From: Nitrospira sp.
GTDB taxonomy: Bacteria > Nitrospirota > Nitrospiria > Nitrospirales > Nitrospiraceae
DNA length: 57,996 nucleotides
NCBI GenBank assembly: GCA_024998685.1
Contig: JACOEH010000030.1
Span: 1 to 57,996 of the forward strand
Reading direction: 5' to 3'
The notes under the pieces were generated by a model that was not told the DNA's origin, did no database searches, and saw only the letters and a program-made list of their open reading frames with translations. A program made the position numbers and the translations under genes. This document shows, piece after piece, positions 1 through 57,996 of the stretch (the stretch's first letter is position 1; each line of letters begins with the position of its first letter).

Positions 1-648
1 ACGGTCGCACTCGGCGATGGCACCGGCACGCTTCAAACCCAATACACCTATGAGCTGTTTGGTATTACGAGTCAGACTGGCGCAGCCAGTACGAACAGCT
101 ACAAGTTCACCGGGCGGGAAGATGACGGGACTGAGCTGATGTACTATCGCGCCCGGTACTATCAGCCCCGGTTGCAGCGATTCATTTCGGAAGATCCTTC
201 CGGGTTTTTAGGTGGTGATGTGAATATGTATGCGTACGTTCTCAATCGCCCACTTAACTACAATGACCCGTATGGATTGGAGCCATCACCTTACCAGTGT
301 CCGAGTACTCCAGTGCCACCATGTCCATGTTTAGACTATCTTGATCGTTACTTGAACCACTTAGATCAGTACCTCATCAATGTTGGACCGTATGCGGCTG
401 CGCTAGCAGGTGGCCTATGGCCAAAGTCCTGGGCTCCTGCTACCAGTGGACGAGGACCATTGCTCGGCTCGAGCAATTCGCTCACGAGCGTCCCTCGCGC
501 ACTGGGTATTCCGGGGGCTGGTTCTACAGCCGCACGTACTATCTCTTCTGGCATAGGCCTGGCCACGGTAGGCATAGGTTTTTATAACATTGGCGTTATG
601 GGAAGTGGATTGATCTATGCCGTTCCTTCGGCTTGCAACTGCGATTAG
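1..648 (+). CDS. Rhs-family protein, 3' end (core end plus C-terminal tip 1)
   Basis: The reading frame is open from base 1, so the gene starts upstream of the window. Residues encoded by 1-279 are the typical end of an Rhs/YD-repeat core: YYRARYYQPRLQRF, then SEDPSGFLGGD, then the NDPYGL boundary. After the boundary the tip (about 123 residues) changes character. It has a Pro/Cys-rich stretch, a Gly/Ala-rich hydrophobic stretch, and ends in ACNCD. In polymorphic toxin systems the variable tip is the toxic part and is released from the Rhs cocoon. I do not recognise an enzyme fold here; the hydrophobic Gly-rich composition suggests a membrane-acting tip, which is inference. The likely immunity gene follows 12 bases downstream. 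Confidence 0.85.
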   Translation, partial: TVALGDGTGTLQTQYTYELFGITSQTGAASTNSYKFTGREDDGTELMYYRARYYQPRLQRFISEDPSGFLGGDVNMYAYVLNRPLNYNDPYGLEPSPYQCPSTPVPPCPCLDYLDRYLNHLDQYLINVGPYAAALAGGLWPKSWAPATSGRGPLLGSSNSLTSVPRALGIPGAGSTAARTISSGIGLATVGIGFYNIGVMGSGLIYAVPSACNCD

Positions 649-660
649 GGAGGAGAGGGC

Positions 661-1050
661 ATGTACACGGCTTTACTTTGGGGAGGCCTTATCGCAATAG
701 GAATAATGGCAGTTATTACGTTCCGGTATTTCTCCATTCGCCGCATAACTTTCAACAGAACGCCTATCGATCTCCAAGCAATTCATCGTTCAATTGCCGA
801 TAAAGCTAGCCTCGACACGGTCAAACAAGTGTTCCATGTCTTGGGTGATGCATACTTAGTAGATCCAAGGCTAATACGACTCGACGATTCTTTGAGGAGT
901 TTCTCCAATGCGGATTCGTGGCAATTAGATGTTGGCACAGAGCAATTAAACAAATGGCTGCAAAGTATTGGAATCAAGGAAATCGAGACTCAACCAAATA
1001 CCGTATTGGATCTTTTACTCCTCGTGGAGTCTCGTAACAAACCCAGCTAA
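661..1050 (+). CDS. Small membrane protein, probable immunity partner of Rhs tip 1
   Basis: A 129-residue protein with one N-terminal membrane segment (about residues 5-22, WGGLIAIGIMAVITF), a basic stop-transfer stretch (SIRR) and a soluble tail of about 100 residues facing the cytoplasm by the positive-inside rule. The start has a good ribosome site (GGAGGAG, 649-655). It lies directly after an Rhs tip and is followed, with no spacer after its stop, by a displaced Rhs core. That order (core-tip, immunity, orphan core-tip) is the usual one for Rhs loci and is the only basis for calling it an immunity gene. I recognise no family. A membrane-anchored immunity protein would fit a membrane-acting toxin tip. 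Confidence 0.6.
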   Translation: MYTALLWGGLIAIGIMAVITFRYFSIRRITFNRTPIDLQAIHRSIADKASLDTVKQVFHVLGDAYLVDPRLIRLDDSLRSFSNADSWQLDVGTEQLNKWLQSIGIKEIETQPNTVLDLLLLVESRNKPS

Positions 1051-2082
1051 TTGGCGACGACCAACTACAATGCGAACAACCAATAGACCACATTCGGGAC
1101 CACTACCGAGACGTACGATTTGAATGGCAATCTGGCCACCACGACCGATGCCAGCGGGACGACGACGTACACCTGGAATGTGAGAAACCAACTCACCAGC
1201 ATCAGCGGCCCAAGCCTCTCCGCCAGCTTTACCTACGACAGTTTTGGCCGTCGTACCGGCAAGACGATCAATGGCACCACCACCAATTTTGTGTACGACG
1301 GACTGAATCCGGTCCAAGAAATGAACGGTGCGACAGTGACGGTTAACTTACTCACAGGCTTGGGCCTCGACGAATTTTTCACCAGAACGGATAGTGTTGG
1401 AGTGAGATCACTCTTACCGGACGCCTTAGGCTCAACGGTTGCTCTCGGCGATGGCACCGGCACGCTTCAAACCCAATACAGCTACGAGCCTTTTGGCTTC
1501 ACCACGCAAACGGGTGCTGCGAGCACGAGTAGCTACAAATACACAGGGCGTGAGGATGACGGCAGCGGGCTTTTCTACTACCGGGCACGATATTATCAAC
1601 CGCGACTGCAGCGATTTATTAGCGAGGATCCAATTGGATTCTTAGGAGGGGATATCAATCTCTACGCCTATGTGCGCAATAACCCCATCAACCTAATTGA
1701 CCAACTCGGGCTTTCGTCCAGTCCTTGTGGATGTCCGCGGTCAGATTTCAAGACCACCTTCGCGAACAATCTGCTGACGACCAATGACTTCTTCTTTGGA
1801 TTCCCGGAGAACTTCACGCGGACAGGGATCGGACTGCTTTTGGGCTCCAGTACCACCATTTCCAACACAGTGGGGACGGTTACTCTGGGGCAAGCTTTGA
1901 AGTCTGTTCTATTGCAAGGTCAAGGTATCTCCCCCATGACAATTCCCAATACACTTGTCTCGGGCGCAATTAATTCTGCTTTAGGTGCGCTAGCGGTTGG
2001 AGTTTCCTTAGAAGCAGGGATTATCACGGGGGCGGCCATCGACGCAGGTGTGAAGAGCCTGCTCGATCTTGGATGTGACTGA
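1051..2082 (+). pseudogene. Displaced (orphan) Rhs core with C-terminal tip 2
   Basis: Rhs core sequence begins at the base after the stop of the preceding gene and in the same frame (LATTNYNANNQ). It meets an in-frame TAG at 1084-1086 where related cores would have Leu. From 1120 the frame is open to 2082 (320 residues) and contains YD-type repeats (YDLNGNL, YDSFGRR), the core end (YYRARYYQPRLQRF, SEDPIGFLGGD) and the boundary DQLGL. The tip after it (about 127 residues) has SPCGCP near its start, then a Gly/Ala-rich hydrophobic segment (residues about 285-310), and ends DLGCD. Lacking an N-terminus and carrying an amber codon, it is probably a silent cassette able to recombine into the full gene upstream. 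Confidence 0.75.
1435..1713 (+). repeat. Rhs core repeat, second copy (first copy 1-279)
   Basis: Positions 1-279 and 1435-1713 encode the same Rhs core end and align without any length change up to the core/tip boundary. Both begin near CTCGGCGATGGCACCGGCAC. Base differences are mostly synonymous. Sequence similarity stops at the boundary, after which the two tips are unrelated. This is the direct repeat expected to allow tip exchange by homologous recombination. Confidence 0.85.
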
Positions 2083-2103
2083 TGGTCGCCGGGTTCAAAC
2101 ATT

Positions 2104-2445
2104 ATGTGGCTGACGAAGACTGGACAACGGTGGAAGGCGATCCTGTTTCTTTTTCTCGCGTTCGTGGATCTGTGCCTCTTGGGGATGCTGATCTGGCGAA
2201 TCAATCACCGTGGAACTACCTCGAGCGTTGTGCCAGATGAAGATATCTTAAGTTTGAGCTTTGTTGGGCTCGGCATCGTCGCCTTCGGTTGGTTTTGGTT
2301 GTCGATTCGATGTGCTGAATGCAAGACAAGCATGGCGGGCTACGTCTTGAAGAACTCACCGGCGAGCAACTGGTTTACCACGTTGTTGACTCTCCCGCGC
2401 TGTCCTAACTGCGGGTCACCAGGCAATGCTCACCCGCTTCACTGA
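2104..2445 (+). CDS. Small membrane protein with zinc ribbon, possible immunity partner of Rhs tip 2
   Basis: A 113-residue protein with two predicted membrane segments (residues about 12-31 and 49-67) and, in the tail, two CxxC pairs (CAEC and CPNC) about 34 residues apart that look like a zinc ribbon. It lies 21 bases after the orphan Rhs tip, the position expected for its immunity gene. The ribosome site is weak, so translation may depend on the gene upstream. I know of no family match; the immunity role is inferred from position and from the parallel with the membrane protein after tip 1. Confidence 0.5.
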   Translation: MWLTKTGQRWKAILFLFLAFVDLCLLGMLIWRINHRGTTSSVVPDEDILSLSFVGLGIVAFGWFWLSIRCAECKTSMAGYVLKNSPASNWFTTLLTLPRCPNCGSPGNAHPLH

Positions 2446-2552
2446 TTCCTCCCCCAACTCAACGGGGAAGAATTGTAAGAAGTGACTGACTTCTTGGAAT
2501 TTCATTTCTTTCCCGAAATATTACCTAACGCACTTTGATCCAACGAGCCAGC

Positions 2553-2849
2553 TTAGTATCTCACCCGAAACGTCGGAGAATCCTCCGGTCTGGTCTTCCG
2601 CCGATCATAAAGGCGAGTAGTCGAGACAGTCGTATGGCCCAGCCATTCCTGTACCTTGGCGATGTCCGCTTCATGGGAGAGCGCATTGGTGGCGGCCGTG
2701 GCCCGCATCGAATGCACGCACAGCCCATTGATCTCCACATTCAAGCCCGTCGCTTGCCCATACTTTCTCACCACATTCCGATAGTGATCGAGAAGGAAAG
2801 GGGTCAGATCTTGTCTTGTGCCTCTCGATGGGCTACCCTCCGCCTCATA
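2553..2849 (-). pseudogene. Tyrosine recombinase, C-terminal catalytic remnant
   Basis: The minus-strand frame encodes the last third of a phage-type integrase. It contains the HxxR box (HSMRATAATNAL), the box LGHTTVSTTRLYDRR with the catalytic Tyr, and an end typical of the family (KTRPEDSPTF). The N-terminal DNA-binding domain and the first catalytic Arg are absent. The open frame runs on to 2891 only by reading antisense through an unrelated fragment. It is therefore a decayed remnant, probably of a mobile element that once lay next to the Rhs cassette. Confidence 0.75.
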
Positions 2850-2906
2850 GCCCGTCACCTGCGCATCGAATTTCCTGGTGCGCTCTATCACGTCATCACA
2901 AGTTGA
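2850..2906 (+). pseudogene. REP-associated tyrosine transposase (RAYT), N-terminal remnant
   Basis: The plus strand encodes LRIEFPGALYHVITS followed by a stop. This closely matches the conserved N-terminus of RAYT/Y1 transposases (usually ...RPLRIEFPGALYHVTSRGN...). Nothing else of the transposase is left. It abuts the recombinase remnant on the opposite strand, so at least two mobile elements have decayed here. Confidence 0.6.
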
Positions 2907-2912
2907 AGTGGT

Positions 2913-4172
2913 TCACGATCGGGCGTCAGGACGATGTGCGGCTACCCGATCATTTTGTTGAACCTGTTCCTTCGGCCTCGGATCTTCCTGTCCTGTGGCC
3001 CCTTCCCCTGCGACGAGGTCGTACCCGGGCTCCGGTGTCACGACGCGCACCTGGGAGCCATCAAGCAACGCGGCAGTGGGGTTATTCACGACGCGGTCGC
3101 CCGAGGAAATGCCCTCTTCAACTTCGATGATGTTGTCGAGGAGTTTGGCCACAGTGATGGTTTGCAAGTGCAAGTGGCCATCCTCTTTCACCACAGCCAC
3201 TTGGGTGGCATGTTCCTTATAGATCAGCACAGAGGACGGCAGGATAAAGGTCGGTCGATCGACGGGCGCCGCAAGGTGGACCTGGGCATAGGTGCCGGGC
3301 CAGAGCGCGCGGTCCTTGTTCTCGATCGTGAAGACCGTGGTTGCGGTGCGCGTGCCTATATCGAATCCCTTGGCTACGGTCAAAAACCGAAAGTCAAAAT
3401 GCCGGTGAGGCAACGGCGCTACGGTCACGTCGGCCGTCAAGCCCGGTTGGAGAAATGGCCCGAATGTCTGCGGCACGTTGACAAAGAGCCGTACCTTATC
3501 CACGACAGCCACCGTAAACAGATTACTTTTTGCATTGGGAGTGCTGAGGTCGCCCTCCTTACTCACCAAGTCGCCGACATTGATGTTGCGCTGAATCACG
3601 ACCCCGTCAAACGGCGCGACGATCTTTTTAAACCCGATGAACGCCTCGATGTTTTTGACCTTTTGTTCCGCGGCTCTGACCACCGCTGCTTGGGACTTCC
3701 AGCCTTGTTCCTGGACGGTGATCGACTGCTCGGAGACCGCATGGTTCGGGCGCAGCGCGATCCATCGCTTCGCGGTCACTTCAGCGAGCTTGTACTTGGC
3801 GCGTTCGGATTCCAGGTCCGCATGAGCCTGTTGATACTCGGCATCGAGATCCGGCGTGTTGATTTCGGCGAGGATGTCACCTGCCTTCACGGTATCCCCG
3901 TAGTCCTTGTACCACATCTTCACATAGCCCGTGACCCGCGCGTAGATCGGCGCTTCGTACCAGCCGACGATATTGCCGGGAAGCGTAATGGTCTCGGTCG
4001 CCGGAAGCGGCTTGGGAGCCACGACGGCGACGGTGGGCACGGCCTCTTTGAGAGTCCTTTCGCGCAGCGAGGTGGCGTCGCTTTTGGCCTCTTGCGCTCG
4101 ATAGCCGAGATAGAGTCCACACAGAATGACGGCTGCGATGGCGATACGTGATCGAACCAATGTCGCGATCAT
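2913..4172 (-). CDS. RND efflux periplasmic adaptor (membrane fusion protein)
   Basis: A 419-residue HlyD/AcrA-type adaptor that links an inner-membrane RND pump to an outer-membrane channel. It starts with a signal anchor (IAIAAVILCGLYLGY) and shows the expected order: barrel-sandwich half (LPGNIVGWYEAPIYARVTGYV, in part), alpha-hairpin rich in Ala/Glu, second barrel half (IVAPFDGVVIQRNINVGD), then beta-barrel and membrane-proximal domains. I chose the ATG at 4172 because it overlaps the stop of the permease gene by four bases (ATGA); a longer open frame to 4484 is only antisense continuation. Permease and adaptor form one operon. No outer-membrane factor gene is adjacent. The substrate is unknown. 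Confidence 0.9.
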   Translation of the reverse strand: MIATLVRSRIAIAAVILCGLYLGYRAQEAKSDATSLRERTLKEAVPTVAVVAPKPLPATETITLPGNIVGWYEAPIYARVTGYVKMWYKDYGDTVKAGDILAEINTPDLDAEYQQAHADLESERAKYKLAEVTAKRWIALRPNHAVSEQSITVQEQGWKSQAAVVRAAEQKVKNIEAFIGFKKIVAPFDGVVIQRNINVGDLVSKEGDLSTPNAKSNLFTVAVVDKVRLFVNVPQTFGPFLQPGLTADVTVAPLPHRHFDFRFLTVAKGFDIGTRTATTVFTIENKDRALWPGTYAQVHLAAPVDRPTFILPSSVLIYKEHATQVAVVKEDGHLHLQTITVAKLLDNIIEVEEGISSGDRVVNNPTAALLDGSQVRVVTPEPGYDLVAGEGATGQEDPRPKEQVQQNDRVAAHRPDARS

Positions 4173-7100
4173 GAGTTCTCCTTCGGTTGTTGAGCCGTAC
4201 GCCGGCTGTACATGATGGCATACACGCAGGGCACGAACAGCAGGGTGAAGAGTGTGGCCATGAGCAAGCCACCGATGACGGCGCGCCCCAGCGGCGCATT
4301 CTGCGAATAGCCCGTCGCCATGGGGATCATCCCGAAAATCATGGCGGCGGCGGTCATGAGCACGGGACGGAAGCGGGTCGTCCCGGCTTCGAGCGCGGCC
4401 CGCAGCGCGTCGCCGTGCTCTTGGAGCATCTCGCGCGCATAGGACACCACGAGGATCGAATTGGCGGTTGCCGTCCCCATGCACATGATGGCGCCTGTGA
4501 GTGCGGGTTCCGACAGACGCGTATGGGTTAGGAACAAGGCCCAGGCGATGCCCGCCAGCGCGCCGGGCAAGGCCGTGATGATGATGAAGGGATCGAGCCA
4601 GGATTGGAAATTGACGACGATCAACAGATAGATCAGCATAATCGCGACGAGCAGCCCGAAAATCAGCTCGGCATACGCCTCGTACATCAATGAGGCCTGG
4701 CCATGGATTTCGACCTCCGCGCTGCGAGGCTTCTGGTCCTCTATGCTCTTGACGGTCTTCTGGACTTCAGCCAGCACCCCGCCGAGGTCGCGATCTTCAA
4801 CGGAGACATAGATGTCGAACAGGGGCATGATGTTGCCGTGCGTGATCACGCCAGGCGTTCCTTCCGGTATCAGGTCGGACAAATTACCGAGCAACTGGAC
4901 TTCACCCTTCAGGTCGTTCGAGGAATCGACCGGAACGGTCTTGAGACTATTGACACTATTGATGAACGGCTGCGGCGTATAGACATTGATCAGGTACGAC
5001 ATGCCGGTACTGGGGTCGAGCCAATAGATCTGGTCGATTTGTTGGCTGCCGGCAGTCGTCATGAGGAGATTTTCGGCCATGTCTCTCTCGGTTCTGTCGA
5101 CGTTAAGTCCGAACGTGCGATTGCCTTCGACCATCATGGTCGGCGTGCGCATCGTCTGGTGAACCACCACGTCCTTCGCGCCGGGGATTTGGCGAAACTT
5201 GTCGGCCAATTTGAGGGCGTAGTCGTAGCTGGGGTACGTGTCCGGGCCGTTGACCTGCACGTCGATCGGCGCGGGCGCGCCGAAGTTGAGAATCTTGGCC
5301 GTCAGATCGGACGGCTGAAACGTGAATTCGGTCCCGGGATAGCGCTCTTTCAAACCCTTGCGGAGGGTTTTCCGGATGTCCCACACAGGAGATTTTTCAT
5401 CATGTAAGAGAATCGTCATGTCACAATCCTGAGAGCCGATCGTCGGCGTCGGAATGAACGCGAGATTGTGCGGCCCGACCGGCAGGCCGCAGTTGCTGAC
5501 GATGTTTTCGACTTGACCGGGCAACAACTCCTCGATGCTGCCGGCGACGAGCGTGGTGATGCGTCCTGACACCTCGATGCGCGTCCCGAGCGGCGCCCGC
5601 ATGTGCATCTGAATGACTCCCGACCGGATTTCCGGGAAATAGTCGCGTCCGAGGAAGAAAAACAGGCTCATCGAGGCGACCGCGACGGCGAGTGAAGCCG
5701 TGACGAAGGTGCGGCGACGAGCGATCAGCCGTTCGAGCAGTGTACTGTAGCGCTCGCGGAACCGGCTGAAGCGGCGTTCGAACCCCTGCTGAAAAAGGAC
5801 GAAGACATTCCGCGATGGTTTCGTATCCGGCTGTCCATGGTGTTGATGCTCATGTTCATGTGCTTGGCCATGGTGACTTTTCATCATATATTTCGCCATG
5901 GTCGGCACCAGCGTGCGCGAGAAGATAAACGAGGCGATCATCGCGATCATGACGGCTTCCGCCATGGGCTTGAACAGGTAGCCGGCGACGCCGCTGAGGT
6001 CGAAGAGCGGGAACCACGCGATCGCGATGCAGAGAGTCGCGACGAGCGTCGGAACGACGATCTGATTGGCGGCGTCGATGATGGCGGGCTCCAGCTCTTT
6101 GCCCATTTCGAGATGGCGGTCGATATTCTCGATCATCACGGTCGCGTCATCGACCAGAATGCCGACGGCCAATGCCAGACCACCCAAGGTCATGACATTG
6201 ATCGTCTCCTCAAGCCAATGCAGGCCGATGATGGCGGTCATGATGGACAGCGGGATCGAGACCCACACAATGACGGTGGCCCGCCAGGAGCCGAGCAGCA
6301 GCAGCACGATCAGGCCGACCAGCGCGCCGGCGGTCAGCATTTCGTGGAGCACGTCGGCGATCGAATCTTTCACGAAGGTCGAGGCGTCGTCGAGAAGCCG
6401 GATTCTCACGCCCTCCGGAGAGACTCGTTCGGCGCGCGGGATCATCTTCTTGATTCCCTCGACCACGTCGAGAGTCGAGGCCTCCGTACTCTTCATCGCG
6501 ACGAGGATGACGGTTTGCTTGCCCTTCACCAGCACCATGTTCTGTTGCACTCGGCCCATGAGGCGCACCGACGCCACGTCGCGCAGGTAGACGTAAGCGT
6601 TGCCTTCCCGCTTGATCGGAATATTCGAAAAATCATCGATCTTCAACGGTGACGCGTTCGTCAAGACGACCCAGTCGGTCTGCTTGATCTTGATGTCGCC
6701 GGACGGCAACACGAGATATTGCTTCATCAAGACATCGTGAATATCGGACGGCGTGAGATGACGAGCGAGCATTTTCTGAGGATCGAGGTTGACCATGACC
6801 TGCATGTCCTGCCCGCCGTATGGATGCGGGAGGACGATCCCCGGTACCGTGACCATCAGGGGGCGGATTCGCATGTAGGTAAGATTATAGAGTTCCGCGG
6901 GCGTCATCTCGTCGGAGCTGATTTCGAGCATGGCCACCGGTATCGAAGATGGTGCCAGACGCATGACCATGGGCGGAGAAATATCGGGCGGCAGAGCCTT
7001 GACGACATTTTGCGCGATGCCCACGATATCCGCTTCGGCCCGGCCTACATCGACGCCGTCCTGGAGAAAGATGTTGGTGATGCTGCTGCCGTAATAGGAA

Positions 7101-7354
7101 TGGCTATGGATATACTTGATGCCCTCGACCGTCGAGGTCAAAAAGCGTTCGAACATATACGTAATACGGCCTTCCACCTGCGGCGGGATCATGCCGGAAT
7201 AGATCCAGACCACGGAGGTGACGGGAATCGTGATATTCGGGAAGACATCGGTCGGCATGTGGCGAATCGTCTTGGTCCCGAGGAACAGGATGAGAATGGA
7301 CATGACGACGAAGGTGTAGGGCCTGCGGAGAGCGATCAAGACAAGTTGGTTCAT
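4169..7354 (-). CDS. RND-family efflux transporter permease
   Basis: A 1061-residue inner-membrane proton-driven pump of the AcrB/MdtB type. An N-terminal TM helix is followed by a large periplasmic loop, a six-helix block with the proton-relay aspartates D402-D403 (GILVDDATV), then a second periplasmic loop and C-terminal TM block. Length is normal for the family. The cytoplasmic loop after TM6 (about residues 492-515) carries an unusual His-rich segment (HHGQAHEHEHQHHGQ) that could bind a metal ion. It is the first gene of a two-gene operon with the adaptor. Upstream lies a NarL-type two-component system on the same strand, separated by about 250 bases, which may control it. HME-type (metal) versus HAE-type (drug) function cannot be settled here. 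Confidence 0.92.
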   Translation of the reverse strand: MNQLVLIALRRPYTFVVMSILILFLGTKTIRHMPTDVFPNITIPVTSVVWIYSGMIPPQVEGRITYMFERFLTSTVEGIKYIHSHSYYGSSITNIFLQDGVDVGRAEADIVGIAQNVVKALPPDISPPMVMRLAPSSIPVAMLEISSDEMTPAELYNLTYMRIRPLMVTVPGIVLPHPYGGQDMQVMVNLDPQKMLARHLTPSDIHDVLMKQYLVLPSGDIKIKQTDWVVLTNASPLKIDDFSNIPIKREGNAYVYLRDVASVRLMGRVQQNMVLVKGKQTVILVAMKSTEASTLDVVEGIKKMIPRAERVSPEGVRIRLLDDASTFVKDSIADVLHEMLTAGALVGLIVLLLLGSWRATVIVWVSIPLSIMTAIIGLHWLEETINVMTLGGLALAVGILVDDATVMIENIDRHLEMGKELEPAIIDAANQIVVPTLVATLCIAIAWFPLFDLSGVAGYLFKPMAEAVMIAMIASFIFSRTLVPTMAKYMMKSHHGQAHEHEHQHHGQPDTKPSRNVFVLFQQGFERRFSRFRERYSTLLERLIARRRTFVTASLAVAVASMSLFFFLGRDYFPEIRSGVIQMHMRAPLGTRIEVSGRITTLVAGSIEELLPGQVENIVSNCGLPVGPHNLAFIPTPTIGSQDCDMTILLHDEKSPVWDIRKTLRKGLKERYPGTEFTFQPSDLTAKILNFGAPAPIDVQVNGPDTYPSYDYALKLADKFRQIPGAKDVVVHQTMRTPTMMVEGNRTFGLNVDRTERDMAENLLMTTAGSQQIDQIYWLDPSTGMSYLINVYTPQPFINSVNSLKTVPVDSSNDLKGEVQLLGNLSDLIPEGTPGVITHGNIMPLFDIYVSVEDRDLGGVLAEVQKTVKSIEDQKPRSAEVEIHGQASLMYEAYAELIFGLLVAIMLIYLLIVVNFQSWLDPFIIITALPGALAGIAWALFLTHTRLSEPALTGAIMCMGTATANSILVVSYAREMLQEHGDALRAALEAGTTRFRPVLMTAAAMIFGMIPMATGYSQNAPLGRAVIGGLLMATLFTLLFVPCVYAIMYSRRTAQQPKENS

Positions 7355-7610
7355 ACATCTGCCTCCTCTACTTCTCTATCCCCTCGGGAAAATTGCAGCT
7401 CATTCTTTACGGCGGCTCTCGCGCAGGATTCGATCCATGGCGGTCGGCATTTTTCCTGCCGATACAAAGACTCCATCGTGTTTCACCTGTCTAGCGTTAT
7501 AGCGCACAGACCAGACGGGAAGAACTCGGAAATTCCGAAGAGGACAGGGAAAATATTACGAGGTCGGTGAAAAGGTAAATGAGAGTAGGATAATGAGCCT
7601 AGGAATGAGC

Positions 7611-8255
7611 CTAGGATGCCGGTGTGATTCCGTGGGTGAGCGCGTATTTGATGAGATCCGCGGTGGTCTGGAGATTGAGCTGCGCCAAAATCTGGCTCTT
7701 ATGGAACTCAACCGTCCGTGCGGAGATGGTCAACATATTCGCAATTTCCTTTGCCGTTCGTCCCTCGGCCAGCAGCTGCAGAACTTCTCGCTGCCGTGTC
7801 GTGAGGCGGTGCGCCCCGACGGATGGCTCCGATGCTTTTGAGAGAAAAACATTGAGCATGTCTTTGGTAATCAACGAGGTAATATAGGAATGTCCCGCCA
7901 GTGCCGCTCGAATAGCTTGGTCCAATTCATCCGCCGCCGAACGCTTGAGCACATAGGCCGATGCCCCCGCCTCAAAAGCGGATCGTATATACTCTTTGTC
8001 CGCATGCATGGTGACGATGATGATTTTGGTGCCGGGGCAGATCTTCTTCAGTTGAGCCGCCGCATCGATGCCGTTCAGCAACGGCATGGACACATCGAGG
8101 ATCACAATATCGGGTTGAAGTTCCTTCGCGGCGTCCAAGAGCGCACGCCCGTCCTCGACGGCGCCGACCAACTCATACTGTCCTTCGAGAATTCGACGAA
8201 ATCCCTCCAAGACCAGGAGATGATCATCGGCCAATAGTACGCGCGGCTTAGGCAT
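7611..8255 (-). CDS. NarL/FixJ-type response regulator
   Basis: A 214-residue regulator with an N-terminal receiver domain (acidic D10-D11, phospho-acceptor D54 in VILDVSMP, Lys in YVLKRSAAD) and a C-terminal LuxR-type HTH (residues about 145-208; LTTRQREVLQLLAEGRTAKEI). Its start overlaps the end of the histidine kinase gene by eight bases, so the two are translated as a pair. It should bind promoter DNA after phosphorylation by that kinase. The target is unknown; the RND efflux operon just downstream on the same strand is a reasonable candidate. Confidence 0.93.
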   Translation of the reverse strand: MPKPRVLLADDHLLVLEGFRRILEGQYELVGAVEDGRALLDAAKELQPDIVILDVSMPLLNGIDAAAQLKKICPGTKIIIVTMHADKEYIRSAFEAGASAYVLKRSAADELDQAIRAALAGHSYITSLITKDMLNVFLSKASEPSVGAHRLTTRQREVLQLLAEGRTAKEIANMLTISARTVEFHKSQILAQLNLQTTADLIKYALTHGITPAS

Positions 8256-9393
8256 GCCGTCCTCCTTGAGTCAGCGGGATATGAACCCGGATATGAGTGC
8301 CGTGTCCTGGTGCCGATTCCACCTCCAATGTACCCTGCGCCAAGCGTACGCGCTCCTTCATGCTCAACAATCCCAGGTGTCCACCGGGTTTGCTTGATTG
8401 TTCGAGATCGAACCCCACTCCATTATCACGAATCGACAGATCGATCATCTCTTCGTCGCACATCACCTCCACGTCGACCTGTGAGGCCCGGGCATGCCGA
8501 GCAACGTTGCTGAGACTTTCCTGCACGACCCGATAGATGCAGATGGTGACTTCGTCCGGCAGCGCCGCTACGGGATCATTGTGCACATAGGTGCTCTGGA
8601 TATCCGTGCGGGCTGAAAAGTCATCGACAAGGCCTCGCACGGCTTTCACCAGTCCCAAATCATCCAAGATGGAGGGATGAAAACGATAGGCCATTCGGCG
8701 TACATCGTCGGAAATGAGGGTGATGCATTCGGACACTCGGTGAATCTCATCCCGTAGATGATCACGATCGATGAACGGGCCTTTCTCCAGCTGTCGCAGA
8801 TCCATCGTCAGCATCGCAAGCCGTTGATTGATGTGGTCGTGCAAGTCGCGCGAGATTCTCCGACGATCTTCTTCCTGCGCCGTGAGAAGCTGCCCTGCCA
8901 ACGCTCGCAACTCCTCTCGATTCTGCTGAAGTTGCCGTTCCCTGGCCTGCAGCGCGGCTTCGCTGGACCGCAGCGACTGTTCCGTCTCTTTGCGGTCGGC
9001 AATCTCGGTGATCAAGGATCTGTTGAGAGCGGCCAATTCTTGTGTCCGCGCCTGCACTCGCGCCTCAAGTTTGTCATGCGCGTGCCGGAGTTCGTCTTCG
9101 GCTCTGCGGCGATGTAAAAAAAACAGCAAAGGCAGCCAGAGAGCCGTGAGGCTGAACAGACGATTGACGATGCTCATCCAATGGGGGACGCCGTCAATGG
9201 TCAATCCGAGATCGGTGCCGGCCAAGTCGAGCACGGAACAGACCGCCGCAGCGATGAGCGGGCCTTTTCGATACGGCAGGAGAAAGGAGAGGATGACCAA
9301 TCCGCCGTAAAGCACTCCGGTACTGATGCCGCTTGGAAGATAGAGATCCAGGCAGAACAGACCGACACCGAGGCCGATGATGACCGACAGCAA
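8248..9393 (-). CDS. Membrane sensor histidine kinase, HisKA_3 (NarX/DegS) type
   Basis: A 381-residue kinase. Residues 1-92 hold several hydrophobic helices (MASE-like membrane sensor). They are followed by a long coiled coil (about 100-170), the HisKA_3 dimerisation box with phospho-acceptor H185 (ISRDLHDHINQRLA), and a HATPase_c domain with N box (VVQESLSNVARHA), G1 (IRDNGVGFD) and G2 (GGHLGLLSMKER). The only fitting start is TTG at 9393, because an in-frame stop lies 14 codons upstream and there is no ATG. It pairs with the response regulator encoded directly downstream. Confidence 0.88.
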   Translation of the reverse strand: MLSVIIGLGVGLFCLDLYLPSGISTGVLYGGLVILSFLLPYRKGPLIAAAVCSVLDLAGTDLGLTIDGVPHWMSIVNRLFSLTALWLPLLFFLHRRRAEDELRHAHDKLEARVQARTQELAALNRSLITEIADRKETEQSLRSSEAALQARERQLQQNREELRALAGQLLTAQEEDRRRISRDLHDHINQRLAMLTMDLRQLEKGPFIDRDHLRDEIHRVSECITLISDDVRRMAYRFHPSILDDLGLVKAVRGLVDDFSARTDIQSTYVHNDPVAALPDEVTICIYRVVQESLSNVARHARASQVDVEVMCDEEMIDLSIRDNGVGFDLEQSSKPGGHLGLLSMKERVRLAQGTLEVESAPGHGTHIRVHIPLTQGGRHA

Positions 9394-10172
9394 GGTTCTG
9401 TTGGTGTCAGAGGCTATGATATGACCCTCACGTCATGGAACAACACTTTAGAACTCATTGAAAAATCCCGATCCTGTGAACATCCTATCGGCTTGTGGAA
9501 GACTCTATGTCTGGTGATTCCTTGGAAGTATCATGCCACGAGCTTCCTTGGCTTGTGCGGCTCGCCTGATCGCCATGCTGCTGAAACGATTTGAGTAGAG
9601 TCATCAAAGTGCATGCATTCGCGAAAAGAAACATCACTGTGGGAATCAACAGGGCTTTACTCGATAAATTACGAAGATCCCGAGACACCTGCTCACCTTC
9701 TGTGAATACCGGGAGGAAACAAGGCCTCTGCAACCGCTCGGGCTTCCGCAGTTCAATGCTGCGCTCCGCGCACTTTGTCCTAAAGCGATCGGCAATGAGT
9801 ATTTTTGACTCACCGATGAAAATTTGTCGCATGCAACGCGATGTGGTCAGGATCCACAATCTCCGTCCTGTCCGGGACCCCTATGCCGCGACATATTGTG
9901 GTCGACAACATCCCATACGAATATGCCGTTCCGAAGCCCACCCGCTGGGATGTGGGTGATACAGCCAGCGACCAGCACGTGAAGTCTTCCCACCTGACGA
10001 GCCGGTACCCGCCGATCGCTGATCAGGGCATTCGGTACATCGACCATGAAGGTCCGATTGGATCTACCAGGCAGGGGCATCTTGCGGGATTGCGTATTTG
10101 AGGAAAGCGAGTAGAGTTGCCCAACATCATCATAACTTTCGCCTGCGCCGGCCATATGCAAAGGAGGTGTTG
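9394..10172. other. Intergenic region of about 780 bases without a supported gene
   Basis: Open frames of 80-125 codons occur on both strands but overlap one another and have unstable composition; none has a recognisable domain and I see no convincing ribosome sites. It separates the minus-strand two-component genes from plus-strand genes, so promoters for both directions should lie here. I see no clear RNA gene. Confidence 0.4.
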
Positions 10173-10244
10173 ATGGCCGTCATGCACGATGAGGTAAGGT
10201 GTGTAGACCTTCCGTCTGGCAGTCGAACCTGTTCAAACACCTGA
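10173..10244 (+). CDS. Very short ORF (23 codons) with strong ribosome site, possible leader peptide
   Basis: The ATG at 10173 follows a near-perfect Shine-Dalgarno (AAAGGAGGTG, 10160-10169). The frame reads MAVMHDEVRCVDLPSGSRTC and ends at 10244, 19 bases before the next gene's start at 10264. A strong ribosome site on such a short frame suggests either a leader peptide coupled to the downstream membrane protein or the decayed start of a longer gene. No family is recognised. Confidence 0.35.
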   Translation: MAVMHDEVRCVDLPSGSRTCSNT

Positions 10245-10263
10245 CATGTTTGAGGAGGGCAAG

Positions 10264-10527
10264 ATGAAAACTGTTAGCTGTTCGCTGATGATGGTCGGAA
10301 TGGTGCTGGCGCTCGGGGGTGTCGTGGCAGTCTTCAACTTCGACCAACCGTCGCACGCGTTTTCGTTGGCTTGGTGGATGATCGTCGGTGGATGGTGTGT
10401 TGCATTGACAGGTATAGGGATAGATATCATGCATGTGTTCAGGATCGTCAAACGCAAACCGGCGTATGTGTTCCAGCCGGAGACGAATACGATCAAAGGA
10501 GTCAAAGGAGAAATCACTCGAAGGTAA
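10264..10527 (+). CDS. Small membrane protein, two TM segments
   Basis: An 87-residue protein with two hydrophobic helices (about residues 5-24 and 37-57) and a charged C-terminal tail. The start at 10264 is chosen over the in-frame ATG at 10246 because GAGGAGG at 10252-10258 gives ideal spacing. A Rho-independent terminator follows about 85 bases downstream. The family is not recognised and no function can be given. It may be co-transcribed with the 23-codon ORF just upstream. Confidence 0.65.
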   Translation: MKTVSCSLMMVGMVLALGGVVAVFNFDQPSHAFSLAWWMIVGGWCVALTGIGIDIMHVFRIVKRKPAYVFQPETNTIKGVKGEITRR

Positions 10528-10609
10528 TGATTAAATAAGGGACGTCACTCCGGTCGTCTCTATTGGGAGACATATCGAAGGGATGGTTTGATTCGTCGGT
10601 TGTCGCGAA

Positions 10610-10636
10610 GGCTCGCCTGACCAGGCGGGCCTTTTT
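10610..10636 (+). terminator. Rho-independent terminator between convergent genes
   Basis: GGCTCGCCTG (10610-10619) pairs with CAGGCGGGCC (10622-10631), with one T-G pair and a two-base gap, followed by TTTTT. It ends the plus-strand small membrane protein transcript. The minus-strand gene stopping at 10635 reads straight into the same hairpin, so it may serve both, although the T-tract favours the plus strand. Confidence 0.75.
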
Positions 10637-10874
10637 ATGTATCGATTCGCCGCTCTTGCATCACCAACTCCCAGACTTCCTCGTTGAGGTCATATCGCAG
10701 CACGTATCGCTGACCGTCACCGGCGTGAATGCGAAAGCAGCTATGGGTCTCGGTGTACCAGCGACTGAGAATCTCATCCACGGATAAGCGGACGCCGTCG
10801 AGCGTAAACGCACGAGGTGTTTCCTCGCCCTTATACCCTGCATAGGCCTCGACCGTGACATGCGGAAAAGTCAT
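10635..10874 (-). CDS. Conserved-looking small hypothetical protein
   Basis: A 79-residue soluble protein, beta-rich in appearance, starting MTFPHVTVEAYAGYKGEETP and containing SVDEILSRWYTETHSCFRI and GQRYVLRYDLNEEVW. An upstream in-frame ATG at 10916 would add 14 residues of different composition. I prefer 10874 from protein character, though neither start has a strong ribosome site. No membrane segment or known catalytic motif is visible. It lies head-to-head with fumC, about 90 bases apart, and tail-to-tail with a small membrane protein. Confidence 0.6.
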   Translation of the reverse strand: MTFPHVTVEAYAGYKGEETPRAFTLDGVRLSVDEILSRWYTETHSCFRIHAGDGQRYVLRYDLNEEVWELVMQERRIDT

Positions 10875-10886
10875 GGAGGCATGCTC

Positions 10887-10916
10887 TTGTGAAAAACGGC
10901 GAGCTGAGTTTATCAT
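10887..10916 (+). promoter_or_regulatory. Possible sigma-70 promoter for fumC
   Basis: TTGTGA (10887-10892) and TATCAT (10911-10916) are separated by 18 bases and resemble -35 and -10 elements, four of six and five of six matches. The predicted start of transcription lies about 40 bases before the fumC ATG. Read by eye only. Confidence 0.35.
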
Positions 10917-10963
10917 GACGCCCGCAAGGAGTTCGAACCTCTTCTATACATGGAGCACTGTGC

Positions 10964-12400
10964 ATGAAAAAGGATCAGAACAAGCCGTCGGCATTGACTC
11001 GAATTGAGCGAGATACCATGGGCGAACTGGCTGTGCCCGCCGAGGCCTACTATGGAGTGCAGACAGCGCGCGCCATTGAGAATTTTCCGATCAGCTCGCT
11101 GCGTATGCCTCGGGCAGTGATTCGAGCTATGGGGAAGATTAAGCGGTCTGCGGCTACTGTGAATCACTCCCTTGGTTTGCTGGACAAAAAATCGGCTGAA
11201 GCCATCAAGCAGGCAGCGACTGAAGTCATCGATGGAAAACTGGATGCCGAGTTCCCGGTCGATGTTTTTCAGACCGGGTCCGGAACGTCCACCAATATGA
11301 ATACCAACGAGGTCATCTCCAACCGTGCGACTGAGTTGTTGGGCGGCGCGCGTGGCAGCAAGCTGGTGCATCCGAACGACCACGTAAATCTTGGCCAATC
11401 GAGCAATGATGTGATTCCGACTGCCATTCACATTGCTGCGTCAGAGATGATGCAGCAGCAATTACTACCGGCATTGACTCGATTGCACAAGGCATTGAAG
11501 GGCAAGGCCAAGGAGTTCGATACGGTCGTGAAAATTGGGAGGACGCATCTCCAAGATGCCACGCCGGTTCGGCTTGGCCAGGAATTCGGTGGCTATGTCA
11601 GGCAAATCGAACTCGGTATCCAGCGGGTCAAGCAGGCGCAGGAGGCCTTGAGTGAAGTCGCATTGGGTGGAACGGCCGTCGGCACGGGCTTGAACTGCCA
11701 TCCGAAATTTTCTTCCAAAGTCATGGCACTCATTTCTAAGGAAACCGGCTGCTCGTTCAAAGAAGCCAAGAATCATTTTGAGGCGCAGTCGGCACAGGAT
11801 TCACTGGTTGAAGCGAGCGGGTATCTACGGACGCTGGCCGTGAGTCTCATGAAGATCGCCAACGATATTCGCTGGCTGGGGTCAGGACCACGCTGCGGAC
11901 TCGGCGAAATCAATTTGCCCGAGACGCAACCAGGTTCGTCGATCATGCCGGGGAAGGTCAATCCCGTGATTGCCGAATCCGTGACGATGGTCTGTGCGCA
12001 AGTGATCGGGAACGACGTCACGGTGACGGTCGGCGGCCAGGCCGCGAATTTTGAGCTCATCGTCATGATGCCGGTCATGGCGTACAATCTGCTCCAATCC
12101 ATCGAGTTGTTGGCCACTGCGTCCGACAACTTTGCAGCCAAGTGCATTGAGGGGATCAAGGCGAACGAAGAGCGTTGTAAGAGCCTTATCGAAGAAAGTC
12201 TGGCCATGTGTACCGCTCTTGCTCCGGAGATCGGCTACGAAGCAGCGGCAAAACTGGCCAAGGACGCGTATAAATCAGGAAAGACGGTGAGGCAGGTTGC
12301 CAAAGAACAAAAAGTATTATCCGACAGACGACTCGCTGAACTCCTCGATCCATGGCGTATGACGGAACCAGGCGGCCCGGTGGGCAGTGCGGGAGGATAG
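10964..12400 (+). CDS. fumC: Class II fumarate hydratase
   Basis: A 478-residue enzyme for the reversible hydration of fumarate to malate in the (reductive or oxidative) TCA cycle, cytoplasmic homotetramer. All three conserved regions of the fumarase/aspartase superfamily are present: TGSGTSTNMNTNEV near residue 105, GRTHLQDATPVRLGQE near 190, and the signature GSSIMPGKVN starting at G324. ALGGTAVGTGLN and GPRCGLGEI are typical of fumarase rather than aspartase. Length is standard, with a short extra C-terminal tail (PGGPVGSAGG). It sits alone between a small divergent gene and an NlpC/P60 lipoprotein gene 51 bases downstream, which may be co-transcribed. Confidence 0.95.
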   Translation: MKKDQNKPSALTRIERDTMGELAVPAEAYYGVQTARAIENFPISSLRMPRAVIRAMGKIKRSAATVNHSLGLLDKKSAEAIKQAATEVIDGKLDAEFPVDVFQTGSGTSTNMNTNEVISNRATELLGGARGSKLVHPNDHVNLGQSSNDVIPTAIHIAASEMMQQQLLPALTRLHKALKGKAKEFDTVVKIGRTHLQDATPVRLGQEFGGYVRQIELGIQRVKQAQEALSEVALGGTAVGTGLNCHPKFSSKVMALISKETGCSFKEAKNHFEAQSAQDSLVEASGYLRTLAVSLMKIANDIRWLGSGPRCGLGEINLPETQPGSSIMPGKVNPVIAESVTMVCAQVIGNDVTVTVGGQAANFELIVMMPVMAYNLLQSIELLATASDNFAAKCIEGIKANEERCKSLIEESLAMCTALAPEIGYEAAAKLAKDAYKSGKTVRQVAKEQKVLSDRRLAELLDPWRMTEPGGPVGSAGG

Positions 12401-12451
12401 TCGGACGGCAAACAAGTGTTGTCTTGCGGCAGGTGGCCTGTATACTGAAGC

Positions 12452-13162
12452 ATGGTGAATTCCACCGACCACCGTCACTCGTTCGTGATCGGCGTTCTGG
12501 TCTTGCTGGTGTCGGACGTGCTCTCTGGGTGCGCAACGACCGGGCGTCAACTGCAAGAAGAGAGAAGTGTGATGCCTACTATGGGCGCACGCGGAGCACA
12601 TTGCTGTGCCATGGCAAAGGGGGTTCCACAGCAGATGGCGTTGGCAAAGACAGCCGTAAGATTCGTCGGACAGCCACGGATTCAGGTCGGTGGCCGGAAC
12701 TATGCTCCGGATTGCTCCGGCTTCGTCCGAGGCGTGTATGCTACGCAGCGTGTCGACTTGTATGGCGGGCTGGGCGAGCTCAATGGCGGCAACGGCGTCG
12801 GGCGCATCTTTACGCATGTGGTGGAACACGGCCGAATTCATTACGGCCCCACCGTTCATCCTGGAGATCTCGTGTTTTTTCATAACACGTGGGATTTCAA
12901 TCGGGACGGATTGCCGAATGACCCGCTGACGCACGTCGGTGTCGTCGAGAAGGTCGACTTCGATGGGACCGTGGTATTCGTCAGTTCGGTTTCAGCGGGG
13001 ATTAAACGATATCGGATGAACCTCAAGCATCCCGACACACACACAACTGCGGATGGACGAGTCTTGAACGACTTTCTGCGGCGCAAGCGCATGAGCGACA
13101 CGCAGGGGACCTATTACCTTGCGGGGCGACTGTTTGCCGCGTTTGGAACGCTTACTCATTAA
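12452..13162 (+). CDS. NlpC/P60-family cell-wall hydrolase, predicted lipoprotein
   Basis: A 236-residue exported protein. The N-terminus has a hydrophobic signal with a lipobox LSGC (C27), so it should be lipid-anchored, probably in the outer membrane. The catalytic domain shows the NlpC/P60 nucleophile C88 in PDCSGFVRGVY and a second-block His (H161 in LTHVGVVEKV) after HPGDLVFFHNT. Such enzymes cleave peptide stem bonds of peptidoglycan. The third polar residue of the triad is not assigned with certainty. It follows fumC by 51 bases and precedes tex; no functional link is obvious. Confidence 0.85.
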   Translation: MVNSTDHRHSFVIGVLVLLVSDVLSGCATTGRQLQEERSVMPTMGARGAHCCAMAKGVPQQMALAKTAVRFVGQPRIQVGGRNYAPDCSGFVRGVYATQRVDLYGGLGELNGGNGVGRIFTHVVEHGRIHYGPTVHPGDLVFFHNTWDFNRDGLPNDPLTHVGVVEKVDFDGTVVFVSSVSAGIKRYRMNLKHPDTHTTADGRVLNDFLRRKRMSDTQGTYYLAGRLFAAFGTLTH

Positions 13163-13291
13163 CTCGTGTGCAGATTTCTTGTCATGCCTTCCTCAATTCG
13201 ACAATTCATTTAATCACATGGTTTTCCGCTCCTCCTACTCTTAGAGAACGCGCACTCATGACGCGTTCGGAAACAAAGGCGACTCATACCA

Positions 13292-15694
13292 ATGATAACG
13301 GAAACGACTCAGACGTCAACGGACGGGGTGCAGCTCAAGATTGTTCCGATCCTTGCCAAGGAGCTCGGTGTCGGGGCGCTTCAAGTAAGTGCCGCCGTGA
13401 CGCTGCTCGATGGAGGGGCCACGGTCCCGTTCATCGCACGTTATCGTAAAGAGGCAACCGGCAACTTGGACGATACACAATTACGCACGCTGGAAGATCG
13501 CCTGCGCTATCTCCGTGAGCTGGAAGAACGGCGTGCCGCCGTGCTGGCCTCGATCGAGGAACAAGGGAAGCTCACGGATGCATTGCGTGAGCGCATCGAG
13601 GCGGCGACGACCAAGCAGGCCGTCGAAGACCTGTATCTGCCCTTCAAGCCCAAGCGCCGCACGCGTGCACAGATTGCGCGCGAGGCAGGATTGGAGCCGT
13701 TGGCCGATGGGTTGTTGACCGATCCGACGCTGCATCCCGAGCAAGAAGCGGTCAAGTACATCCGCGTCGTGCCGGCTACCGAAGGAGCGGAAGCGATCAA
13801 TGTCCCCGATGCCAAAACCGCATTGGAAGGGGCACGGGACATTCTGATGGAGCGGTTCGCCGAAACGGCCGACTTGCTGGCCACGCTGCGGGCGAGGCTG
13901 TGGGACCAGGGAGTTTTGACCTCGACAGTGATGAAGGACAAGGAAACGGCCGAAGAGGAGAAGTTCCGGGATTACTACGCCTATGCGGAACCGATCAAGG
14001 CCATTCCATCGCATCGGGCTCTTGCGCTTTTCAGAGGCCGCGCGCTCGGGGTCTTGAAGTTGGAGTTGGGGTTGGGAGAAAAGCTTGAGGCGGTTGTCCC
14101 GCATCCCTGCATCTCGACGATCGCAGCGCATGCGGGAATTGAAGATCGCGGTCGGCCGGCGGACAAATGGTTGACAGGCGTCTGTGAGTGGACTTGGCGT
14201 GTGAAGATCCATCTGCAGCTCAGTACGGAACTCTTGGTGCAATTGCGAGAAGCAGCCGAGGCCGAGGCGATCAAGATTTTCGCAAAGAATCTCCATGAAT
14301 TGTTGTTGGCGGCGCCGGCCGGACCAAAAGTCATTCTCGGTTTGGATCCCGGCATTCGCACCGGATGCAAAATCGCGGTCGTCGATGCAACGGGAAAATT
14401 ATTGGCGACGGAGACGATCTATCCGCACCAACCTCGCAACGACTGGCAGGGAGCCATGGAGATGCTGGGACGGCTGGTCATTCGCCATGGCGTGGAATTG
14501 ATCGCAATCGGCAACGGGACGGCAAGCCGGGAGACGGACAAGTTGGCCGGAGAAGTGATCAAACTGATCGTGATTCAGAAACCTGACCATAAGCTGGCGA
14601 AAATAGTGGTCAGTGAAGCAGGAGCGTCGGTGTACTCCGCTTCGGCCTTTGCCGCGGCGGAGTTTCCGGAGTTGGATGTCAGCTTGCGAGGTGCGGTGTC
14701 CATTGCCCGGCGTGTGCAGGATCCGCTGGCCGAGCTGGTCAAGATTGAGCCGAAGGCGATCGGAGTCGGGCAATATCAGCATGATGTCGATCAGCGGGCC
14801 TTGTCGCGGTCGCTCGATGCCACGGTCGAAGATTGCGTGAATGCCGTCGGTGTGAACGTCAATACGGCGTCGGTGCCCTTGTTGGAACGGGTCTCAGGCC
14901 TCAATAAGGCGCTGGCCAGAAATATCGTGGACTATCGGAATGTGAACGGACCGTTCCTCAACCGTGCTGCGATCCGCCATGTGCCGCGTCTTGGTGAGAA
15001 AACCTTCGAGCAGGCGGCCGGTTTCCTGCGCATCCCGGACGGCGACAATCCCTTAGATCGGTCCGCCGTGCACCCAGAGGCTTATCCGGTGGTTGAACGT
15101 ATTCTGACACGATTGGGAACGGGGATTGCCGAAGTGATGCGTCAGCCGACGGTCTTGAAAGGGTTGTCGCAGACCGACTTTACCGATGAGAAGTTTGGGT
15201 TGCCGACGGTGCGGGACATTTTTACCGAGCTGGAAAAACCAGGTCGCGATCCTCGTCCTGAATTCAAGACGGCGACCTTCCGCGAAGGGGTCGAGTCCCT
15301 GACTGATTTACAGCCCGGCATGGTGTTGGAGGGAGTCGTGACGAACGTGGCGGCGTTCGGCGCCTTCGTCGACATCGGGGTGCATCAGGATGGGCTCGTG
15401 CACGTGTCGGCACTGGCCAATAAATTTATCAAAGACCCACACGAAGTCGTCAAACCGGGGCAGGTCGTCAAGGTAAAAGTGATCGATGTCGATCTGAAGC
15501 GCCAGCGTATTGCATTGACCATGCGGCTGGAGGATGCGGCGAGCCGTCCATCTGGTTCAACACAATCTGGAGGCGAAGCTACACGTCACTCGCGTGATCG
15601 TGGACCGTCGGCGTCAAGCCAAGCGGCGGCACGAGCATCTCAACCGATCGGCGCCATGGCGCTGGCCTTGGCGAAGGCCAGGCAGAAATCATGA
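13292..15694 (+). CDS. tex: Tex, S1-domain RNA-binding transcription accessory protein
   Basis: An 800-residue cytoplasmic protein with the full Tex architecture. The N-terminal helical region is typical ([15 protein letters not shown], then [12 protein letters not shown]). It is followed by the YqgF/RNase H-like domain ([21 protein letters not shown], near residues 350-450), the helix-hairpin-helix domain ([15 protein letters not shown]), the invariant [10 protein letters not shown] box, and a C-terminal S1 RNA-binding domain (about 670-740; [21 protein letters not shown] in part). A low-complexity Ser/Arg tail follows. Tex proteins bind nucleic acid and act in transcription and RNA processing. 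The start at 13292 has AAAGG about 11 bases upstream; a start in the other upstream ATG is in a different frame. Confidence 0.95.
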
Positions 15695-15796
15695 CGAATA
15701 TCCAATAGAAGAGATTATCTTACAGGGTGGTAGCTTCGTTATTCGAGAGATGGATAGCCTTTCTCGCCTTCTCCGGCGACGGCCACCCCATTTCTT

Positions 15797-16465
15797 CTAC
15801 ACCGGCCACTTTTCCTCGTTCCATGCCATGTCCCAGAACATCCACTCGTACCGCGAGCTGATGATAAAGGCTTCCTCCATCCGTCGTTTTTCTTCTCTGC
15901 CGGCGGTCTTGGCCCACTGATCGACCTTCTTTCGCATCCACAGCTGCACTTCGGCAAACTCCGGCGATGCATAGAGCATCAGCCAATCGCGGTAGGGATG
16001 ATTTTTGGCAGGCGGCCCTTTTCGCAACAAGTGTTGTCCGACGACACAGTAGACCCAGGCGCAGGGGAGGGCGACGACCGTAATCTCTGCAACGGTCCCC
16101 GAGGCGGCCACGGTCAGCATGTGCCTGGTGTACGCATAGTTCGTCGGAGCCATCGGCACAGAAGTCATCTGTTTGGCCGTGAGCGCCCATTTCTTTCCGT
16201 AGCTTTCGTGCAGGCTCCGCTCAACGACGATGGTCTCTTCTGCGAGCTTGTTGAACCGCAAGGCCGTGTCCGAATCAGGAGCCTTCAGCGCGGCGGCAGA
16301 CAATACACGCGCCAGGTCTCCGAGAAATCGCGCGTCCTGCAGAATATAGTATTTGAATTTATGTTCAGGCAACGTGCCGTTGCCGAGGGCCACGACGAAG
16401 GGATGGCTTAATTGAGCGTCCCAGATTGATTCGGCGAGCTTCCGTAGGTGTTTTGCGAATGCCAT
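15797..16465 (-). CDS. TenA-family (thiaminase II / PqqC-like fold) protein
   Basis: A 222-residue all-helical protein of the TenA family, which salvages aminopyrimidine breakdown products of thiamine. Family residues are in place: D44 (QDARFL), the active-site C135 in VALPCAWVYCVVG, Y112, Y139 and a Glu near the end in RYEWMFWDMAW (about E207). Position 47 is Phe where the B. subtilis enzyme has Tyr. Keeping the catalytic Cys argues for TenA_C-type activity. No TPP riboswitch-like leader is evident and no thiamine gene is adjacent. It is encoded upstream of nothing related and convergent with tex. Confidence 0.85.
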   Translation of the reverse strand: MAFAKHLRKLAESIWDAQLSHPFVVALGNGTLPEHKFKYYILQDARFLGDLARVLSAAALKAPDSDTALRFNKLAEETIVVERSLHESYGKKWALTAKQMTSVPMAPTNYAYTRHMLTVAASGTVAEITVVALPCAWVYCVVGQHLLRKGPPAKNHPYRDWLMLYASPEFAEVQLWMRKKVDQWAKTAGREEKRRMEEAFIISSRYEWMFWDMAWNEEKWPV

Positions 16466-16533
16466 AACATCCTTTCTCGCTGAGCCTGGTAATTCTGGTT
16501 TGACACACCGGTGTCTAGAGAAACCTCATGGAT

Positions 16534-17937
16534 TCAGATGTATGGAACCCAGGGCCTCGGCATCCGATTCATCCCGTCGAGGGCGGCGACCTTGTAACAT
16601 TCCGCCAACGTCGGGTAGTTGAAGACCGTATCGATAAAATAATCGATTTTGCCATGAAAGGCCATGACGGCCTGACCGATGTGAATCAGTTCCGTGGCTC
16701 CTTCGCCGATGACATGAACACCCAGCAGATGCCTGGTGTGTCGATGAAACAGTATCTTCAGCATGCCGGTGTCATCGCCGATGAGTTGTCCTCGGGCGAT
16801 TTCTCTGTAACGGGCGATGCCGACTCCATAGGGCACTTCCGCCTGTCTGAGCTCTTCCTCGTTCCGACCCACCAAGGAGATTTCCGGAATGGCAAAGATG
16901 CCATAAGGAAGGAGCGACGTGTCGGTACGGTCGGGATAGCCGAAGGCGTGGCAGGCGGCGTGACGGCCCTGTTGCATCGACGTGGAGGCGAGGGCTGGAA
17001 AGCCGATGACATCGCCGACCGCATAGATGTGAGGAATCGCCGTTTGGAAGTGTTCGTTGACGGCCAGACGGCCGCGGCTATCGGGTTGTAAGCCGACGGC
17101 TTGGAGATTCAGCGATTGTGTCGCGCCGACGCGCCCGATTGCATACATGAGTGTCGAGGTTCGAATCGGGCGGTTGTGGCGGAGGGATACATGGATGGAC
17201 TTGTTCCATTCTTTTTTGATCGCGACGACTTCTTCATCGTGATACAGCGTCACTCCCAGGTCTTTCATGCATTGTTGGAGCGTTTCTATAATCTCAACGT
17301 CGACGAACTCCAACAGCCGCGGCCGTTTATCGATGAGGGTGACGGGGATTCCCAAGGCGGCGAGAATCGAGGCGTACTCCGTGCCGATCACACCGCCTCC
17401 GACGATTACGATAGAGTTCGGGATGCGTTTCAGCGTGAGGAGACCGTCCGTATCGATGACGGTCTTGCCGTCGAACGGGATGTCCGGAGGCCTGGCCGGT
17501 TCTGTCCCCACGGCGATCACGATGAAGTCCGCCGTCAGTTCAAGGGCTCCGTGATCCCCTTGAATGCGCAGACGATGTGGATCCAGAAAGTCGGCTGAAC
17601 CGAAAAACATATCGACCTGATTCCTGGCCATCTGACTCTGCACGGTCTGGATCTCGTGCTTGATGACGTGGTTCGCGCGGAAGGCCAGGTCTTCGATCGC
17701 GATCTTCTTTTTTACGCGGTACTCGCCTCCATAGATGTTGCGTTGACGAAACCCGGAGAGATAGAGCACCGCTTCGCGAAGGGATTTGCTCGGAATGGTC
17801 CCCGTATTGATGCAGACCCCACCGACGACCGTCTTTCGTTCAATGATCCCGACGTTCTTACTGAGCTTGGCCGCCTGCACCGCAGCCTTTTGACCGGCGG
17901 GTCCCGTGCCGATGACTAGTAGATCGTAATGGGCCAT
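16534..17937 (-). CDS. sthA: Soluble pyridine nucleotide transhydrogenase
   Basis: A 467-residue flavoprotein that exchanges reducing equivalents between NADPH and NAD. The N-terminal FAD motif is GTGPAGQKAA (residues 10-19). The redox-active region reads GGVCINTGTIPSKSL: C42 is present but the second Cys of disulfide reductases is Thr (T47), as is normal for SthA and unlike lipoamide dehydrogenase. The NAD(P) motif VGGGVIGTEYASILAALG lies mid-protein and the C-terminal dimerisation domain has HVIGEGATELIHIGQ. Length is standard. It runs in the same direction as tpx and the carboxylase genes but is separated from tpx by about 75 bases. Confidence 0.93.
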   Translation of the reverse strand: MAHYDLLVIGTGPAGQKAAVQAAKLSKNVGIIERKTVVGGVCINTGTIPSKSLREAVLYLSGFRQRNIYGGEYRVKKKIAIEDLAFRANHVIKHEIQTVQSQMARNQVDMFFGSADFLDPHRLRIQGDHGALELTADFIVIAVGTEPARPPDIPFDGKTVIDTDGLLTLKRIPNSIVIVGGGVIGTEYASILAALGIPVTLIDKRPRLLEFVDVEIIETLQQCMKDLGVTLYHDEEVVAIKKEWNKSIHVSLRHNRPIRTSTLMYAIGRVGATQSLNLQAVGLQPDSRGRLAVNEHFQTAIPHIYAVGDVIGFPALASTSMQQGRHAACHAFGYPDRTDTSLLPYGIFAIPEISLVGRNEEELRQAEVPYGVGIARYREIARGQLIGDDTGMLKILFHRHTRHLLGVHVIGEGATELIHIGQAVMAFHGKIDYFIDTVFNYPTLAECYKVAALDGMNRMPRPWVPYI

Positions 17938-18011
17938 GGATGTTGGGAACGGTCGCGGCTGAGGTTGAAGTCAAGCTGTTCTGTGGCCGCTGTCCTTACC
18001 CTGTCTTCATC

Positions 18012-18677
18012 TCAGCTTTCCGTGATCAATCGACGAGCAAATTGTAAGGCTTCCTCCATATCCGGCAGTTGAGACAGTTCCGGAGTGATTTGGAGATAGC
18101 GAATGGTGTTCGTCTTATCGACGACCATGACCGCTCTCGTCAAAATGTTCGGACCTTCCAAGAAGAGACCATGGGTCTTCCCAAAATCGGCTCCCCGATA
18201 GTCGGATAAGAAAGTGACGTTGGCGATGTTGGCTTCTTTGGCGAACCGCTTCTGGGCGAAGGGCGTATCGACGCTCACGGTGATGAGTTCAATCATCTTA
18301 TCGAGGCCTTTATTCCGCTCGCTCAGAAGATGGGTCTGTTGCTCGCACACAGGGGTATCCAGCGAGGGAACCACGCTGATGATGCGCACTTTTCCCGCGC
18401 CTTTGGTCTGCGCGATGTTCACGAGGGATAAATCATTCTGCGCCACCTTCACGTCACGCAGCTGGTCGCCGACTTTCACTCCATTGCCTGTGAGTGCCAG
18501 TGGGCTGCCTTTGAACAGAACCTTGTTGCCGTCACCTGCGACTGCGCTCCCATCCGCCACCGGCATATTCTTGTAAGAAAAGCCGGCGCCGGTTGATCCT
18601 CCCATCGTCTGACATCCGACGAGACTAAGCGAAACGCACAGCGCGGTGCCGATGAAAACCGAATATCTCATCCGCAT
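18012..18677 (-). CDS. tpx: Thiol peroxidase (Tpx type) with lipoprotein signal
   Basis: A 221-residue atypical peroxiredoxin that reduces hydroperoxides. Start at 18677 is set by AAAGGAG with six-base spacing; a longer frame to 18728 lacks this. Residues 1-22 form a lipoprotein signal with lipobox LVGC (C22), so the enzyme should be anchored in the periplasm, whereas typical Tpx is soluble. The peroxidatic C111 lies in PSLDTPVCEQQT. The resolving Cys of E. coli Tpx (RFCGAEG) is replaced by Ala (A146 in KRFAKEAN), so reduction must follow a one-Cys route or use another partner. It lies about 50 bases downstream of the alpha/beta hydrolase gene and is probably co-transcribed with it. Confidence 0.9.
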   Translation of the reverse strand: MRMRYSVFIGTALCVSLSLVGCQTMGGSTGAGFSYKNMPVADGSAVAGDGNKVLFKGSPLALTGNGVKVGDQLRDVKVAQNDLSLVNIAQTKGAGKVRIISVVPSLDTPVCEQQTHLLSERNKGLDKMIELITVSVDTPFAQKRFAKEANIANVTFLSDYRGADFGKTHGLFLEGPNILTRAVMVVDKTNTIRYLQITPELSQLPDMEEALQFARRLITES

Positions 18678-18728
18678 CGTAAGCTCCTTTCTGAAGATAA
18701 TAAGTGGGCGATCCAGTCGAGCGATCAT

Positions 18729-19739
18729 TCAGGGCGATGGTTGAATATACGCGATCAACGATCGGTTGACCAGATCAGGCCGCTCCCACTGGGGCATATG
18801 GCCGGCATCCGGGACCCTCACGAGCGTTGACCCTCGGATTCTGTGGTGAAGTTCTTCACCCACCGCCATGGGGAACAACCGGTCGTATTCGCCCCAGATG
18901 ATCATGGTCGGGTGCGCGATGCTGCTAAGGCGGGGGGCGAAATCGGCTTCCCAGGAGGGGAGGGCGTTTCTCACGGCCATGATGGGTTTGATGATGCCGG
19001 GGCGTCGGCGATTACGAGTGGACCGTTCGATAACGGCCGGCGTGAGGAGGCGGTGGTCATGGACGATTTCCTTTAGGACCGACTCGGTGACCAGCCCGCC
19101 GAACAGCCAGTTGCCGAAAGAGACGAGCCAGGAAGGAACTCTAGACTCCAAGGCTTGCCTGAACGACCGGCTGGTGAGCTTGGCCTTGACATGAGACGGC
19201 AACCCGTCGATGAGCACGAGTTTGTCGATGCGGGCCGGATGAGTCAATGCCATTCCTATAGCCAGCCCTGCGCCCATGGAATTGCCGACCAATGTGGCTT
19301 GAGGAATCTCCAGGGCGTCCATGAATCCGATACAGAAATCCAACATCTGATCCGGCAGGTAATCAATGTCCGGCTTGTCGGACAATCCGGAGCCGGGCAG
19401 GTCGAGCGTCAGCGTGCGGAAGTGTTGAGACAACGCATGTTGCTGATGTTCCCATTGCCACATGGATCCGCCGAAGCCATGGATCAAAATGACCGGGGGA
19501 CCGGTACCGATATCGAGATACGCGATCCGTTGATCATGGACGAGAACGGTTTTGATCGGAATGCGTTCGATCGGAGTACGTTCCAATGTTTCAAAATAGG
19601 GCGGGATCTGTGAAGGCGGCGCACAGGCGGTCATGAGATAAGATACGAGGCACAAGATGAGCGGCACAAGCCGCCTAGTTCGGCAAGAGCGGGGGATTGA
19701 GCCGGTGATGGAACTATTCCAGTTGAATGACCGTTTCAT
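18729..19739 (-). CDS. Alpha/beta-hydrolase, predicted lipoprotein
   Basis: A 336-residue hydrolase. The N-terminus has an Arg-rich stretch, a hydrophobic core and a lipobox LMTAC (C39). The fold is clear: oxyanion motif LIHGFGGSMW, nucleophile elbow GNSMGAG (S154), acidic residue in IIWGEYDRLFP and catalytic His in PDAGHMPQWERP. The substrate is unknown; the closest general style is esterase/haloperoxidase-like enzymes. Its start overlaps the 3' end of pycB by 26 bases on the same strand, suggesting co-transcription with the carboxylase genes, although no metabolic link is obvious. Confidence 0.85.
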   Translation of the reverse strand: MKRSFNWNSSITGSIPRSCRTRRLVPLILCLVSYLMTACAPPSQIPPYFETLERTPIERIPIKTVLVHDQRIAYLDIGTGPPVILIHGFGGSMWQWEHQQHALSQHFRTLTLDLPGSGLSDKPDIDYLPDQMLDFCIGFMDALEIPQATLVGNSMGAGLAIGMALTHPARIDKLVLIDGLPSHVKAKLTSRSFRQALESRVPSWLVSFGNWLFGGLVTESVLKEIVHDHRLLTPAVIERSTRNRRRPGIIKPIMAVRNALPSWEADFAPRLSSIAHPTMIIWGEYDRLFPMAVGEELHHRIRGSTLVRVPDAGHMPQWERPDLVNRSLIAYIQPSP

Positions 19740-21669
19740 CCGTCTTCACATTGTCACCATCGGCAGCCAAGATCACGGCGACTCTCCCATCGATCGGCGC
19801 CGGCACCCGGCTTTCCATCTTCATCGCTTCGATGATCAACAGAGGATCGCCGGCCTTGACGCGATCGTCGATCGCCACCAGGATTTTCACCACTCGGCCC
19901 GGCATGGGAGGAGCCACATCACCTGGTTTCGAAGGTCTGGGGCGTTTGGGTTTCCCTCCCGATTCACTCTCCTGGGTCTCCGGGACACCGGCGAGCACTT
20001 CCTGGATGGGTTCGAGCGATACTTCTTCGAGCTTATCGTTCACGCGGATGTAGTAGGGCTTACGGCCGTCGATCTTTCGACCGGAGCCCGAGACCTTCAC
20101 ATGATAGGTCTCCCCATGCACCGTCACATTAAATTCTACGGGAGCCAGGTGCAGTTCGTGAGCAGTGGCGGGTCCTTTCGCCGACCCCAATTCGAGCGGC
20201 TCAGGGGTCAAATCGCCTTTCTCGCGGGCTTCGAAAAAGTCCCGCGCGATGGAGGGAAACAATACGAACGACAGCTGATCCTCAATGCTCTCGGCTGAGT
20301 CGGGCAGTTCGCTTTTGACGGCCTCCAATTCCGGCTCAAGTCTATCGGCCGGCCTGGTTTTGATCGGCGTGTCATCGCCGGTCGCGCGTGCCATCACGTC
20401 GAGATCGACCTGTCCAGGGGCGCGGCCGTACAATCCTAAGAAATAGTTCTTGGTTTCGGTGGTGATGACTTTGTATCGCTCGCCGGTCAGCACATTGAGT
20501 GTCGCCTGCGTTCCAACGATTTGGCTGGTCGGAGTGACGAGCGGGGGATAACCCATTTCTTTTCGCACACGCGGGACTTCGTCGAGGACCTCTTTCATTC
20601 GGTCCAGGGCATTCTGCTCCGTCAACTGTGCGGCCAAGTTCGACAGCATACCGCCGGGGATCTGCGACATGAGGATTTCTGCATCCACGCCGGTAAAGTC
20701 GCTCTCGAACTGGCGGTATTTTCGGCGAACCGTTCGAAAGTGCTCGGTGATCGGTTGGAAGGATGCGAGCTCCAGTCCCGTGTCGTAGGGAGTATTCTGA
20801 AGTGAAGCGACCAGCGTTTCCGTTGCTGGGTGAGAGGTTCCCCCTGCGAGCGGAGAAATAGAGGTGTCAAGCATGTCGAGACCTCCCAGGATCGCCAGCA
20901 ATGAGGCCATGGAGGCCATGCCGGAGGTGTAATGTGAGTGGAGATGGAGGGGGACCTTGACGGCGGCCTTCAGCCGACGCACTAAATGGTAGGCATCGAG
21001 CGGGGCCAAGAGTCCGGCCATGTCTTTGATACAAATCGTATCCGTTCCAAGATCCTCCAACTTCTTGGCCAAATCCACAAACCGGTCGATGTTATGGACC
21101 GGGCTGACGGTGTAACAGAGAGTGGCCTCAGCATGTTTGCCGCAGGCTTTCACTTCGCTGACGGCCCGATCGAGATTTCGCACGTCGTTGAGGGCGTCGA
21201 AGATGCGGAAGACATCGATGCCGTTCGTGGCTGAGCGTTCGATGAACCGCTCCACCACGTCATCGGCGTAATGGCGATAGCCGACGAGATTTTGCCCGCG
21301 CAACAGCATTTGGAGCTTGGTGTTGGGCATGGCGGCCCGCAGGGCACGGAGCCGTTCCCAGGGATCTTCTTTTAGGAAGCGCAAACAGGTATCGAAGGTG
21401 GCGCCTCCCCATACTTCCAGCGACCAATAGCCGACGGCATCGAGCTTTTGTGCGATGGGCAACATGTCTTCCGTGCGCATGCGCGTCGCCAATAACGACT
21501 GATGGCCGTCTCGCAACGCGACATCCGTGATCAGGACCGGTTTGCCGGCCGCCGGTGTGATCGAAAACTCGTTGAGGCGGGACGTAACACGTTTCGAGGT
21601 CTTGATCGTCGGAGCGGACGATCTAGTCTTTTGCTGTGATTTTTTTGTCGGTGGTCGTCGTTTCGCCAT
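19714..21669 (-). CDS. pycB: Pyruvate carboxylase subunit B (carboxyltransferase plus biotin carrier)
   Basis: A 651-residue protein with a basic, Ser/Thr/Lys-rich N-terminal extension of about 40 residues, then the HMGL-like carboxyltransferase barrel (ITDVALRDGHQSLLATRM; metal site HLHSHYTSGMA), the conserved carboxylase domain, and a C-terminal biotinyl domain with the biotin-accepting K617 in IIEAMKMES. It moves the carboxyl group from biotin to pyruvate to make oxaloacetate. With the biotin carboxylase gene 50 bases upstream it forms a two-subunit pyruvate carboxylase. The same architecture is used in oxaloacetate decarboxylase alpha subunits, but no beta/gamma membrane subunits are nearby. 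Confidence 0.9.
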   Translation of the reverse strand: MAKRRPPTKKSQQKTRSSAPTIKTSKRVTSRLNEFSITPAAGKPVLITDVALRDGHQSLLATRMRTEDMLPIAQKLDAVGYWSLEVWGGATFDTCLRFLKEDPWERLRALRAAMPNTKLQMLLRGQNLVGYRHYADDVVERFIERSATNGIDVFRIFDALNDVRNLDRAVSEVKACGKHAEATLCYTVSPVHNIDRFVDLAKKLEDLGTDTICIKDMAGLLAPLDAYHLVRRLKAAVKVPLHLHSHYTSGMASMASLLAILGGLDMLDTSISPLAGGTSHPATETLVASLQNTPYDTGLELASFQPITEHFRTVRRKYRQFESDFTGVDAEILMSQIPGGMLSNLAAQLTEQNALDRMKEVLDEVPRVRKEMGYPPLVTPTSQIVGTQATLNVLTGERYKVITTETKNYFLGLYGRAPGQVDLDVMARATGDDTPIKTRPADRLEPELEAVKSELPDSAESIEDQLSFVLFPSIARDFFEAREKGDLTPEPLELGSAKGPATAHELHLAPVEFNVTVHGETYHVKVSGSGRKIDGRKPYYIRVNDKLEEVSLEPIQEVLAGVPETQESESGGKPKRPRPSKPGDVAPPMPGRVVKILVAIDDRVKAGDPLLIIEAMKMESRVPAPIDGRVAVILAADGDNVKTDETVIQLE

Positions 21670-21719
21670 GATGGTTAACGCATTTCTTTGAGAAACAGAT
21701 GGTTTATGGTTTGTTGGAG

Positions 21720-23138
21720 TTAGAGACCTTCGTAGGCGGCGATCGCGGCAGACAGCGCCAAAACCAGATCTTCCGGCTGCTCAAACTCGTGGTACGAATA
21801 CAACTCCGGGTGGGTGTCCAGGTACGATGTGTCGAAGCGTCCCGCGATAAAGTCCGGTTCCTGCATGATCGCCTCCATGAAGGGGATCGTGGTTTTCACT
21901 CCACGAAGCACGTACTCTTCGAGGGAGCGTCTCATGCGGCTGACGGCTTCATCCCAGGTGCGGCCCCGGACCGTCAATTTGGCCAGCAGCGCATCATAGT
22001 ATGGGGGGATCGTGTAATCCTTGTAGACGGCACCGTCGATGCGAACACCGATTCCACCGGGAGAGAGATAGGCCGTCACCGTGCCCGTGCAGGGCAAGAA
22101 ATTGTTTTTGGGGTCTTCCGCATTGATCCGGCATTGGATGGCATGACCTTGGAGGATGACGTCCTTTTGTTGGATGCTGAGCGGAAGGCCGGCCGCGATC
22201 TTAATTTGATTTCGCACGATATCGATGGCCGTGATCTGTTCCGTCACCGTATGTTCGACTTGGAGGCGAGGATTCATCTCAATGAAGTAGAATTTGCCTT
22301 CTTGATCGAGCAGAAACTCCACGGTTCCCGCGTTGTCGTAGTTCACCGCGCGCGCGATGGCAATGGCGGCGTTGCCCATCTCTTCCCGGAGCTCCTGTGT
22401 CAGAATCAACGACGGAGCGATTTCAATCAACTTCTGGTGGCGCCTTTGGATTGAACAATCGCGTTCATTTAAGTGGATGATATTCCCGTGGCGGTCTCCC
22501 AGTATTTGGAATTCAATATGGTGCGGCCGTTCGATATATTTTTCGATGAAGACGCTGCCGTCTCCGAAGGAAGCCTGAGCCTCGCGCGCGGCGACTTCCA
22601 TATTCTCTCGCAACGCATCGTCTGATCGGACCACGCGAAGCCCGCGCCCGCCGCCGCCGGCGCTCGCCTTGATCATGACCGGGTAACCCGCTTTTTTTGC
22701 GAAGGCCAGGGCTTCTTTGACGTTGGTAATGGCCCCATCCGTGCCGGGCACGATCGGAACACCGGCTGATTCTGCGAGCTCGCGCGCCTTGACCTTGCTG
22801 CCCATCAGGGTAATGGCCTGGATGGAAGGACCAATGAACGTAATGCCGGAAGCCTGGCAGAGCTCAGCGAACTCCGCATTTTCAGAAAGAAAGCCGTACC
22901 CGGGATGGACGGCATCGGCGCCGATCCGTTTGGCCAAGTCGACGATCTGTTTGCTGTCCAAGAAACCCTTCACCGGCCCAGGTCCGACCATGTAGGATTC
23001 ATCCGCTTTCTTCACGTAAATGCCGGTCGAATCCGCTTCGGAATAGATGGCAGCGGTGGCGATGTTCAATTCTCGGCAGGCGCGGATGATCCGCATGGCA
23101 ATTTCACCGCGATTGGCGACTAAGATCTTCTTGAACAT
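21720..23138 (-). CDS. pycA: Biotin carboxylase subunit (pyruvate carboxylase subunit A)
   Basis: A 472-residue ATP-grasp enzyme that carboxylates biotin using bicarbonate and ATP. It opens with MFKKILVANRGEIAMRIIRA, has the glycine-rich ATP loop KASAGGGGRGLRVV, the biotin-carboxylase boxes EKYIERPHHIEFQ and FIEMNPRLQVEHTVTE, and RINAEDP towards the C-terminus. Length matches AccC/PycA. AccC and PycA cannot be told apart by sequence alone; the partner pycB gene just downstream supports pyruvate carboxylase. Oxaloacetate made here would feed the TCA cycle with fumarase. Confidence 0.92.
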   Translation of the reverse strand: MFKKILVANRGEIAMRIIRACRELNIATAAIYSEADSTGIYVKKADESYMVGPGPVKGFLDSKQIVDLAKRIGADAVHPGYGFLSENAEFAELCQASGITFIGPSIQAITLMGSKVKARELAESAGVPIVPGTDGAITNVKEALAFAKKAGYPVMIKASAGGGGRGLRVVRSDDALRENMEVAAREAQASFGDGSVFIEKYIERPHHIEFQILGDRHGNIIHLNERDCSIQRRHQKLIEIAPSLILTQELREEMGNAAIAIARAVNYDNAGTVEFLLDQEGKFYFIEMNPRLQVEHTVTEQITAIDIVRNQIKIAAGLPLSIQQKDVILQGHAIQCRINAEDPKNNFLPCTGTVTAYLSPGGIGVRIDGAVYKDYTIPPYYDALLAKLTVRGRTWDEAVSRMRRSLEEYVLRGVKTTIPFMEAIMQEPDFIAGRFDTSYLDTHPELYSYHEFEQPEDLVLALSAAIAAYEGL

Positions 23139-23450
23139 GTCTGAGCCCGTCAGCTCGTATGGAAAGGAATGGATCTAGAAAAACGAACGCGTAAGCTAGC
23201 ATAGGATCAAGAGGTCTGTCGAGGGAGAAGCGCTCGCGAGAAGGGAGAATCGCTCATCAAAACGAAGAGTTACTCTTGTCATCAAACAATTGGGTCGTCA
23301 CACGCACATGAGTTCTATAGAATGCCCTCTGCTTCTCACGATGGTTCGGTAATTATTCGTCACGGAGAATTTCCTCGTGGTCGGGGTCATTCCCATTCCA
23401 ACGAGACCACCGCTCAGCGAGACTGGAAACGGGCACAGGAGGGTTCTGGG

Positions 23451-24467
23451 ATGCTGCCGCAAGGCAGCTCCACTCAATGGATGATCACAAGACTCATCGC
23501 CTTCCTCGGATTTTTTCTGCTCGGTGGCATTGTGACAACCCCGGCATGGAGTGAAAATCCTGCTCCCTCAGTCCATTGGGGGAGTATGGCTTTTCCCGAT
23601 CAGTATTCTACGTTCACGGGGGGGCTGATCCTCAATCGATTTACTCCGACCGACGGTTTGGGAAACAAGTATGATTCCACGATTGGGAATACGCTCGGCT
23701 TCAATCTGATTACGTTCAGTTGGACTCAACATTGGGGCGGGAACTGGCAGAACTGGAGCACAAACCTGACAGCCGGGATCAGCCCGACCGGGGACGAACC
23801 CAGTCAATATTTTCAAAATAAGGTCGTGCATCAGCTTCGCCAACTGCCGACGGTTCCACCGGTGGATCCTCGAAAGGAGACCGATGCGATGATCGACGGG
23901 TCCATCACGCGATGGTTCCCTTTGTTCCGTCCGAAAATAGTGTTTGTCGGCGGCGGGTTTTCCGTCGGGACGATCTATCAACAGGGATTTCTTCGAGCCG
24001 GTATCCGACGGTTACAGATTATACCGACGCTCTATTCCGGTAGTTGGGGAGACGTAAGTGCACGGGCCTCTGTTCTAGGACGGATCAGTTATCAAGACAA
24101 TGGAGCCGTCCTTCACTCAATCAGGCATACAGCCGGACTGGTACAGCCATCGGTAGCCATTGGTCAGTACCGCACGACCGAGAAGGGTGAAACGATTCCG
24201 AGTTGGGAAATTGAATTTGCCCTCATGTGGGATTCCGGGATTTTTGTGAATGTGGAAGGTAGGAGCCAGAAGCAGTTTGCTTGGTCGATTGCCGGTTCAT
24301 TCGGACCGGTCCGGTTCGAAACCTGGAACGATAGCATGGGACATCTCGCGGAACGCGACTTCGGTCCGACCTACGGCGCAACACTGATCCTCAATGTCCT
24401 GCGAGTCTGGAACATCCTCCAAGATTTCCGAACGAAGCCCGCCACTGATTCGCCGGTCCCGTCGTAA
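23451..24467 (+). CDS. Exported protein, probable outer-membrane beta-barrel
   Basis: A 338-residue protein. AGGAGGG at 23437-23443 fixes the start at 23451 rather than the longer frame at 23322. A signal peptide follows (LIAFLGFFLLGGIVTTPAWS, cleavage probably near AWS-EN). The rest shows alternating hydrophobic/polar strands ending in aromatic residues (e.g. GLILNRFTP, GFNLITFSWTQHW, WEIEFALMW), as in outer-membrane barrels. I cannot assign a family with confidence. Its 3' end is convergent with the DUF3365 gene, 15 bases away. Confidence 0.7.
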   Translation: MLPQGSSTQWMITRLIAFLGFFLLGGIVTTPAWSENPAPSVHWGSMAFPDQYSTFTGGLILNRFTPTDGLGNKYDSTIGNTLGFNLITFSWTQHWGGNWQNWSTNLTAGISPTGDEPSQYFQNKVVHQLRQLPTVPPVDPRKETDAMIDGSITRWFPLFRPKIVFVGGGFSVGTIYQQGFLRAGIRRLQIIPTLYSGSWGDVSARASVLGRISYQDNGAVLHSIRHTAGLVQPSVAIGQYRTTEKGETIPSWEIEFALMWDSGIFVNVEGRSQKQFAWSIAGSFGPVRFETWNDSMGHLAERDFGPTYGATLILNVLRVWNILQDFRTKPATDSPVPS

Positions 24468-24482
24468 GATTCCTCACTTGGC

Positions 24483-25064
24483 CTAACGAACTGGAAAAGA
24501 AATGATAATTCCTCCCATCACATCATAGAGCTTATAGTCCCGCTTAGCGCTGAGGGGATGACTGTTATGGCACACGACACAAGCCATAGAGACAGCACGA
24601 TCCGCAAATATTGCCTTGAAATAACGTCTATCACCCTTGGTAATGATTCCCGTAAAGGGTTTCCGGGGATTCTTGGCCACCGCTTCCAAACCCGTTCGTT
24701 CGAACTCATCCGCAGGCCGGTTCTTTGTGTAAATTGGGCCTAAGCTGCTTAGACGGACATGGAGACCGAGGCCTAGCCCCTGAACCTCTTGACCCGCCAT
24801 CTGAAGCAATTGGGCTGGAAGAGGCAACGCCCCTTTTTCTTTCCAGTCTTCCGCCGCCACAGCGATCTTGCGATCCTGCAGCTGTTCCACGACATGGGTC
24901 GAATAGATGTTCCGATCGGCCTGAATGACTGCATGAATGTATTCTGCCACCAACTCCGGGGGGATTCCCTCCGGCTCTCCGGCCTGCGCGATATTCACGG
25001 AGACACCTGCGAGCAGAATGACCAGGAGTTTGCCAAGAATCCGTCCGGCTGCTTTCACGATCAT
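24483..25064 (-). CDS. Periplasmic DUF3365 (Tll0287-like) c-type haem protein
   Basis: A 193-residue exported protein. Start at 25064 follows GAGGG; residues 1-28 are a signal peptide ending near IAQAGEP. The C-terminal part has one c-type haem motif CVVCH (in MACVVCHNSHP) after KGDRRYFKAIFADRAVSMAC, the hallmark of the Tll0287-like/DUF3365 sensor or redox domain. The haem would be attached in the periplasm. It is followed upstream on the same strand by two cupredoxin genes, so the three may form a periplasmic electron-transfer or redox-sensing cluster; that is inference from adjacency. Confidence 0.85.
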   Translation of the reverse strand: MIVKAAGRILGKLLVILLAGVSVNIAQAGEPEGIPPELVAEYIHAVIQADRNIYSTHVVEQLQDRKIAVAAEDWKEKGALPLPAQLLQMAGQEVQGLGLGLHVRLSSLGPIYTKNRPADEFERTGLEAVAKNPRKPFTGIITKGDRRYFKAIFADRAVSMACVVCHNSHPLSAKRDYKLYDVMGGIIISFPVR

Positions 25065-25206
25065 GGCAACCCTCTTTCGTAGCTTGCCGGAGAAGAACCT
25101 GCCTCGCAGCACATTTCTCTGCAAGGTCGTCGCATCTGTCTCCGAAATTGTGTCAGCTTCTCAATTTGTCGATACTGCGGATACCCTTAGAATTCCTGAA
25201 ATCTGG

Positions 25207-25695
25207 TTACTCGGATGATGGTTTCGCATCCACGATAAAGATCTCGCCGCGCATGGTGTCACTCAGTAACTTCCCATGAAGATTGCACCAAAAATGAAAT
25301 CGATCAAAGCTGGCTTCAGGGACGCTAAAGCGGAGCATAACGCGATCACGTGGTTCAACCCGAACGCCGAAGGCGGTGAGTGTATAGACGATGGTCGCGC
25401 GGCCTGAGATCTCAAGGTCTTCCGCCTTCATGAGTAATGGCGAGACGAACTCATGCGCGACCTCATCCTCATTCCGGAGCAGGATGGCGAGGTCCATTCC
25501 GACTGGTAGAGAAAAGGCCGGAGTCGATTGAGAATTCTCAAGTGGTCCGTCTTTGATCACCTGAAAGGCCTTGTTTTTCATCACAACGACGACATCAGGT
25601 TCATACAGCAGCTCTTCGGCCAAGCCTATTCCGCCCATCCCTATCCCAAGTACGAGCTGGATAGCGAATGCAATCAATCGCGATCGTGACGGCAC
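25207..25695 (-). CDS. Exported single-domain cupredoxin
   Basis: A 162-residue blue-copper-type protein. A GTG start at 25695 with AGAGGTG upstream gives a clean signal peptide (LIAFAIQLVLGIGMGGIGLA). The domain has the type-1 copper ligands: His in VAHEFVSP, then Cys, His and Met in WCNLHGKLLSDTM, giving Cys-x2-His-x7-Met, a longer loop than plastocyanin. It closely resembles the C-terminal domain of the neighbouring 390-residue protein, so one arose by duplication of the other. Likely a periplasmic electron carrier or copper-binding protein. Confidence 0.8.
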   Translation of the reverse strand: MPSRSRLIAFAIQLVLGIGMGGIGLAEELLYEPDVVVVMKNKAFQVIKDGPLENSQSTPAFSLPVGMDLAILLRNEDEVAHEFVSPLLMKAEDLEISGRATIVYTLTAFGVRVEPRDRVMLRFSVPEASFDRFHFWCNLHGKLLSDTMRGEIFIVDAKPSSE

Positions 25696-25813
25696 CTTTT
25701 CACCTCTATTGTCTATTATCTTCCCCACGGATGGACTCCGTGGGGAAGAATCTCTGTGTAGGTGTGCACCGGCAACTGATCGGATCTTCACCGTGCACGG
25801 GTGCGTCATCGCT

Positions 25814-26986
25814 TCAGCCGCCGCCGATTCCGGTGGTCTCTATAATTGCCAATTCCCCACGCATTTGTTGTCCATGCTCTTTCCCATGGATATTGCACCA
25901 GAAGACATCATAGGTGCTTGCTCTGTCGCCATATCGATCCGGCTTGGCCATGGGGGCGTTAAACTCAATGGTGACGGTTTGCCCTGGATCGATGCGAAAG
26001 CCGGAGGCTTGTGCAGTCTTGACCGCAGTGGCATTACCAGAAATGCGGAACGGGACATCACGGAACAGTGTAGACATGAACTCGTGCGCCACGAGATCCC
26101 GGTTGAGAAGTTTAATGACCGCCGGCATCCCTGCCATGAGAGCAAACCCACGCGCAGTCCCCCCTTTTGTGATTTGAAAAGTTTTGTCGCTGATATCAAT
26201 GACCACGTCAACCTCGCTTGAGACGAAAGGTTCGGGAGGTGCGGCCTTTGCCCAGAAGTCACGGAGCTCTGGGATCGAAATTTGATTTGCGGCCGAGAAC
26301 GCAGGAGGGTGCATCTCCCCAAGCTGATTCTTGTTGATCAGCAACGCGACGCGAGGTTTGTTGGGCTCCGACCATTCTTGTCTCATCGCGGTTCTGGGTA
26401 CGGTCATCATCTGCCCGTCCCCTTCTAGCTCGATCAGTGCATACTCGGTTCCTAAGAGGGTGTCGGTCAGTGTCCCAGCGAGATGACCGACCGGGTGACC
26501 ATCCTTGGTGTATACGGGATAGCGAGGCCCCGCTTTGAAGGACAGCACCCCATCATTGGGCATGTAGCCTTCCCATCCCTGAGGCAGTCCAAGGTTGACA
26601 GTTTCAGAAGCTGGGGGCACATCAAACCGGATGAGGCTCGCGCTGCCGAGGTCCGTGACCTCGACCTTCACCGTGTCGCCTGGGATAAACGGGCAGTCTC
26701 CCATTCGAAAACCGGCGCCAGGTTTCGATTCCACTTTCGCCGCCTTGTTGCCGGTGCGAGTCGGGCAGATCAGGTGAGTTCCTTCCGTGACTGCGACGCG
26801 AACGACATCGCCGGACGCCTTCCTGATCCAGTAGGCGCCCCCTTCGATCTTGACGATATAGCCGTTCAACATGTATTCACCCCCACTCACCGTCACTTGC
26901 GCCTTATCCTCAAACGACCCGGCAGTCGCTGTCGCAGCGAAGGCGAGCACGGCAACGACTCCACCTATGATGCCGATGTAACGCAT
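25814..26986 (-). CDS. Exported multidomain protein with C-terminal cupredoxin
   Basis: A 390-residue protein with a signal peptide (residues 1-22, ending ATATAGS). Residues about 30-220 hold beta-rich segments: a repeated small domain around YIVKIEGGAYWIRK, a Cys pair at THLICPTR and GDCPF, and a PRC-barrel-like stretch (YPVYTKDGHPVGHLAGTL). Residues about 265-385 are a cupredoxin with ligands in VAHEFMST and FWCNIHGKEHGQQM (Cys-x2-His-x7-Met). The single-domain cupredoxin gene lies 118 bases downstream on the same strand and shares this domain. Role unknown; periplasmic electron transfer or copper handling is likely. Confidence 0.8.
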   Translation of the reverse strand: MRYIGIIGGVVAVLAFAATATAGSFEDKAQVTVSGGEYMLNGYIVKIEGGAYWIRKASGDVVRVAVTEGTHLICPTRTGNKAAKVESKPGAGFRMGDCPFIPGDTVKVEVTDLGSASLIRFDVPPASETVNLGLPQGWEGYMPNDGVLSFKAGPRYPVYTKDGHPVGHLAGTLTDTLLGTEYALIELEGDGQMMTVPRTAMRQEWSEPNKPRVALLINKNQLGEMHPPAFSAANQISIPELRDFWAKAAPPEPFVSSEVDVVIDISDKTFQITKGGTARGFALMAGMPAVIKLLNRDLVAHEFMSTLFRDVPFRISGNATAVKTAQASGFRIDPGQTVTIEFNAPMAKPDRYGDRASTYDVFWCNIHGKEHGQQMRGELAIIETTGIGGG

Positions 26987-27337
26987 AGCGCAATCCTCCT
27001 TGCTATAGAGTATCTTGCTGAATCTGCTGACACCATGTTCTCTGTCTGCTGTTGCACGTCTGACCCATCAAGGCGTGAAACATTGGTGATTGATAGGAAT
27101 GGGATGCCGAAGTTGAATCAAATAAATCGGCAATCAGATCACTGAGGTATCGGGCTGAGGCGGAGAGGGAAACGAGCGCGCGCAAGAGGAGGGGAAATGG
27201 CATCAGGTCCCCCCTGCGAAAGGATCGGATATTCAGCTTACTCCTTGGTTGATGACGATGCAAGCAGTGTCAGGCGTTGGGGAAAATAGGGATATGCCGT
27301 CCGGTTAATAATGTTGTGAGGTCGTGTGAGTTGTAAT
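26987..27337. other. Intergenic region of about 350 bases
   Basis: No convincing gene. An 86-codon minus-strand frame has no recognisable motif and poor start context. The promoter of the cupredoxin genes should lie near 26990-27060. No clear hairpin was seen. Confidence 0.4.
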
Positions 27338-27874
27338 TCATGTGGCCCGCGAAATGGCTCCTGGTCGCGTTTCTTCTTTCTTCTTAGCCAGGAGCAACTG
27401 CCGGATATGCCAGGTGTAGAGTAGCGACAGAAGCGCGAAGTTGGTCATGAGAATACCCGGCGTCATCCATTGCCAGCCGTCGAATTTCCAGTTCGATAAG
27501 GGCCACAGCACCGGGGTCGGGAAAAAGGCATACGAATGCAGGGGCACGTCAGCCAGCACGTGCAGCCCCCACGCCCCCAATTCCCAGACGGGTCGTTTCA
27601 GCAAAAACCATATGAGGAAAAAGACCACAAGGAATATGACGAAGCTATGGGTGTAATTGTAAAGATGATGGACATATGGAGGAATTGTCGATTCCGGGGG
27701 AGTGCCATGACTGAAATCGGGCTCCGGCGATAAGCCGAATGTGGCAGCTACGTACAAGACCCCGAATGAAAAAAGATCAGGCGCCATTCCGACGGCGAAC
27801 GCCAGCCAGAAGCTCGATCGATTCCTTCGACCGAATGCAATTGAACCCCACAGGCCGTGTGATATGAAATCCAT
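27338..27874 (-). CDS. Membrane protein, YdjM-type metal-dependent hydrolase-like
   Basis: A 178-residue protein with about four membrane segments. Conserved-looking polar residues sit at membrane edges: DFISHGLWG at the start, GMAPDLFS, YNYTHSFV and GLHVLADVPLHSY. This pattern of His and Asp residues resembles the small inner-membrane metal-dependent hydrolase family (YdjM/DUF457 group). No substrate is known. It is the last of a minus-strand run with the radical SAM gene about 110 bases upstream. Confidence 0.65.
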   Translation of the reverse strand: MDFISHGLWGSIAFGRRNRSSFWLAFAVGMAPDLFSFGVLYVAATFGLSPEPDFSHGTPPESTIPPYVHHLYNYTHSFVIFLVVFFLIWFLLKRPVWELGAWGLHVLADVPLHSYAFFPTPVLWPLSNWKFDGWQWMTPGILMTNFALLSLLYTWHIRQLLLAKKKEETRPGAISRAT

Positions 27875-27982
27875 GAGATCCTTTTGCGCACGTCCAAGGG
27901 CGATAGTGTATCACGGGCACATGGCTCGCTCTATGGCATGGAATAGTCGCAGATTTTGCCCAAGGGGCGTAGAGGTTCTACG

Positions 27983-29548
27983 TCAGCGGAAGAGCATCTC
28001 GCAGGCGGATTCGGTGACTCGTTCCATCGCGGTGAGTTGGCGCCGAATGCTCTGATCTTCGACTCGTGCAAATTTGGCCAGTTCCACCAATTCGTGATGC
28101 TCCAGCGTCTTCGCTTCTCCGGTTTCGATCAGATCGATGGCATTCTCTAGCACGTCCAACATCACGCCGTTAGAAGATTGGACTAAGGCTCGAGCGGCCT
28201 CGTCACGATCGGGGTCACGGCGGCGGCCCGGCATATCGAGATGGGTGTCGAACAACAGTCCTCGCAGGACATTCCACGTCGCATGTTTGCCGAAATTCCG
28301 TCCTTCGAACGCCATTAAGCAGAAATCCCACAGCAGGTCGACGCGCGGGTCGAGGAACCGATATTCAGCCTCCAATGACGATCCGTTGAGGCGGCCTTCT
28401 TCTCGTAACCGCTTTTCGATCGGCGTCCCCACGTACGGCAAGGTTCGGCAAAATCCCGCCACTGCCCAGCCGTCTTCGGTAAACGTTCGAAGGAATTCCA
28501 AGTTGTTGCGCGCCGTCTGCAGGGTGGACCAGGGCTCAAGCAGCATAAATCCGAAATCGAAGCTCACGTCTAAATCGCGCAAAATCTTGCCTGCACGAAG
28601 ATGGACTTGCGGTTTCAAATGTTTGTTGAGCGCCGCAAGGCTTGTTTCATCTCCGCCTTCAACGCCCATATAGACATGGCATAGTCCCGCGGCGACGAGA
28701 GGCGCCATGAGATCTGCGCGGATTTCATCAGAGCGGCAGGCGATCTTCCAGCGCATCTCTTCCTCCAGCCCGCGACAAACGATTTCGCCGGCCACCGCTT
28801 TGGCCCAGGCCTTGGCATCCATGCCGCCGGCGAGAAAGTCGTCGTCCTGGAACAGAATCAGCCTGACGCCACGGTCTCGCACCAGATATTCCACTTCATC
28901 CGCAACTTTGGCCGGATTGCGACGGCGACGACCTGTCGTGCCGTTCGCTTCATAGAAGGTGATGATAGAGCAAAAGGAACATTTCCATGGGCACCCGCGC
29001 GACGCCAAAACCGATGCGGTAGGAAGATCCTGTCGCCGGTAGTCGATGTCGCGACGATCCGGTTCGGGGAAGTCATCGATGTGGGTCCGACCCTGTCGAG
29101 GAGGATTGAGGATAGTCTTCCCGTGATCAAGCCAGGCAATACCGGGAATTGTTCGCCACAAGGAAGGACGGTCGAACTGCTCAACGATCTCGCTCAACGT
29201 ATCTTCGCCCTCGAATCGGACCACGGAGTCGAGTTCTGGAATGTGTCGCAGCAATTCGGCCGGTTCGAAGGAGGCATAGTGTCCGCCGATGGTGAAATGT
29301 GCCTGTACCCCGGCGGCTCGCAACGCACGAATCACCGCCGAGAATTGCGGAACCATGTATTGGAAGATCAGAGAAAATCCTACGATATCAGGTCGTTCGG
29401 ATTGAATGATGTGCAGCAAAGGTTCCGGATCGTTGCCGAACGCAACGATCCGGGTGTGATGTCCCTGTCGCAGCAGGCGGCTGGAGAGATACCGAATCCC
29501 AAGATTATCCTGGTCCTCATACCCGACCAGCAACACATGTCGTCCCAT
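27983..29548 (-). CDS. B12-binding-domain radical SAM enzyme
   Basis: A 521-residue enzyme. Residues 1-140 form a cobalamin-binding-like domain (LVGYEDQDNLGIRYLSS; DIVGFSLIFQY; TIGGHYASFEP). The radical SAM cluster motif CxxxCxxC follows in SRGCPWKCSFCS, with the downstream glycine-rich SAM-binding strand and HVYMGVEGGDE. The DxHxxG cobalamin box is not evident, so B12 binding is uncertain. Such enzymes methylate or rearrange unactivated carbons in lipids, cofactors or peptides. It starts five bases after the stop of an unknown 331-residue gene, so the two are translationally linked. Confidence 0.88.
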   Translation of the reverse strand: MGRHVLLVGYEDQDNLGIRYLSSRLLRQGHHTRIVAFGNDPEPLLHIIQSERPDIVGFSLIFQYMVPQFSAVIRALRAAGVQAHFTIGGHYASFEPAELLRHIPELDSVVRFEGEDTLSEIVEQFDRPSLWRTIPGIAWLDHGKTILNPPRQGRTHIDDFPEPDRRDIDYRRQDLPTASVLASRGCPWKCSFCSIITFYEANGTTGRRRRNPAKVADEVEYLVRDRGVRLILFQDDDFLAGGMDAKAWAKAVAGEIVCRGLEEEMRWKIACRSDEIRADLMAPLVAAGLCHVYMGVEGGDETSLAALNKHLKPQVHLRAGKILRDLDVSFDFGFMLLEPWSTLQTARNNLEFLRTFTEDGWAVAGFCRTLPYVGTPIEKRLREEGRLNGSSLEAEYRFLDPRVDLLWDFCLMAFEGRNFGKHATWNVLRGLLFDTHLDMPGRRRDPDRDEAARALVQSSNGVMLDVLENAIDLIETGEAKTLEHHELVELAKFARVEDQSIRRQLTAMERVTESACEMLFR

Positions 29549-29553
29549 CGCGT

Positions 29554-30549
29554 TTACGTCCGAGGTTTGGCTTTCTTGGCCAGCGCTTCCAAGGTTTTTA
29601 CGACGGCCTGTCCGCGCAGCACAGTCGCTTTGGTTCCTGCGATGGTGCGCTTGAGCTCGGCCGGCTTCATTTTCTTCGCCGCATCAAGCAGTCCTTCGAA
29701 CGCATCGAAGTCCGTAACGGATCCGCCACGCACCACATCAAGCGACTCACTGATCAGTTTCAGCCTGATGATATCTTCAGGAGACGGATCGCCTTTATCG
29801 ATGAACTTGCCTAGGTCATATGCCCGTATGAGTTCAATCAGTTTTTTGAAGATATCGATTCCGGGTTTGACCGGTACGACATATCCGGCCATCAGAAAAC
29901 TGCTGCTGTTCGGGGCAACCGAGAAGAATGGAGACGTCGAATTGGCAATGCCCGTCACTCCTCCACCCGAGGTGATGTCGTCATCATTTTCCTCGAAGTA
30001 ACCGGAGGCATCCCCACCATATACCAGCTGTTGCCATGAGGAGAAGTCCAACAACGGGTCGCCGATGTTGCGTTGCAGATGGTCTTTGGCGTGAATCGTT
30101 GCCGCGCCCCACTGTGTTTTGACGATATGATCGTCGCCATCACCGGGCCATGCGACGGGTGTGCCTCCCGGGGCATTGACGAAGGTGCTGCCTGGGCCAT
30201 CGATAGGCGTTGGATTGATCGGCCCCGTTCCAACCCAGTGGGCATCCACCACCACGCGGGACGTCCCGCCGGTCCCCGTGGGTGGAATGCCGTAATAGGC
30301 CGCAGCAGGCCACTCCGACCAATTGGTGGGATGGTTAAAAGTCCAGCGGACTTTCCGTTTTCCGGTGATGCGACGACCGGTATCCCAATACAGAAAAGAC
30401 CGCAACACTCCATCGGCATCCGGCAGAGAGGGAGGCGCTGTCTGTTCAACCGTCGTGCCGGCGGCCGTCACCGTGACATCGAGCGACCCGAATGCGCTGA
30501 GATCAGTTCCTTCGCGAAATAGTTTTCCCTTCGTCGTAAAATGCCCCAT
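29554..30549 (-). CDS. Unknown protein upstream of radical SAM enzyme
   Basis: A 331-residue protein with an excellent ribosome site (AGGAGGAAC before the ATG at 30549) and no signal peptide or membrane helix. The first 230 residues are rich in Gly, Pro, Thr, Asp and aromatic residues with strand-like pattern (RSFLYWDTGRRI, AATIHAKDHLQRNIGDPL). The last 100 residues are helical and Lys-rich (FKKLIELIRAYDLGKF, AAKKMKPAELKRTIAG). I recognise no family. It sits five bases before the radical SAM gene in the same operon, so it may be that enzyme's partner or substrate, which is inference. Confidence 0.7.
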   Translation of the reverse strand: MGHFTTKGKLFREGTDLSAFGSLDVTVTAAGTTVEQTAPPSLPDADGVLRSFLYWDTGRRITGKRKVRWTFNHPTNWSEWPAAAYYGIPPTGTGGTSRVVVDAHWVGTGPINPTPIDGPGSTFVNAPGGTPVAWPGDGDDHIVKTQWGAATIHAKDHLQRNIGDPLLDFSSWQQLVYGGDASGYFEENDDDITSGGGVTGIANSTSPFFSVAPNSSSFLMAGYVVPVKPGIDIFKKLIELIRAYDLGKFIDKGDPSPEDIIRLKLISESLDVVRGGSVTDFDAFEGLLDAAKKMKPAELKRTIAGTKATVLRGQAVVKTLEALAKKAKPRT

Positions 30550-31402
30550 GCGATGTTCCTCCTTTCAGAGTTAGAACGCTCACGTACCCTCAGCGGCTTG
30601 AGGTCTATCGTTCGCCTCACAAAAATGGACACCGCGACGTTCCAGTTGCTGAAATCAGCTCGACACAGAACAGTCTGTTTTATTCGTTCAGCGAGTGAAC
30701 AGTCGAAGAAGCATTTCTTTCAGAAATTACGTGATAGTGAGCATCTCATGTTTGAGCGCACCGGCGTTGAAGGAATTTGTCTCTATGCCAATAGGGCACA
30801 ATGGCCAGGGCTTGATGAACGCAACAGCGGAATGTGCACTGAGGAAGCCGGCGTAGCCGGATTTTTGTGAAAGACAGTGGCACCGTCGTTCCACGGTCGA
30901 GGACATGGTAGGCGTGCCAGGCGAGGTCCCAGTCCAACAAACACCACTCTCAATGCAATAGTGAAGAGCGGGACGACGTTAGCGGAACCCGATCAGTCAG
31001 TCCGCTTGAATTTCAAGATGTCGCTGTCCTTCCTTCCTTGCAGCCGCTTGCAGATAGTGCCGCCCTCAGTAACCTTGCCATCCACTCATTGCGCATGTCG
31101 CCCGACGTTATGGAGTCCGGCGGTTCAGTCGTACGTACGCTGCTGTCTAACTACCACTGCACCTCATTCATTCGGCGATGCTCCGGATCCGACCACACCA
31201 CTTCCGTTGGACCGTCCCCCCTCTAAGAGAAGTCAGAACAGTTCCGATCCGTTGATACAATCGGCGCGCAAACCATTACATGGCCATTTCACCAGAAGGT
31301 CGTGAACGCGAACGTTCTGAAGGGGCAGTCGCTCCATAATCCGCAACTCCGGAAGGTGTTAACCGTTTCTTCAGCTCGCTGAGTCGGCACAACAGAGATT
31401 CT
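30550..31402. other. Intergenic region of about 850 bases without a supported gene
   Basis: Short overlapping frames exist on both strands but have no motif, ribosome site or stable composition. A weak hairpin (CCGGC/GCCGG, 30848-30860) followed by ATTTTT at 30861-30866 could end a plus-strand transcript, but no plus-strand gene precedes it. This stretch must hold the promoter of the type I secretion operon. Confidence 0.4.
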
Positions 31403-33475
31403 ATGAACAATTCGGGACCGCAACGGGCACATAACACTTCGGCTGCTTCTGTGAATGGGGCGCCGACCGACAGCGGACTGATCTGTCTCCTCATCATCGC
31501 TCGATTTCATGACCTTCCCGTCGATGGCTCGCAGTTGAGTCATCAGTTCGCGCAGTCCGGGCAGGTTCTCTCTGATGCGGAGCTCCTGCGTGCCGCGAAG
31601 CATCTTGGATTGAAGGCCGGGCTACTCAAGACTGCATGGAGCAAACTCCCCGGGACACCGCTGCCTGCCATGGCAAAGCGCGCTGATGGCCGCTATGTCG
31701 TGTTGGCGAAAATCGAAGAAGAGAAGGTCCTGGTCCAGGATCCGGTCGAAGCACGGCCGTTCGTCCTTTCTCGCAAGCAATTCGAAGAGATGTGGATCGG
31801 GGAACTGCTGCTCTTTACCAACCGAGCCCCTGTCCCTGTGCAAGATTTCACGTTCGACTTCACCTGGTTTCTTCCAGCCATCTTGAAATACCGAAAATTT
31901 TTCGGGGAAGTGTTGATCGCCTCGTTCTTTCTTCAACTCTTCGCCTTGTTGACGCCGCTCTTTACACAAGTCGTCATCGATAAGGTGCTCGTGCACAAGG
32001 GGTTCACGACGCTTCATGTGTTGGCGATCGGTATGATCGCGCTGGCGATCTTCGAAGCGATTGTAGGCGGGCTTCGGACCTACCTGTTTTCGCATACGAC
32101 GAATCGGATCGATGTCAGTCTAGGCGCCCAACTCTTTCGGCATATCCTGGCGCTTCCCATGGCCTATTTTGAAGCCCGGCGCATCGGCGATACGGTCGCA
32201 CGCGTACGTGAGTTGGAGCAAATCCGCCAATTCTTGACCGGTCATTCCGTGACGGTGGTGTTGGACGTCGTATTCACCGCCGTTTTTCTGACGGTCATGT
32301 GGGCATACAGCCCCACGCTCTCGCTCGTCGTCATGGCTTCGCTCCCGGTCTATGCGCTGCTGTCGATAGCCATTACGCCGGCTATCCGGGCTCGCTTGCA
32401 TGAAAAGTTCAATCGAGGTGCTGAAAATCAGGCTTTTTTAGTCGAAGCGGTCAGCGGAATCCAAACCGTCAAAGCCATGGCGGTCGAACCTCCGCTTGTG
32501 CGGAAATGGGAAGAGCAACTGGCCGGTTATGTGCGGGCGAGTTTCCGCGCGACGAGCGTGATGATGATAGCCGGTCAATCCGCGACCTGCGTCCAAAAGG
32601 TGACCACCGTCGCGGTGCTATGGCTGGGCGCCTATCGTGTGATCGACGGCGACCTCAGTATCGGACAATTGATCGCGTTCAACATGCTGTCGGCACAAGT
32701 GACGGGACCGATTCTTCGGCTGGTGAATCTCTGGCAGGAATTCCAACAAGTGGGTATCTCGATGAAGCGGTTGGGCGATGTGCTTAACACTCAGCCGGAA
32801 CCATCGTATAACCCCACTCGAACCACGTTGCCTCGGGTCATGGGGGAGGTTCGATTCGAAGAAGTCACGTTTCGGTACCGGCCGGATGGACCGGAAGTCA
32901 CCAGGAAGATGTCGTTTTCCGTTGAGCCTGGACAGGTTATCGGTATTGTCGGACGTTCGGGATCCGGGAAAAGCACCATTGCCAAGTTGTTGCAGCGTCT
33001 TTACGTGCCGGAGCGTGGACGCATTTCGGTGGATGGAGTGGATTTGGCGCAGGTCGATCCTGCCTGGCTGCGCAGGCAAGTGGGAGTCGTGCTTCAGGAA
33101 AATTTTCTGTTCAACGGATCGGTCCGAAGCAACATCGCGCTGACCGATCCCGGCTTGGCGATGGAGCAAGTGATTCAGGCAGCGAAAATGGCCGGGGCCC
33201 ACGAGTTCATACTGGAATTGGCGGAGGGCTACGACACACTGATCGGAGAGCACGGATGCACGCTCTCAGGCGGGCAGCGTCAGCGGATCGCCATTGCGCG
33301 GGCCTTGGTCGCGAATCCCCGTATTCTGATTTTCGATGAGGCGACCAGCGCGTTGGACTATGAGAGCAGTGTGACGGTTATCCTCCTGTGGCTCACTGTG
33401 TCCTATGGTTGTATTTTTATGATGTTTTCCCTATATCCCAGATACAGCAAGCAATGCCAGGGAATAAGGAGATAG
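31403..33475 (+). pseudogene. Type I secretion ABC transporter, 5' part, cut by an integrative element
   Basis: An HlyB/LapB-type exporter gene. Residues about 20-135 form a C39-like N-terminal domain; residues about 150-440 are the membrane domain; the ATPase has Walker A (GIVGRSGSGKST, from about 514), the signature LSGGQRQRIAIARAL and Walker B (ILIFDEATSALD). After LDYE at 33364 the sequence changes abruptly to a 36-residue element-encoded tail (SSVTVILLWLTV...). The H-loop and C-terminus are missing from this piece and are found at 43278-43499. The truncated protein should be inactive. Joining 31403-33352 to 43278-43499 gives an in-frame 723-residue protein of normal length. Confidence 0.92.
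33347..33364 (+). other. attL-like site of the integrative element
   Basis: AGCGCGTTGGACTATGAG encodes the SALDYE segment after Walker B. It matches AGCGCATTGGACTATGAG at 43272-43289 in 17 of 18 bases, with an identical 12-base core TTGGACTATGAG (33353-33364). Host coding sequence lies to the left, element sequence to the right. Confidence 0.85.
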
Positions 33476-33482
33476 GGCAGCT

Positions 33483-33501
33483 ACTTGACAGTTACTTGAC
33501 A
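33483..33501 (+). repeat. Paired direct repeats near left end, possible integrase arm site
   Basis: ACTTGACA occurs at 33483-33490 and 33494-33501, three bases apart. The same pair with the same spacing occurs at 43123-43141 near the right end. Subterminal paired repeats on both sides of the core are the expected layout of arm-type sites for a lambda-family integrase. Confidence 0.55.
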
Positions 33502-33555
33502 CTTGCTGTCGAGAGGCAGGTCGGCTCTTACCCCCTCGTGATGAGGGGAGGCGCC

Positions 33556-34012
33556 CGGGGGTATGGGGGAACTTTCGGTTTGCATCAACGCCATCGGGTC
33601 ACGGGCGCCTGATCTTCTCTAAAATTGTTCTTTTGTGAAGGGGCTCCTGATGAACCGTGTGCGGGACTCGCGGATCACGAATCTGATCTAGGGAAGGTCT
33701 GATTAATTCGTAGTTTCGAACAGAAACCAGTCAAATCTCCAGTGTTTTGAGAGTTGGCTGGCTGAAAAACCGAATTAATCAGACCTTCCCTAGGTAGAAA
33801 CACAAGCTCACAGTAAGACACACGATACAACGGCAGATGCAGGCCTATCAAGGGGTTTGTAGCCTGCCGTTGTTCTTTGTGCTTCCCTATGGTATCCCCT
33901 CACCATGACCTTTTTCGGACTCCAACCGTGACTGTAACCGTGACGGCCAAATCGGTTGAGGGGGGTACCGGGGGTATGGGGGAAAATCAGAACTGCGACG
34001 ACGCCATCGGGT
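33556..34012 (+). repeat. Pair of 44-base direct repeats around the MITE
   Basis: Positions 33556-33599 and 33969-34012 share a 16-base start (CGGGGGTATGGGGGAA) and a 12-base end (ACGCCATCGGGT), with a 15-16 base unlike middle of equal length. They flank the small inverted-repeat element at 33692-33789. No gene overlaps them convincingly. Confidence 0.6.
33692..33789. mobile_element. 98-base MITE, IS5-like ends
   Basis: Perfect 19-base terminal inverted repeats, GGAAGGTCTGATTAATTCG (33692-33710) and its complement (33771-33789), are flanked on both sides by CTAG (33688-33691 and 33790-33793), a four-base target duplication. Ends starting GGAAGG and a CTAG (YTAR) duplication are typical of the IS5 group. 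The 60-base interior has no coding capacity, so it must have been moved by a transposase elsewhere. Confidence 0.75.
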
Positions 34013-34164
34013 TCCACGCACTCGACCGTCAGAAAAATTTTCATCAATCCAAAATACTTATGCACTGTGACGAGGGCCTAGCAAGCAGCTCTCACTAAAT
34101 ATATACGTCGGTAAAGTGATACAGCTGATAACGAAAACTAACTCGTAAGAGAACATCAGAAATT

Positions 34165-35139
34165 ATGGCTCGGAAACAGGTTCCCGAAGCGATGCGTGAG
34201 TACCTCCAAGTCGCTTATGACCGATGGCGATTACTAGCTCGCCGAAAAGATTTTCGAACAGACTTGTGCGCGTATCTGAATGCATTTGAGAAACTAGATA
34301 TATGGTCTAAACGACGTGAGGGACGATCTTACAGCCGTAAGACTCTGAACAAATATTACCAACTTAAGGGCATTCATCTGGGTAAATGGGGCGTCCAATT
34401 GTTGCCCGAATTAAAATTATGGCCCGATCAGGAGAAGTTTATTACGCCTGGGAGGTTAGAGCGATGGTACGATGCTGCCAGACAGAATAAATCTTCTTTT
34501 TCGGCCTTCGGCTCTCCAGTCAGAATTCTCGGTTCTCAAGCTGGTGGACGATTTCAGTACATCATCGAAATTTCCGTAGACCGTACCCTCACACTGGACG
34601 TATTGATGCCCCTGATATGGGATCAGCTTAGGCATTCCTACTTCGGCGCCCATTCTCGTGAGAAACCGTCAGTCCTTGATTCCCAACTGCAGATCTTTGA
34701 TTACATGCAAACGCCGATCAAGGGCAAACTGCCAACCCTTAAGCAGGCAGCCGATAAACTGGGTAAGTCTGCATCAACCATCCGAGATGCCTATGTCTCG
34801 ATATGTAGGAAGATCAACTTGATGGACCGTCACTACGAGTTCCTGAATAGCATCGCCCGTCCTATACTGAAGAACCCCAAACTTAGGCATTTGTTAGATC
34901 CTGAGAATTTAACTTCCCCCCCCAACGATGTTTCCGCTGGTGACATATCAACTTGTCCCGATTGCCGGGAAGTCAGTGCCGTTGAGGATCTCTGCCCCAA
35001 GCATCAGGCATTGATTCCCAAAGACAAACTTGCGTGGAGGGAGCGTCCAGTCCCCGACTTATCCGCTATTGAACATGCCCGGGCCCGGCGAGATTTGAGC
35101 CGAAAGAACGTCTGGTCAGACCCTTTTTCCGACGACTAG
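34165..35139 (+). CDS. Element-encoded DNA-binding-like protein with zinc-finger tail
   Basis: A 324-residue basic protein, first gene at the left side of the element. An HTH-like segment lies near residues 190-220 (LPTLKQAADKLGKSASTIRDA). The C-terminal part has CPDC and CPKH 15 residues apart, a likely zinc site. The N-terminal half is rich in Tyr, Trp and Arg (RWRLLARRKDFRTDLCAYL). I recognise no family. Position next to the AlpA-like and primase genes suggests a role in replication start or regulation of the element; this is inference. Confidence 0.65.
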   Translation: MARKQVPEAMREYLQVAYDRWRLLARRKDFRTDLCAYLNAFEKLDIWSKRREGRSYSRKTLNKYYQLKGIHLGKWGVQLLPELKLWPDQEKFITPGRLERWYDAARQNKSSFSAFGSPVRILGSQAGGRFQYIIEISVDRTLTLDVLMPLIWDQLRHSYFGAHSREKPSVLDSQLQIFDYMQTPIKGKLPTLKQAADKLGKSASTIRDAYVSICRKINLMDRHYEFLNSIARPILKNPKLRHLLDPENLTSPPNDVSAGDISTCPDCREVSAVEDLCPKHQALIPKDKLAWRERPVPDLSAIEHARARRDLSRKNVWSDPFSDD

Positions 35140-35245
35140 TTACCCCCCTTCTTTTCGTTCTCTCCATAGATAGAGCATAGTCCCCTGATGAGAGTCGTGC
35201 TCTCTAGGTGGCTAGCGCAACCTTAACAGCCTATGGGGAGGACGT

Positions 35246-35455
35246 ATGGAGCAAAGTCAGCGGGAGCTTGTGAGTGCGAAAGAGTTAGAAGCTCGTGGCA
35301 TCCTGTCGAAAGCCACGGCATACAAAATGGCACGAGCGGGAAAGATTCCCAGTTATGCCATCGGTACGGAAGGACGTGGTGTGCGGTTCCGCGTTGAAGA
35401 GGTCCTGAGTGTCTTACGGAGGCCAGCTGTCTCAGAAACGGCGGTGCAGAAATGA
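35246..35455 (+). CDS. AlpA/MerR-type small HTH protein
   Basis: A 69-residue helix-turn-helix protein of the HTH_17 group (VSAKELEARGILSKATAYKM, then KIPSYAIGTEGRGVRFRVEEV). Such proteins act as excisionase-like factors or regulators in P4-like and other integrative elements. The ribosome site GGGGAGGA is strong. It overlaps the primase gene by four bases (ATGA at 35452), so both are translated together. Confidence 0.8.
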   Translation: MEQSQRELVSAKELEARGILSKATAYKMARAGKIPSYAIGTEGRGVRFRVEEVLSVLRRPAVSETAVQK

Positions 35456-37647
35456 ATGCGGCCAGTATCTTGGAGACATGTCTTCCTGTCATCGCTAACA
35501 ATGATAGCCAGGGCATTGATCTCAATGCAGAATCGGTCCGCGATGCCGCCAGAGGAAGATGGCGAGACATTTTAGGACGGCTCGGCATTGCGGTTCCCCC
35601 TACCCCAATGCAGCACGGCCCTTGCCCCGAATGTGGAGGAAAGGACCGGTTCCGGTTCGATGACTTGGACGGTCGAGGAACATGGTATTGCAATCAATGT
35701 GTCCCCAAAGCCGGTGATGGAATTGCGCTAGTACAAAATATCTTCGACTGCGAGTTCCGAGAAGCGTTGGAGCTTGTCGCTGATGAAATCGGCTACCACT
35801 CCCCCAAGGGAAATCAGAAACCAAGAATTGTTGCCACGTATGATTACACCGATAAGGCCGGGAAACTGCTCTTCCAAGTGGTGAGGTTTGAGCCTAAAGA
35901 TTTCCGGCAACGCCACCCAGATGGCCACAGCGGCTGGATTTGGAACCTCAAGGGAATTGAACCGGTCCTCTACAAGTTGCCCCAGCTGACAATGGCTTCA
36001 TCCGTTCTCATCGTGGAAGGCGAGAAAGACGTGGAAACCGCCTTTCAACTGGGGTTACCGGAGGGATGGGCTGCCACATGTAACCCCATGGGTGCAGGGA
36101 AATGGAAGGATGCCTATTCGGAGACCTTAACTGGCAAACACGTCGTTATTCTGCCGGATGCGGATGAGCCAGGAGCACAGCACGGTTTGTGCATCGCACA
36201 AGCCCTCAAGAATGAAGCGGCCAGTGTATCTCAACTCACCCTCCCTGAGGGCATCAAGGATCTCAGTGTATGGGCCACAAACCAAACGACCGACAGTTTT
36301 CGAGCATTGTTATCCACTGCTCAACCCTGGGATAGCATGCCCTCAGCTGTTAATCCCATCGTCCCGTCAGCGCCACGAGGGGCTCGCCCTGAACGATGGC
36401 CTGAGCTCGACAGCGCGGCACTCCACGGCCTAGCCGGTGAAGTCGTCCAGACCATTGGACCACACACCGAGGCCGATCTTGTCGCCATCTTGGTCCAACT
36501 CCTAGTGGCCTTCGGGAATTGCTTGAACCGTGCGCCGCATTTCCTCGCCGAAGCTGATCGCCATGGGATGAATCTCAATGCCGTCCTGGTTGGTGAGACG
36601 GCCAAGGGGCGAAAAGGGACGAGTTGGGGACATGTCAGACGGATATTTCAATCGGTAGACTGTGACTGGGTAAGCACACGGATTCTGAATGGTCTGTCCT
36701 CTGGCGAGGGGCTGATATGGGCCGTCCGTGACGAAATCACCAAAGACGAGCCCTTACGCGAGGGTGGCCGTGTGACGGGCGAGTTTCAAACCGTCGTCAC
36801 AGATCGCGGGGTCACAGATAAGCGCTTATTGGTCTTGGAATCGGAATTTGCGGGAACCCTTCGCGTCATGGGGCGGGACGGCAACACCCTCTCGGCCATC
36901 GTCCGGCAAGCCTGGGACTCGGGAAACCTTCGCACGATGACGAAGAATTCTCCAGCACAGGCCACGGAGGCGCACATCTCCATCATTGCCCATATCACGA
37001 AAGATGAGTTGTGCCGGTTGCTTGATGCCACGGAGGCGAGCAACGGCTTCTGCAATCGGTTCCTTTGGGTATGCGTTAAGCGCTCCAAGATGTTGCCTGA
37101 AGGAGGCAACCTGTCCGATTCTGCTCTTGATCCCTTGGCTCGGCGACTCAGCGAAGCAGTTCAGTTCGGGCGAGGGATGGGAAAAATCGAACGGGACGAA
37201 GCTGCACGGGCCCAATGGCGTGAAGTCTATCCTGCTCTCTCCGAAGGAAAGCCCGGACTCCTCGGTGGCGTGGTGAGCCGAGCCGAGGCCCAGGTCATGC
37301 GGCTCGCCTGTCTCTATGCCTTACTCGATAGGTCGTATGTCGTCACCCCTGTTCACCTCAGGGCCGCCTTAGCGGTGTGGGAGTACTGTGAAGCGAGTAC
37401 GCAATATATCTTCGGACACCGGTTAGGTGATCCGATCGCTGATGGACTGCTCTCCGCACTGCGCCAACACCCCCAGGGTATGACGAAGACAGAAATCCGA
37501 GACTGGTTTGGTCGGAATCGCAAGGCATCTGAGATTGATCGTGGGTTAGCTGTTCTCGCCAATCAAGAATTGGCTCGGACAGTAGAGGTCCGATCAAGCG
37601 GTCGCCCTATTGAACGATGGTTAGCCATGGCAGGAACAACGACATAA
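35452..37647 (+). CDS. Primase-helicase with zinc finger, TOPRIM and DUF3987-like domains
   Basis: A 731-residue replication protein. Residues about 58-90 hold a P4-type primase zinc finger (CPECGGKDRFRFDD, then WYCNQC). A TOPRIM-like domain follows (SVLIVEGEKDVETA; VVILPDADEPGAQH). The second half (about 330-660) resembles DUF3987 helicase-like proteins (FGNCLNRAPHFLAEADRH, VLVGETAKGRKGTSW replacing a Walker A loop). A winged-helix-like end follows (GMTKTEIRDWFGRNRKASEI). It most likely primes and unwinds DNA at an origin on the element, perhaps the repeat cluster directly downstream. Confidence 0.85.
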   Translation: MNAASILETCLPVIANNDSQGIDLNAESVRDAARGRWRDILGRLGIAVPPTPMQHGPCPECGGKDRFRFDDLDGRGTWYCNQCVPKAGDGIALVQNIFDCEFREALELVADEIGYHSPKGNQKPRIVATYDYTDKAGKLLFQVVRFEPKDFRQRHPDGHSGWIWNLKGIEPVLYKLPQLTMASSVLIVEGEKDVETAFQLGLPEGWAATCNPMGAGKWKDAYSETLTGKHVVILPDADEPGAQHGLCIAQALKNEAASVSQLTLPEGIKDLSVWATNQTTDSFRALLSTAQPWDSMPSAVNPIVPSAPRGARPERWPELDSAALHGLAGEVVQTIGPHTEADLVAILVQLLVAFGNCLNRAPHFLAEADRHGMNLNAVLVGETAKGRKGTSWGHVRRIFQSVDCDWVSTRILNGLSSGEGLIWAVRDEITKDEPLREGGRVTGEFQTVVTDRGVTDKRLLVLESEFAGTLRVMGRDGNTLSAIVRQAWDSGNLRTMTKNSPAQATEAHISIIAHITKDELCRLLDATEASNGFCNRFLWVCVKRSKMLPEGGNLSDSALDPLARRLSEAVQFGRGMGKIERDEAARAQWREVYPALSEGKPGLLGGVVSRAEAQVMRLACLYALLDRSYVVTPVHLRAALAVWEYCEASTQYIFGHRLGDPIADGLLSALRQHPQGMTKTEIRDWFGRNRKASEIDRGLAVLANQELARTVEVRSSGRPIERWLAMAGTTT

Positions 37648-37711
37648 ACGACTTATACGACCAAAACGATGATCCCCAGACACTTATGTCGTTCATGTCG
37701 TTTATGTCGTA
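37639..37711. repeat. Inverted repeat and three 9-base tandem repeats, possible origin iterons or operator
   Basis: ACGACATAAACGAC (37639-37652) is the exact complement of GTCGTTTATGTCGT (37697-37710). The right half is made of three tandem units, TATGTCGTT, CATGTCGTT and TATGTCGTA (37685-37711). The cluster lies at the 3' end of the primase gene and runs into the ribosome site of the next gene. Tandem units favour a protein-binding iteron array; the long inverted repeat could also form a terminator stem, but there is no T-tract. Confidence 0.6.
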
Positions 37712-37723
37712 AGGAGAGGAACG

Positions 37724-38032
37724 ATGGGACAGTATCTCGACAAGTTGAAGCATTTTGAACCTCCTCAACAATCGGCTCTACCGGCTTTCTCTCGCCGCGT
37801 CAAAATCGACCCGGCTACCGCCAATGCTCGGGCGATCTATTGGGAGACCGGCACTGGCCATATTCTTGGGCCCGCCATTCCGGAGTTCCTGGCCCAAGAT
37901 GGGCAGGACTTTTGGATTGTGACCACACTTGAGGGGCAGATCCGATGGATTCATGCTGATCGGTTGCGAGCGCGTCAAGCCTTCCTCAGACAATCCGAAG
38001 TTCGAGAGGTAGAGCTGATTCGGTCGCTCTGA
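37724..38032 (+). CDS. Element-encoded hypothetical protein
   Basis: A 102-residue soluble protein with a good ribosome site (AAGGAG). It begins MGQYLDKLKHFEPPQ and contains ARAIYWETGTGHILGPAIPEF and DFWIVTTLEGQIRWIHADRLRAR. No family is recognised. It is the first gene after the primase and the repeat cluster, so its expression may be linked to replication of the element. Confidence 0.65.
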   Translation: MGQYLDKLKHFEPPQQSALPAFSRRVKIDPATANARAIYWETGTGHILGPAIPEFLAQDGQDFWIVTTLEGQIRWIHADRLRARQAFLRQSEVREVELIRSL

Positions 38033-38204
38033 CGTAGCAAGAGAGGTTTAGGCGTCCATGATCTTCCTGAAGGAACAGAAGCAATGCGGCACTCAAATCG
38101 GTGAGTGTGAGCTTGTCCCCGCCATCGTCTGCAGGAGCATCACAAATGCTCTCAGACTATTGGAAGGATGTTGCTGAAGAAGTTGAACTAGAGAAGGAAC
38201 CACG

Positions 38205-38705
38205 ATGAAACATCAGCGCAAGGAAGGCAAGGCGAGAAAGCTCAACAGAAAGCAGGTGCTGGACCTCCATGCCCGGGGGTTCTCGGCACCCGAGATTGCC
38301 CAACAGCAGGGGGTGGCGCACTCAACCGTGTGGCGCTTCTTAGAGCGGATGAAGCCAGAAATCGGGGCTGTTGAGATATTTAAACAGAATCGGGCTGATG
38401 TGTTGGCGAGGATTCAAGCCAAGTCGTTAGATGCTCAAGAGCGAATTATCGACACGCTGGATGATGGGCTCCTCGCCGCACTCACGCCCAGCCAAAAAAG
38501 CTCCATGCTCATCGCTCTCAACGCGCAGAGCGGGACCGCATTTGATAAAGAACGTTTGGAGCGCGGACAGAGCACGGCCAACATCAGCACGATCTCTCGC
38601 ATGATCGATAATCAAGTCTCCACGCTCTTCAAGCGAGCGGTCATACAGAAGATGGAGGCTAAGCCTGTTAAGGTGAATGCCGACGAGGAAACACAGTCAA
38701 AATAA
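38205..38705 (+). CDS. HTH protein, terminase small subunit-like or regulator
   Basis: A 166-residue protein with a clear resolvase-type HTH at residues about 15-50 (LNRKQVLDLHARGFSAPEIA, then GVAHSTVWRFLERM). The rest is helical and Gln/Lys-rich, similar in layout to phage proteins that bind DNA as oligomers. A strong ribosome site (GAAGGA) precedes the ATG. It could be a small-terminase-like packaging adaptor or a transcription regulator; the sequence does not decide. Confidence 0.65.
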   Translation: MKHQRKEGKARKLNRKQVLDLHARGFSAPEIAQQQGVAHSTVWRFLERMKPEIGAVEIFKQNRADVLARIQAKSLDAQERIIDTLDDGLLAALTPSQKSSMLIALNAQSGTAFDKERLERGQSTANISTISRMIDNQVSTLFKRAVIQKMEAKPVKVNADEETQSK

Positions 38706-38912
38706 TGTTCATTTGCGCGCGGCATCAGAAGTAATAAGTTTCCTTCAGTATACCGTCCTTTTGAAATCCTGCTTATCTCGAAGGCTAAGCCGTGCCGAAG
38801 TAATAAGCATTTCCTCTAGGCCTCCCCATTTAGTCATAACACTTGCCAGAGCACTTGAAGCTCACGGTACCTGTTGGGCTTATTGAGTAGGCCGGGAGAC
38901 CGAGCACGTGAA

Positions 38913-39407
38913 TTAAAATAAAATCACCAGCGATCCAAAGACTATTGCTAGTAGGATTGCAAACAGGAAAACTGAAAGCGCGAGTGGTATTTCCATGAAT
39001 AGGTAAAACACCATCTTATGAACCCCAAACCAATCCTGTGGGTCTCTAAGCCATTGGAGAAAGCTTGCCGGTAAAAAATCCTTGAAGGCTGTGAATAAGA
39101 ACCAGTCAGGCCAATCCCCGGTTTTGAGGTAAACCAGAACTTGAAGTGTGAGAATCAAAGCACTTGCAAGCGACAATGATCCAAAGGCGACAAGTGGGAG
39201 TTCTATGATCATGTCTTTGATCATGCCCTTCAAGCCAGCTGCAACTGGCTTCTTTGTTGGGGTGGGCAGATCAGGGTCTATAGGCCATTCTATGGGTTTG
39301 CCTTCCATTAGCTGGACAAGCTGCAGACCGGTCAGATCCTCACTCTTTACGCCCATGCGCTCAAGGTCTGCATTTGTCACGAGTCTCTTTTTCGGACGCT
39401 TCGCCAT
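38913..39407 (-). CDS. Membrane protein, last gene of the cargo block
   Basis: A 164-residue protein with a basic cytoplasmic N-terminus of about 65 residues (MAKRPKKRLVTNADLERMGV), then hydrophobic segments at about 70-92, perhaps 97-110, and 135-163 (LSVFLFAILLAIVFGSLVI). It begins three bases after the stop of the SNase gene. No family is recognised. Its position suggests it works with the exported nuclease and helix-hairpin-helix protein at the inner membrane. Confidence 0.65.
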   Translation of the reverse strand: MAKRPKKRLVTNADLERMGVKSEDLTGLQLVQLMEGKPIEWPIDPDLPTPTKKPVAAGLKGMIKDMIIELPLVAFGSLSLASALILTLQVLVYLKTGDWPDWFLFTAFKDFLPASFLQWLRDPQDWFGVHKMVFYLFMEIPLALSVFLFAILLAIVFGSLVILF

Positions 39408-39410
39408 GGA

Positions 39411-39881
39411 TTATCTTGTACTCTTCCGCCACTCCCAAGGCGGTATAGGGTCGTGGTCAATCCATAATCCTTTCTTCTCCTCTCGTGCTTCATTCTCTAA
39501 CGCTTCAAGGGCCGTATTGTCGGGCGCATACTTGCGATACCACCAGCACCAGCCGTCCTTCACCAATTGGTGATTGACGTTGGTCTCGTCCGCGAGCAGC
39601 ACGTCGGCCAGGATGCGCCGATATTTATCCTTGCCGTAGATCTGCAGGGTGACTTCCTGGGCGAAGATCAGGGATGAAATGGCTTGCTTGGCATTATTGC
39701 CGAAGGGTTGCCCCTTCTCGGGGCAGTCTATGCCATGGAGACGAACCCGCTGAGCCTTTCCATTGTGCAGAACTTCAATGGTGTCCCCGTCGAGGATTCG
39801 CACCACTTCACCCGTGAATGGGAAGGCGTCGGCTCCACTAAAGAGCAGGAGGAGCACCAGGAGGGAAATTAGTTGTCTCAT
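39411..39881 (-). CDS. Exported thermonuclease (SNase family)
   Basis: A 156-residue protein with a signal peptide (residues 1-19, LISLLVLLLLFSGADA). The SNase-like domain shows VVRILDGDTIEVLHNGK, the Arg of RVRLHGIDCPE, then KGQPFGNNAKQAI and YGKDKYRRILADVLL, which contain the usual Asp, Arg, Glu and Arg active-site residues. It should degrade DNA and RNA in the periplasm or outside the cell, using calcium. It is part of a tightly spaced minus-strand block with an exported DNA-binding-type protein upstream and a membrane protein downstream. Confidence 0.88.
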   Translation of the reverse strand: MRQLISLLVLLLLFSGADAFPFTGEVVRILDGDTIEVLHNGKAQRVRLHGIDCPEKGQPFGNNAKQAISSLIFAQEVTLQIYGKDKYRRILADVLLADETNVNHQLVKDGWCWWYRKYAPDNTALEALENEAREEKKGLWIDHDPIPPWEWRKSTR

Positions 39882-39899
39882 GAAGGTGACGAATAGCAG

Positions 39900-40202
39900 C
39901 TATTTCTGCCGTGCCACAACTTTGTCCTTGATCTTGTCATAGGTGGCCTGGGGAATAATCTTCTTCTGGATCAGTTCATCCTTTCGAGCATAAGGCCGGC
40001 CTTTGATGATCTTGTCGGCATAGGCCTCACCAATCCCGGAGAGCCCTTTGAGTTGGTCTGCCGTAGCGCTGTTGAGATCAAGGAGGTCGGCAGCGTGAAC
40101 CATGGTGGGATTCAGTACGCTTAGAGAAACGACCGGCACGGCTCCGAAGAGTAGTATCCCTAGACTGGCACGCATGACCCATGCTTTGGCAGTGGCGAAC
40201 AT
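39900..40202 (-). CDS. Exported ComEA-like helix-hairpin-helix protein
   Basis: A 100-residue protein starting at 40202, set by AAGGAGG. A signal peptide (residues about 1-37, ending VHAAD) is followed by a single helix-hairpin-helix unit: [19 protein letters not shown], then [18 protein letters not shown]. This is the ComEA fold that binds double-stranded DNA in the periplasm during uptake. It lies between an unknown gene and the exported nuclease, 18 bases from the latter, in the same operon. Confidence 0.8.
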
Positions 40203-40216
40203 CACGACCTCCTTCG

Positions 40217-40567
40217 TCAATGTGTGGTCCCTCGGGTGATTCGTGCACCCATCTCTATAATCCGTCCAACCTGCTCAAGGAGTTCTAAAGATTGCTTGGA
40301 GTCCATGCCATGCTGATTGAGGACGGCCAGAATATCATCAATGACCTTCTCTTCGGTCTGCGAGAGGAGATAGGGCGACGGAAACACGGTCTCAGGGATA
40401 CGAGCCTGTGGGGTCTTCTTGCGGAGCTCGGCAATGATGTCATACAGATCCTGTTTGGTGCAGAGGCCCTTTCGTTCCAGCACCTCCACAAGAGCAGCAA
40501 TCTCCCACATGTTAGAGATAGTGGCTTCCTCAAGGGACATGCTGTCCCGCTTGGGTCGGTCACTCAT
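40217..40567 (-). CDS. Element-encoded helical hypothetical protein
   Basis: A 116-residue protein. The start at 40567 overlaps the stop of the PilZ gene by four bases (ATGA), which makes it preferable to the longer frame from 40666. Helical throughout ([38 protein letters not shown]), with no signal peptide. Not recognised. It is probably a cytoplasmic member of the cargo block. Confidence 0.65.
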
Positions 40568-40881
40568 AACGCCTGGGTGCGCTCCTGAATGTAGGTCCTG
40601 AGGCGTGCGCGCGCCGTCTTGTTCATCGCCAGAGTCTCTAACCCGAAGTCCTCGTCTCGCACCCATCGGACTACGCCAGCGAGGATCACAATGGGTTGAT
40701 TCGTCGGCAGGGTCATTGAGAGCGAGCAGATATCACCGAGCGTTAATGGGAGATTCCCCGAGAGACGCCATCCAGCAGAGGAGAGATTCCAGATCATACC
40801 TTGTCCCTGCTGAGACCAGTTTTCGTAGGTCGCGGGGATGACGACAGGAAAACGACGGTACGGACGCACGACAAAGGCCAT
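40564..40881 (-). CDS. PilZ-domain protein
   Basis: A 105-residue single-domain PilZ protein. The cyclic-di-GMP-binding motifs are present: RxxxR in RPYRRFPV and NxSxxG in WNLSSAGWRL. The start at 40881 (MAFVVRPYRR) is preferred over 40902. PilZ proteins couple cyclic-di-GMP to pili, exopolysaccharide or secretion. It heads four more minus-strand genes with overlaps or short gaps down to 38913, so it may tie expression or activity of the block to cyclic-di-GMP. Confidence 0.82.
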   Translation of the reverse strand: MAFVVRPYRRFPVVIPATYENWSQQGQGMIWNLSSAGWRLSGNLPLTLGDICSLSMTLPTNQPIVILAGVVRWVRDEDFGLETLAMNKTARARLRTYIQERTQAL

Positions 40882-41022
40882 AGAGACCTCACGAAAGGTC
40901 AAATTCTAGGAGGCGAGAGGCGTGATCTGCAATAGGTCTTTGGGAGGAGGGGCTGAGATAAGTGGCGGGTACGTCAAGCAGCGATCACTTCCCCTTCGGC
41001 AGCGCTGCCCGTTACGCCTCAG

Positions 41023-41227
41023 TCAAGATTCACGTTCTCTACGTCGCCTCGTTAACGACCAGACCAACGCTCCCATCCAGCCTATTCCTGTCCACCCTAG
41101 CGAGAGATTCACAATACAAAATCGGCACGCAGTTGGGATGCCCTCGCGCAAGGGCGATAAAGGTGGGAAGGCAATACGCGAACGCCGTGCCCAAGACATA
41201 GAGGCGAGTGACGATATCATCGTCCAT
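41023..41227 (-). pseudogene. Superinfection-immunity-like membrane protein, frameshifted
   Basis: Two overlapping minus-strand frames together give one protein of about 68 residues. The first frame (from ATG 41227) supplies LYVLGTAFAYCLPTFIALAR-GH; the second supplies CIVNLSLGWTGIGWMGALVW followed by SLTRRRRE. The combined pattern, a LPTxIALxRGH segment then NLxLGWTxIGWxxALVWS, matches the Imm_superinfect family (T4 Imm-like), two-TM proteins that block DNA entry of related phages. One extra base near 41117-41126 splits it. It could be a sequencing or assembly error rather than decay. It lies just upstream of the PilZ-led block on the same strand. Confidence 0.65.
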
Positions 41228-41265
41228 GAGGCACCCCTTTCTTCGGGACCGTATGGTTCTCTCTG

Positions 41266-41451
41266 TTACTTCCCCTTCGGCAGCTGCCCCTTCTTTTCTA
41301 GCTCTGTCACGTGATGATCGAGAATTTTTGTCACGTACTCCTTCAAAGAAGCATGTTCCAATGCTGCTGCAGCTTTGATCTTAGCAATCAAGTCCTTTGG
41401 CATATCCCTTAAGTTTAGAACGGTTAATTCGGCTTTGGGGTCGGACTTCAT
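41266..41451 (-). CDS. Small ribbon-helix-helix protein
   Basis: A 61-residue protein (start 41451 chosen; longer starts at 41532 or 41577 add a stretch unlike the family). AELTVLNLRDMPKDLIAKI, then EHASLKEYVTKIL, fits the Arc/FitA type of ribbon-helix-helix fold. These proteins are antitoxins or repressors; no toxin gene follows it, so a repressor of the divergently read integrase side is more likely. The ribosome site is weak. Confidence 0.55.
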   Translation of the reverse strand: MKSDPKAELTVLNLRDMPKDLIAKIKAAAALEHASLKEYVTKILDHHVTELEKKGQLPKGK

Positions 41452-41557
41452 GAAGGCAAGGGTACTCAATTCATTAGATTCAGTCAAACACCACTTGACA
41501 CCATAAGATACAAAATGTACATCAGTAGTCATTGGTTCATCGAGAAAGGAGCAATCT

Positions 41558-41710
41558 ATGAAGATGCAACGGCTCAATATTCAACTTATGCAATCACTCA
41601 AATCGCAGATCGATTCCCTCCGTCTGCGCGGCACCAGTGCGGCGGGGCTCATTCGGCATTTGTTAGAGCGACATTTCAATTCGACGGGAGTAAGGCAGAA
41701 AGGACGGTGA
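41558..41710 (+). CDS. Very small ribbon-helix-helix protein before the integrase
   Basis: A 50-residue basic protein with a strong ribosome site (AAAGGAG, seven bases before the ATG). The sequence RLNIQLMQSLKSQIDSLRLR followed by GTSAAGLIRHLLERHF fits a CopG-like ribbon-helix-helix: a short strand, then two helices. It ends four bases before the integrase start, so the two are co-translated. Probable role: integrase regulator or excisionase-like factor. Confidence 0.65.
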   Translation: MKMQRLNIQLMQSLKSQIDSLRLRGTSAAGLIRHLLERHFNSTGVRQKGR

Positions 41711-41713
41711 ACG

Positions 41714-42784
41714 ATGGCACGGTCAACACGAGGGCTTTACAAACGCGGCAATACCTGGTGGATGACCTATCGGGATGCGATCGGTATCCAACGCTTCGAG
41801 TCGTGCAAGACCTCGAATAAGAAGGAGTCGGAACAGCGGCTCATTGAGCGTCGCAAGGAAACGATGGAAGGTAATCTACCGACCCCCTTGATCAAGCCGT
41901 TGCCCCTTGATGAGCTCATGCAGCGCTATCTCGCCTTTGTGGGCCATCAGCGGGCCGTGGACAGCAAGAAGATTCACTTTGCTCATTTCGCCCGCGTGTG
42001 GGGCAATCCGCTGATCCATACGTTGACCGTGGAAGTCCTCGACCAGTATCGCACGCGCCGTCTCAGTGAGAATGTGACCCCTGCCACTATCAACCGAGAA
42101 ATGTCCACACTGAAACATGCCTTGAGTAAGGCGGTCGAGTGGAAGCTCCTCCGCAAGACCGCACGGGAAGAGCTGGTAGCTATTCGGAAGTACCAAGAGC
42201 CAGATGGCCGGTTGCGATATCTCTCCGGAGACGCTGAAGCTGAGCGGCTCCTCCAAGCCTGTGAGACATGGCTCAAGCCAATCGTGCAGACCGCGCTTCA
42301 TACCGGCATGCGGAAGGGGGAACTGCTGGGCCTCACGTGGGACTGTGTGGATATGACCCATGGGTTTATCAGACTCAAGCAGACGAAGAACGGGAAAGCA
42401 CGGGCGCTGCCCCTCAATGAAACCCTGTGGGGCCTCTTCAGCGGCTTACGAACCCACCTTGATGTCCCATGGGTCTTTCATGATGATGCCGGGCATCGGT
42501 GGAACGATGTGCGGCACGGCTTTGAGCGGGCCTGTGAGGCCGCAGGGTTGACGGATTTTCACTTCCATGATCTCCGCCATACCTTTGCCTCCTGGCTCAT
42601 TATGCGAGGCGTCCCGTTGGCGACGGTCAGTAATCTCCTTGGACACACCACGCCGACCATGACACTCCGCTATGCGCACCTGTCCCCCAAGCATCTCACG
42701 TCAGCGGTACGAGTGCTTGACCGTATTTCTAGCCAGCCTCAACCTGAACGGGCGGACACAATATTGCTCGGTTCAAGAGAATAG
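41714..42784 (+). CDS. int: Tyrosine integrase of the element
   Basis: A 356-residue site-specific recombinase. It has an N-terminal arm-binding-like segment (MARSTRGLYKRGNTWWMTYR), a SAM-like core-binding domain (about 65-155), and a catalytic domain with Arg in TGMRKGELLGL, Lys in RLKQTKNGKARALPL, HxxR in FHDLRHTFASW, and the nucleophile Tyr in MTLRYAHLS after LGHTTPT. All catalytic residues are kept. It reads toward the right att site, about 490 bases away. It should cut within the 12-base core shared by the two ends. Confidence 0.95.
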   Translation: MARSTRGLYKRGNTWWMTYRDAIGIQRFESCKTSNKKESEQRLIERRKETMEGNLPTPLIKPLPLDELMQRYLAFVGHQRAVDSKKIHFAHFARVWGNPLIHTLTVEVLDQYRTRRLSENVTPATINREMSTLKHALSKAVEWKLLRKTAREELVAIRKYQEPDGRLRYLSGDAEAERLLQACETWLKPIVQTALHTGMRKGELLGLTWDCVDMTHGFIRLKQTKNGKARALPLNETLWGLFSGLRTHLDVPWVFHDDAGHRWNDVRHGFERACEAAGLTDFHFHDLRHTFASWLIMRGVPLATVSNLLGHTTPTMTLRYAHLSPKHLTSAVRVLDRISSQPQPERADTILLGSRE

Positions 42785-42860
42785 AATCAGGAAAGACCAG
42801 GCTTGGATAGTGTCGCGGGTGAAGGAATGGGCTCTTCGAATACGCCATACTTCTTAACAT

Positions 42861-43085
42861 CTAGCCTTCTCCTGTGTTCTCTTCTATTCGTGAGAAGCGG
42901 GGAACGGATACGCCTCCTTGCTTGATGCGCTCAGTAAACATGGCCAGAGGTCTTATCCAGAGATCTCGATCGCCATACAACGCCCGATACACGACGAACT
43001 CCTCTTCCGTTTCTGAATGCCTGGCGACGCCCAACAATTCATACTGTTGGCCTTTATAGTGACGGTACACCCCGGGTAAGACCAT
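42861..43085 (-). CDS. DUF1653-family small protein
   Basis: A 74-residue protein with the DUF1653 pattern: GVYRHYKGQQYELLGVARHS at the start, then VVYRALYGDRDLWIRPL and VPRF near the end. A good ribosome site (AAGGAG) precedes the ATG at 43085. The family is widespread and of unknown function. It lies between the integrase and the right att site, pointing inward. Confidence 0.8.
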   Translation of the reverse strand: MVLPGVYRHYKGQQYELLGVARHSETEEEFVVYRALYGDRDLWIRPLAMFTERIKQGGVSVPRFSRIEENTGEG

Positions 43086-43122
43086 CTCGACAGCTCCTTA
43101 GAATGTGGACAACCGCGTCGTC

Positions 43123-43141
43123 ACTTGACAATTACTTGACA
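43123..43141 (+). repeat. Paired direct repeats near right end, possible integrase arm site
   Basis: ACTTGACA at 43123-43130 and 43134-43141, the same sequence, spacing and orientation as the pair at 33483-33501. It lies about 137 bases inside the right core; the left pair lies about 119 bases inside the left core. Confidence 0.55.
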
Positions 43142-43271
43142 ATTTCGCCCAACACAAGCCAAGACGAGAGAGTAGCAGGTGTCATGAATGAAACAATAAC
43201 ATCTGAAACGCATTGATAGGCAAGGGGAATGTTGTGTCGTGCCAACGATAAGCCTGATTCGGATACCCCTG

Positions 43272-43289
43272 AGCGCATTGGACTATGAG
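43272..43289 (+). other. attR-like site of the integrative element
   Basis: AGCGCATTGGACTATGAG, 17 of 18 bases identical to 33347-33364. Core TTGGACTATGAG at 43278-43289. To the right the ABC transporter coding sequence resumes in the matching codon frame ([12 protein letters not shown]). Confidence 0.85.
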
Positions 43290-43499
43290 TCCGAAGAGGT
43301 GATCCAACGGAACATGGCGCAGATCTGCAAGGGACGTACGGTCTTTATCATTGCGCATCGGCTGAGTACGGTTCGGCCTGCGCATCGCATCTTTGTTGTC
43401 GACAAAGGAGAGATTGTCGAAGAAGGGTCCCATGATGAACTCCTTCGCCTCGACGGATTCTACACGCGATTGCAGGGGCATCAGGTAGGCAAGGAATAG
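43278..43499 (+). pseudogene. Type I secretion ABC transporter, 3' part
   Basis: This is the missing C-terminal end of the transporter whose first part ends at 33364. It encodes [19 protein letters not shown], then the H-loop in [17 protein letters not shown], and [18 protein letters not shown]. It is followed by hlyD and tolC genes, so the original operon order is ABC-HlyD-TolC. Because the operon promoter lies left of the element, expression of the downstream genes now depends on read-through or on a promoter inside the element. Confidence 0.92.
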
Positions 43500-43510
43500 A
43501 GGCCTCTCGA

Positions 43511-44906
43511 ATGGTCTTGGGGGAGTTCGGCAAACATTGGACGGTGTGGAAGACTGCTTGGCAGGCCGAATCACGCCGGCATGGCCTGTCCGCCGGTACC
43601 GGCGGACAGGCCATGGAGTTTCTGCCGGCGGTATTGGAAATCCAGCAGATTCCTCCGTCCCCAATCGGCCGAGCGCTCCTCTGGACGATCTTAGCTGCTT
43701 TTACTGCGGCAGGGTTGTGGGCCACATTGGGCTGGATCGACATTGTGGCCACGGCGCAAGGCAAAATCATTCCCAGCGGCTACTCGAAGATCATCCAGCC
43801 ATACGAAACCGGCGTGATCGCATCAATTCATGTGCAGGATGGACAAACGGTCAAACAAGGCGATGTGCTGATTGAGCTCGATTCGACCCTCAACCGCGCC
43901 GATTATGATCGGGCATTCAATGAATATCGGGCGACGAAAGTGGACGCGGCCAGGTTAAGGGCTTTGATCAAGGGACGAACTACTTTCGAGCCACCTGCCG
44001 GTGCAGATGGGATCTATATCGTGCTGCAACAGCAGTTGCTGCGTGACCAGCTCGCCGAGTTTCAGGCCAAGATCGCAGGAGCACAGCATCTTGTCGATCA
44101 ACGTCAAGCTGCGCTCGAACAAACCAAAGAGAACATCCTCCGCTTGGAAGCCACGGTGCCGATGGAGGTAGAGCGTGCCGAAGCTTACAAGAAACTGCTT
44201 GAACACGAAGCAGTGACCAAGATGGACTTCCTGCAGGCCGAAGGGCAGCGGATCGACAAGACTCAAGAGTTGGCCGGGCAAAAAAAGAAATTCGAACAGG
44301 ACCGGGCGTCGCTTGCGGAAGCCGAAAAGCACTACCGGGCCATGGCGTCGGAGTTTCAAACAGACGAAACAGGCGGAACTGTCGGCTCTCAAAACCAAAG
44401 CCGCCTCTCTTGCACAAGAGGTAACGAAGGCAGGTCAAAAGGCTGGTTTGCAGCGGCTGACCTCGCCGATCGACGGCGTCGTGCAGCAGTTAGCGGTGCA
44501 TACCGTCGGCGGTGTCGTCACTCCAGCGCAACAGTTGCTCATTGTCGTGCCTCAAGCCCATCCGGTCGAAGTGGAGGCGCAAGTCGAAAATAAAGATGTG
44601 GGATTTGTGCGGGAAGGACAGCCGGTTGAGGTCAAAGTCGAAACATTCCAGTTCACGTTGTACGGCACGATTCCGGGTCATGTGCTGACGGTTTCCGACG
44701 ACGCGGCTCCTCTCGAAAAGATCGGGCTCGTCTACCCAACCAGAGTCAGTATGGATCGATCGACGATCCAGGTCGATGGCAAGGAGGTGAATCTTTCGCC
44801 TGGAATGGCGGTCACTGTTGAGATCAAGACCGGTCAGCGCCGCATCATTGAATATCTCCTGAGCCCTTTGCTCAAATCCATGAAAGAAAGCCTGAGGGAG
44901 CGGTAA
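43511..44906 (+). pseudogene. HlyD-family membrane fusion protein, frameshifted
   Basis: The T1SS adaptor that joins the ABC transporter to TolC. The first frame (43511 onward) has one TM segment (about residues 58-78, LLWTILAAFTAAGLWATLGW), the barrel-sandwich start (SGYSKIIQPYETGVIASIHV) and the long coiled-coil hairpin. Near 44357 (GAGTTTCAAACAG) an extra base moves the frame. The second frame (to 44906) continues with EFKQTKQAEL, LTSPIDGVVQQLAVHTVGG and the C-terminal beta-barrel. The first frame alone runs on to 44593 with unrelated residues. If the shift is real, the protein is lost; if it is an assembly indel, the gene is complete at about 465 residues. The palindrome at 43580-43615 lies in its 5' coding part. 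Confidence 0.88.
43580..43615. repeat. Perfect 36-base palindrome inside hlyD
   Basis: CATGGCCTGTCCGCCGGT (43580-43597) is followed directly by its exact complement (43598-43615). It reads through in frame as HGLSAGTGGQAM. Sequences of this type (CCTGTCCGCC...GGCGGACAGG) look like REP/RAYT-type mobile palindromes found dispersed in genomes; a RAYT remnant lies elsewhere in this window. Confidence 0.8.
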
Positions 44907-44909
44907 CGG

Positions 44910-46262
44910 ATGGTCCCATCGCCGGCGCTGCTTGGGCTCTGTCTGCTTGTCGTCCCTGCGCTCGAACCGGGCTTGGCGCAGGCCGGCATTTCAACTGGAG
45001 AGTCCGGTAGCCTCGCTCAGTCACATACACTTCAGCCGCTCAATCTTACCTTGAAAGAGGCATTGGCGGCGGCGATCAACAACAACCCCGACGTGCTTCT
45101 GTACAAGGAGCGGATTCAAGAGGCTCAAGGTCAAGTGCAGACACAATTAGGCGCGATGCTTCCCAACATTTCGGCCGATGTCCGGCAAAGCAGACGGACG
45201 CAATTTCTTGGAACGATCGGCCTGTCTCCAGTGCGGACCGATCCATTCAGTATTTTGGATACCAGAATCAGCGCGACACAAAATCTGTTCAGTCTCAGCC
45301 TGATCCAGCGCTGGCGGGCTTCGCGTAAATCTCTGCACGTGACGGAACAGGAATCGGAAGCCAAGCAGTTCGACACGATGGCCACGGTGGCCCTGGTCTA
45401 CATGGAAGGGTTGAAGGCCATGGCCATGATCAACATGCACGAGACGAATCAGCAGGTCATGAATGAATTACTCGAGATTGTCAGGCAGCGACAACGAGGA
45501 GGAGTCGCCATGGGCCTCGATACTGCCAGACTGGAAGCGCAATTAGCGGCTGAGAAACAACAGGCATCATCAGCGCGGTATGACCTTGAACATGCCAAAC
45601 TGAGTCTCATCAATCTACTTGCGCTGCCTGCGGAGATGCGGCTTATTTTGACCGATGAATGGTTGAAGGATATGCGGGGTATACCAGCGACGCAAGGGGC
45701 AATGGAAGAGGCATTGAGCCGACGACCGGAGATTCAGGCACAGCATACCCGAGTGAAAGCCTCTGAGTTGGCCTATTCATCTATCACGGGGGAACGAGTG
45801 CCGTCGCTCGTGGCTCAGGGAGATTATGGCCTTGTCGGCAATCGGTGGAACAACACCCTCGATACTTACAATATGGCGCTGATTCTCCAGATTCCCATTT
45901 TTGACGGAGCCCAGCGTGAAGGCCGCATCGCCCAAGCCAGAAGTCAGTGGATGCAAGAATCGTTGCGCATGAGATCGGTGCTCAACCAAGTCAAAATGGA
46001 AGTGCATGATGCCCTCGCTTCACTCACAGCGGCACAAGAGCAGGTGAATATTGCACAGGCAGGCTTACAGATGGCCACCAAGGAGCTGAACCTTGCGCGG
46101 GAACGTTACACAATTCTTACCTCCACCAGTCACTTTGAACTGACCAACGGGCTTTCATCACTGACCCGTGCCAGAGAAAACCTCGTCACCGCGCTCTTCC
46201 AGCTCAATGCCGCTCGAGTTCATCTCGCCCGCTCGACGGGAAATCTACATACACTGAACTGA
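44910..46262 (+). CDS. TolC-family outer-membrane channel of the T1SS
   Basis: A 450-residue outer-membrane factor. A signal peptide (residues about 1-25, ending GLAQAG) is followed by two repeats of the OEP type with long amphipathic coiled-coil helices (LTLKEALAAAINNNPDVLLY near 50; MEEALSRRPEIQAQHTRVKA in the second half). It starts three bases after the hlyD stop and completes the ABC-HlyD-TolC operon. Length and domain order are normal. The secreted substrate is not in the window. Confidence 0.92.
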   Translation: MVPSPALLGLCLLVVPALEPGLAQAGISTGESGSLAQSHTLQPLNLTLKEALAAAINNNPDVLLYKERIQEAQGQVQTQLGAMLPNISADVRQSRRTQFLGTIGLSPVRTDPFSILDTRISATQNLFSLSLIQRWRASRKSLHVTEQESEAKQFDTMATVALVYMEGLKAMAMINMHETNQQVMNELLEIVRQRQRGGVAMGLDTARLEAQLAAEKQQASSARYDLEHAKLSLINLLALPAEMRLILTDEWLKDMRGIPATQGAMEEALSRRPEIQAQHTRVKASELAYSSITGERVPSLVAQGDYGLVGNRWNNTLDTYNMALILQIPIFDGAQREGRIAQARSQWMQESLRMRSVLNQVKMEVHDALASLTAAQEQVNIAQAGLQMATKELNLARERYTILTSTSHFELTNGLSSLTRARENLVTALFQLNAARVHLARSTGNLHTLN

Positions 46263-46364
46263 AAGCTGTTTTGTAGAAGCATCCCAGCCGATCGAATAAA
46301 GGGACCTAGGACCTAGAGTCTGCATTACCTTGACTTGATCTAGCCATTCACTCAGACTCTCAGC

Positions 46365-48617
46365 ATGTACGATCGATCTGAAAGTGACCTCTTGCGTATG
46401 TTGGCTGATCGGACGGGAATTGCCGCCGACTACTATGACATCGCCGGCATGCACCATGTGACGACGGACGAGACGCGACGGGCCATCTTGGTTGCTATGA
46501 ATTTGCGAGTTGCGAATCGCGAGGAACTCATTGCGGAGCTAGAGGCATGGGATAATCGTTGGTGGCTGCAAGGCTGTGAACCTGTCCACGTACTGCGGTT
46601 GGGACGAGACGCAGGTACCTGGTCGTGGTATGGGCCGTGTGAGAGCTTGGACGATTCGGCTCTTCAGGTCCAGTGGGCACTCCATGCGGAGAACGGAGAA
46701 AAGCAGTGTGAGCGAACGGATGGGCCGGGTCTCAGAGTCGAAGAGACTCGCACGATTCAGGGACGCAGGTTTGTTCGTGTCGCATTGGCGTTTCCACAAG
46801 ATCTGCCGCTTGGCTACTACTCACTCAAAGCCCACGCGAAGGGAAGCGGCATGAATACGGAATCCACGTTCCGCCTCATTGTCGCGCCGGAGCGCTGTTA
46901 CATTCCTGATGAACTTCAGCAGGGCATTCGATGGTGGGGCGTAGCCTTGCAGCTCTATTCATTGCAGAGTCATCATAATTGGGGCGTCGGCGATTTTCGA
47001 GATCTGGGCGTCGTCATCGAATGGGCAGGAAAACGTCTGGGTGCTGCTGTGATCGGACTAAACCCGCTCCACGCTCTCAAGAATACCAAGCCTTATCATA
47101 TTAGTCCCTATGCGCCTACCAGCCGCCTGTTTTTGAACGATCTGTATATCGACATTACTCAGGTTCCAGAGTGCTGGATGGGGCCGGATGTGCAAAATCG
47201 GCTTGCAGACCCTTTATTTGGTGCAAGGATCGAAGCGGCTCGGCGGTGCGAATTCGTGGATTACGACGCGGTGAAGTCAACGAAGCGCGAGATCCTCGAG
47301 CTTTGCTATCGGGTATTTTTGCGGGAGAACTTCGAAGGCCTTGAACCGGAGTTGAAGCCGAAGACCGATCGGGGGAAAAGCTTTCTTCACTTCACGGAGC
47401 GGGAAGGAGAGTCTCTGGCGCACTATGCATTATTTCAAGCGCTGGAGGAAGAGCGGCAGTCCGCCGCCCCGGCGTCGACGATCTGGGAAGACTGGCCGGA
47501 ACCCTACCGCTCTCCGACGTCGGAAGCTGTGGAAGAGTTTCGACGTCGGCAGATGTCGCGTGTACGATTCTTTCAATATCTGCAATGGCTGGCCGCGGAA
47601 CAGCTGCTTGGGGCGGTGAAGAAGACGCATGAGGCCGGTATGCCGATCGGTTTGTACCATGACTTTGCACTAGGAAGCGAACGCCATGGAGCCGATGGAT
47701 GGTTGAATCAAGAGGTATTGGCGTTCAAGGCCGATTGCGGTGCGCCGCCCGATGCACTTGGCCCTGAGGGACAGAATTGGGGAATCCCTCCACTCGATCC
47801 ATTGCGTCTGCGCGCAAGCGGGTATCGGTATTTCATCGAATTGCTACGCAATAATCTCCGCTACGGAGGGGCGATACGGATCGATCATGTGATGGCGCTC
47901 TTTCGACTGTTTTGGATTCCCCGTGGTCTCCCACCCGCAATGGGGGCGTATGTGCATTACCGGGATGACGAACTGCTGGCGATTTTGGCGCTGGAAAGCG
48001 TGCGGGCGAAGGCAATGGTGATCGGCGAAGATCTAGGAACCGTTCCAGATTGGGTGCGCGATCGGCTCGGAACAGCGGGAGTCTTCTCGTATCGAGTCTT
48101 CTATTTTGAGCGAGAATGCCGGGGAAGTTGGAAGCCTCCGGCTCACTATCCCGCTCAATCCCTCGCCGTCGTCGCAACCCATGATCTTCCGACATTGAGC
48201 GGATATTGGGAAGGGGTGGATATCGAAACTCGATCCGAGCTGGGACTCTTCGCTTCGGAGGAGGCTCGCAATGCGATGTGGGCGGAGCGGCATCGAGAAA
48301 AGAAGGGAATCCTCGCTGCATTGAAGTCGGAAGGACTCCTGCCCCTAGGGGTATCCGATGATCCGACCCGCGTGCCGAGGATGACGACTGAGTTGATGGA
48401 AAATATTCATCAATATCTGGCCCGGACACCCGCGTCCATCGTCTTGGCCAATATTGAAGATATCATCGGCACCCGATGCCAGACCAATCTACCGGGAACG
48501 GTGGATCAGCACCCGAATTGGTGCCGGAAGTTGAGTCTGACAGTGGAGGACTTGGTCCAAGACTCGCGATTTGAGCGACTCGCTTCTCTGTTGCGTATGA
48601 CCCGCCCTCTTGTGTAA
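46365..48617 (+). CDS. malQ: 4-alpha-glucanotransferase (amylomaltase)
   Basis: A 750-residue GH77 enzyme that transfers alpha-1,4-glucan segments in glycogen or maltodextrin metabolism. The family boxes are clear: ISPYAPTSRLFLNDLYIDI, the nucleophile Asp in IRIDHVMALFRLFWIP, the acid/base Glu in VIGEDLGTVPDWV, and THDLPTLSGYWEG. An N-terminal extension of about 150 residues precedes the barrel, as in the longer MalQ type. It stands alone; TolC lies about 100 bases upstream and an unrelated kinase 80 bases downstream. Confidence 0.95.
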   Translation: MYDRSESDLLRMLADRTGIAADYYDIAGMHHVTTDETRRAILVAMNLRVANREELIAELEAWDNRWWLQGCEPVHVLRLGRDAGTWSWYGPCESLDDSALQVQWALHAENGEKQCERTDGPGLRVEETRTIQGRRFVRVALAFPQDLPLGYYSLKAHAKGSGMNTESTFRLIVAPERCYIPDELQQGIRWWGVALQLYSLQSHHNWGVGDFRDLGVVIEWAGKRLGAAVIGLNPLHALKNTKPYHISPYAPTSRLFLNDLYIDITQVPECWMGPDVQNRLADPLFGARIEAARRCEFVDYDAVKSTKREILELCYRVFLRENFEGLEPELKPKTDRGKSFLHFTEREGESLAHYALFQALEEERQSAAPASTIWEDWPEPYRSPTSEAVEEFRRRQMSRVRFFQYLQWLAAEQLLGAVKKTHEAGMPIGLYHDFALGSERHGADGWLNQEVLAFKADCGAPPDALGPEGQNWGIPPLDPLRLRASGYRYFIELLRNNLRYGGAIRIDHVMALFRLFWIPRGLPPAMGAYVHYRDDELLAILALESVRAKAMVIGEDLGTVPDWVRDRLGTAGVFSYRVFYFERECRGSWKPPAHYPAQSLAVVATHDLPTLSGYWEGVDIETRSELGLFASEEARNAMWAERHREKKGILAALKSEGLLPLGVSDDPTRVPRMTTELMENIHQYLARTPASIVLANIEDIIGTRCQTNLPGTVDQHPNWCRKLSLTVEDLVQDSRFERLASLLRMTRPLV

Positions 48618-48695
48618 GTACTTCCGTGAAGGAATCCACTCGTTATCGATGTTCTCAATTCAGAGTCGTGATCCTCGGCTAAGCGGAGCGAGTCG

Positions 48696-49868
48696 ATGAT
48701 TGCCATGACGCATCGTGACCGCCTCGTGCTGGCGATCGCTGCAACCTGCTTTCTCATTATTTTAGTCATTGAAGAAGTCTCTCCCGTCAACGTTGTCGGT
48801 GCCTATGGATACGTATTGCCTATCTTGTTGGTGACCACCCTCCGGAATAGAACCATCATGTTGGTGACCGTATTGGCCTGTGTCGTTGCGACCTATTCAG
48901 GTCTGCTCCAACCGACGAAGCCGGGCAGATTTCAATCGGCGGTCATCAATCGGAGCGTGGTCGTCGGCGTCTTGCTGTCGGTGGCTTACCTGGGTGTAAG
49001 TTGGGAGGAGAGGAAGGCGAGAGAAGAGGCGGCGAGGGCGGCGCTGGCCCGAGAAACCGAAAGTCTGCTCAAAGCCAACACGCAACTGGTGCAGGCGAAA
49101 GATCAGCTGAACCGGTCGGAACGGTTGGCTGCGGTGGGGCAGCTGGTGGCGTCTGTGGCGCATGAGGTGGGCACGCCGCTTCACTCGATTGCGTGGCATG
49201 TCCAGGCTCTGGCCGAGGAGCCTGGTGCAACGCCGGAGATGAGAAAGCGGGTGGCCGTTATCGATGATCAGCTCACGCGAGTGGTTCGAATCATTCAGGA
49301 CTTACTGTCTTCTACCCGGCCACGGCAGCTTGAGCCGCAATGGCTTCCTGTCGAGGAAGTGGTCAGCCCCTCTGCGGTTCTGATGGAACCGGCTTTCCAT
49401 GAGAAAGGGATCACTCTGATTGTCGACATTCCCAAGGACCTTCCTCTGGTTTGGGCGGACAAGGAAAAAATTCATCAGGCATTGGTAAACGTCCTGACCA
49501 ATGCACTTGCCGCAACACCTGCACAGGGGAAAGTGACCGTCATGGCAGGAAGCCGTGAGGCGTCGTCAGCCGAACTCGACCGCGGTCGGCTGATTGCAGA
49601 CGGTATGTCGTCGTCAGTGGTTACGATCGAGGTGCAGGATACGGGATGCGGTATGCCGGAGGAAGACGTACGGAAAGCTTTTGAACCCTTTTTTACGACG
49701 AAGGCGGTTGGCAAGGGAACGGGATTGGGGCTATTCTTGAGCCGCGAATCGGTGGTGGCTCATGGGGGTAACCTCGCGATGACGAGTGGGATCGGGTGTG
49801 GCACGGTTGTGACGATGACGTTACCGGCGATGCGACGTGACCCCATTCATACGAGGGAGGAGGCGTAA
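48696..49868 (+). CDS. Membrane sensor histidine kinase, NtrB-like
   Basis: A 390-residue kinase. Residues 1-102 contain three or four membrane helices with short loops (no large periplasmic domain), then a coiled coil (105-145), HisKA with phospho-acceptor H156 ([18 protein letters not shown]) and HATPase_c with N box ([12 protein letters not shown]), G1 ([12 protein letters not shown]) and G2 ([13 protein letters not shown]). Its stop codon overlaps the start of the sigma-54 regulator gene by one base, so they form a pair. With no clear sensor domain, it may respond to the membrane state. Confidence 0.92.
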
Positions 49869-51280
49869 TGCAACCAGCGACGATTCTGGTGGCCGACGAC
49901 GATGTGGTTGCACGTGAGTTGTTGGCGGAGGCTCTCAGGAAGGAAGGATATCATGTCGAGGCCTTTGCCGGCGGAGAAGAGGTGATTGCGCGTGGACGCC
50001 AAGGAAGGGTCGATTTGGTGTTGACGGACATCCGCATGGGGACGGTGGATGGGTTGACGGTTTTGCGGGAGTTCAAACGAGTGAGTCCGAATACGGCCGT
50101 GGTGGTGCTCACCGCGTTCGGTTCTCTGGAAGGCGCGATCGAAGCGATTAAGCAAGGCGCTTACGATTACCTGGCGAAGCCGTTCAAGAAAGAGGACATC
50201 AAGCTGGTAGTCAAAAGGGGGTTGGATCACTGCCGATTGCTCCAGGAGAATGCGCGGTTCCGAGAAGAGTTGAAGAGTAAGGACGAGTGGTCTCCATTGG
50301 TCGGAAGCAGCACGGCGATGTTGGAAGTGTACAAGTTGGTCGCGCGCGTAGCGGAAAGCAAGAGCACGGTCCTGCTCCAGGGAGAAAGCGGCACCGGCAA
50401 AGAGCTTATTGCGCGGGCCATTCATACGAATGGCCCGCGCCGAGATAAGCCGTTCATCCCGGTCAATTGCGGTGCGTTGCCCGATACCTTGCTGGAATCT
50501 GAAATGTTCGGATATGAGAAAGGCGCCTTCACCGGCGCAGCAGGGACCAAGGTAGGGCTCTTTGAATCAGCCAACGGAGGGACACTGTTTCTCGACGAGA
50601 TCGGTGAGTTAGGACAAGCATTGCAAGTGAAGTTGTTGCGGGTCATGCAGGACCAGGAAGTTCGCCGAGTCGGCGGTACGATATCCACGAGAGTCGATGT
50701 TCGGATCATCGCTGCGACCAATCGAGATCTTGAACAGCTGGTGAAAGAAGGAAAATTTCGGGACGACCTCTTCTACAGGCTGAAAGTCGTTCCGATCACG
50801 TTGCCGTCCTTAGTCGATCGACGGGAAGACATTCCGATGCTGGTGCACCACTTCTTACAAAAGTGCGCGGCAGGTACGGATCATGCTGTACGGGGAGTCC
50901 TGCCGGAAACGATGGTGCTCTTGACTCAGTATCGATGGCCCGGCAATGTCCGAGAGCTTGAAAATGCGATTGAACGCGCCGTGTCATTAAGCCATGGCCC
51001 TCTCCTGACGCCGGATGATTTACCTGAAGTGATTCGCCAGAGCGCACCGACTGAAGCGGATGCACGACTTTCTCAAACCGATCAGCTCGATGAGGTGTGT
51101 TTGACCTTAGAAGAAGTGGAAAAACGCCATTTGACTCGAGTACTCAAGGAAACGAAAGGAAATAAGGTCAAGGCCGCAAAAATTCTCGGTATCGACAGAC
51201 GAACGCTCTACCGTATGGCAGAGCGTTTCGGTCTGGATCTTGGTGAAGAGGCTGAAGGAGCGGAAAAAGAACCTGTCTAA
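49868..51280 (+). CDS. NtrC-family sigma-54-dependent response regulator
   Basis: A 470-residue activator. The receiver domain has acidic D10-D12 and phospho-acceptor D54 (VLTDIRMG). The AAA+ domain carries Walker A (GESGTGKE), the sigma-54 contact loop GAFTGA and Walker B (GTLFLDEIGEL). A Fis-type HTH closes the protein (VKAAKILGIDRRTLYRMAE). Phosphorylated by the upstream kinase, it should activate sigma-54 promoters by ATP hydrolysis. I found no clear -24/-12 promoter in the window by eye, so the target is unknown. Its 3' end overlaps the convergent lipoprotein gene by four bases. Confidence 0.94.
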   Translation: MQPATILVADDDVVARELLAEALRKEGYHVEAFAGGEEVIARGRQGRVDLVLTDIRMGTVDGLTVLREFKRVSPNTAVVVLTAFGSLEGAIEAIKQGAYDYLAKPFKKEDIKLVVKRGLDHCRLLQENARFREELKSKDEWSPLVGSSTAMLEVYKLVARVAESKSTVLLQGESGTGKELIARAIHTNGPRRDKPFIPVNCGALPDTLLESEMFGYEKGAFTGAAGTKVGLFESANGGTLFLDEIGELGQALQVKLLRVMQDQEVRRVGGTISTRVDVRIIAATNRDLEQLVKEGKFRDDLFYRLKVVPITLPSLVDRREDIPMLVHHFLQKCAAGTDHAVRGVLPETMVLLTQYRWPGNVRELENAIERAVSLSHGPLLTPDDLPEVIRQSAPTEADARLSQTDQLDEVCLTLEEVEKRHLTRVLKETKGNKVKAAKILGIDRRTLYRMAERFGLDLGEEAEGAEKEPV

Positions 51281-51762
51281 GGCTTCGATCCGTAAAAGGT
51301 TTGTGTTGTGTAGGTATCCTGTACGATTTTTAGCTCGTTCTTGATCAATCGCAGTTTGTTTTCCGCACTTTGAGGAACTTGCGGTGCGGTGGGGCCCCAT
51401 CCTTGAAACATCGTTTGCTTACCTTCCGATGATATTTGCAGACGGAGACGGGAGCTCTGCTCGGTTTCCGGTGTCACGGAGGCTTCGGCACGGCTTCTGA
51501 CAACGCCTAGGCGCCCCTTCACGAGCCAATCCCAGACACTGGGTTGTTCATCCCTGTAATCTGTCTGTAACTGAGATCCGTCTTTCCAGTCCACGTCGTA
51601 TTCATCATCGTCCAGGACTTTCGTCACCGCCGCTTTCACCCGGTCTGCCGAGGCCGGCAATGTTACCTCGACGACATCAGGCTCGACAGAACGCTGAACA
51701 TTGGCACATCCAAATGTGAAGACTGTGAGGGCAACGATAGCGAGACAGTCCTTATGGATCAT
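51277..51762 (-). CDS. Hypothetical lipoprotein
   Basis: A 161-residue protein with a lipoprotein signal (lipobox TFGC, Cys at about 19). The rest resembles a small periplasmic alpha/beta domain (VEVTLPASADRVKAAVTKVL, then YDVDWKDGSQLQTDYRDE). It overlaps the upstream RAM-domain gene by four bases (51759-51762), so it is translationally coupled. Function unknown; the general layout resembles outer-membrane lipoproteins of the NlpB/BamC-like style, which is only a suggestion. Confidence 0.75.
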   Translation of the reverse strand: MIHKDCLAIVALTVFTFGCANVQRSVEPDVVEVTLPASADRVKAAVTKVLDDDEYDVDWKDGSQLQTDYRDEQPSVWDWLVKGRLGVVRSRAEASVTPETEQSSRLRLQISSEGKQTMFQGWGPTAPQVPQSAENKLRLIKNELKIVQDTYTTQTFYGSKP

Positions 51763-52175
51763 TTTGTTCTGGCCTCCTTCAGACGGTATACAAGGTGAGT
51801 ATCAGTCTGCGTCACTCCTTCGATACGATGGATACGACTTAAGACCAGTTGAGTCAAGGCATCTTGGTCCGGTATGTCGGCTATCGCAATGATGTCCGGC
51901 TTGCCCCAACAGGGGTCGATCGTTTTTATTTCTTTAATTTCTCCCAGCGCTTTGACGACAGCCGCTGTTTGCCCAGGTAGTACATTAATCAGCACGTATG
52001 CCCGATCCGACATGCCTTGATCTCCCGGAGCAGGGCCATGAATCATATAGGGAATTGCCCCGGAAGTGGGCTGCTTTATAGCAAAGTCATTTTGCGCTGT
52101 CAACTCCGGCTTGGTCTTCATGGATTTTGATGACGACATGATAGAAGGAATCCTTTTTAAATTTGGTTTGGCCAT
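51759..52175 (-). CDS. Lrp/AsnC-type ligand-binding (RAM) domain protein
   Basis: A 138-residue protein without an HTH domain. The last 80 residues are a stand-alone RAM domain (YVLINVLPGQTAAVVKALGE; GKPDIIAIADIPDQDALTQL; IEGVTQTDTHLVY), which in Lrp proteins binds amino acids and forms oligomers. The first 55 residues are polar and probably disordered. I chose ATG 52175, four bases after the stop of the upstream gene; 52139 is an alternative. It lies in a three-gene operon with the nuclease-like gene and the lipoprotein. Confidence 0.8.
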   Translation of the reverse strand: MAKPNLKRIPSIMSSSKSMKTKPELTAQNDFAIKQPTSGAIPYMIHGPAPGDQGMSDRAYVLINVLPGQTAAVVKALGEIKEIKTIDPCWGKPDIIAIADIPDQDALTQLVLSRIHRIEGVTQTDTHLVYRLKEARTK

Positions 52176-52179
52176 GGTC

Positions 52180-53631
52180 TCACTTTGGCGCAACAAGCAC
52201 TTCGATCCGGCAGTGCTCGCTGACGCTTGTTAAGGTTGTTTCCAGCCGTTTCGGGCTTCCGATTCGGCCTTCCGGATCGTACATGAAGCAAAACAAGGTA
52301 GAGCATCGGCCTTGAGCCTGATAATAAGCGGAGTCCACCGCGACCTGATCGGCGAGTTCCTTCGTAGTCAATCCGGATCTGGTCTTCTTCGCCACCACGG
52401 CGATCCGGTCCCGATTGACAAGCAACGTCATTCTTGATGCGCCTCCTGAATAGGGGGGTGTCCATTCATCGGTCGCTACCTCGTCGAACTCCACCTTCAA
52501 CAACGCGCACAAGAGGTCCTGTAGGTCGTAATCGTCGTCGACCTCAAGTGTCGGACGATAATCTTTCCGAAGACGGAGGTGACGGGCTACGGTGTGAAAG
52601 CGATGACAGACTTTCCGAATGAGATGGAGCGGGTCTTGGTCAAGCGCGGAATCGAGCGCCGATTCGACCAACCGAGTGCGGCTCAAACCCATTGATGGTC
52701 TATCTAACGGCGGCTCTTGCGGAGCCGGCACACTCGAAGGAGCCGCCTCGGACACCAGTGACTGAGTATTCAACGCAGATGCTGAAGCATTGGCGTGATG
52801 TTGAACCGATATCGAAGGAGATGCCGGAACCACCCCCGGTGACGGCTCAGCCTGTTTCGGTTCGTCGAGCGTTGATGGCATCGACTTGATGAATGGAGCC
52901 GACTCCGGTGGAAGAGGTGGATTTGTGCTTGGGGCGAGAAGAGGGGTATGCGGTTCGGATGTCACAGGTGTAGGCGTCGGAAGGGATGTCGAAGCTACGG
53001 TAGGGAGCGGAGACAGTGTCGGTGCCGGGATCGAAATCGGAGTTGGAGTGAGTATAGGAGTCGAGATTTGAGATGCTGGTGTAATGGGTTGTATTGGGGG
53101 CGCCGGCGTGACAAGAGAAATCGACGGTCCCACATTCGTCGCCATGACCACGGCGACCGTCATCGGTGTAGCCGCTTGCGTTGTCGCAGTGGTCGGTATC
53201 GTAGGCGAGACAGGCATCAGACGTGCGGTGCTGTGTATGTCTGCCTCATGCGTGTTTGTCTCATGTAATGACTCGGCTTTTAGTGGCGGCTTGAGTCCTT
53301 GAAGTTCGAGTTTCCGATCCTCCAAGATTTGTATAAGCTCTTTAACGACGGTAAGGGTCTGTGTTACCTCAGCCTGATCTGCTGTGCGAATCTTGAAGTT
53401 CCGATAGGTTTGGAATTCGTGAGAACGCTCACCGAACGTCTGCCGCAGGCATTCACGAAATTGCAGCTCGGCTTTGCTTTGTGCCGCATCACGGTAAGGG
53501 AACCCCTCTTGGCTGATGTCACTAATTGTCGACAAAACTTCTTGGAACTTGTTGATTCGATGCGTAACCTCTTCGATGAGAGCGGCTTTCGATCGGGACC
53601 GTTGATGTTCCGCTGCGCGCGTCCGTGCCAT
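52180..53631 (-). CDS. Protein with coiled coil, Pro/Thr-rich linker and degenerate DpnII/MboI-like nuclease domain
   Basis: A 483-residue protein in three parts. Residues about 1-110 are a charged helical region; about 120-310 are a low-complexity linker rich in Pro, Thr, Ser and Ala (many TPTP/PTPT runs); the last 160 resemble the PD-(D/E)XK domain of the DpnII/MboI restriction family (TLEVDDDYDLQDLLCALLKV; TDEWTPPYSGGASRM; CFMYDPEGRIG). At the active site the usual Asp after SRM is Thr (T402) and the Glu of the ExK motif is Val (V413), with the Lys kept (K415), so catalysis is doubtful. Start at 53631 is preferred over a TTG at 53679. Confidence 0.78.
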   Translation of the reverse strand: MARTRAAEHQRSRSKAALIEEVTHRINKFQEVLSTISDISQEGFPYRDAAQSKAELQFRECLRQTFGERSHEFQTYRNFKIRTADQAEVTQTLTVVKELIQILEDRKLELQGLKPPLKAESLHETNTHEADIHSTARLMPVSPTIPTTATTQAATPMTVAVVMATNVGPSISLVTPAPPIQPITPASQISTPILTPTPISIPAPTLSPLPTVASTSLPTPTPVTSEPHTPLLAPSTNPPLPPESAPFIKSMPSTLDEPKQAEPSPGVVPASPSISVQHHANASASALNTQSLVSEAAPSSVPAPQEPPLDRPSMGLSRTRLVESALDSALDQDPLHLIRKVCHRFHTVARHLRLRKDYRPTLEVDDDYDLQDLLCALLKVEFDEVATDEWTPPYSGGASRMTLLVNRDRIAVVAKKTRSGLTTKELADQVAVDSAYYQAQGRCSTLFCFMYDPEGRIGSPKRLETTLTSVSEHCRIEVLVAPK

Positions 53632-54026
53632 GGCTGTGAAAAAGTCTAGCCGAGGCTCGGATACCTGGCAAGAAAACAACCGCTTTTGACGAATGGGCTA
53701 GTCCGGCAAGGTGCTCACATGCGCAAGCCTTACATTCATTCGACACAGCGTGAAGGATTACCCGCATGGGGAAACAACAATGAGTCTGTGAAGAACGAAC
53801 GGCATGCGCATGAAGACGAATAAGAATTGACTGAGTGCGCTGGATAGCTATCTCCAGGTGCAGAATTCGATCAATATTATAATCATGCAATATTGCGGAC
53901 GCTGACGGAATCTTAGCCGTAGGCGTACAGCTCCAAGAGAATTAGGCAGTGCTATCCAATCTGAAAGGCCCGACCGCCAAGAATGGCGGCCGGGTGTGCA
54001 CTCCCTTTTTTAATTCACCCAATGAT
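53632..54026. other. Intergenic region with one hairpin
   Basis: About 400 bases without a supported gene. A strong hairpin lies at 53969-53994 (stem CCCG, A-C mismatch, CCGCCA; loop AGAA), followed on the plus strand by TTTTTT after a nine-base gap. It may end the copper-protein transcript coming from the right, although its T-tract is on the other strand. The promoter of the three-gene operon to the left should also be here. Confidence 0.45.
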
Positions 54027-54509
54027 TCAAGATGCCACATCGCCCCCTTTCGATGCCATGCGCTCGCAAGATTCTACACAGCGTCGGCACAACTCGGCGC
54101 ACTGCCGTACCATCTGATCATTCCCTGCCGTCTGCTCGCAGCTTTCCGCACAGAGCCGACACATCTCGGAACAGAGGGCGCACACGCGATCATGAAATGA
54201 AGATTCTCGCGCCATATAATCGGCCGCCGTCGTGCACATCTGCGCACAGTCCGTCAGTAAGCGAATATGGTCTGGGGTTGCGTGACGCCCCCCGAGTTTT
54301 AAGCAATGCCCTATCATTTGGATACAGAGCGCATGGCAGTCTTGGCAGAGTTGTAGACAATGCCTCATTTCCTCGCTCATGTGATGCCCTTCCATGGTAG
54401 CCGCTTCGTGCGTCGCGGCATCCGCCCCCCGCAGTATGGCCAATGAAGCACTCGTCGCGAACAAAGAGGCACAGGTTGTCACAAATGTTCTTCTGCTCAT
54501 GTCTGGCAT
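54027..54509 (-). CDS. Csp-like four-helix-bundle copper-storage protein, Tat-exported
   Basis: A 160-residue protein. The start at 54509 follows a G-rich ribosome site. A Tat signal (SRRTFVTTCASLFATSASLA) sends it folded to the periplasm. The mature part is helical with 16 cysteines in repeats such as CLQLCQDCHALC, CALCSEMCRLCAESC and CAELCRRCVESC, plus His and Met residues (MEGHHMSEEMRHC). This is the pattern of Csp1 copper-storage proteins, where Cys residues line the bundle and bind many Cu(I) ions. It is the last gene of a minus-strand metal cluster with a His-rich peptide upstream. Confidence 0.88.
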   Translation of the reverse strand: MPDMSRRTFVTTCASLFATSASLAILRGADAATHEAATMEGHHMSEEMRHCLQLCQDCHALCIQMIGHCLKLGGRHATPDHIRLLTDCAQMCTTAADYMARESSFHDRVCALCSEMCRLCAESCEQTAGNDQMVRQCAELCRRCVESCERMASKGGDVAS

Positions 54510-54620
54510 AAGTCCCCCTTCTGTGGCTCGTGGTCCTCGCCGATCACGGGGCTTGGACAACAGAAACAACATGAAAAAGTCTATATGGACTATCGGAGAA
54601 AACGAGACGAAAGGGGGGTA

Positions 54621-54953
54621 TCAAACCCTAAGGACTGTTGTATGGATCGAGCGATGGATAGAGGTATCGGCGATACGTAGCGGTTCGGTCACTCGAATAA
54701 GCGGTACAACCATATCGGGAAGAATGGGAATGGGCAACGGACATTCAAGATGGAATAGGCTAACGGCAGCATTCGAAGAGAACTGTGAGTGAGGGCCTAT
54801 TTCGAGAAATGCATCGCATGTCCCGCGTACAGGCTCCTCCATTCCGGAGGTGCAGTCCATCTCAGTTGATTGTTGCAACGGCAGAACACAGGCGTAGGCA
54901 TTGAAGGTAAGAACGACAAGCAGGACTGCCAAAAAAACAGAAACCCGTACCAT
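54621..54953 (-). CDS. Small exported protein of the metal cluster
   Basis: A 110-residue protein starting at 54953 (MVRVSVFLAVLLVVLTFNAY, a signal peptide; likely cleavage near AYA-C). The mature part has four Cys including the possible lipid-anchoring first one, Met/His residues and many Pro (CPLPIPILPD). A longer open frame to 55271 is antisense to nothing known and overlaps the His-rich gene in another frame, so I reject that start. No family is recognised. Placement between a His-rich peptide and a Csp suggests metal handling. Confidence 0.55.
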   Translation of the reverse strand: MVRVSVFLAVLLVVLTFNAYACVLPLQQSTEMDCTSGMEEPVRGTCDAFLEIGPHSQFSSNAAVSLFHLECPLPIPILPDMVVPLIRVTEPLRIADTSIHRSIHTTVLRV

Positions 54954-55122
54954 GAGTCGAATGCTACGCCGTGCTGTCAATGATGTCGATTCTGGGTTCG
55001 TGCATGTGATTTCTACCGCTGTGAATGAAGTAAGCAATTGGAATAACTCACTGGTGCCCGTGCGACTAAGCCGGCCAGGTAATGTATTTCCCACCGGTGC
55101 GGATGTACGTACCCAAGGAAGA

Positions 55123-55308
55123 CTACGTTGAGTGTTGGTGCTGGTGTTCACCGTGCTCGTCAGTGTGCTGATGGTCATGGCGCCCGGTGTCGGAGCCATG
55201 GTCGTGAGCATGTGCATGTACGTGCTCATGTTCGTGGCTGTGAGTCTGAGCCGATTCGTGCATGTGTTCATGGCTGTGGAGATGCTTATGAGAATGAGAG
55301 CCTTTCAT
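55123..55308 (-). CDS. Histidine-rich metal-binding peptide
   Basis: A 61-residue peptide with 22 His residues (36 percent), mostly as alternating xH pairs (HSHEHMHES, HEHEHVHAHAHDHG, HQHTDEHGEH). The ribosome site AAAGGAG is good, which argues for a real gene despite low complexity. No signal peptide, so it should stay in the cytoplasm and bind Ni, Zn, Co or Cu. It is the first gene of a minus-strand set leading to the small exported protein and the Csp. Confidence 0.75.
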   Translation of the reverse strand: MKGSHSHKHLHSHEHMHESAQTHSHEHEHVHAHAHDHGSDTGRHDHQHTDEHGEHQHQHST

Positions 55309-55701
55309 GAGTGGTGCTCCTTTCAGAAGAACTTGTTCTCATACATACCACTCTTTCTTGAGCCATGGAATACAGGGCGGTGCACGGATTGCCCGACACA
55401 AGTCGACCCGCCGTTTAGGAAAGCTTTTGTATGACCCCACTCTAGCCCTACTCATCTAACCCTACTCAAGCTCCTTCAAACCAATCCCATCAATGGTTTA
55501 AACCAAATCACAAATTTGGCTGCAGTAGGGTGGAATGAGCTGGTATGAGGTGGGCTTGAGCACAAAATGAGCACAATGATGAGAGCTAACCTCCTCTGCT
55601 GAGTCTGCAGAGGAGGCTCACCTCAAATAGTACTGCTTCGGGCCGACAGGCTTATGTCTCACCACCAACGAGAAGCTCTCAAACCTGGACAGCCACTCCG
55701 C
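55309..55701. other. Intergenic region with a perfect 10-base hairpin
   Basis: About 390 bases with no supported gene. CCTCCTCTGC (55590-55599) and GCAGAGGAGG (55607-55616) form a perfect stem with a seven-base loop, about 90 bases beyond the end of the HAF-repeat gene. There is no T-tract. A short tandem (TGAGCACAAAA, TGAGCACAA) lies at 55557-55576. The promoter of the metal cluster should be near 55330-55420. Confidence 0.4.
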
Positions 55702-56684
55702 TTAGGGAACAGGCACCGGCGTGAGCAAAACCGCATGGGACATACCGTGACCCACCGCCTTGCATATTATTTGGCCGTGGTCGTTGATGGCGGTAGCTTC
55801 GCTGAGGGACCACCCCGCTCCGCTTGCGTCTAGCAGCGTGTTGAGGTCATGTATCGATCCATTCGTATAAACAAACGCATAGTGTCCGTACCCTGGCTTG
55901 TTATACCACCCGACTATTTGCCCTAATTTATTAATACCCTTAGCGGCACTTGGACTGAAATTGATTCCGAGAGGGCCAAGCAGGTCCATCATCTTGCCGT
56001 TGCTGTACAGGAAGGCGTGCACCTCCGAGCTTGTTGGCTTGAACGCAGCTTGTCCAACCACCTGCCCGGAATTATTGATTCCAAAGGCGGCGCTGCTGTT
56101 GCCGCCCAAAGTGCTGAGATCTTTCATCGTGCCGTCCTTGTACAGAAAGGCGCGACGGGGTCCATAGTTGACGGTACCGGCTTCCCCCACCACCTGCCCA
56201 GAATCATTGATGTCGTAAGCAACGCTATTATGGTCCTCTCCAAACATTGAGATTCGTCATGATTCCATGGTTGTACATCACCGCATAGGAAGTAGCACTA
56301 GTTTGGGCCCACCCGACAACCACACCAGAGGTATTGATCGCATTAGCGCCGCCATAGCCTCCACTAATAATCCCTGGGAGAATTGTGACGTGACCGTGGT
56401 CATAGACAAAAGCATGCCCATCACCTGTCTGCCCCACTACTTGCTCCGAATCATTGATGCCATAGGCACTCGCGTAGACCCCCAGTGATGCCCAGGCTCA
56501 TCATCATACGGTTCTTGTACAGAAAGATATGCGAGGTATTCCCCGGGACGGTGGACCATCCGACCACCTCTCCTAAATTATTGATGGCCGTGGCACCACT
56601 TCTGCCTCCACCCAACGAGCCCAAATCCGTGAGGCTGTACCGTTCAGCTTGTACGAGCGACTCTGTCGCGATGAGCATTCCCAT
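55702..56684 (-). pseudogene. HAF-repeat exported protein, broken by two frameshifts
   Basis: Three minus-strand frames join to one protein of about 327 residues made of HAF repeats (pattern AxxINxxGxVVGxxxxxxxxxAFLYxxGxMxDLxxLGG). Examples are ATAINNLGEVVGWS, NAINTSGVVVGWA and FGINNSGQVVGQA. The first part starts at 56684 in a hydrophobic, signal-like stretch. The frame changes at a run of five C (56479-56483 on the plus strand) and again near 56250. HAF repeats are thought to form extracellular beta-propeller-like structures. The homopolymer position of the first shift makes an assembly error plausible. Confidence 0.75.
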
Positions 56685-56966
56685 GGTTAGCAGACTGCAC
56701 AGGACAATACCTGTACCATCGGGAAGAGCCGGCGCAACGTTTCATAAAATCCTCACAATGAAAAGATGCAGCCTCATGCCGGAGGCTGATGACGGGCTCA
56801 TGACGAAGATACGTCATGGCTATTTCCAGACTGAGAAATCGTCGTTATGAAGTATAGATGTTATCCAGGAGTCATCTGGTAATCCGGTTAACAAAATTCA
56901 CAGTGGTGATATTGAAAAATTTATGCATGTAAGTATTCCTCATATATCATATCGGGGTGGTGTTGC

Positions 56967-57131
56967 ATAGCACTCGTACTTGAGGTGATCGGCATCACTC
57001 TGATCCAGGGCGCGTTCACAGAGTTCTGTCCGGTGTATTTCCTGCTGGATAAGACCGGTGCGCTGGAAACGAAGCCGGTTTCTGAAGTGCTTGGGACCAC
57101 TGCGCTTCAGCTCATGCGACAGCCGGTCTAA
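56967..57131 (+). pseudogene. DUF2892 (YgaP-like) membrane-domain remnant
   Basis: The plus-strand frame encodes ALVLEVIGITLIQGAFTEFC, then PVYFLLDKTGALE, ending at TAA 57129-57131. The pattern LLQxxFTxFCPxxxLLxKxG is typical of the second half of the DUF2892 two-TM domain. There is no start codon or first TM, so it is a 3' fragment. The opposite-strand 80-codon frame over the same bases is probably a shadow. Confidence 0.45.
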
Positions 57132-57247
57132 GGGGGCTCTGTGAACTGCAGGTTGTCCATGTGCCCTCTTGTAGTCGTGCAATATCGTGCGCTACGATGT
57201 TATGGTAGAAGGAAGCAGGTTAACGATACGTGGATAAGGAGGATGTC

Positions 57248-57697
57248 ATGAGGCAGAAACACATATTCACAGCCTTGGCGATCTTCGCAGTAACTGGAGC
57301 AGTCAGCGTTCCGAATAGCCTTGCCGGGGCTTGGCGGCTGGACGTCAGCGACCGACATGTAGTCGACCGAGGCGGGTTAGAGTGGAACCCGGTGATCTAC
57401 ACTCAGCTCTCCTCAGGTATCCCCTCCGATGTTCAGTTGAAGGCATATAATTACATATGGCCGTTTCAGAAACAGGACTCCCAATTCGGGATTAGCCCAA
57501 GCAATGGATCCGGTTACGGTATGGAGAACAAGTCTGGTTCATCCAGCAGCGAAAGTCGATATGGCCCCAACCCCTCTGACAACTACTTGCGGAAAGAATC
57601 GTCTGGAGCCCCGACTACGCCCTTCAGTGAAACCATTTATGGACAGCTTCCGTCGACGCCGAGCGCTGATCCATTGGTCAGGGAATTGAGCCGTTGA
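57248..57697 (+). CDS. Small exported hypothetical protein
   Basis: A 149-residue protein. AAGGAGG directly before ATG 57248 fixes the start. A signal peptide (residues about 1-27, FTALAIFAVTGAVSVPNSLA) is followed by a polar mature part rich in Ser, Gly, Pro and Tyr (SPSNGSGYGMENKSGSSSS), probably disordered. No Cys in the mature part, no known domain. It stands alone. Confidence 0.7.
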   Translation: MRQKHIFTALAIFAVTGAVSVPNSLAGAWRLDVSDRHVVDRGGLEWNPVIYTQLSSGIPSDVQLKAYNYIWPFQKQDSQFGISPSNGSGYGMENKSGSSSSESRYGPNPSDNYLRKESSGAPTTPFSETIYGQLPSTPSADPLVRELSR

Positions 57698-57996
57698 CCC
57701 ATCAATACGGGTAGAGGTGTGGCTGCACGAGGGGAAGGGGACTTCGATCCAATGTGACGCCAATGCCATCATTTGTCCGATTCCTCCGCTCAACGAGGTA
57801 GACATGGAGGCATCGCTCTTCAGAAGCTGCACGTGATGGCAAACCTTTATCTTCACGGAGTTTCGTTTCCTTGTGCAGCGCACATGGAGCGTAATGGACT
57901 AGGGTGTGTTGACATTCATTGCATCCACAGCATGGAAGTGGTCCGGAGCCCCCCTTTTGCGCCCGCACTGTGCTGAGGGGCGCGGACGATGGTGGA
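57698..57996. other. Window end, no supported gene
   Basis: About 300 bases. Short frames on both strands lack motifs and ribosome sites. An 88-codon minus-strand frame has a Cys cluster but no recognisable family. Confidence 0.3.

Follow-up and report, generated by a model that had tools for sequence, protein, structure and literature searches.

The window, a stretch of 57,996 nucleotides from a Nitrospira contig (JACOEH010000030.1), carries on its minus strand a His-rich ORF (55308–55123), the gene for a small exported protein that we call MID (54953–54621) and a copper-storage protein gene, csp (54509–54027). That these three ORFs lie in a row on one strand, in this order, had been proposed in a first-pass annotation and is correct, as are the main traits it gave for their products. 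The His-rich ORF encodes a 61-residue peptide with 22 His residues (36%) and is a real small gene, kept in 6 of 59 related genomes. The coding part of MID occupies positions 54624–54953, with the ATG at 54953 and the UGA stop codon at 54623–54621; the 110-residue product has four Cys and nine Pro residues, a signal peptide and the C-terminal sequence TTVLRV, and its description as an unrecognised small Cys/Pro exported protein stands, with no match in Pfam or NCBIfam. Csp, of 160 residues, runs from an ATG at 54509 to a stop at 54027 (coding part 54030–54509) and has 17 Cys residues, of which the mature protein contains 16. The starts of MID and Csp were placed from homologues of the window genes and from sequence signals; the mechanical ORFs, 55271–54621 for MID and 54572–54027 for Csp, overcall both. 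The unit considered here consists of two genes, MID and csp.

With respect to the downstream gene, the earlier reading of Csp as a Tat-exported copper-storage protein with 16 Cys residues agrees with both its sequence and its predicted fold. Specifically, AlphaFold2 returned a confident four-helix bundle with many Cys residues in its core, preceded by a poorly predicted signal region, and the sequence contains an SRRTFV motif, which we take to be the Tat motif. The best solved relatives by sequence are Nmul_A1745 (3lmf, E = 8.6e-23) and the cytosolic RkCSP3 (6zif, E = 7.7e-17), and the match to Csp1 (5fjd, E = 0.014) is far weaker than that to Csp3. Foldseek likewise ranked Csp3 structures above Csp1 for the predicted model, and the NCBIfam Csp1 model (TIGR04401) scored 37.1 bits, below its curated cut-off of 100. 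The protein is thus best described as a Csp3-like body behind a Tat signal. A four-helix bundle with a Cys-lined core is found in Csp3 (6zif, 5fig, 5nqm) and Csp1 (5fjd) and is likewise predicted for the window Csp, which is nearer to Csp3 in sequence yet carries a Tat signal as in Csp1.

MID has no related solved structure (best E = 0.12). Conservation of this middle ORF had been named as a point to be checked, and it is indeed conserved and thereby no chance frame, with a family member in 26 of the 59 related genomes (E ≤ 0.001) and in 37 of 245 genomes of a phylum sample. A scan of 84,980 species' genomes gave 99 confirmed places, of which 80 loci were kept; as the scan used two family peptide patterns, more distant relatives would be missed. 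Nearly all of the 80 loci are labelled Nitrospira or Nitrospirota, with one labelled Nitrospinota and four from two bins labelled uncultured Nitrosospira, and judged from these sequences the family appears to occur almost only in Nitrospirota. No relatives were found on plasmids, and the genome of the window itself holds five copies of the family; that of Nitrospira moscoviensis has three family loci (L093, L103 and L107).

Among the 80 loci kept, those of the window type (midA) have csp as the next gene after MID, on the same strand, in 21 of 21 cases, and in the midB class CusC is next in 50 of 56, the remainder having CusB (two), CusA (one) or none of the genes looked for (three). The loci behind these and the other counts are not independent of one another, several being from closely related strains or from nearly identical genomes such as those of L089 and L090. 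A third class, midC, has a second csp next in two of three loci. The short exported ORF thus stands directly upstream of a metal gene, on the same strand, in both of the larger classes. Several midB genes themselves stand behind a P-type ATPase gene, and five loci (L042, L044, L045, L046 and L050) show a Nitrospira copper-export order of P-type ATPase, MID, CusC, CusB and CusA, with CusB uncalled in L045 and CusA outside the stretch shown for L050; in the midB loci examined, MID has a predicted promoter of its own immediately ahead of the ATG. The genome of the window also contains a second, divergent MID and Csp pair (L041:3346–4147; contig C7:118345–119146), whose Csp ORF begins with no signal peptide, as though a sensor in the periplasm were in charge of a store in the cytosol.

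Among the 59 genomes searched, strong csp1 matches occur in exactly the ten with an intact midA. In a further genome, G023, represented by a single-contig assembly, MID is interrupted by stops and frame breaks and the His-rich gene is intact; homology to the window stops at the csp Shine–Dalgarno site, and the other Csp of this genome is only distantly related.

Other genes in the surroundings may be described briefly. A 499-residue protein encoded on the minus strand at 52180–53679 carries at its C-terminus a restriction endonuclease domain of the DpnII-MboI type (PF18742, E = 7e-50), preceded by a long Pro-rich linker. Several midA loci and G023 (L031, L032, L035, L040) have a homologue downstream of csp. 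Also on the minus strand, positions 51759–52196 encode a protein with an AsnC/Lrp ligand-binding domain (PF01037), for which no DNA-binding domain was matched, and 55702–56684 holds a DUF3466-like repeat protein in pieces, split by stops or frame changes.

The anatomy of MID was compared across a set of 63 loci, made up of 22 midA loci including the window and 41 hand-picked from 59 midB and midC loci, those left out being loci whose MID end was unreadable in a first alignment or that repeated others. Three Cys residues are invariant (Cys22, Cys34 and Cys46 in window numbering), giving spacings of 12 and 12. The protein ends in VLR[I/V/L]: all 63 sequences have Val at −4 and Arg at −2, 59 of 63 have Leu at −3, and the final position is taken by Ile, Val or Leu. 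The codons for Leu and Arg have been exchanged freely across the 63 loci, which argues that amino acids rather than bases are selected here, and none of 665 other ORFs of these loci ends in V[LFM]R[ILV]. All 63 loci use UGA as the stop codon, which is found in 127 of 315 other ORFs, and T follows it in 62 of 63. Between the Cys cluster and this end lies a linker that is only 49% identical among 15 same-length midA copies and is nonetheless fixed in length, so that the last invariant Cys lies 64–65 residues from the C-terminus in all 22 midA sequences and 65–69 in all 41 midB and midC sequences. Beyond the signal helix MID is predicted to be disordered (mean pLDDT of 52 from a 20-sequence alignment, whose shallowness may add to the effect). 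We also considered a MID–Csp fusion made by UGA read-through, for which the window frame happens to stay open; it was rejected because many relatives have a gap whose length is not divisible by three.

Upstream of MID, the window contains a predicted −35 element, TCGACA (54984–54989; TTGACA or TTGACT in relatives), and a predicted −10 element, TAGCAT (54961–54966), that ends 7 nt before the ATG, both on the minus strand and both recognised by comparison of the midA loci, in which the distances between −35, −10 and ATG are fixed. A sigma-70-like site of this kind, with a 17-nt spacer and a −10 element ending 5–8 nt before the ATG, is present in 18 of the 19 midA loci with a placed ATG, the exception (L056) being beside a masked stretch; in 2.6% of trials, shuffled upstream sequences reached a score of at least 8 with a −10 element as near to the ATG as this. 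In L059, L073 and L074, which stand outside this count with the ATG unplaced, a promoter-like site is present in each. Seventeen midB and midC loci were examined in the same respect: the 14 midB loci have a site that resembles the midA one but differs from it (TTGACG, 18 nt and TAGACT in most), and the three midC loci have no such site. RNA made from the midA or midB sites would start at the ATG or close to it. As the predicted midA promoter ends 5–8 nt before the ATG, the MID transcript is probably leaderless and would not include the His-rich gene.

The RNA between MID and csp offers a possible means of controlling the second gene. The 111-nt gap (54510–54620, minus strand) contains a stretch, CCCCCCTTTC (54609–54618), that lies two nucleotides after the MID stop and is complementary to the csp Shine–Dalgarno sequence, GAAGGGGGA (54513–54521), and the predicted fold of the gap pairs the two. 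Over the 22 midA loci, the csp Shine–Dalgarno pairs with the 24 nt that directly follow the stop at a mean probability of 0.62, as against 0.16 for shuffles that preserve dinucleotides and the last 18 nt. Pairing of at least 0.5 was obtained in 16 of the 22 (the loci below this value being L059, L064, L065, L072, L073 and L074) and in 6 of 26 ordinary tandem gaps with a Shine–Dalgarno, the latter taken from mechanical ORFs. Consensus folds computed from three separate alignments (21 midB gaps, 14 long midA gaps and 7 short midA gaps) all pair the post-stop region with the downstream Shine–Dalgarno.

Covariation was tried as proof of this helix, with a negative outcome for midA and a weak one for midB. 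For the midA Shine–Dalgarno helix, 175 of 500 shuffles were as good, and swapping helix partners among midA loci cost nothing (p = 0.32). The covariation score of the whole midB structure was reached by 4 of 500 shuffles, and within its Shine–Dalgarno helix there were one-sided changes only and no double changes. In the model of the window, simple release is not supported, as blocking the post-stop bases leaves the Shine–Dalgarno still 0.98 paired, elsewhere. A stem-loop hiding the csp Shine–Dalgarno, the mark of the mechanism of CutF, is in this sense a prediction of the folding models.

In Rhodobacter capsulatus, CutF senses copper as an exported nascent chain, and a delay in its export opens the stem-loop that covers the Shine–Dalgarno of the next gene (PMC9973294). 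CruR, an upstream ORF of Bordetella pertussis that senses copper, acts through Rho and has a fixed spacing from Cys to C-terminal motif and a poor predicted structure (PMC9426467); for CruR, arrest has been shown in vitro. In the papers found, these are the two copper-sensing nascent exported proteins described, and both belong to DUF2946. MID–csp shares this layout. In cutF–cutO, too, a small Sec-exported Cys protein lies directly upstream of a Tat-exported copper protein; CutF also has a C-terminal stalling-like motif, a stem-loop hiding the downstream Shine–Dalgarno (predicted in the case of MID) and relatives upstream of CusC-type genes (PMC9973294). With CruR, MID shares the position as a copper-related upstream ORF, the fixed distance from Cys motif to C-terminal motif, a protein of poor predicted structure and a bubble of C over G that runs from the ORF into the gap (PMC9426467). 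The accounts of arrest peptides that stall with a stop codon in the A site provide a further point of comparison: their conserved C-terminal residues directly precede the stop, and a stalled MID would likewise have its stop in the A site. Those peptides regulate protein-localisation genes and have other motifs, and their arrest has been measured, that of MID being a prediction.

MID also differs from the two known systems. The DUF2946 profile (PF11162) matched none of 20 MID family members at E ≤ 10, and nothing over its cut-off was found in the 59 genomes, a Caulobacter control being positive. A weak DUF2946 match in G010 (22.8 bits, below cut-off) was followed up and set aside; it lies about 21 kb from the MID of that genome, and a one-frame translation nearby was uninformative. 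Whereas CutF has a CxxxC motif (PMC9973294), the MID Cys residues are spaced 12 and 12, and MID contains neither CXXC nor CxxxC. It ends in VLR[I/V/L]-UGA, its partner is a storage protein and its transcript is predicted to be leaderless. The survey for CutF relatives required a C-terminal PP (PMC9973294); the window MID, ending in SIHRSIHTTVLRV, has neither RAPP nor any PP in its last 15 residues, and many midB copies have PP at −13/−12. CruR differs in having CXXC, DUF2946 and, three residues from its end, RAPP; it controls a TonB receptor by way of Rho and works without needing its signal peptide (PMC9426467). Lacking the DUF2946 profile, the CXXC or CxxxC motif and, in the window copy, PP, MID would work like CutF or CruR, and we do not class it as a DUF2946 member. 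None of the arrest motifs in the published passages found is VLR[I/V/L], and we found no mention in the literature, the main texts on CutF and CruR included and supplements aside (where some midB proteins may be listed), of a MID-like family in Nitrospira or before csp; the main text of the CutF paper names neither Nitrospira nor Csp (PMC9973294).

MID is best read as a copper-sensing upstream ORF of the CutF/CruR kind that has a new C-terminal motif and controls copper storage. We consider it probable that MID is an exported leader that acts during its own translation, sensing copper and controlling translation of csp. The predicted disorder, the VLR[I/V/L] end with UGA, the fixed distance from Cys to C-terminus and the predicted Shine–Dalgarno sequestration all give MID the look of a cis-acting leader. 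The suggestion that the middle protein is a new component is accordingly borne out in part, in that MID is new to family libraries, conserved and tied to Csp, but as a putative leader rather than as a component of storage.

In the mechanism that we propose, the sigma-70 promoter just before the ATG would give a leaderless mRNA starting at MID, and the signal peptide would direct the growing MID chain to the Sec translocon. The stretch between the last Cys and the C-terminus is about as long as the ribosomal tunnel and the translocon together, which suggests that the Cys cluster has just entered the periplasm by the time the ribosome arrives at the stop codon. In the absence of delay, MID would be finished and released, and the post-stop mRNA would pair with the csp Shine–Dalgarno, leaving csp off. 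With copper on the Cys cluster, the VLR[I/V/L]-UGA segment may, as the analogy to CutF suggests, hold the ribosome at the stop, where it would cover the anti-Shine–Dalgarno stretch and free csp. The C-rich, G-poor RNA at the stop may in addition let Rho end the transcript when the ribosome is absent, as in CruR. Copper is the likely signal given the Cys ligands and the copper partners; its binding, the arrest at UGA, the release of the Shine–Dalgarno and the direction of the response are all inferred. CusCBA operons begin with the same module, so storage and export would both be driven by a sensor of one design. It is possible, at somewhat less than even chances, that these genes represent an undescribed, Nitrospirota-specific class of arrest leaders, three-Cys exported nascent chains that stall at VLR[I/V/L]-UGA on leaderless mRNAs, in which one sensor design opens either a copper-storage gene or a copper-export operon. 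If so, a family outside DUF2946, in another phylum and with another C-terminus and storing or exporting partners, would suggest that control of this type is wider than the PP/RAPP search motif, and nitrifying Nitrospira would gain a defined copper switch; copper supply has been reported to shape competition among nitrifiers (PMC13374858).

In terms of how the leader would act, Rho-dependent termination must also be weighed, with the C-rich region after the stop serving as a rut site and csp being controlled in the manner of CruR, which works via Rho, and not by Shine–Dalgarno sequestration. The value of C minus G over the 35 nt after the stop is +0.19 in midA and +0.27 in midB and midC, as against −0.045 (sd 0.145) for 308 other ORFs, and the bubble of C over G begins inside MID and continues into the gap; judged by composition, this region around the stop may indeed fit a Rho site. 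The C-richness is, however, also explained by an anti-Shine–Dalgarno role, and the predicted Shine–Dalgarno pairing exceeds that of the dinucleotide-preserving shuffles, so we regard control by Rho in place of sequestration as rather unlikely.

The signal peptide and three invariant Cys of MID, together with its constant copper-protein partners, whose products are exported or envelope-spanning, would also suit a periplasmic Cu(I) chaperone with a CusF-like role, a finished protein that acts in trans and passes copper on to Csp or the Cus pump. Such a protein would need neither the predicted disorder nor a variable linker of fixed length, conserved last residues with an invariant UGA or a constant place directly upstream of its partner, all of which count against this role, as does the second partner, csp2, which starts without a signal peptide. 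A chaperone is on these grounds improbable, and from its sequence features MID looks like a nascent-chain sensor.

A simpler arrangement would be that MID is an ordinary secreted protein and that the post-stop pairing merely makes csp dependent on MID translation, with no sensing involved. Translationally coupled genes usually have an anti-Shine–Dalgarno at the stop codon. This reading leaves the conserved VLR[I/V/L]-UGA, the fixed distance from Cys to the end and the presence of the same module before both csp and CusC unexplained, and we hold it to be quite improbable.

The first-pass annotation had joined all three genes into a single metal-storage route over cytoplasm and periplasm, for which the order and strand in the window, and the same order in remnant form in G023, speak, but which we consider very improbable indeed: a predicted promoter separates the His-rich gene from MID; the His-rich gene adjoins MID only in this genome and G023, and G023 has kept the His-rich gene and lost MID and csp; the other four genomes with the His-rich gene have different genes in its flanks (about 1.5 kb on each side, 3 kb examined); and the gene was not seen, with both strands read, at the nine other intact midA loci. 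Conservation of gene order, likewise put forward to be checked, thus applies to MID and csp and not to the His-rich gene, a neighbour only, which we judge to be an independent gene and not a fixed member of the MID–csp unit. The identity of the His-rich peptide is 85–92% in four other carrier genomes and 55–65% in the two copies of G001, and the neighbourhoods differ.
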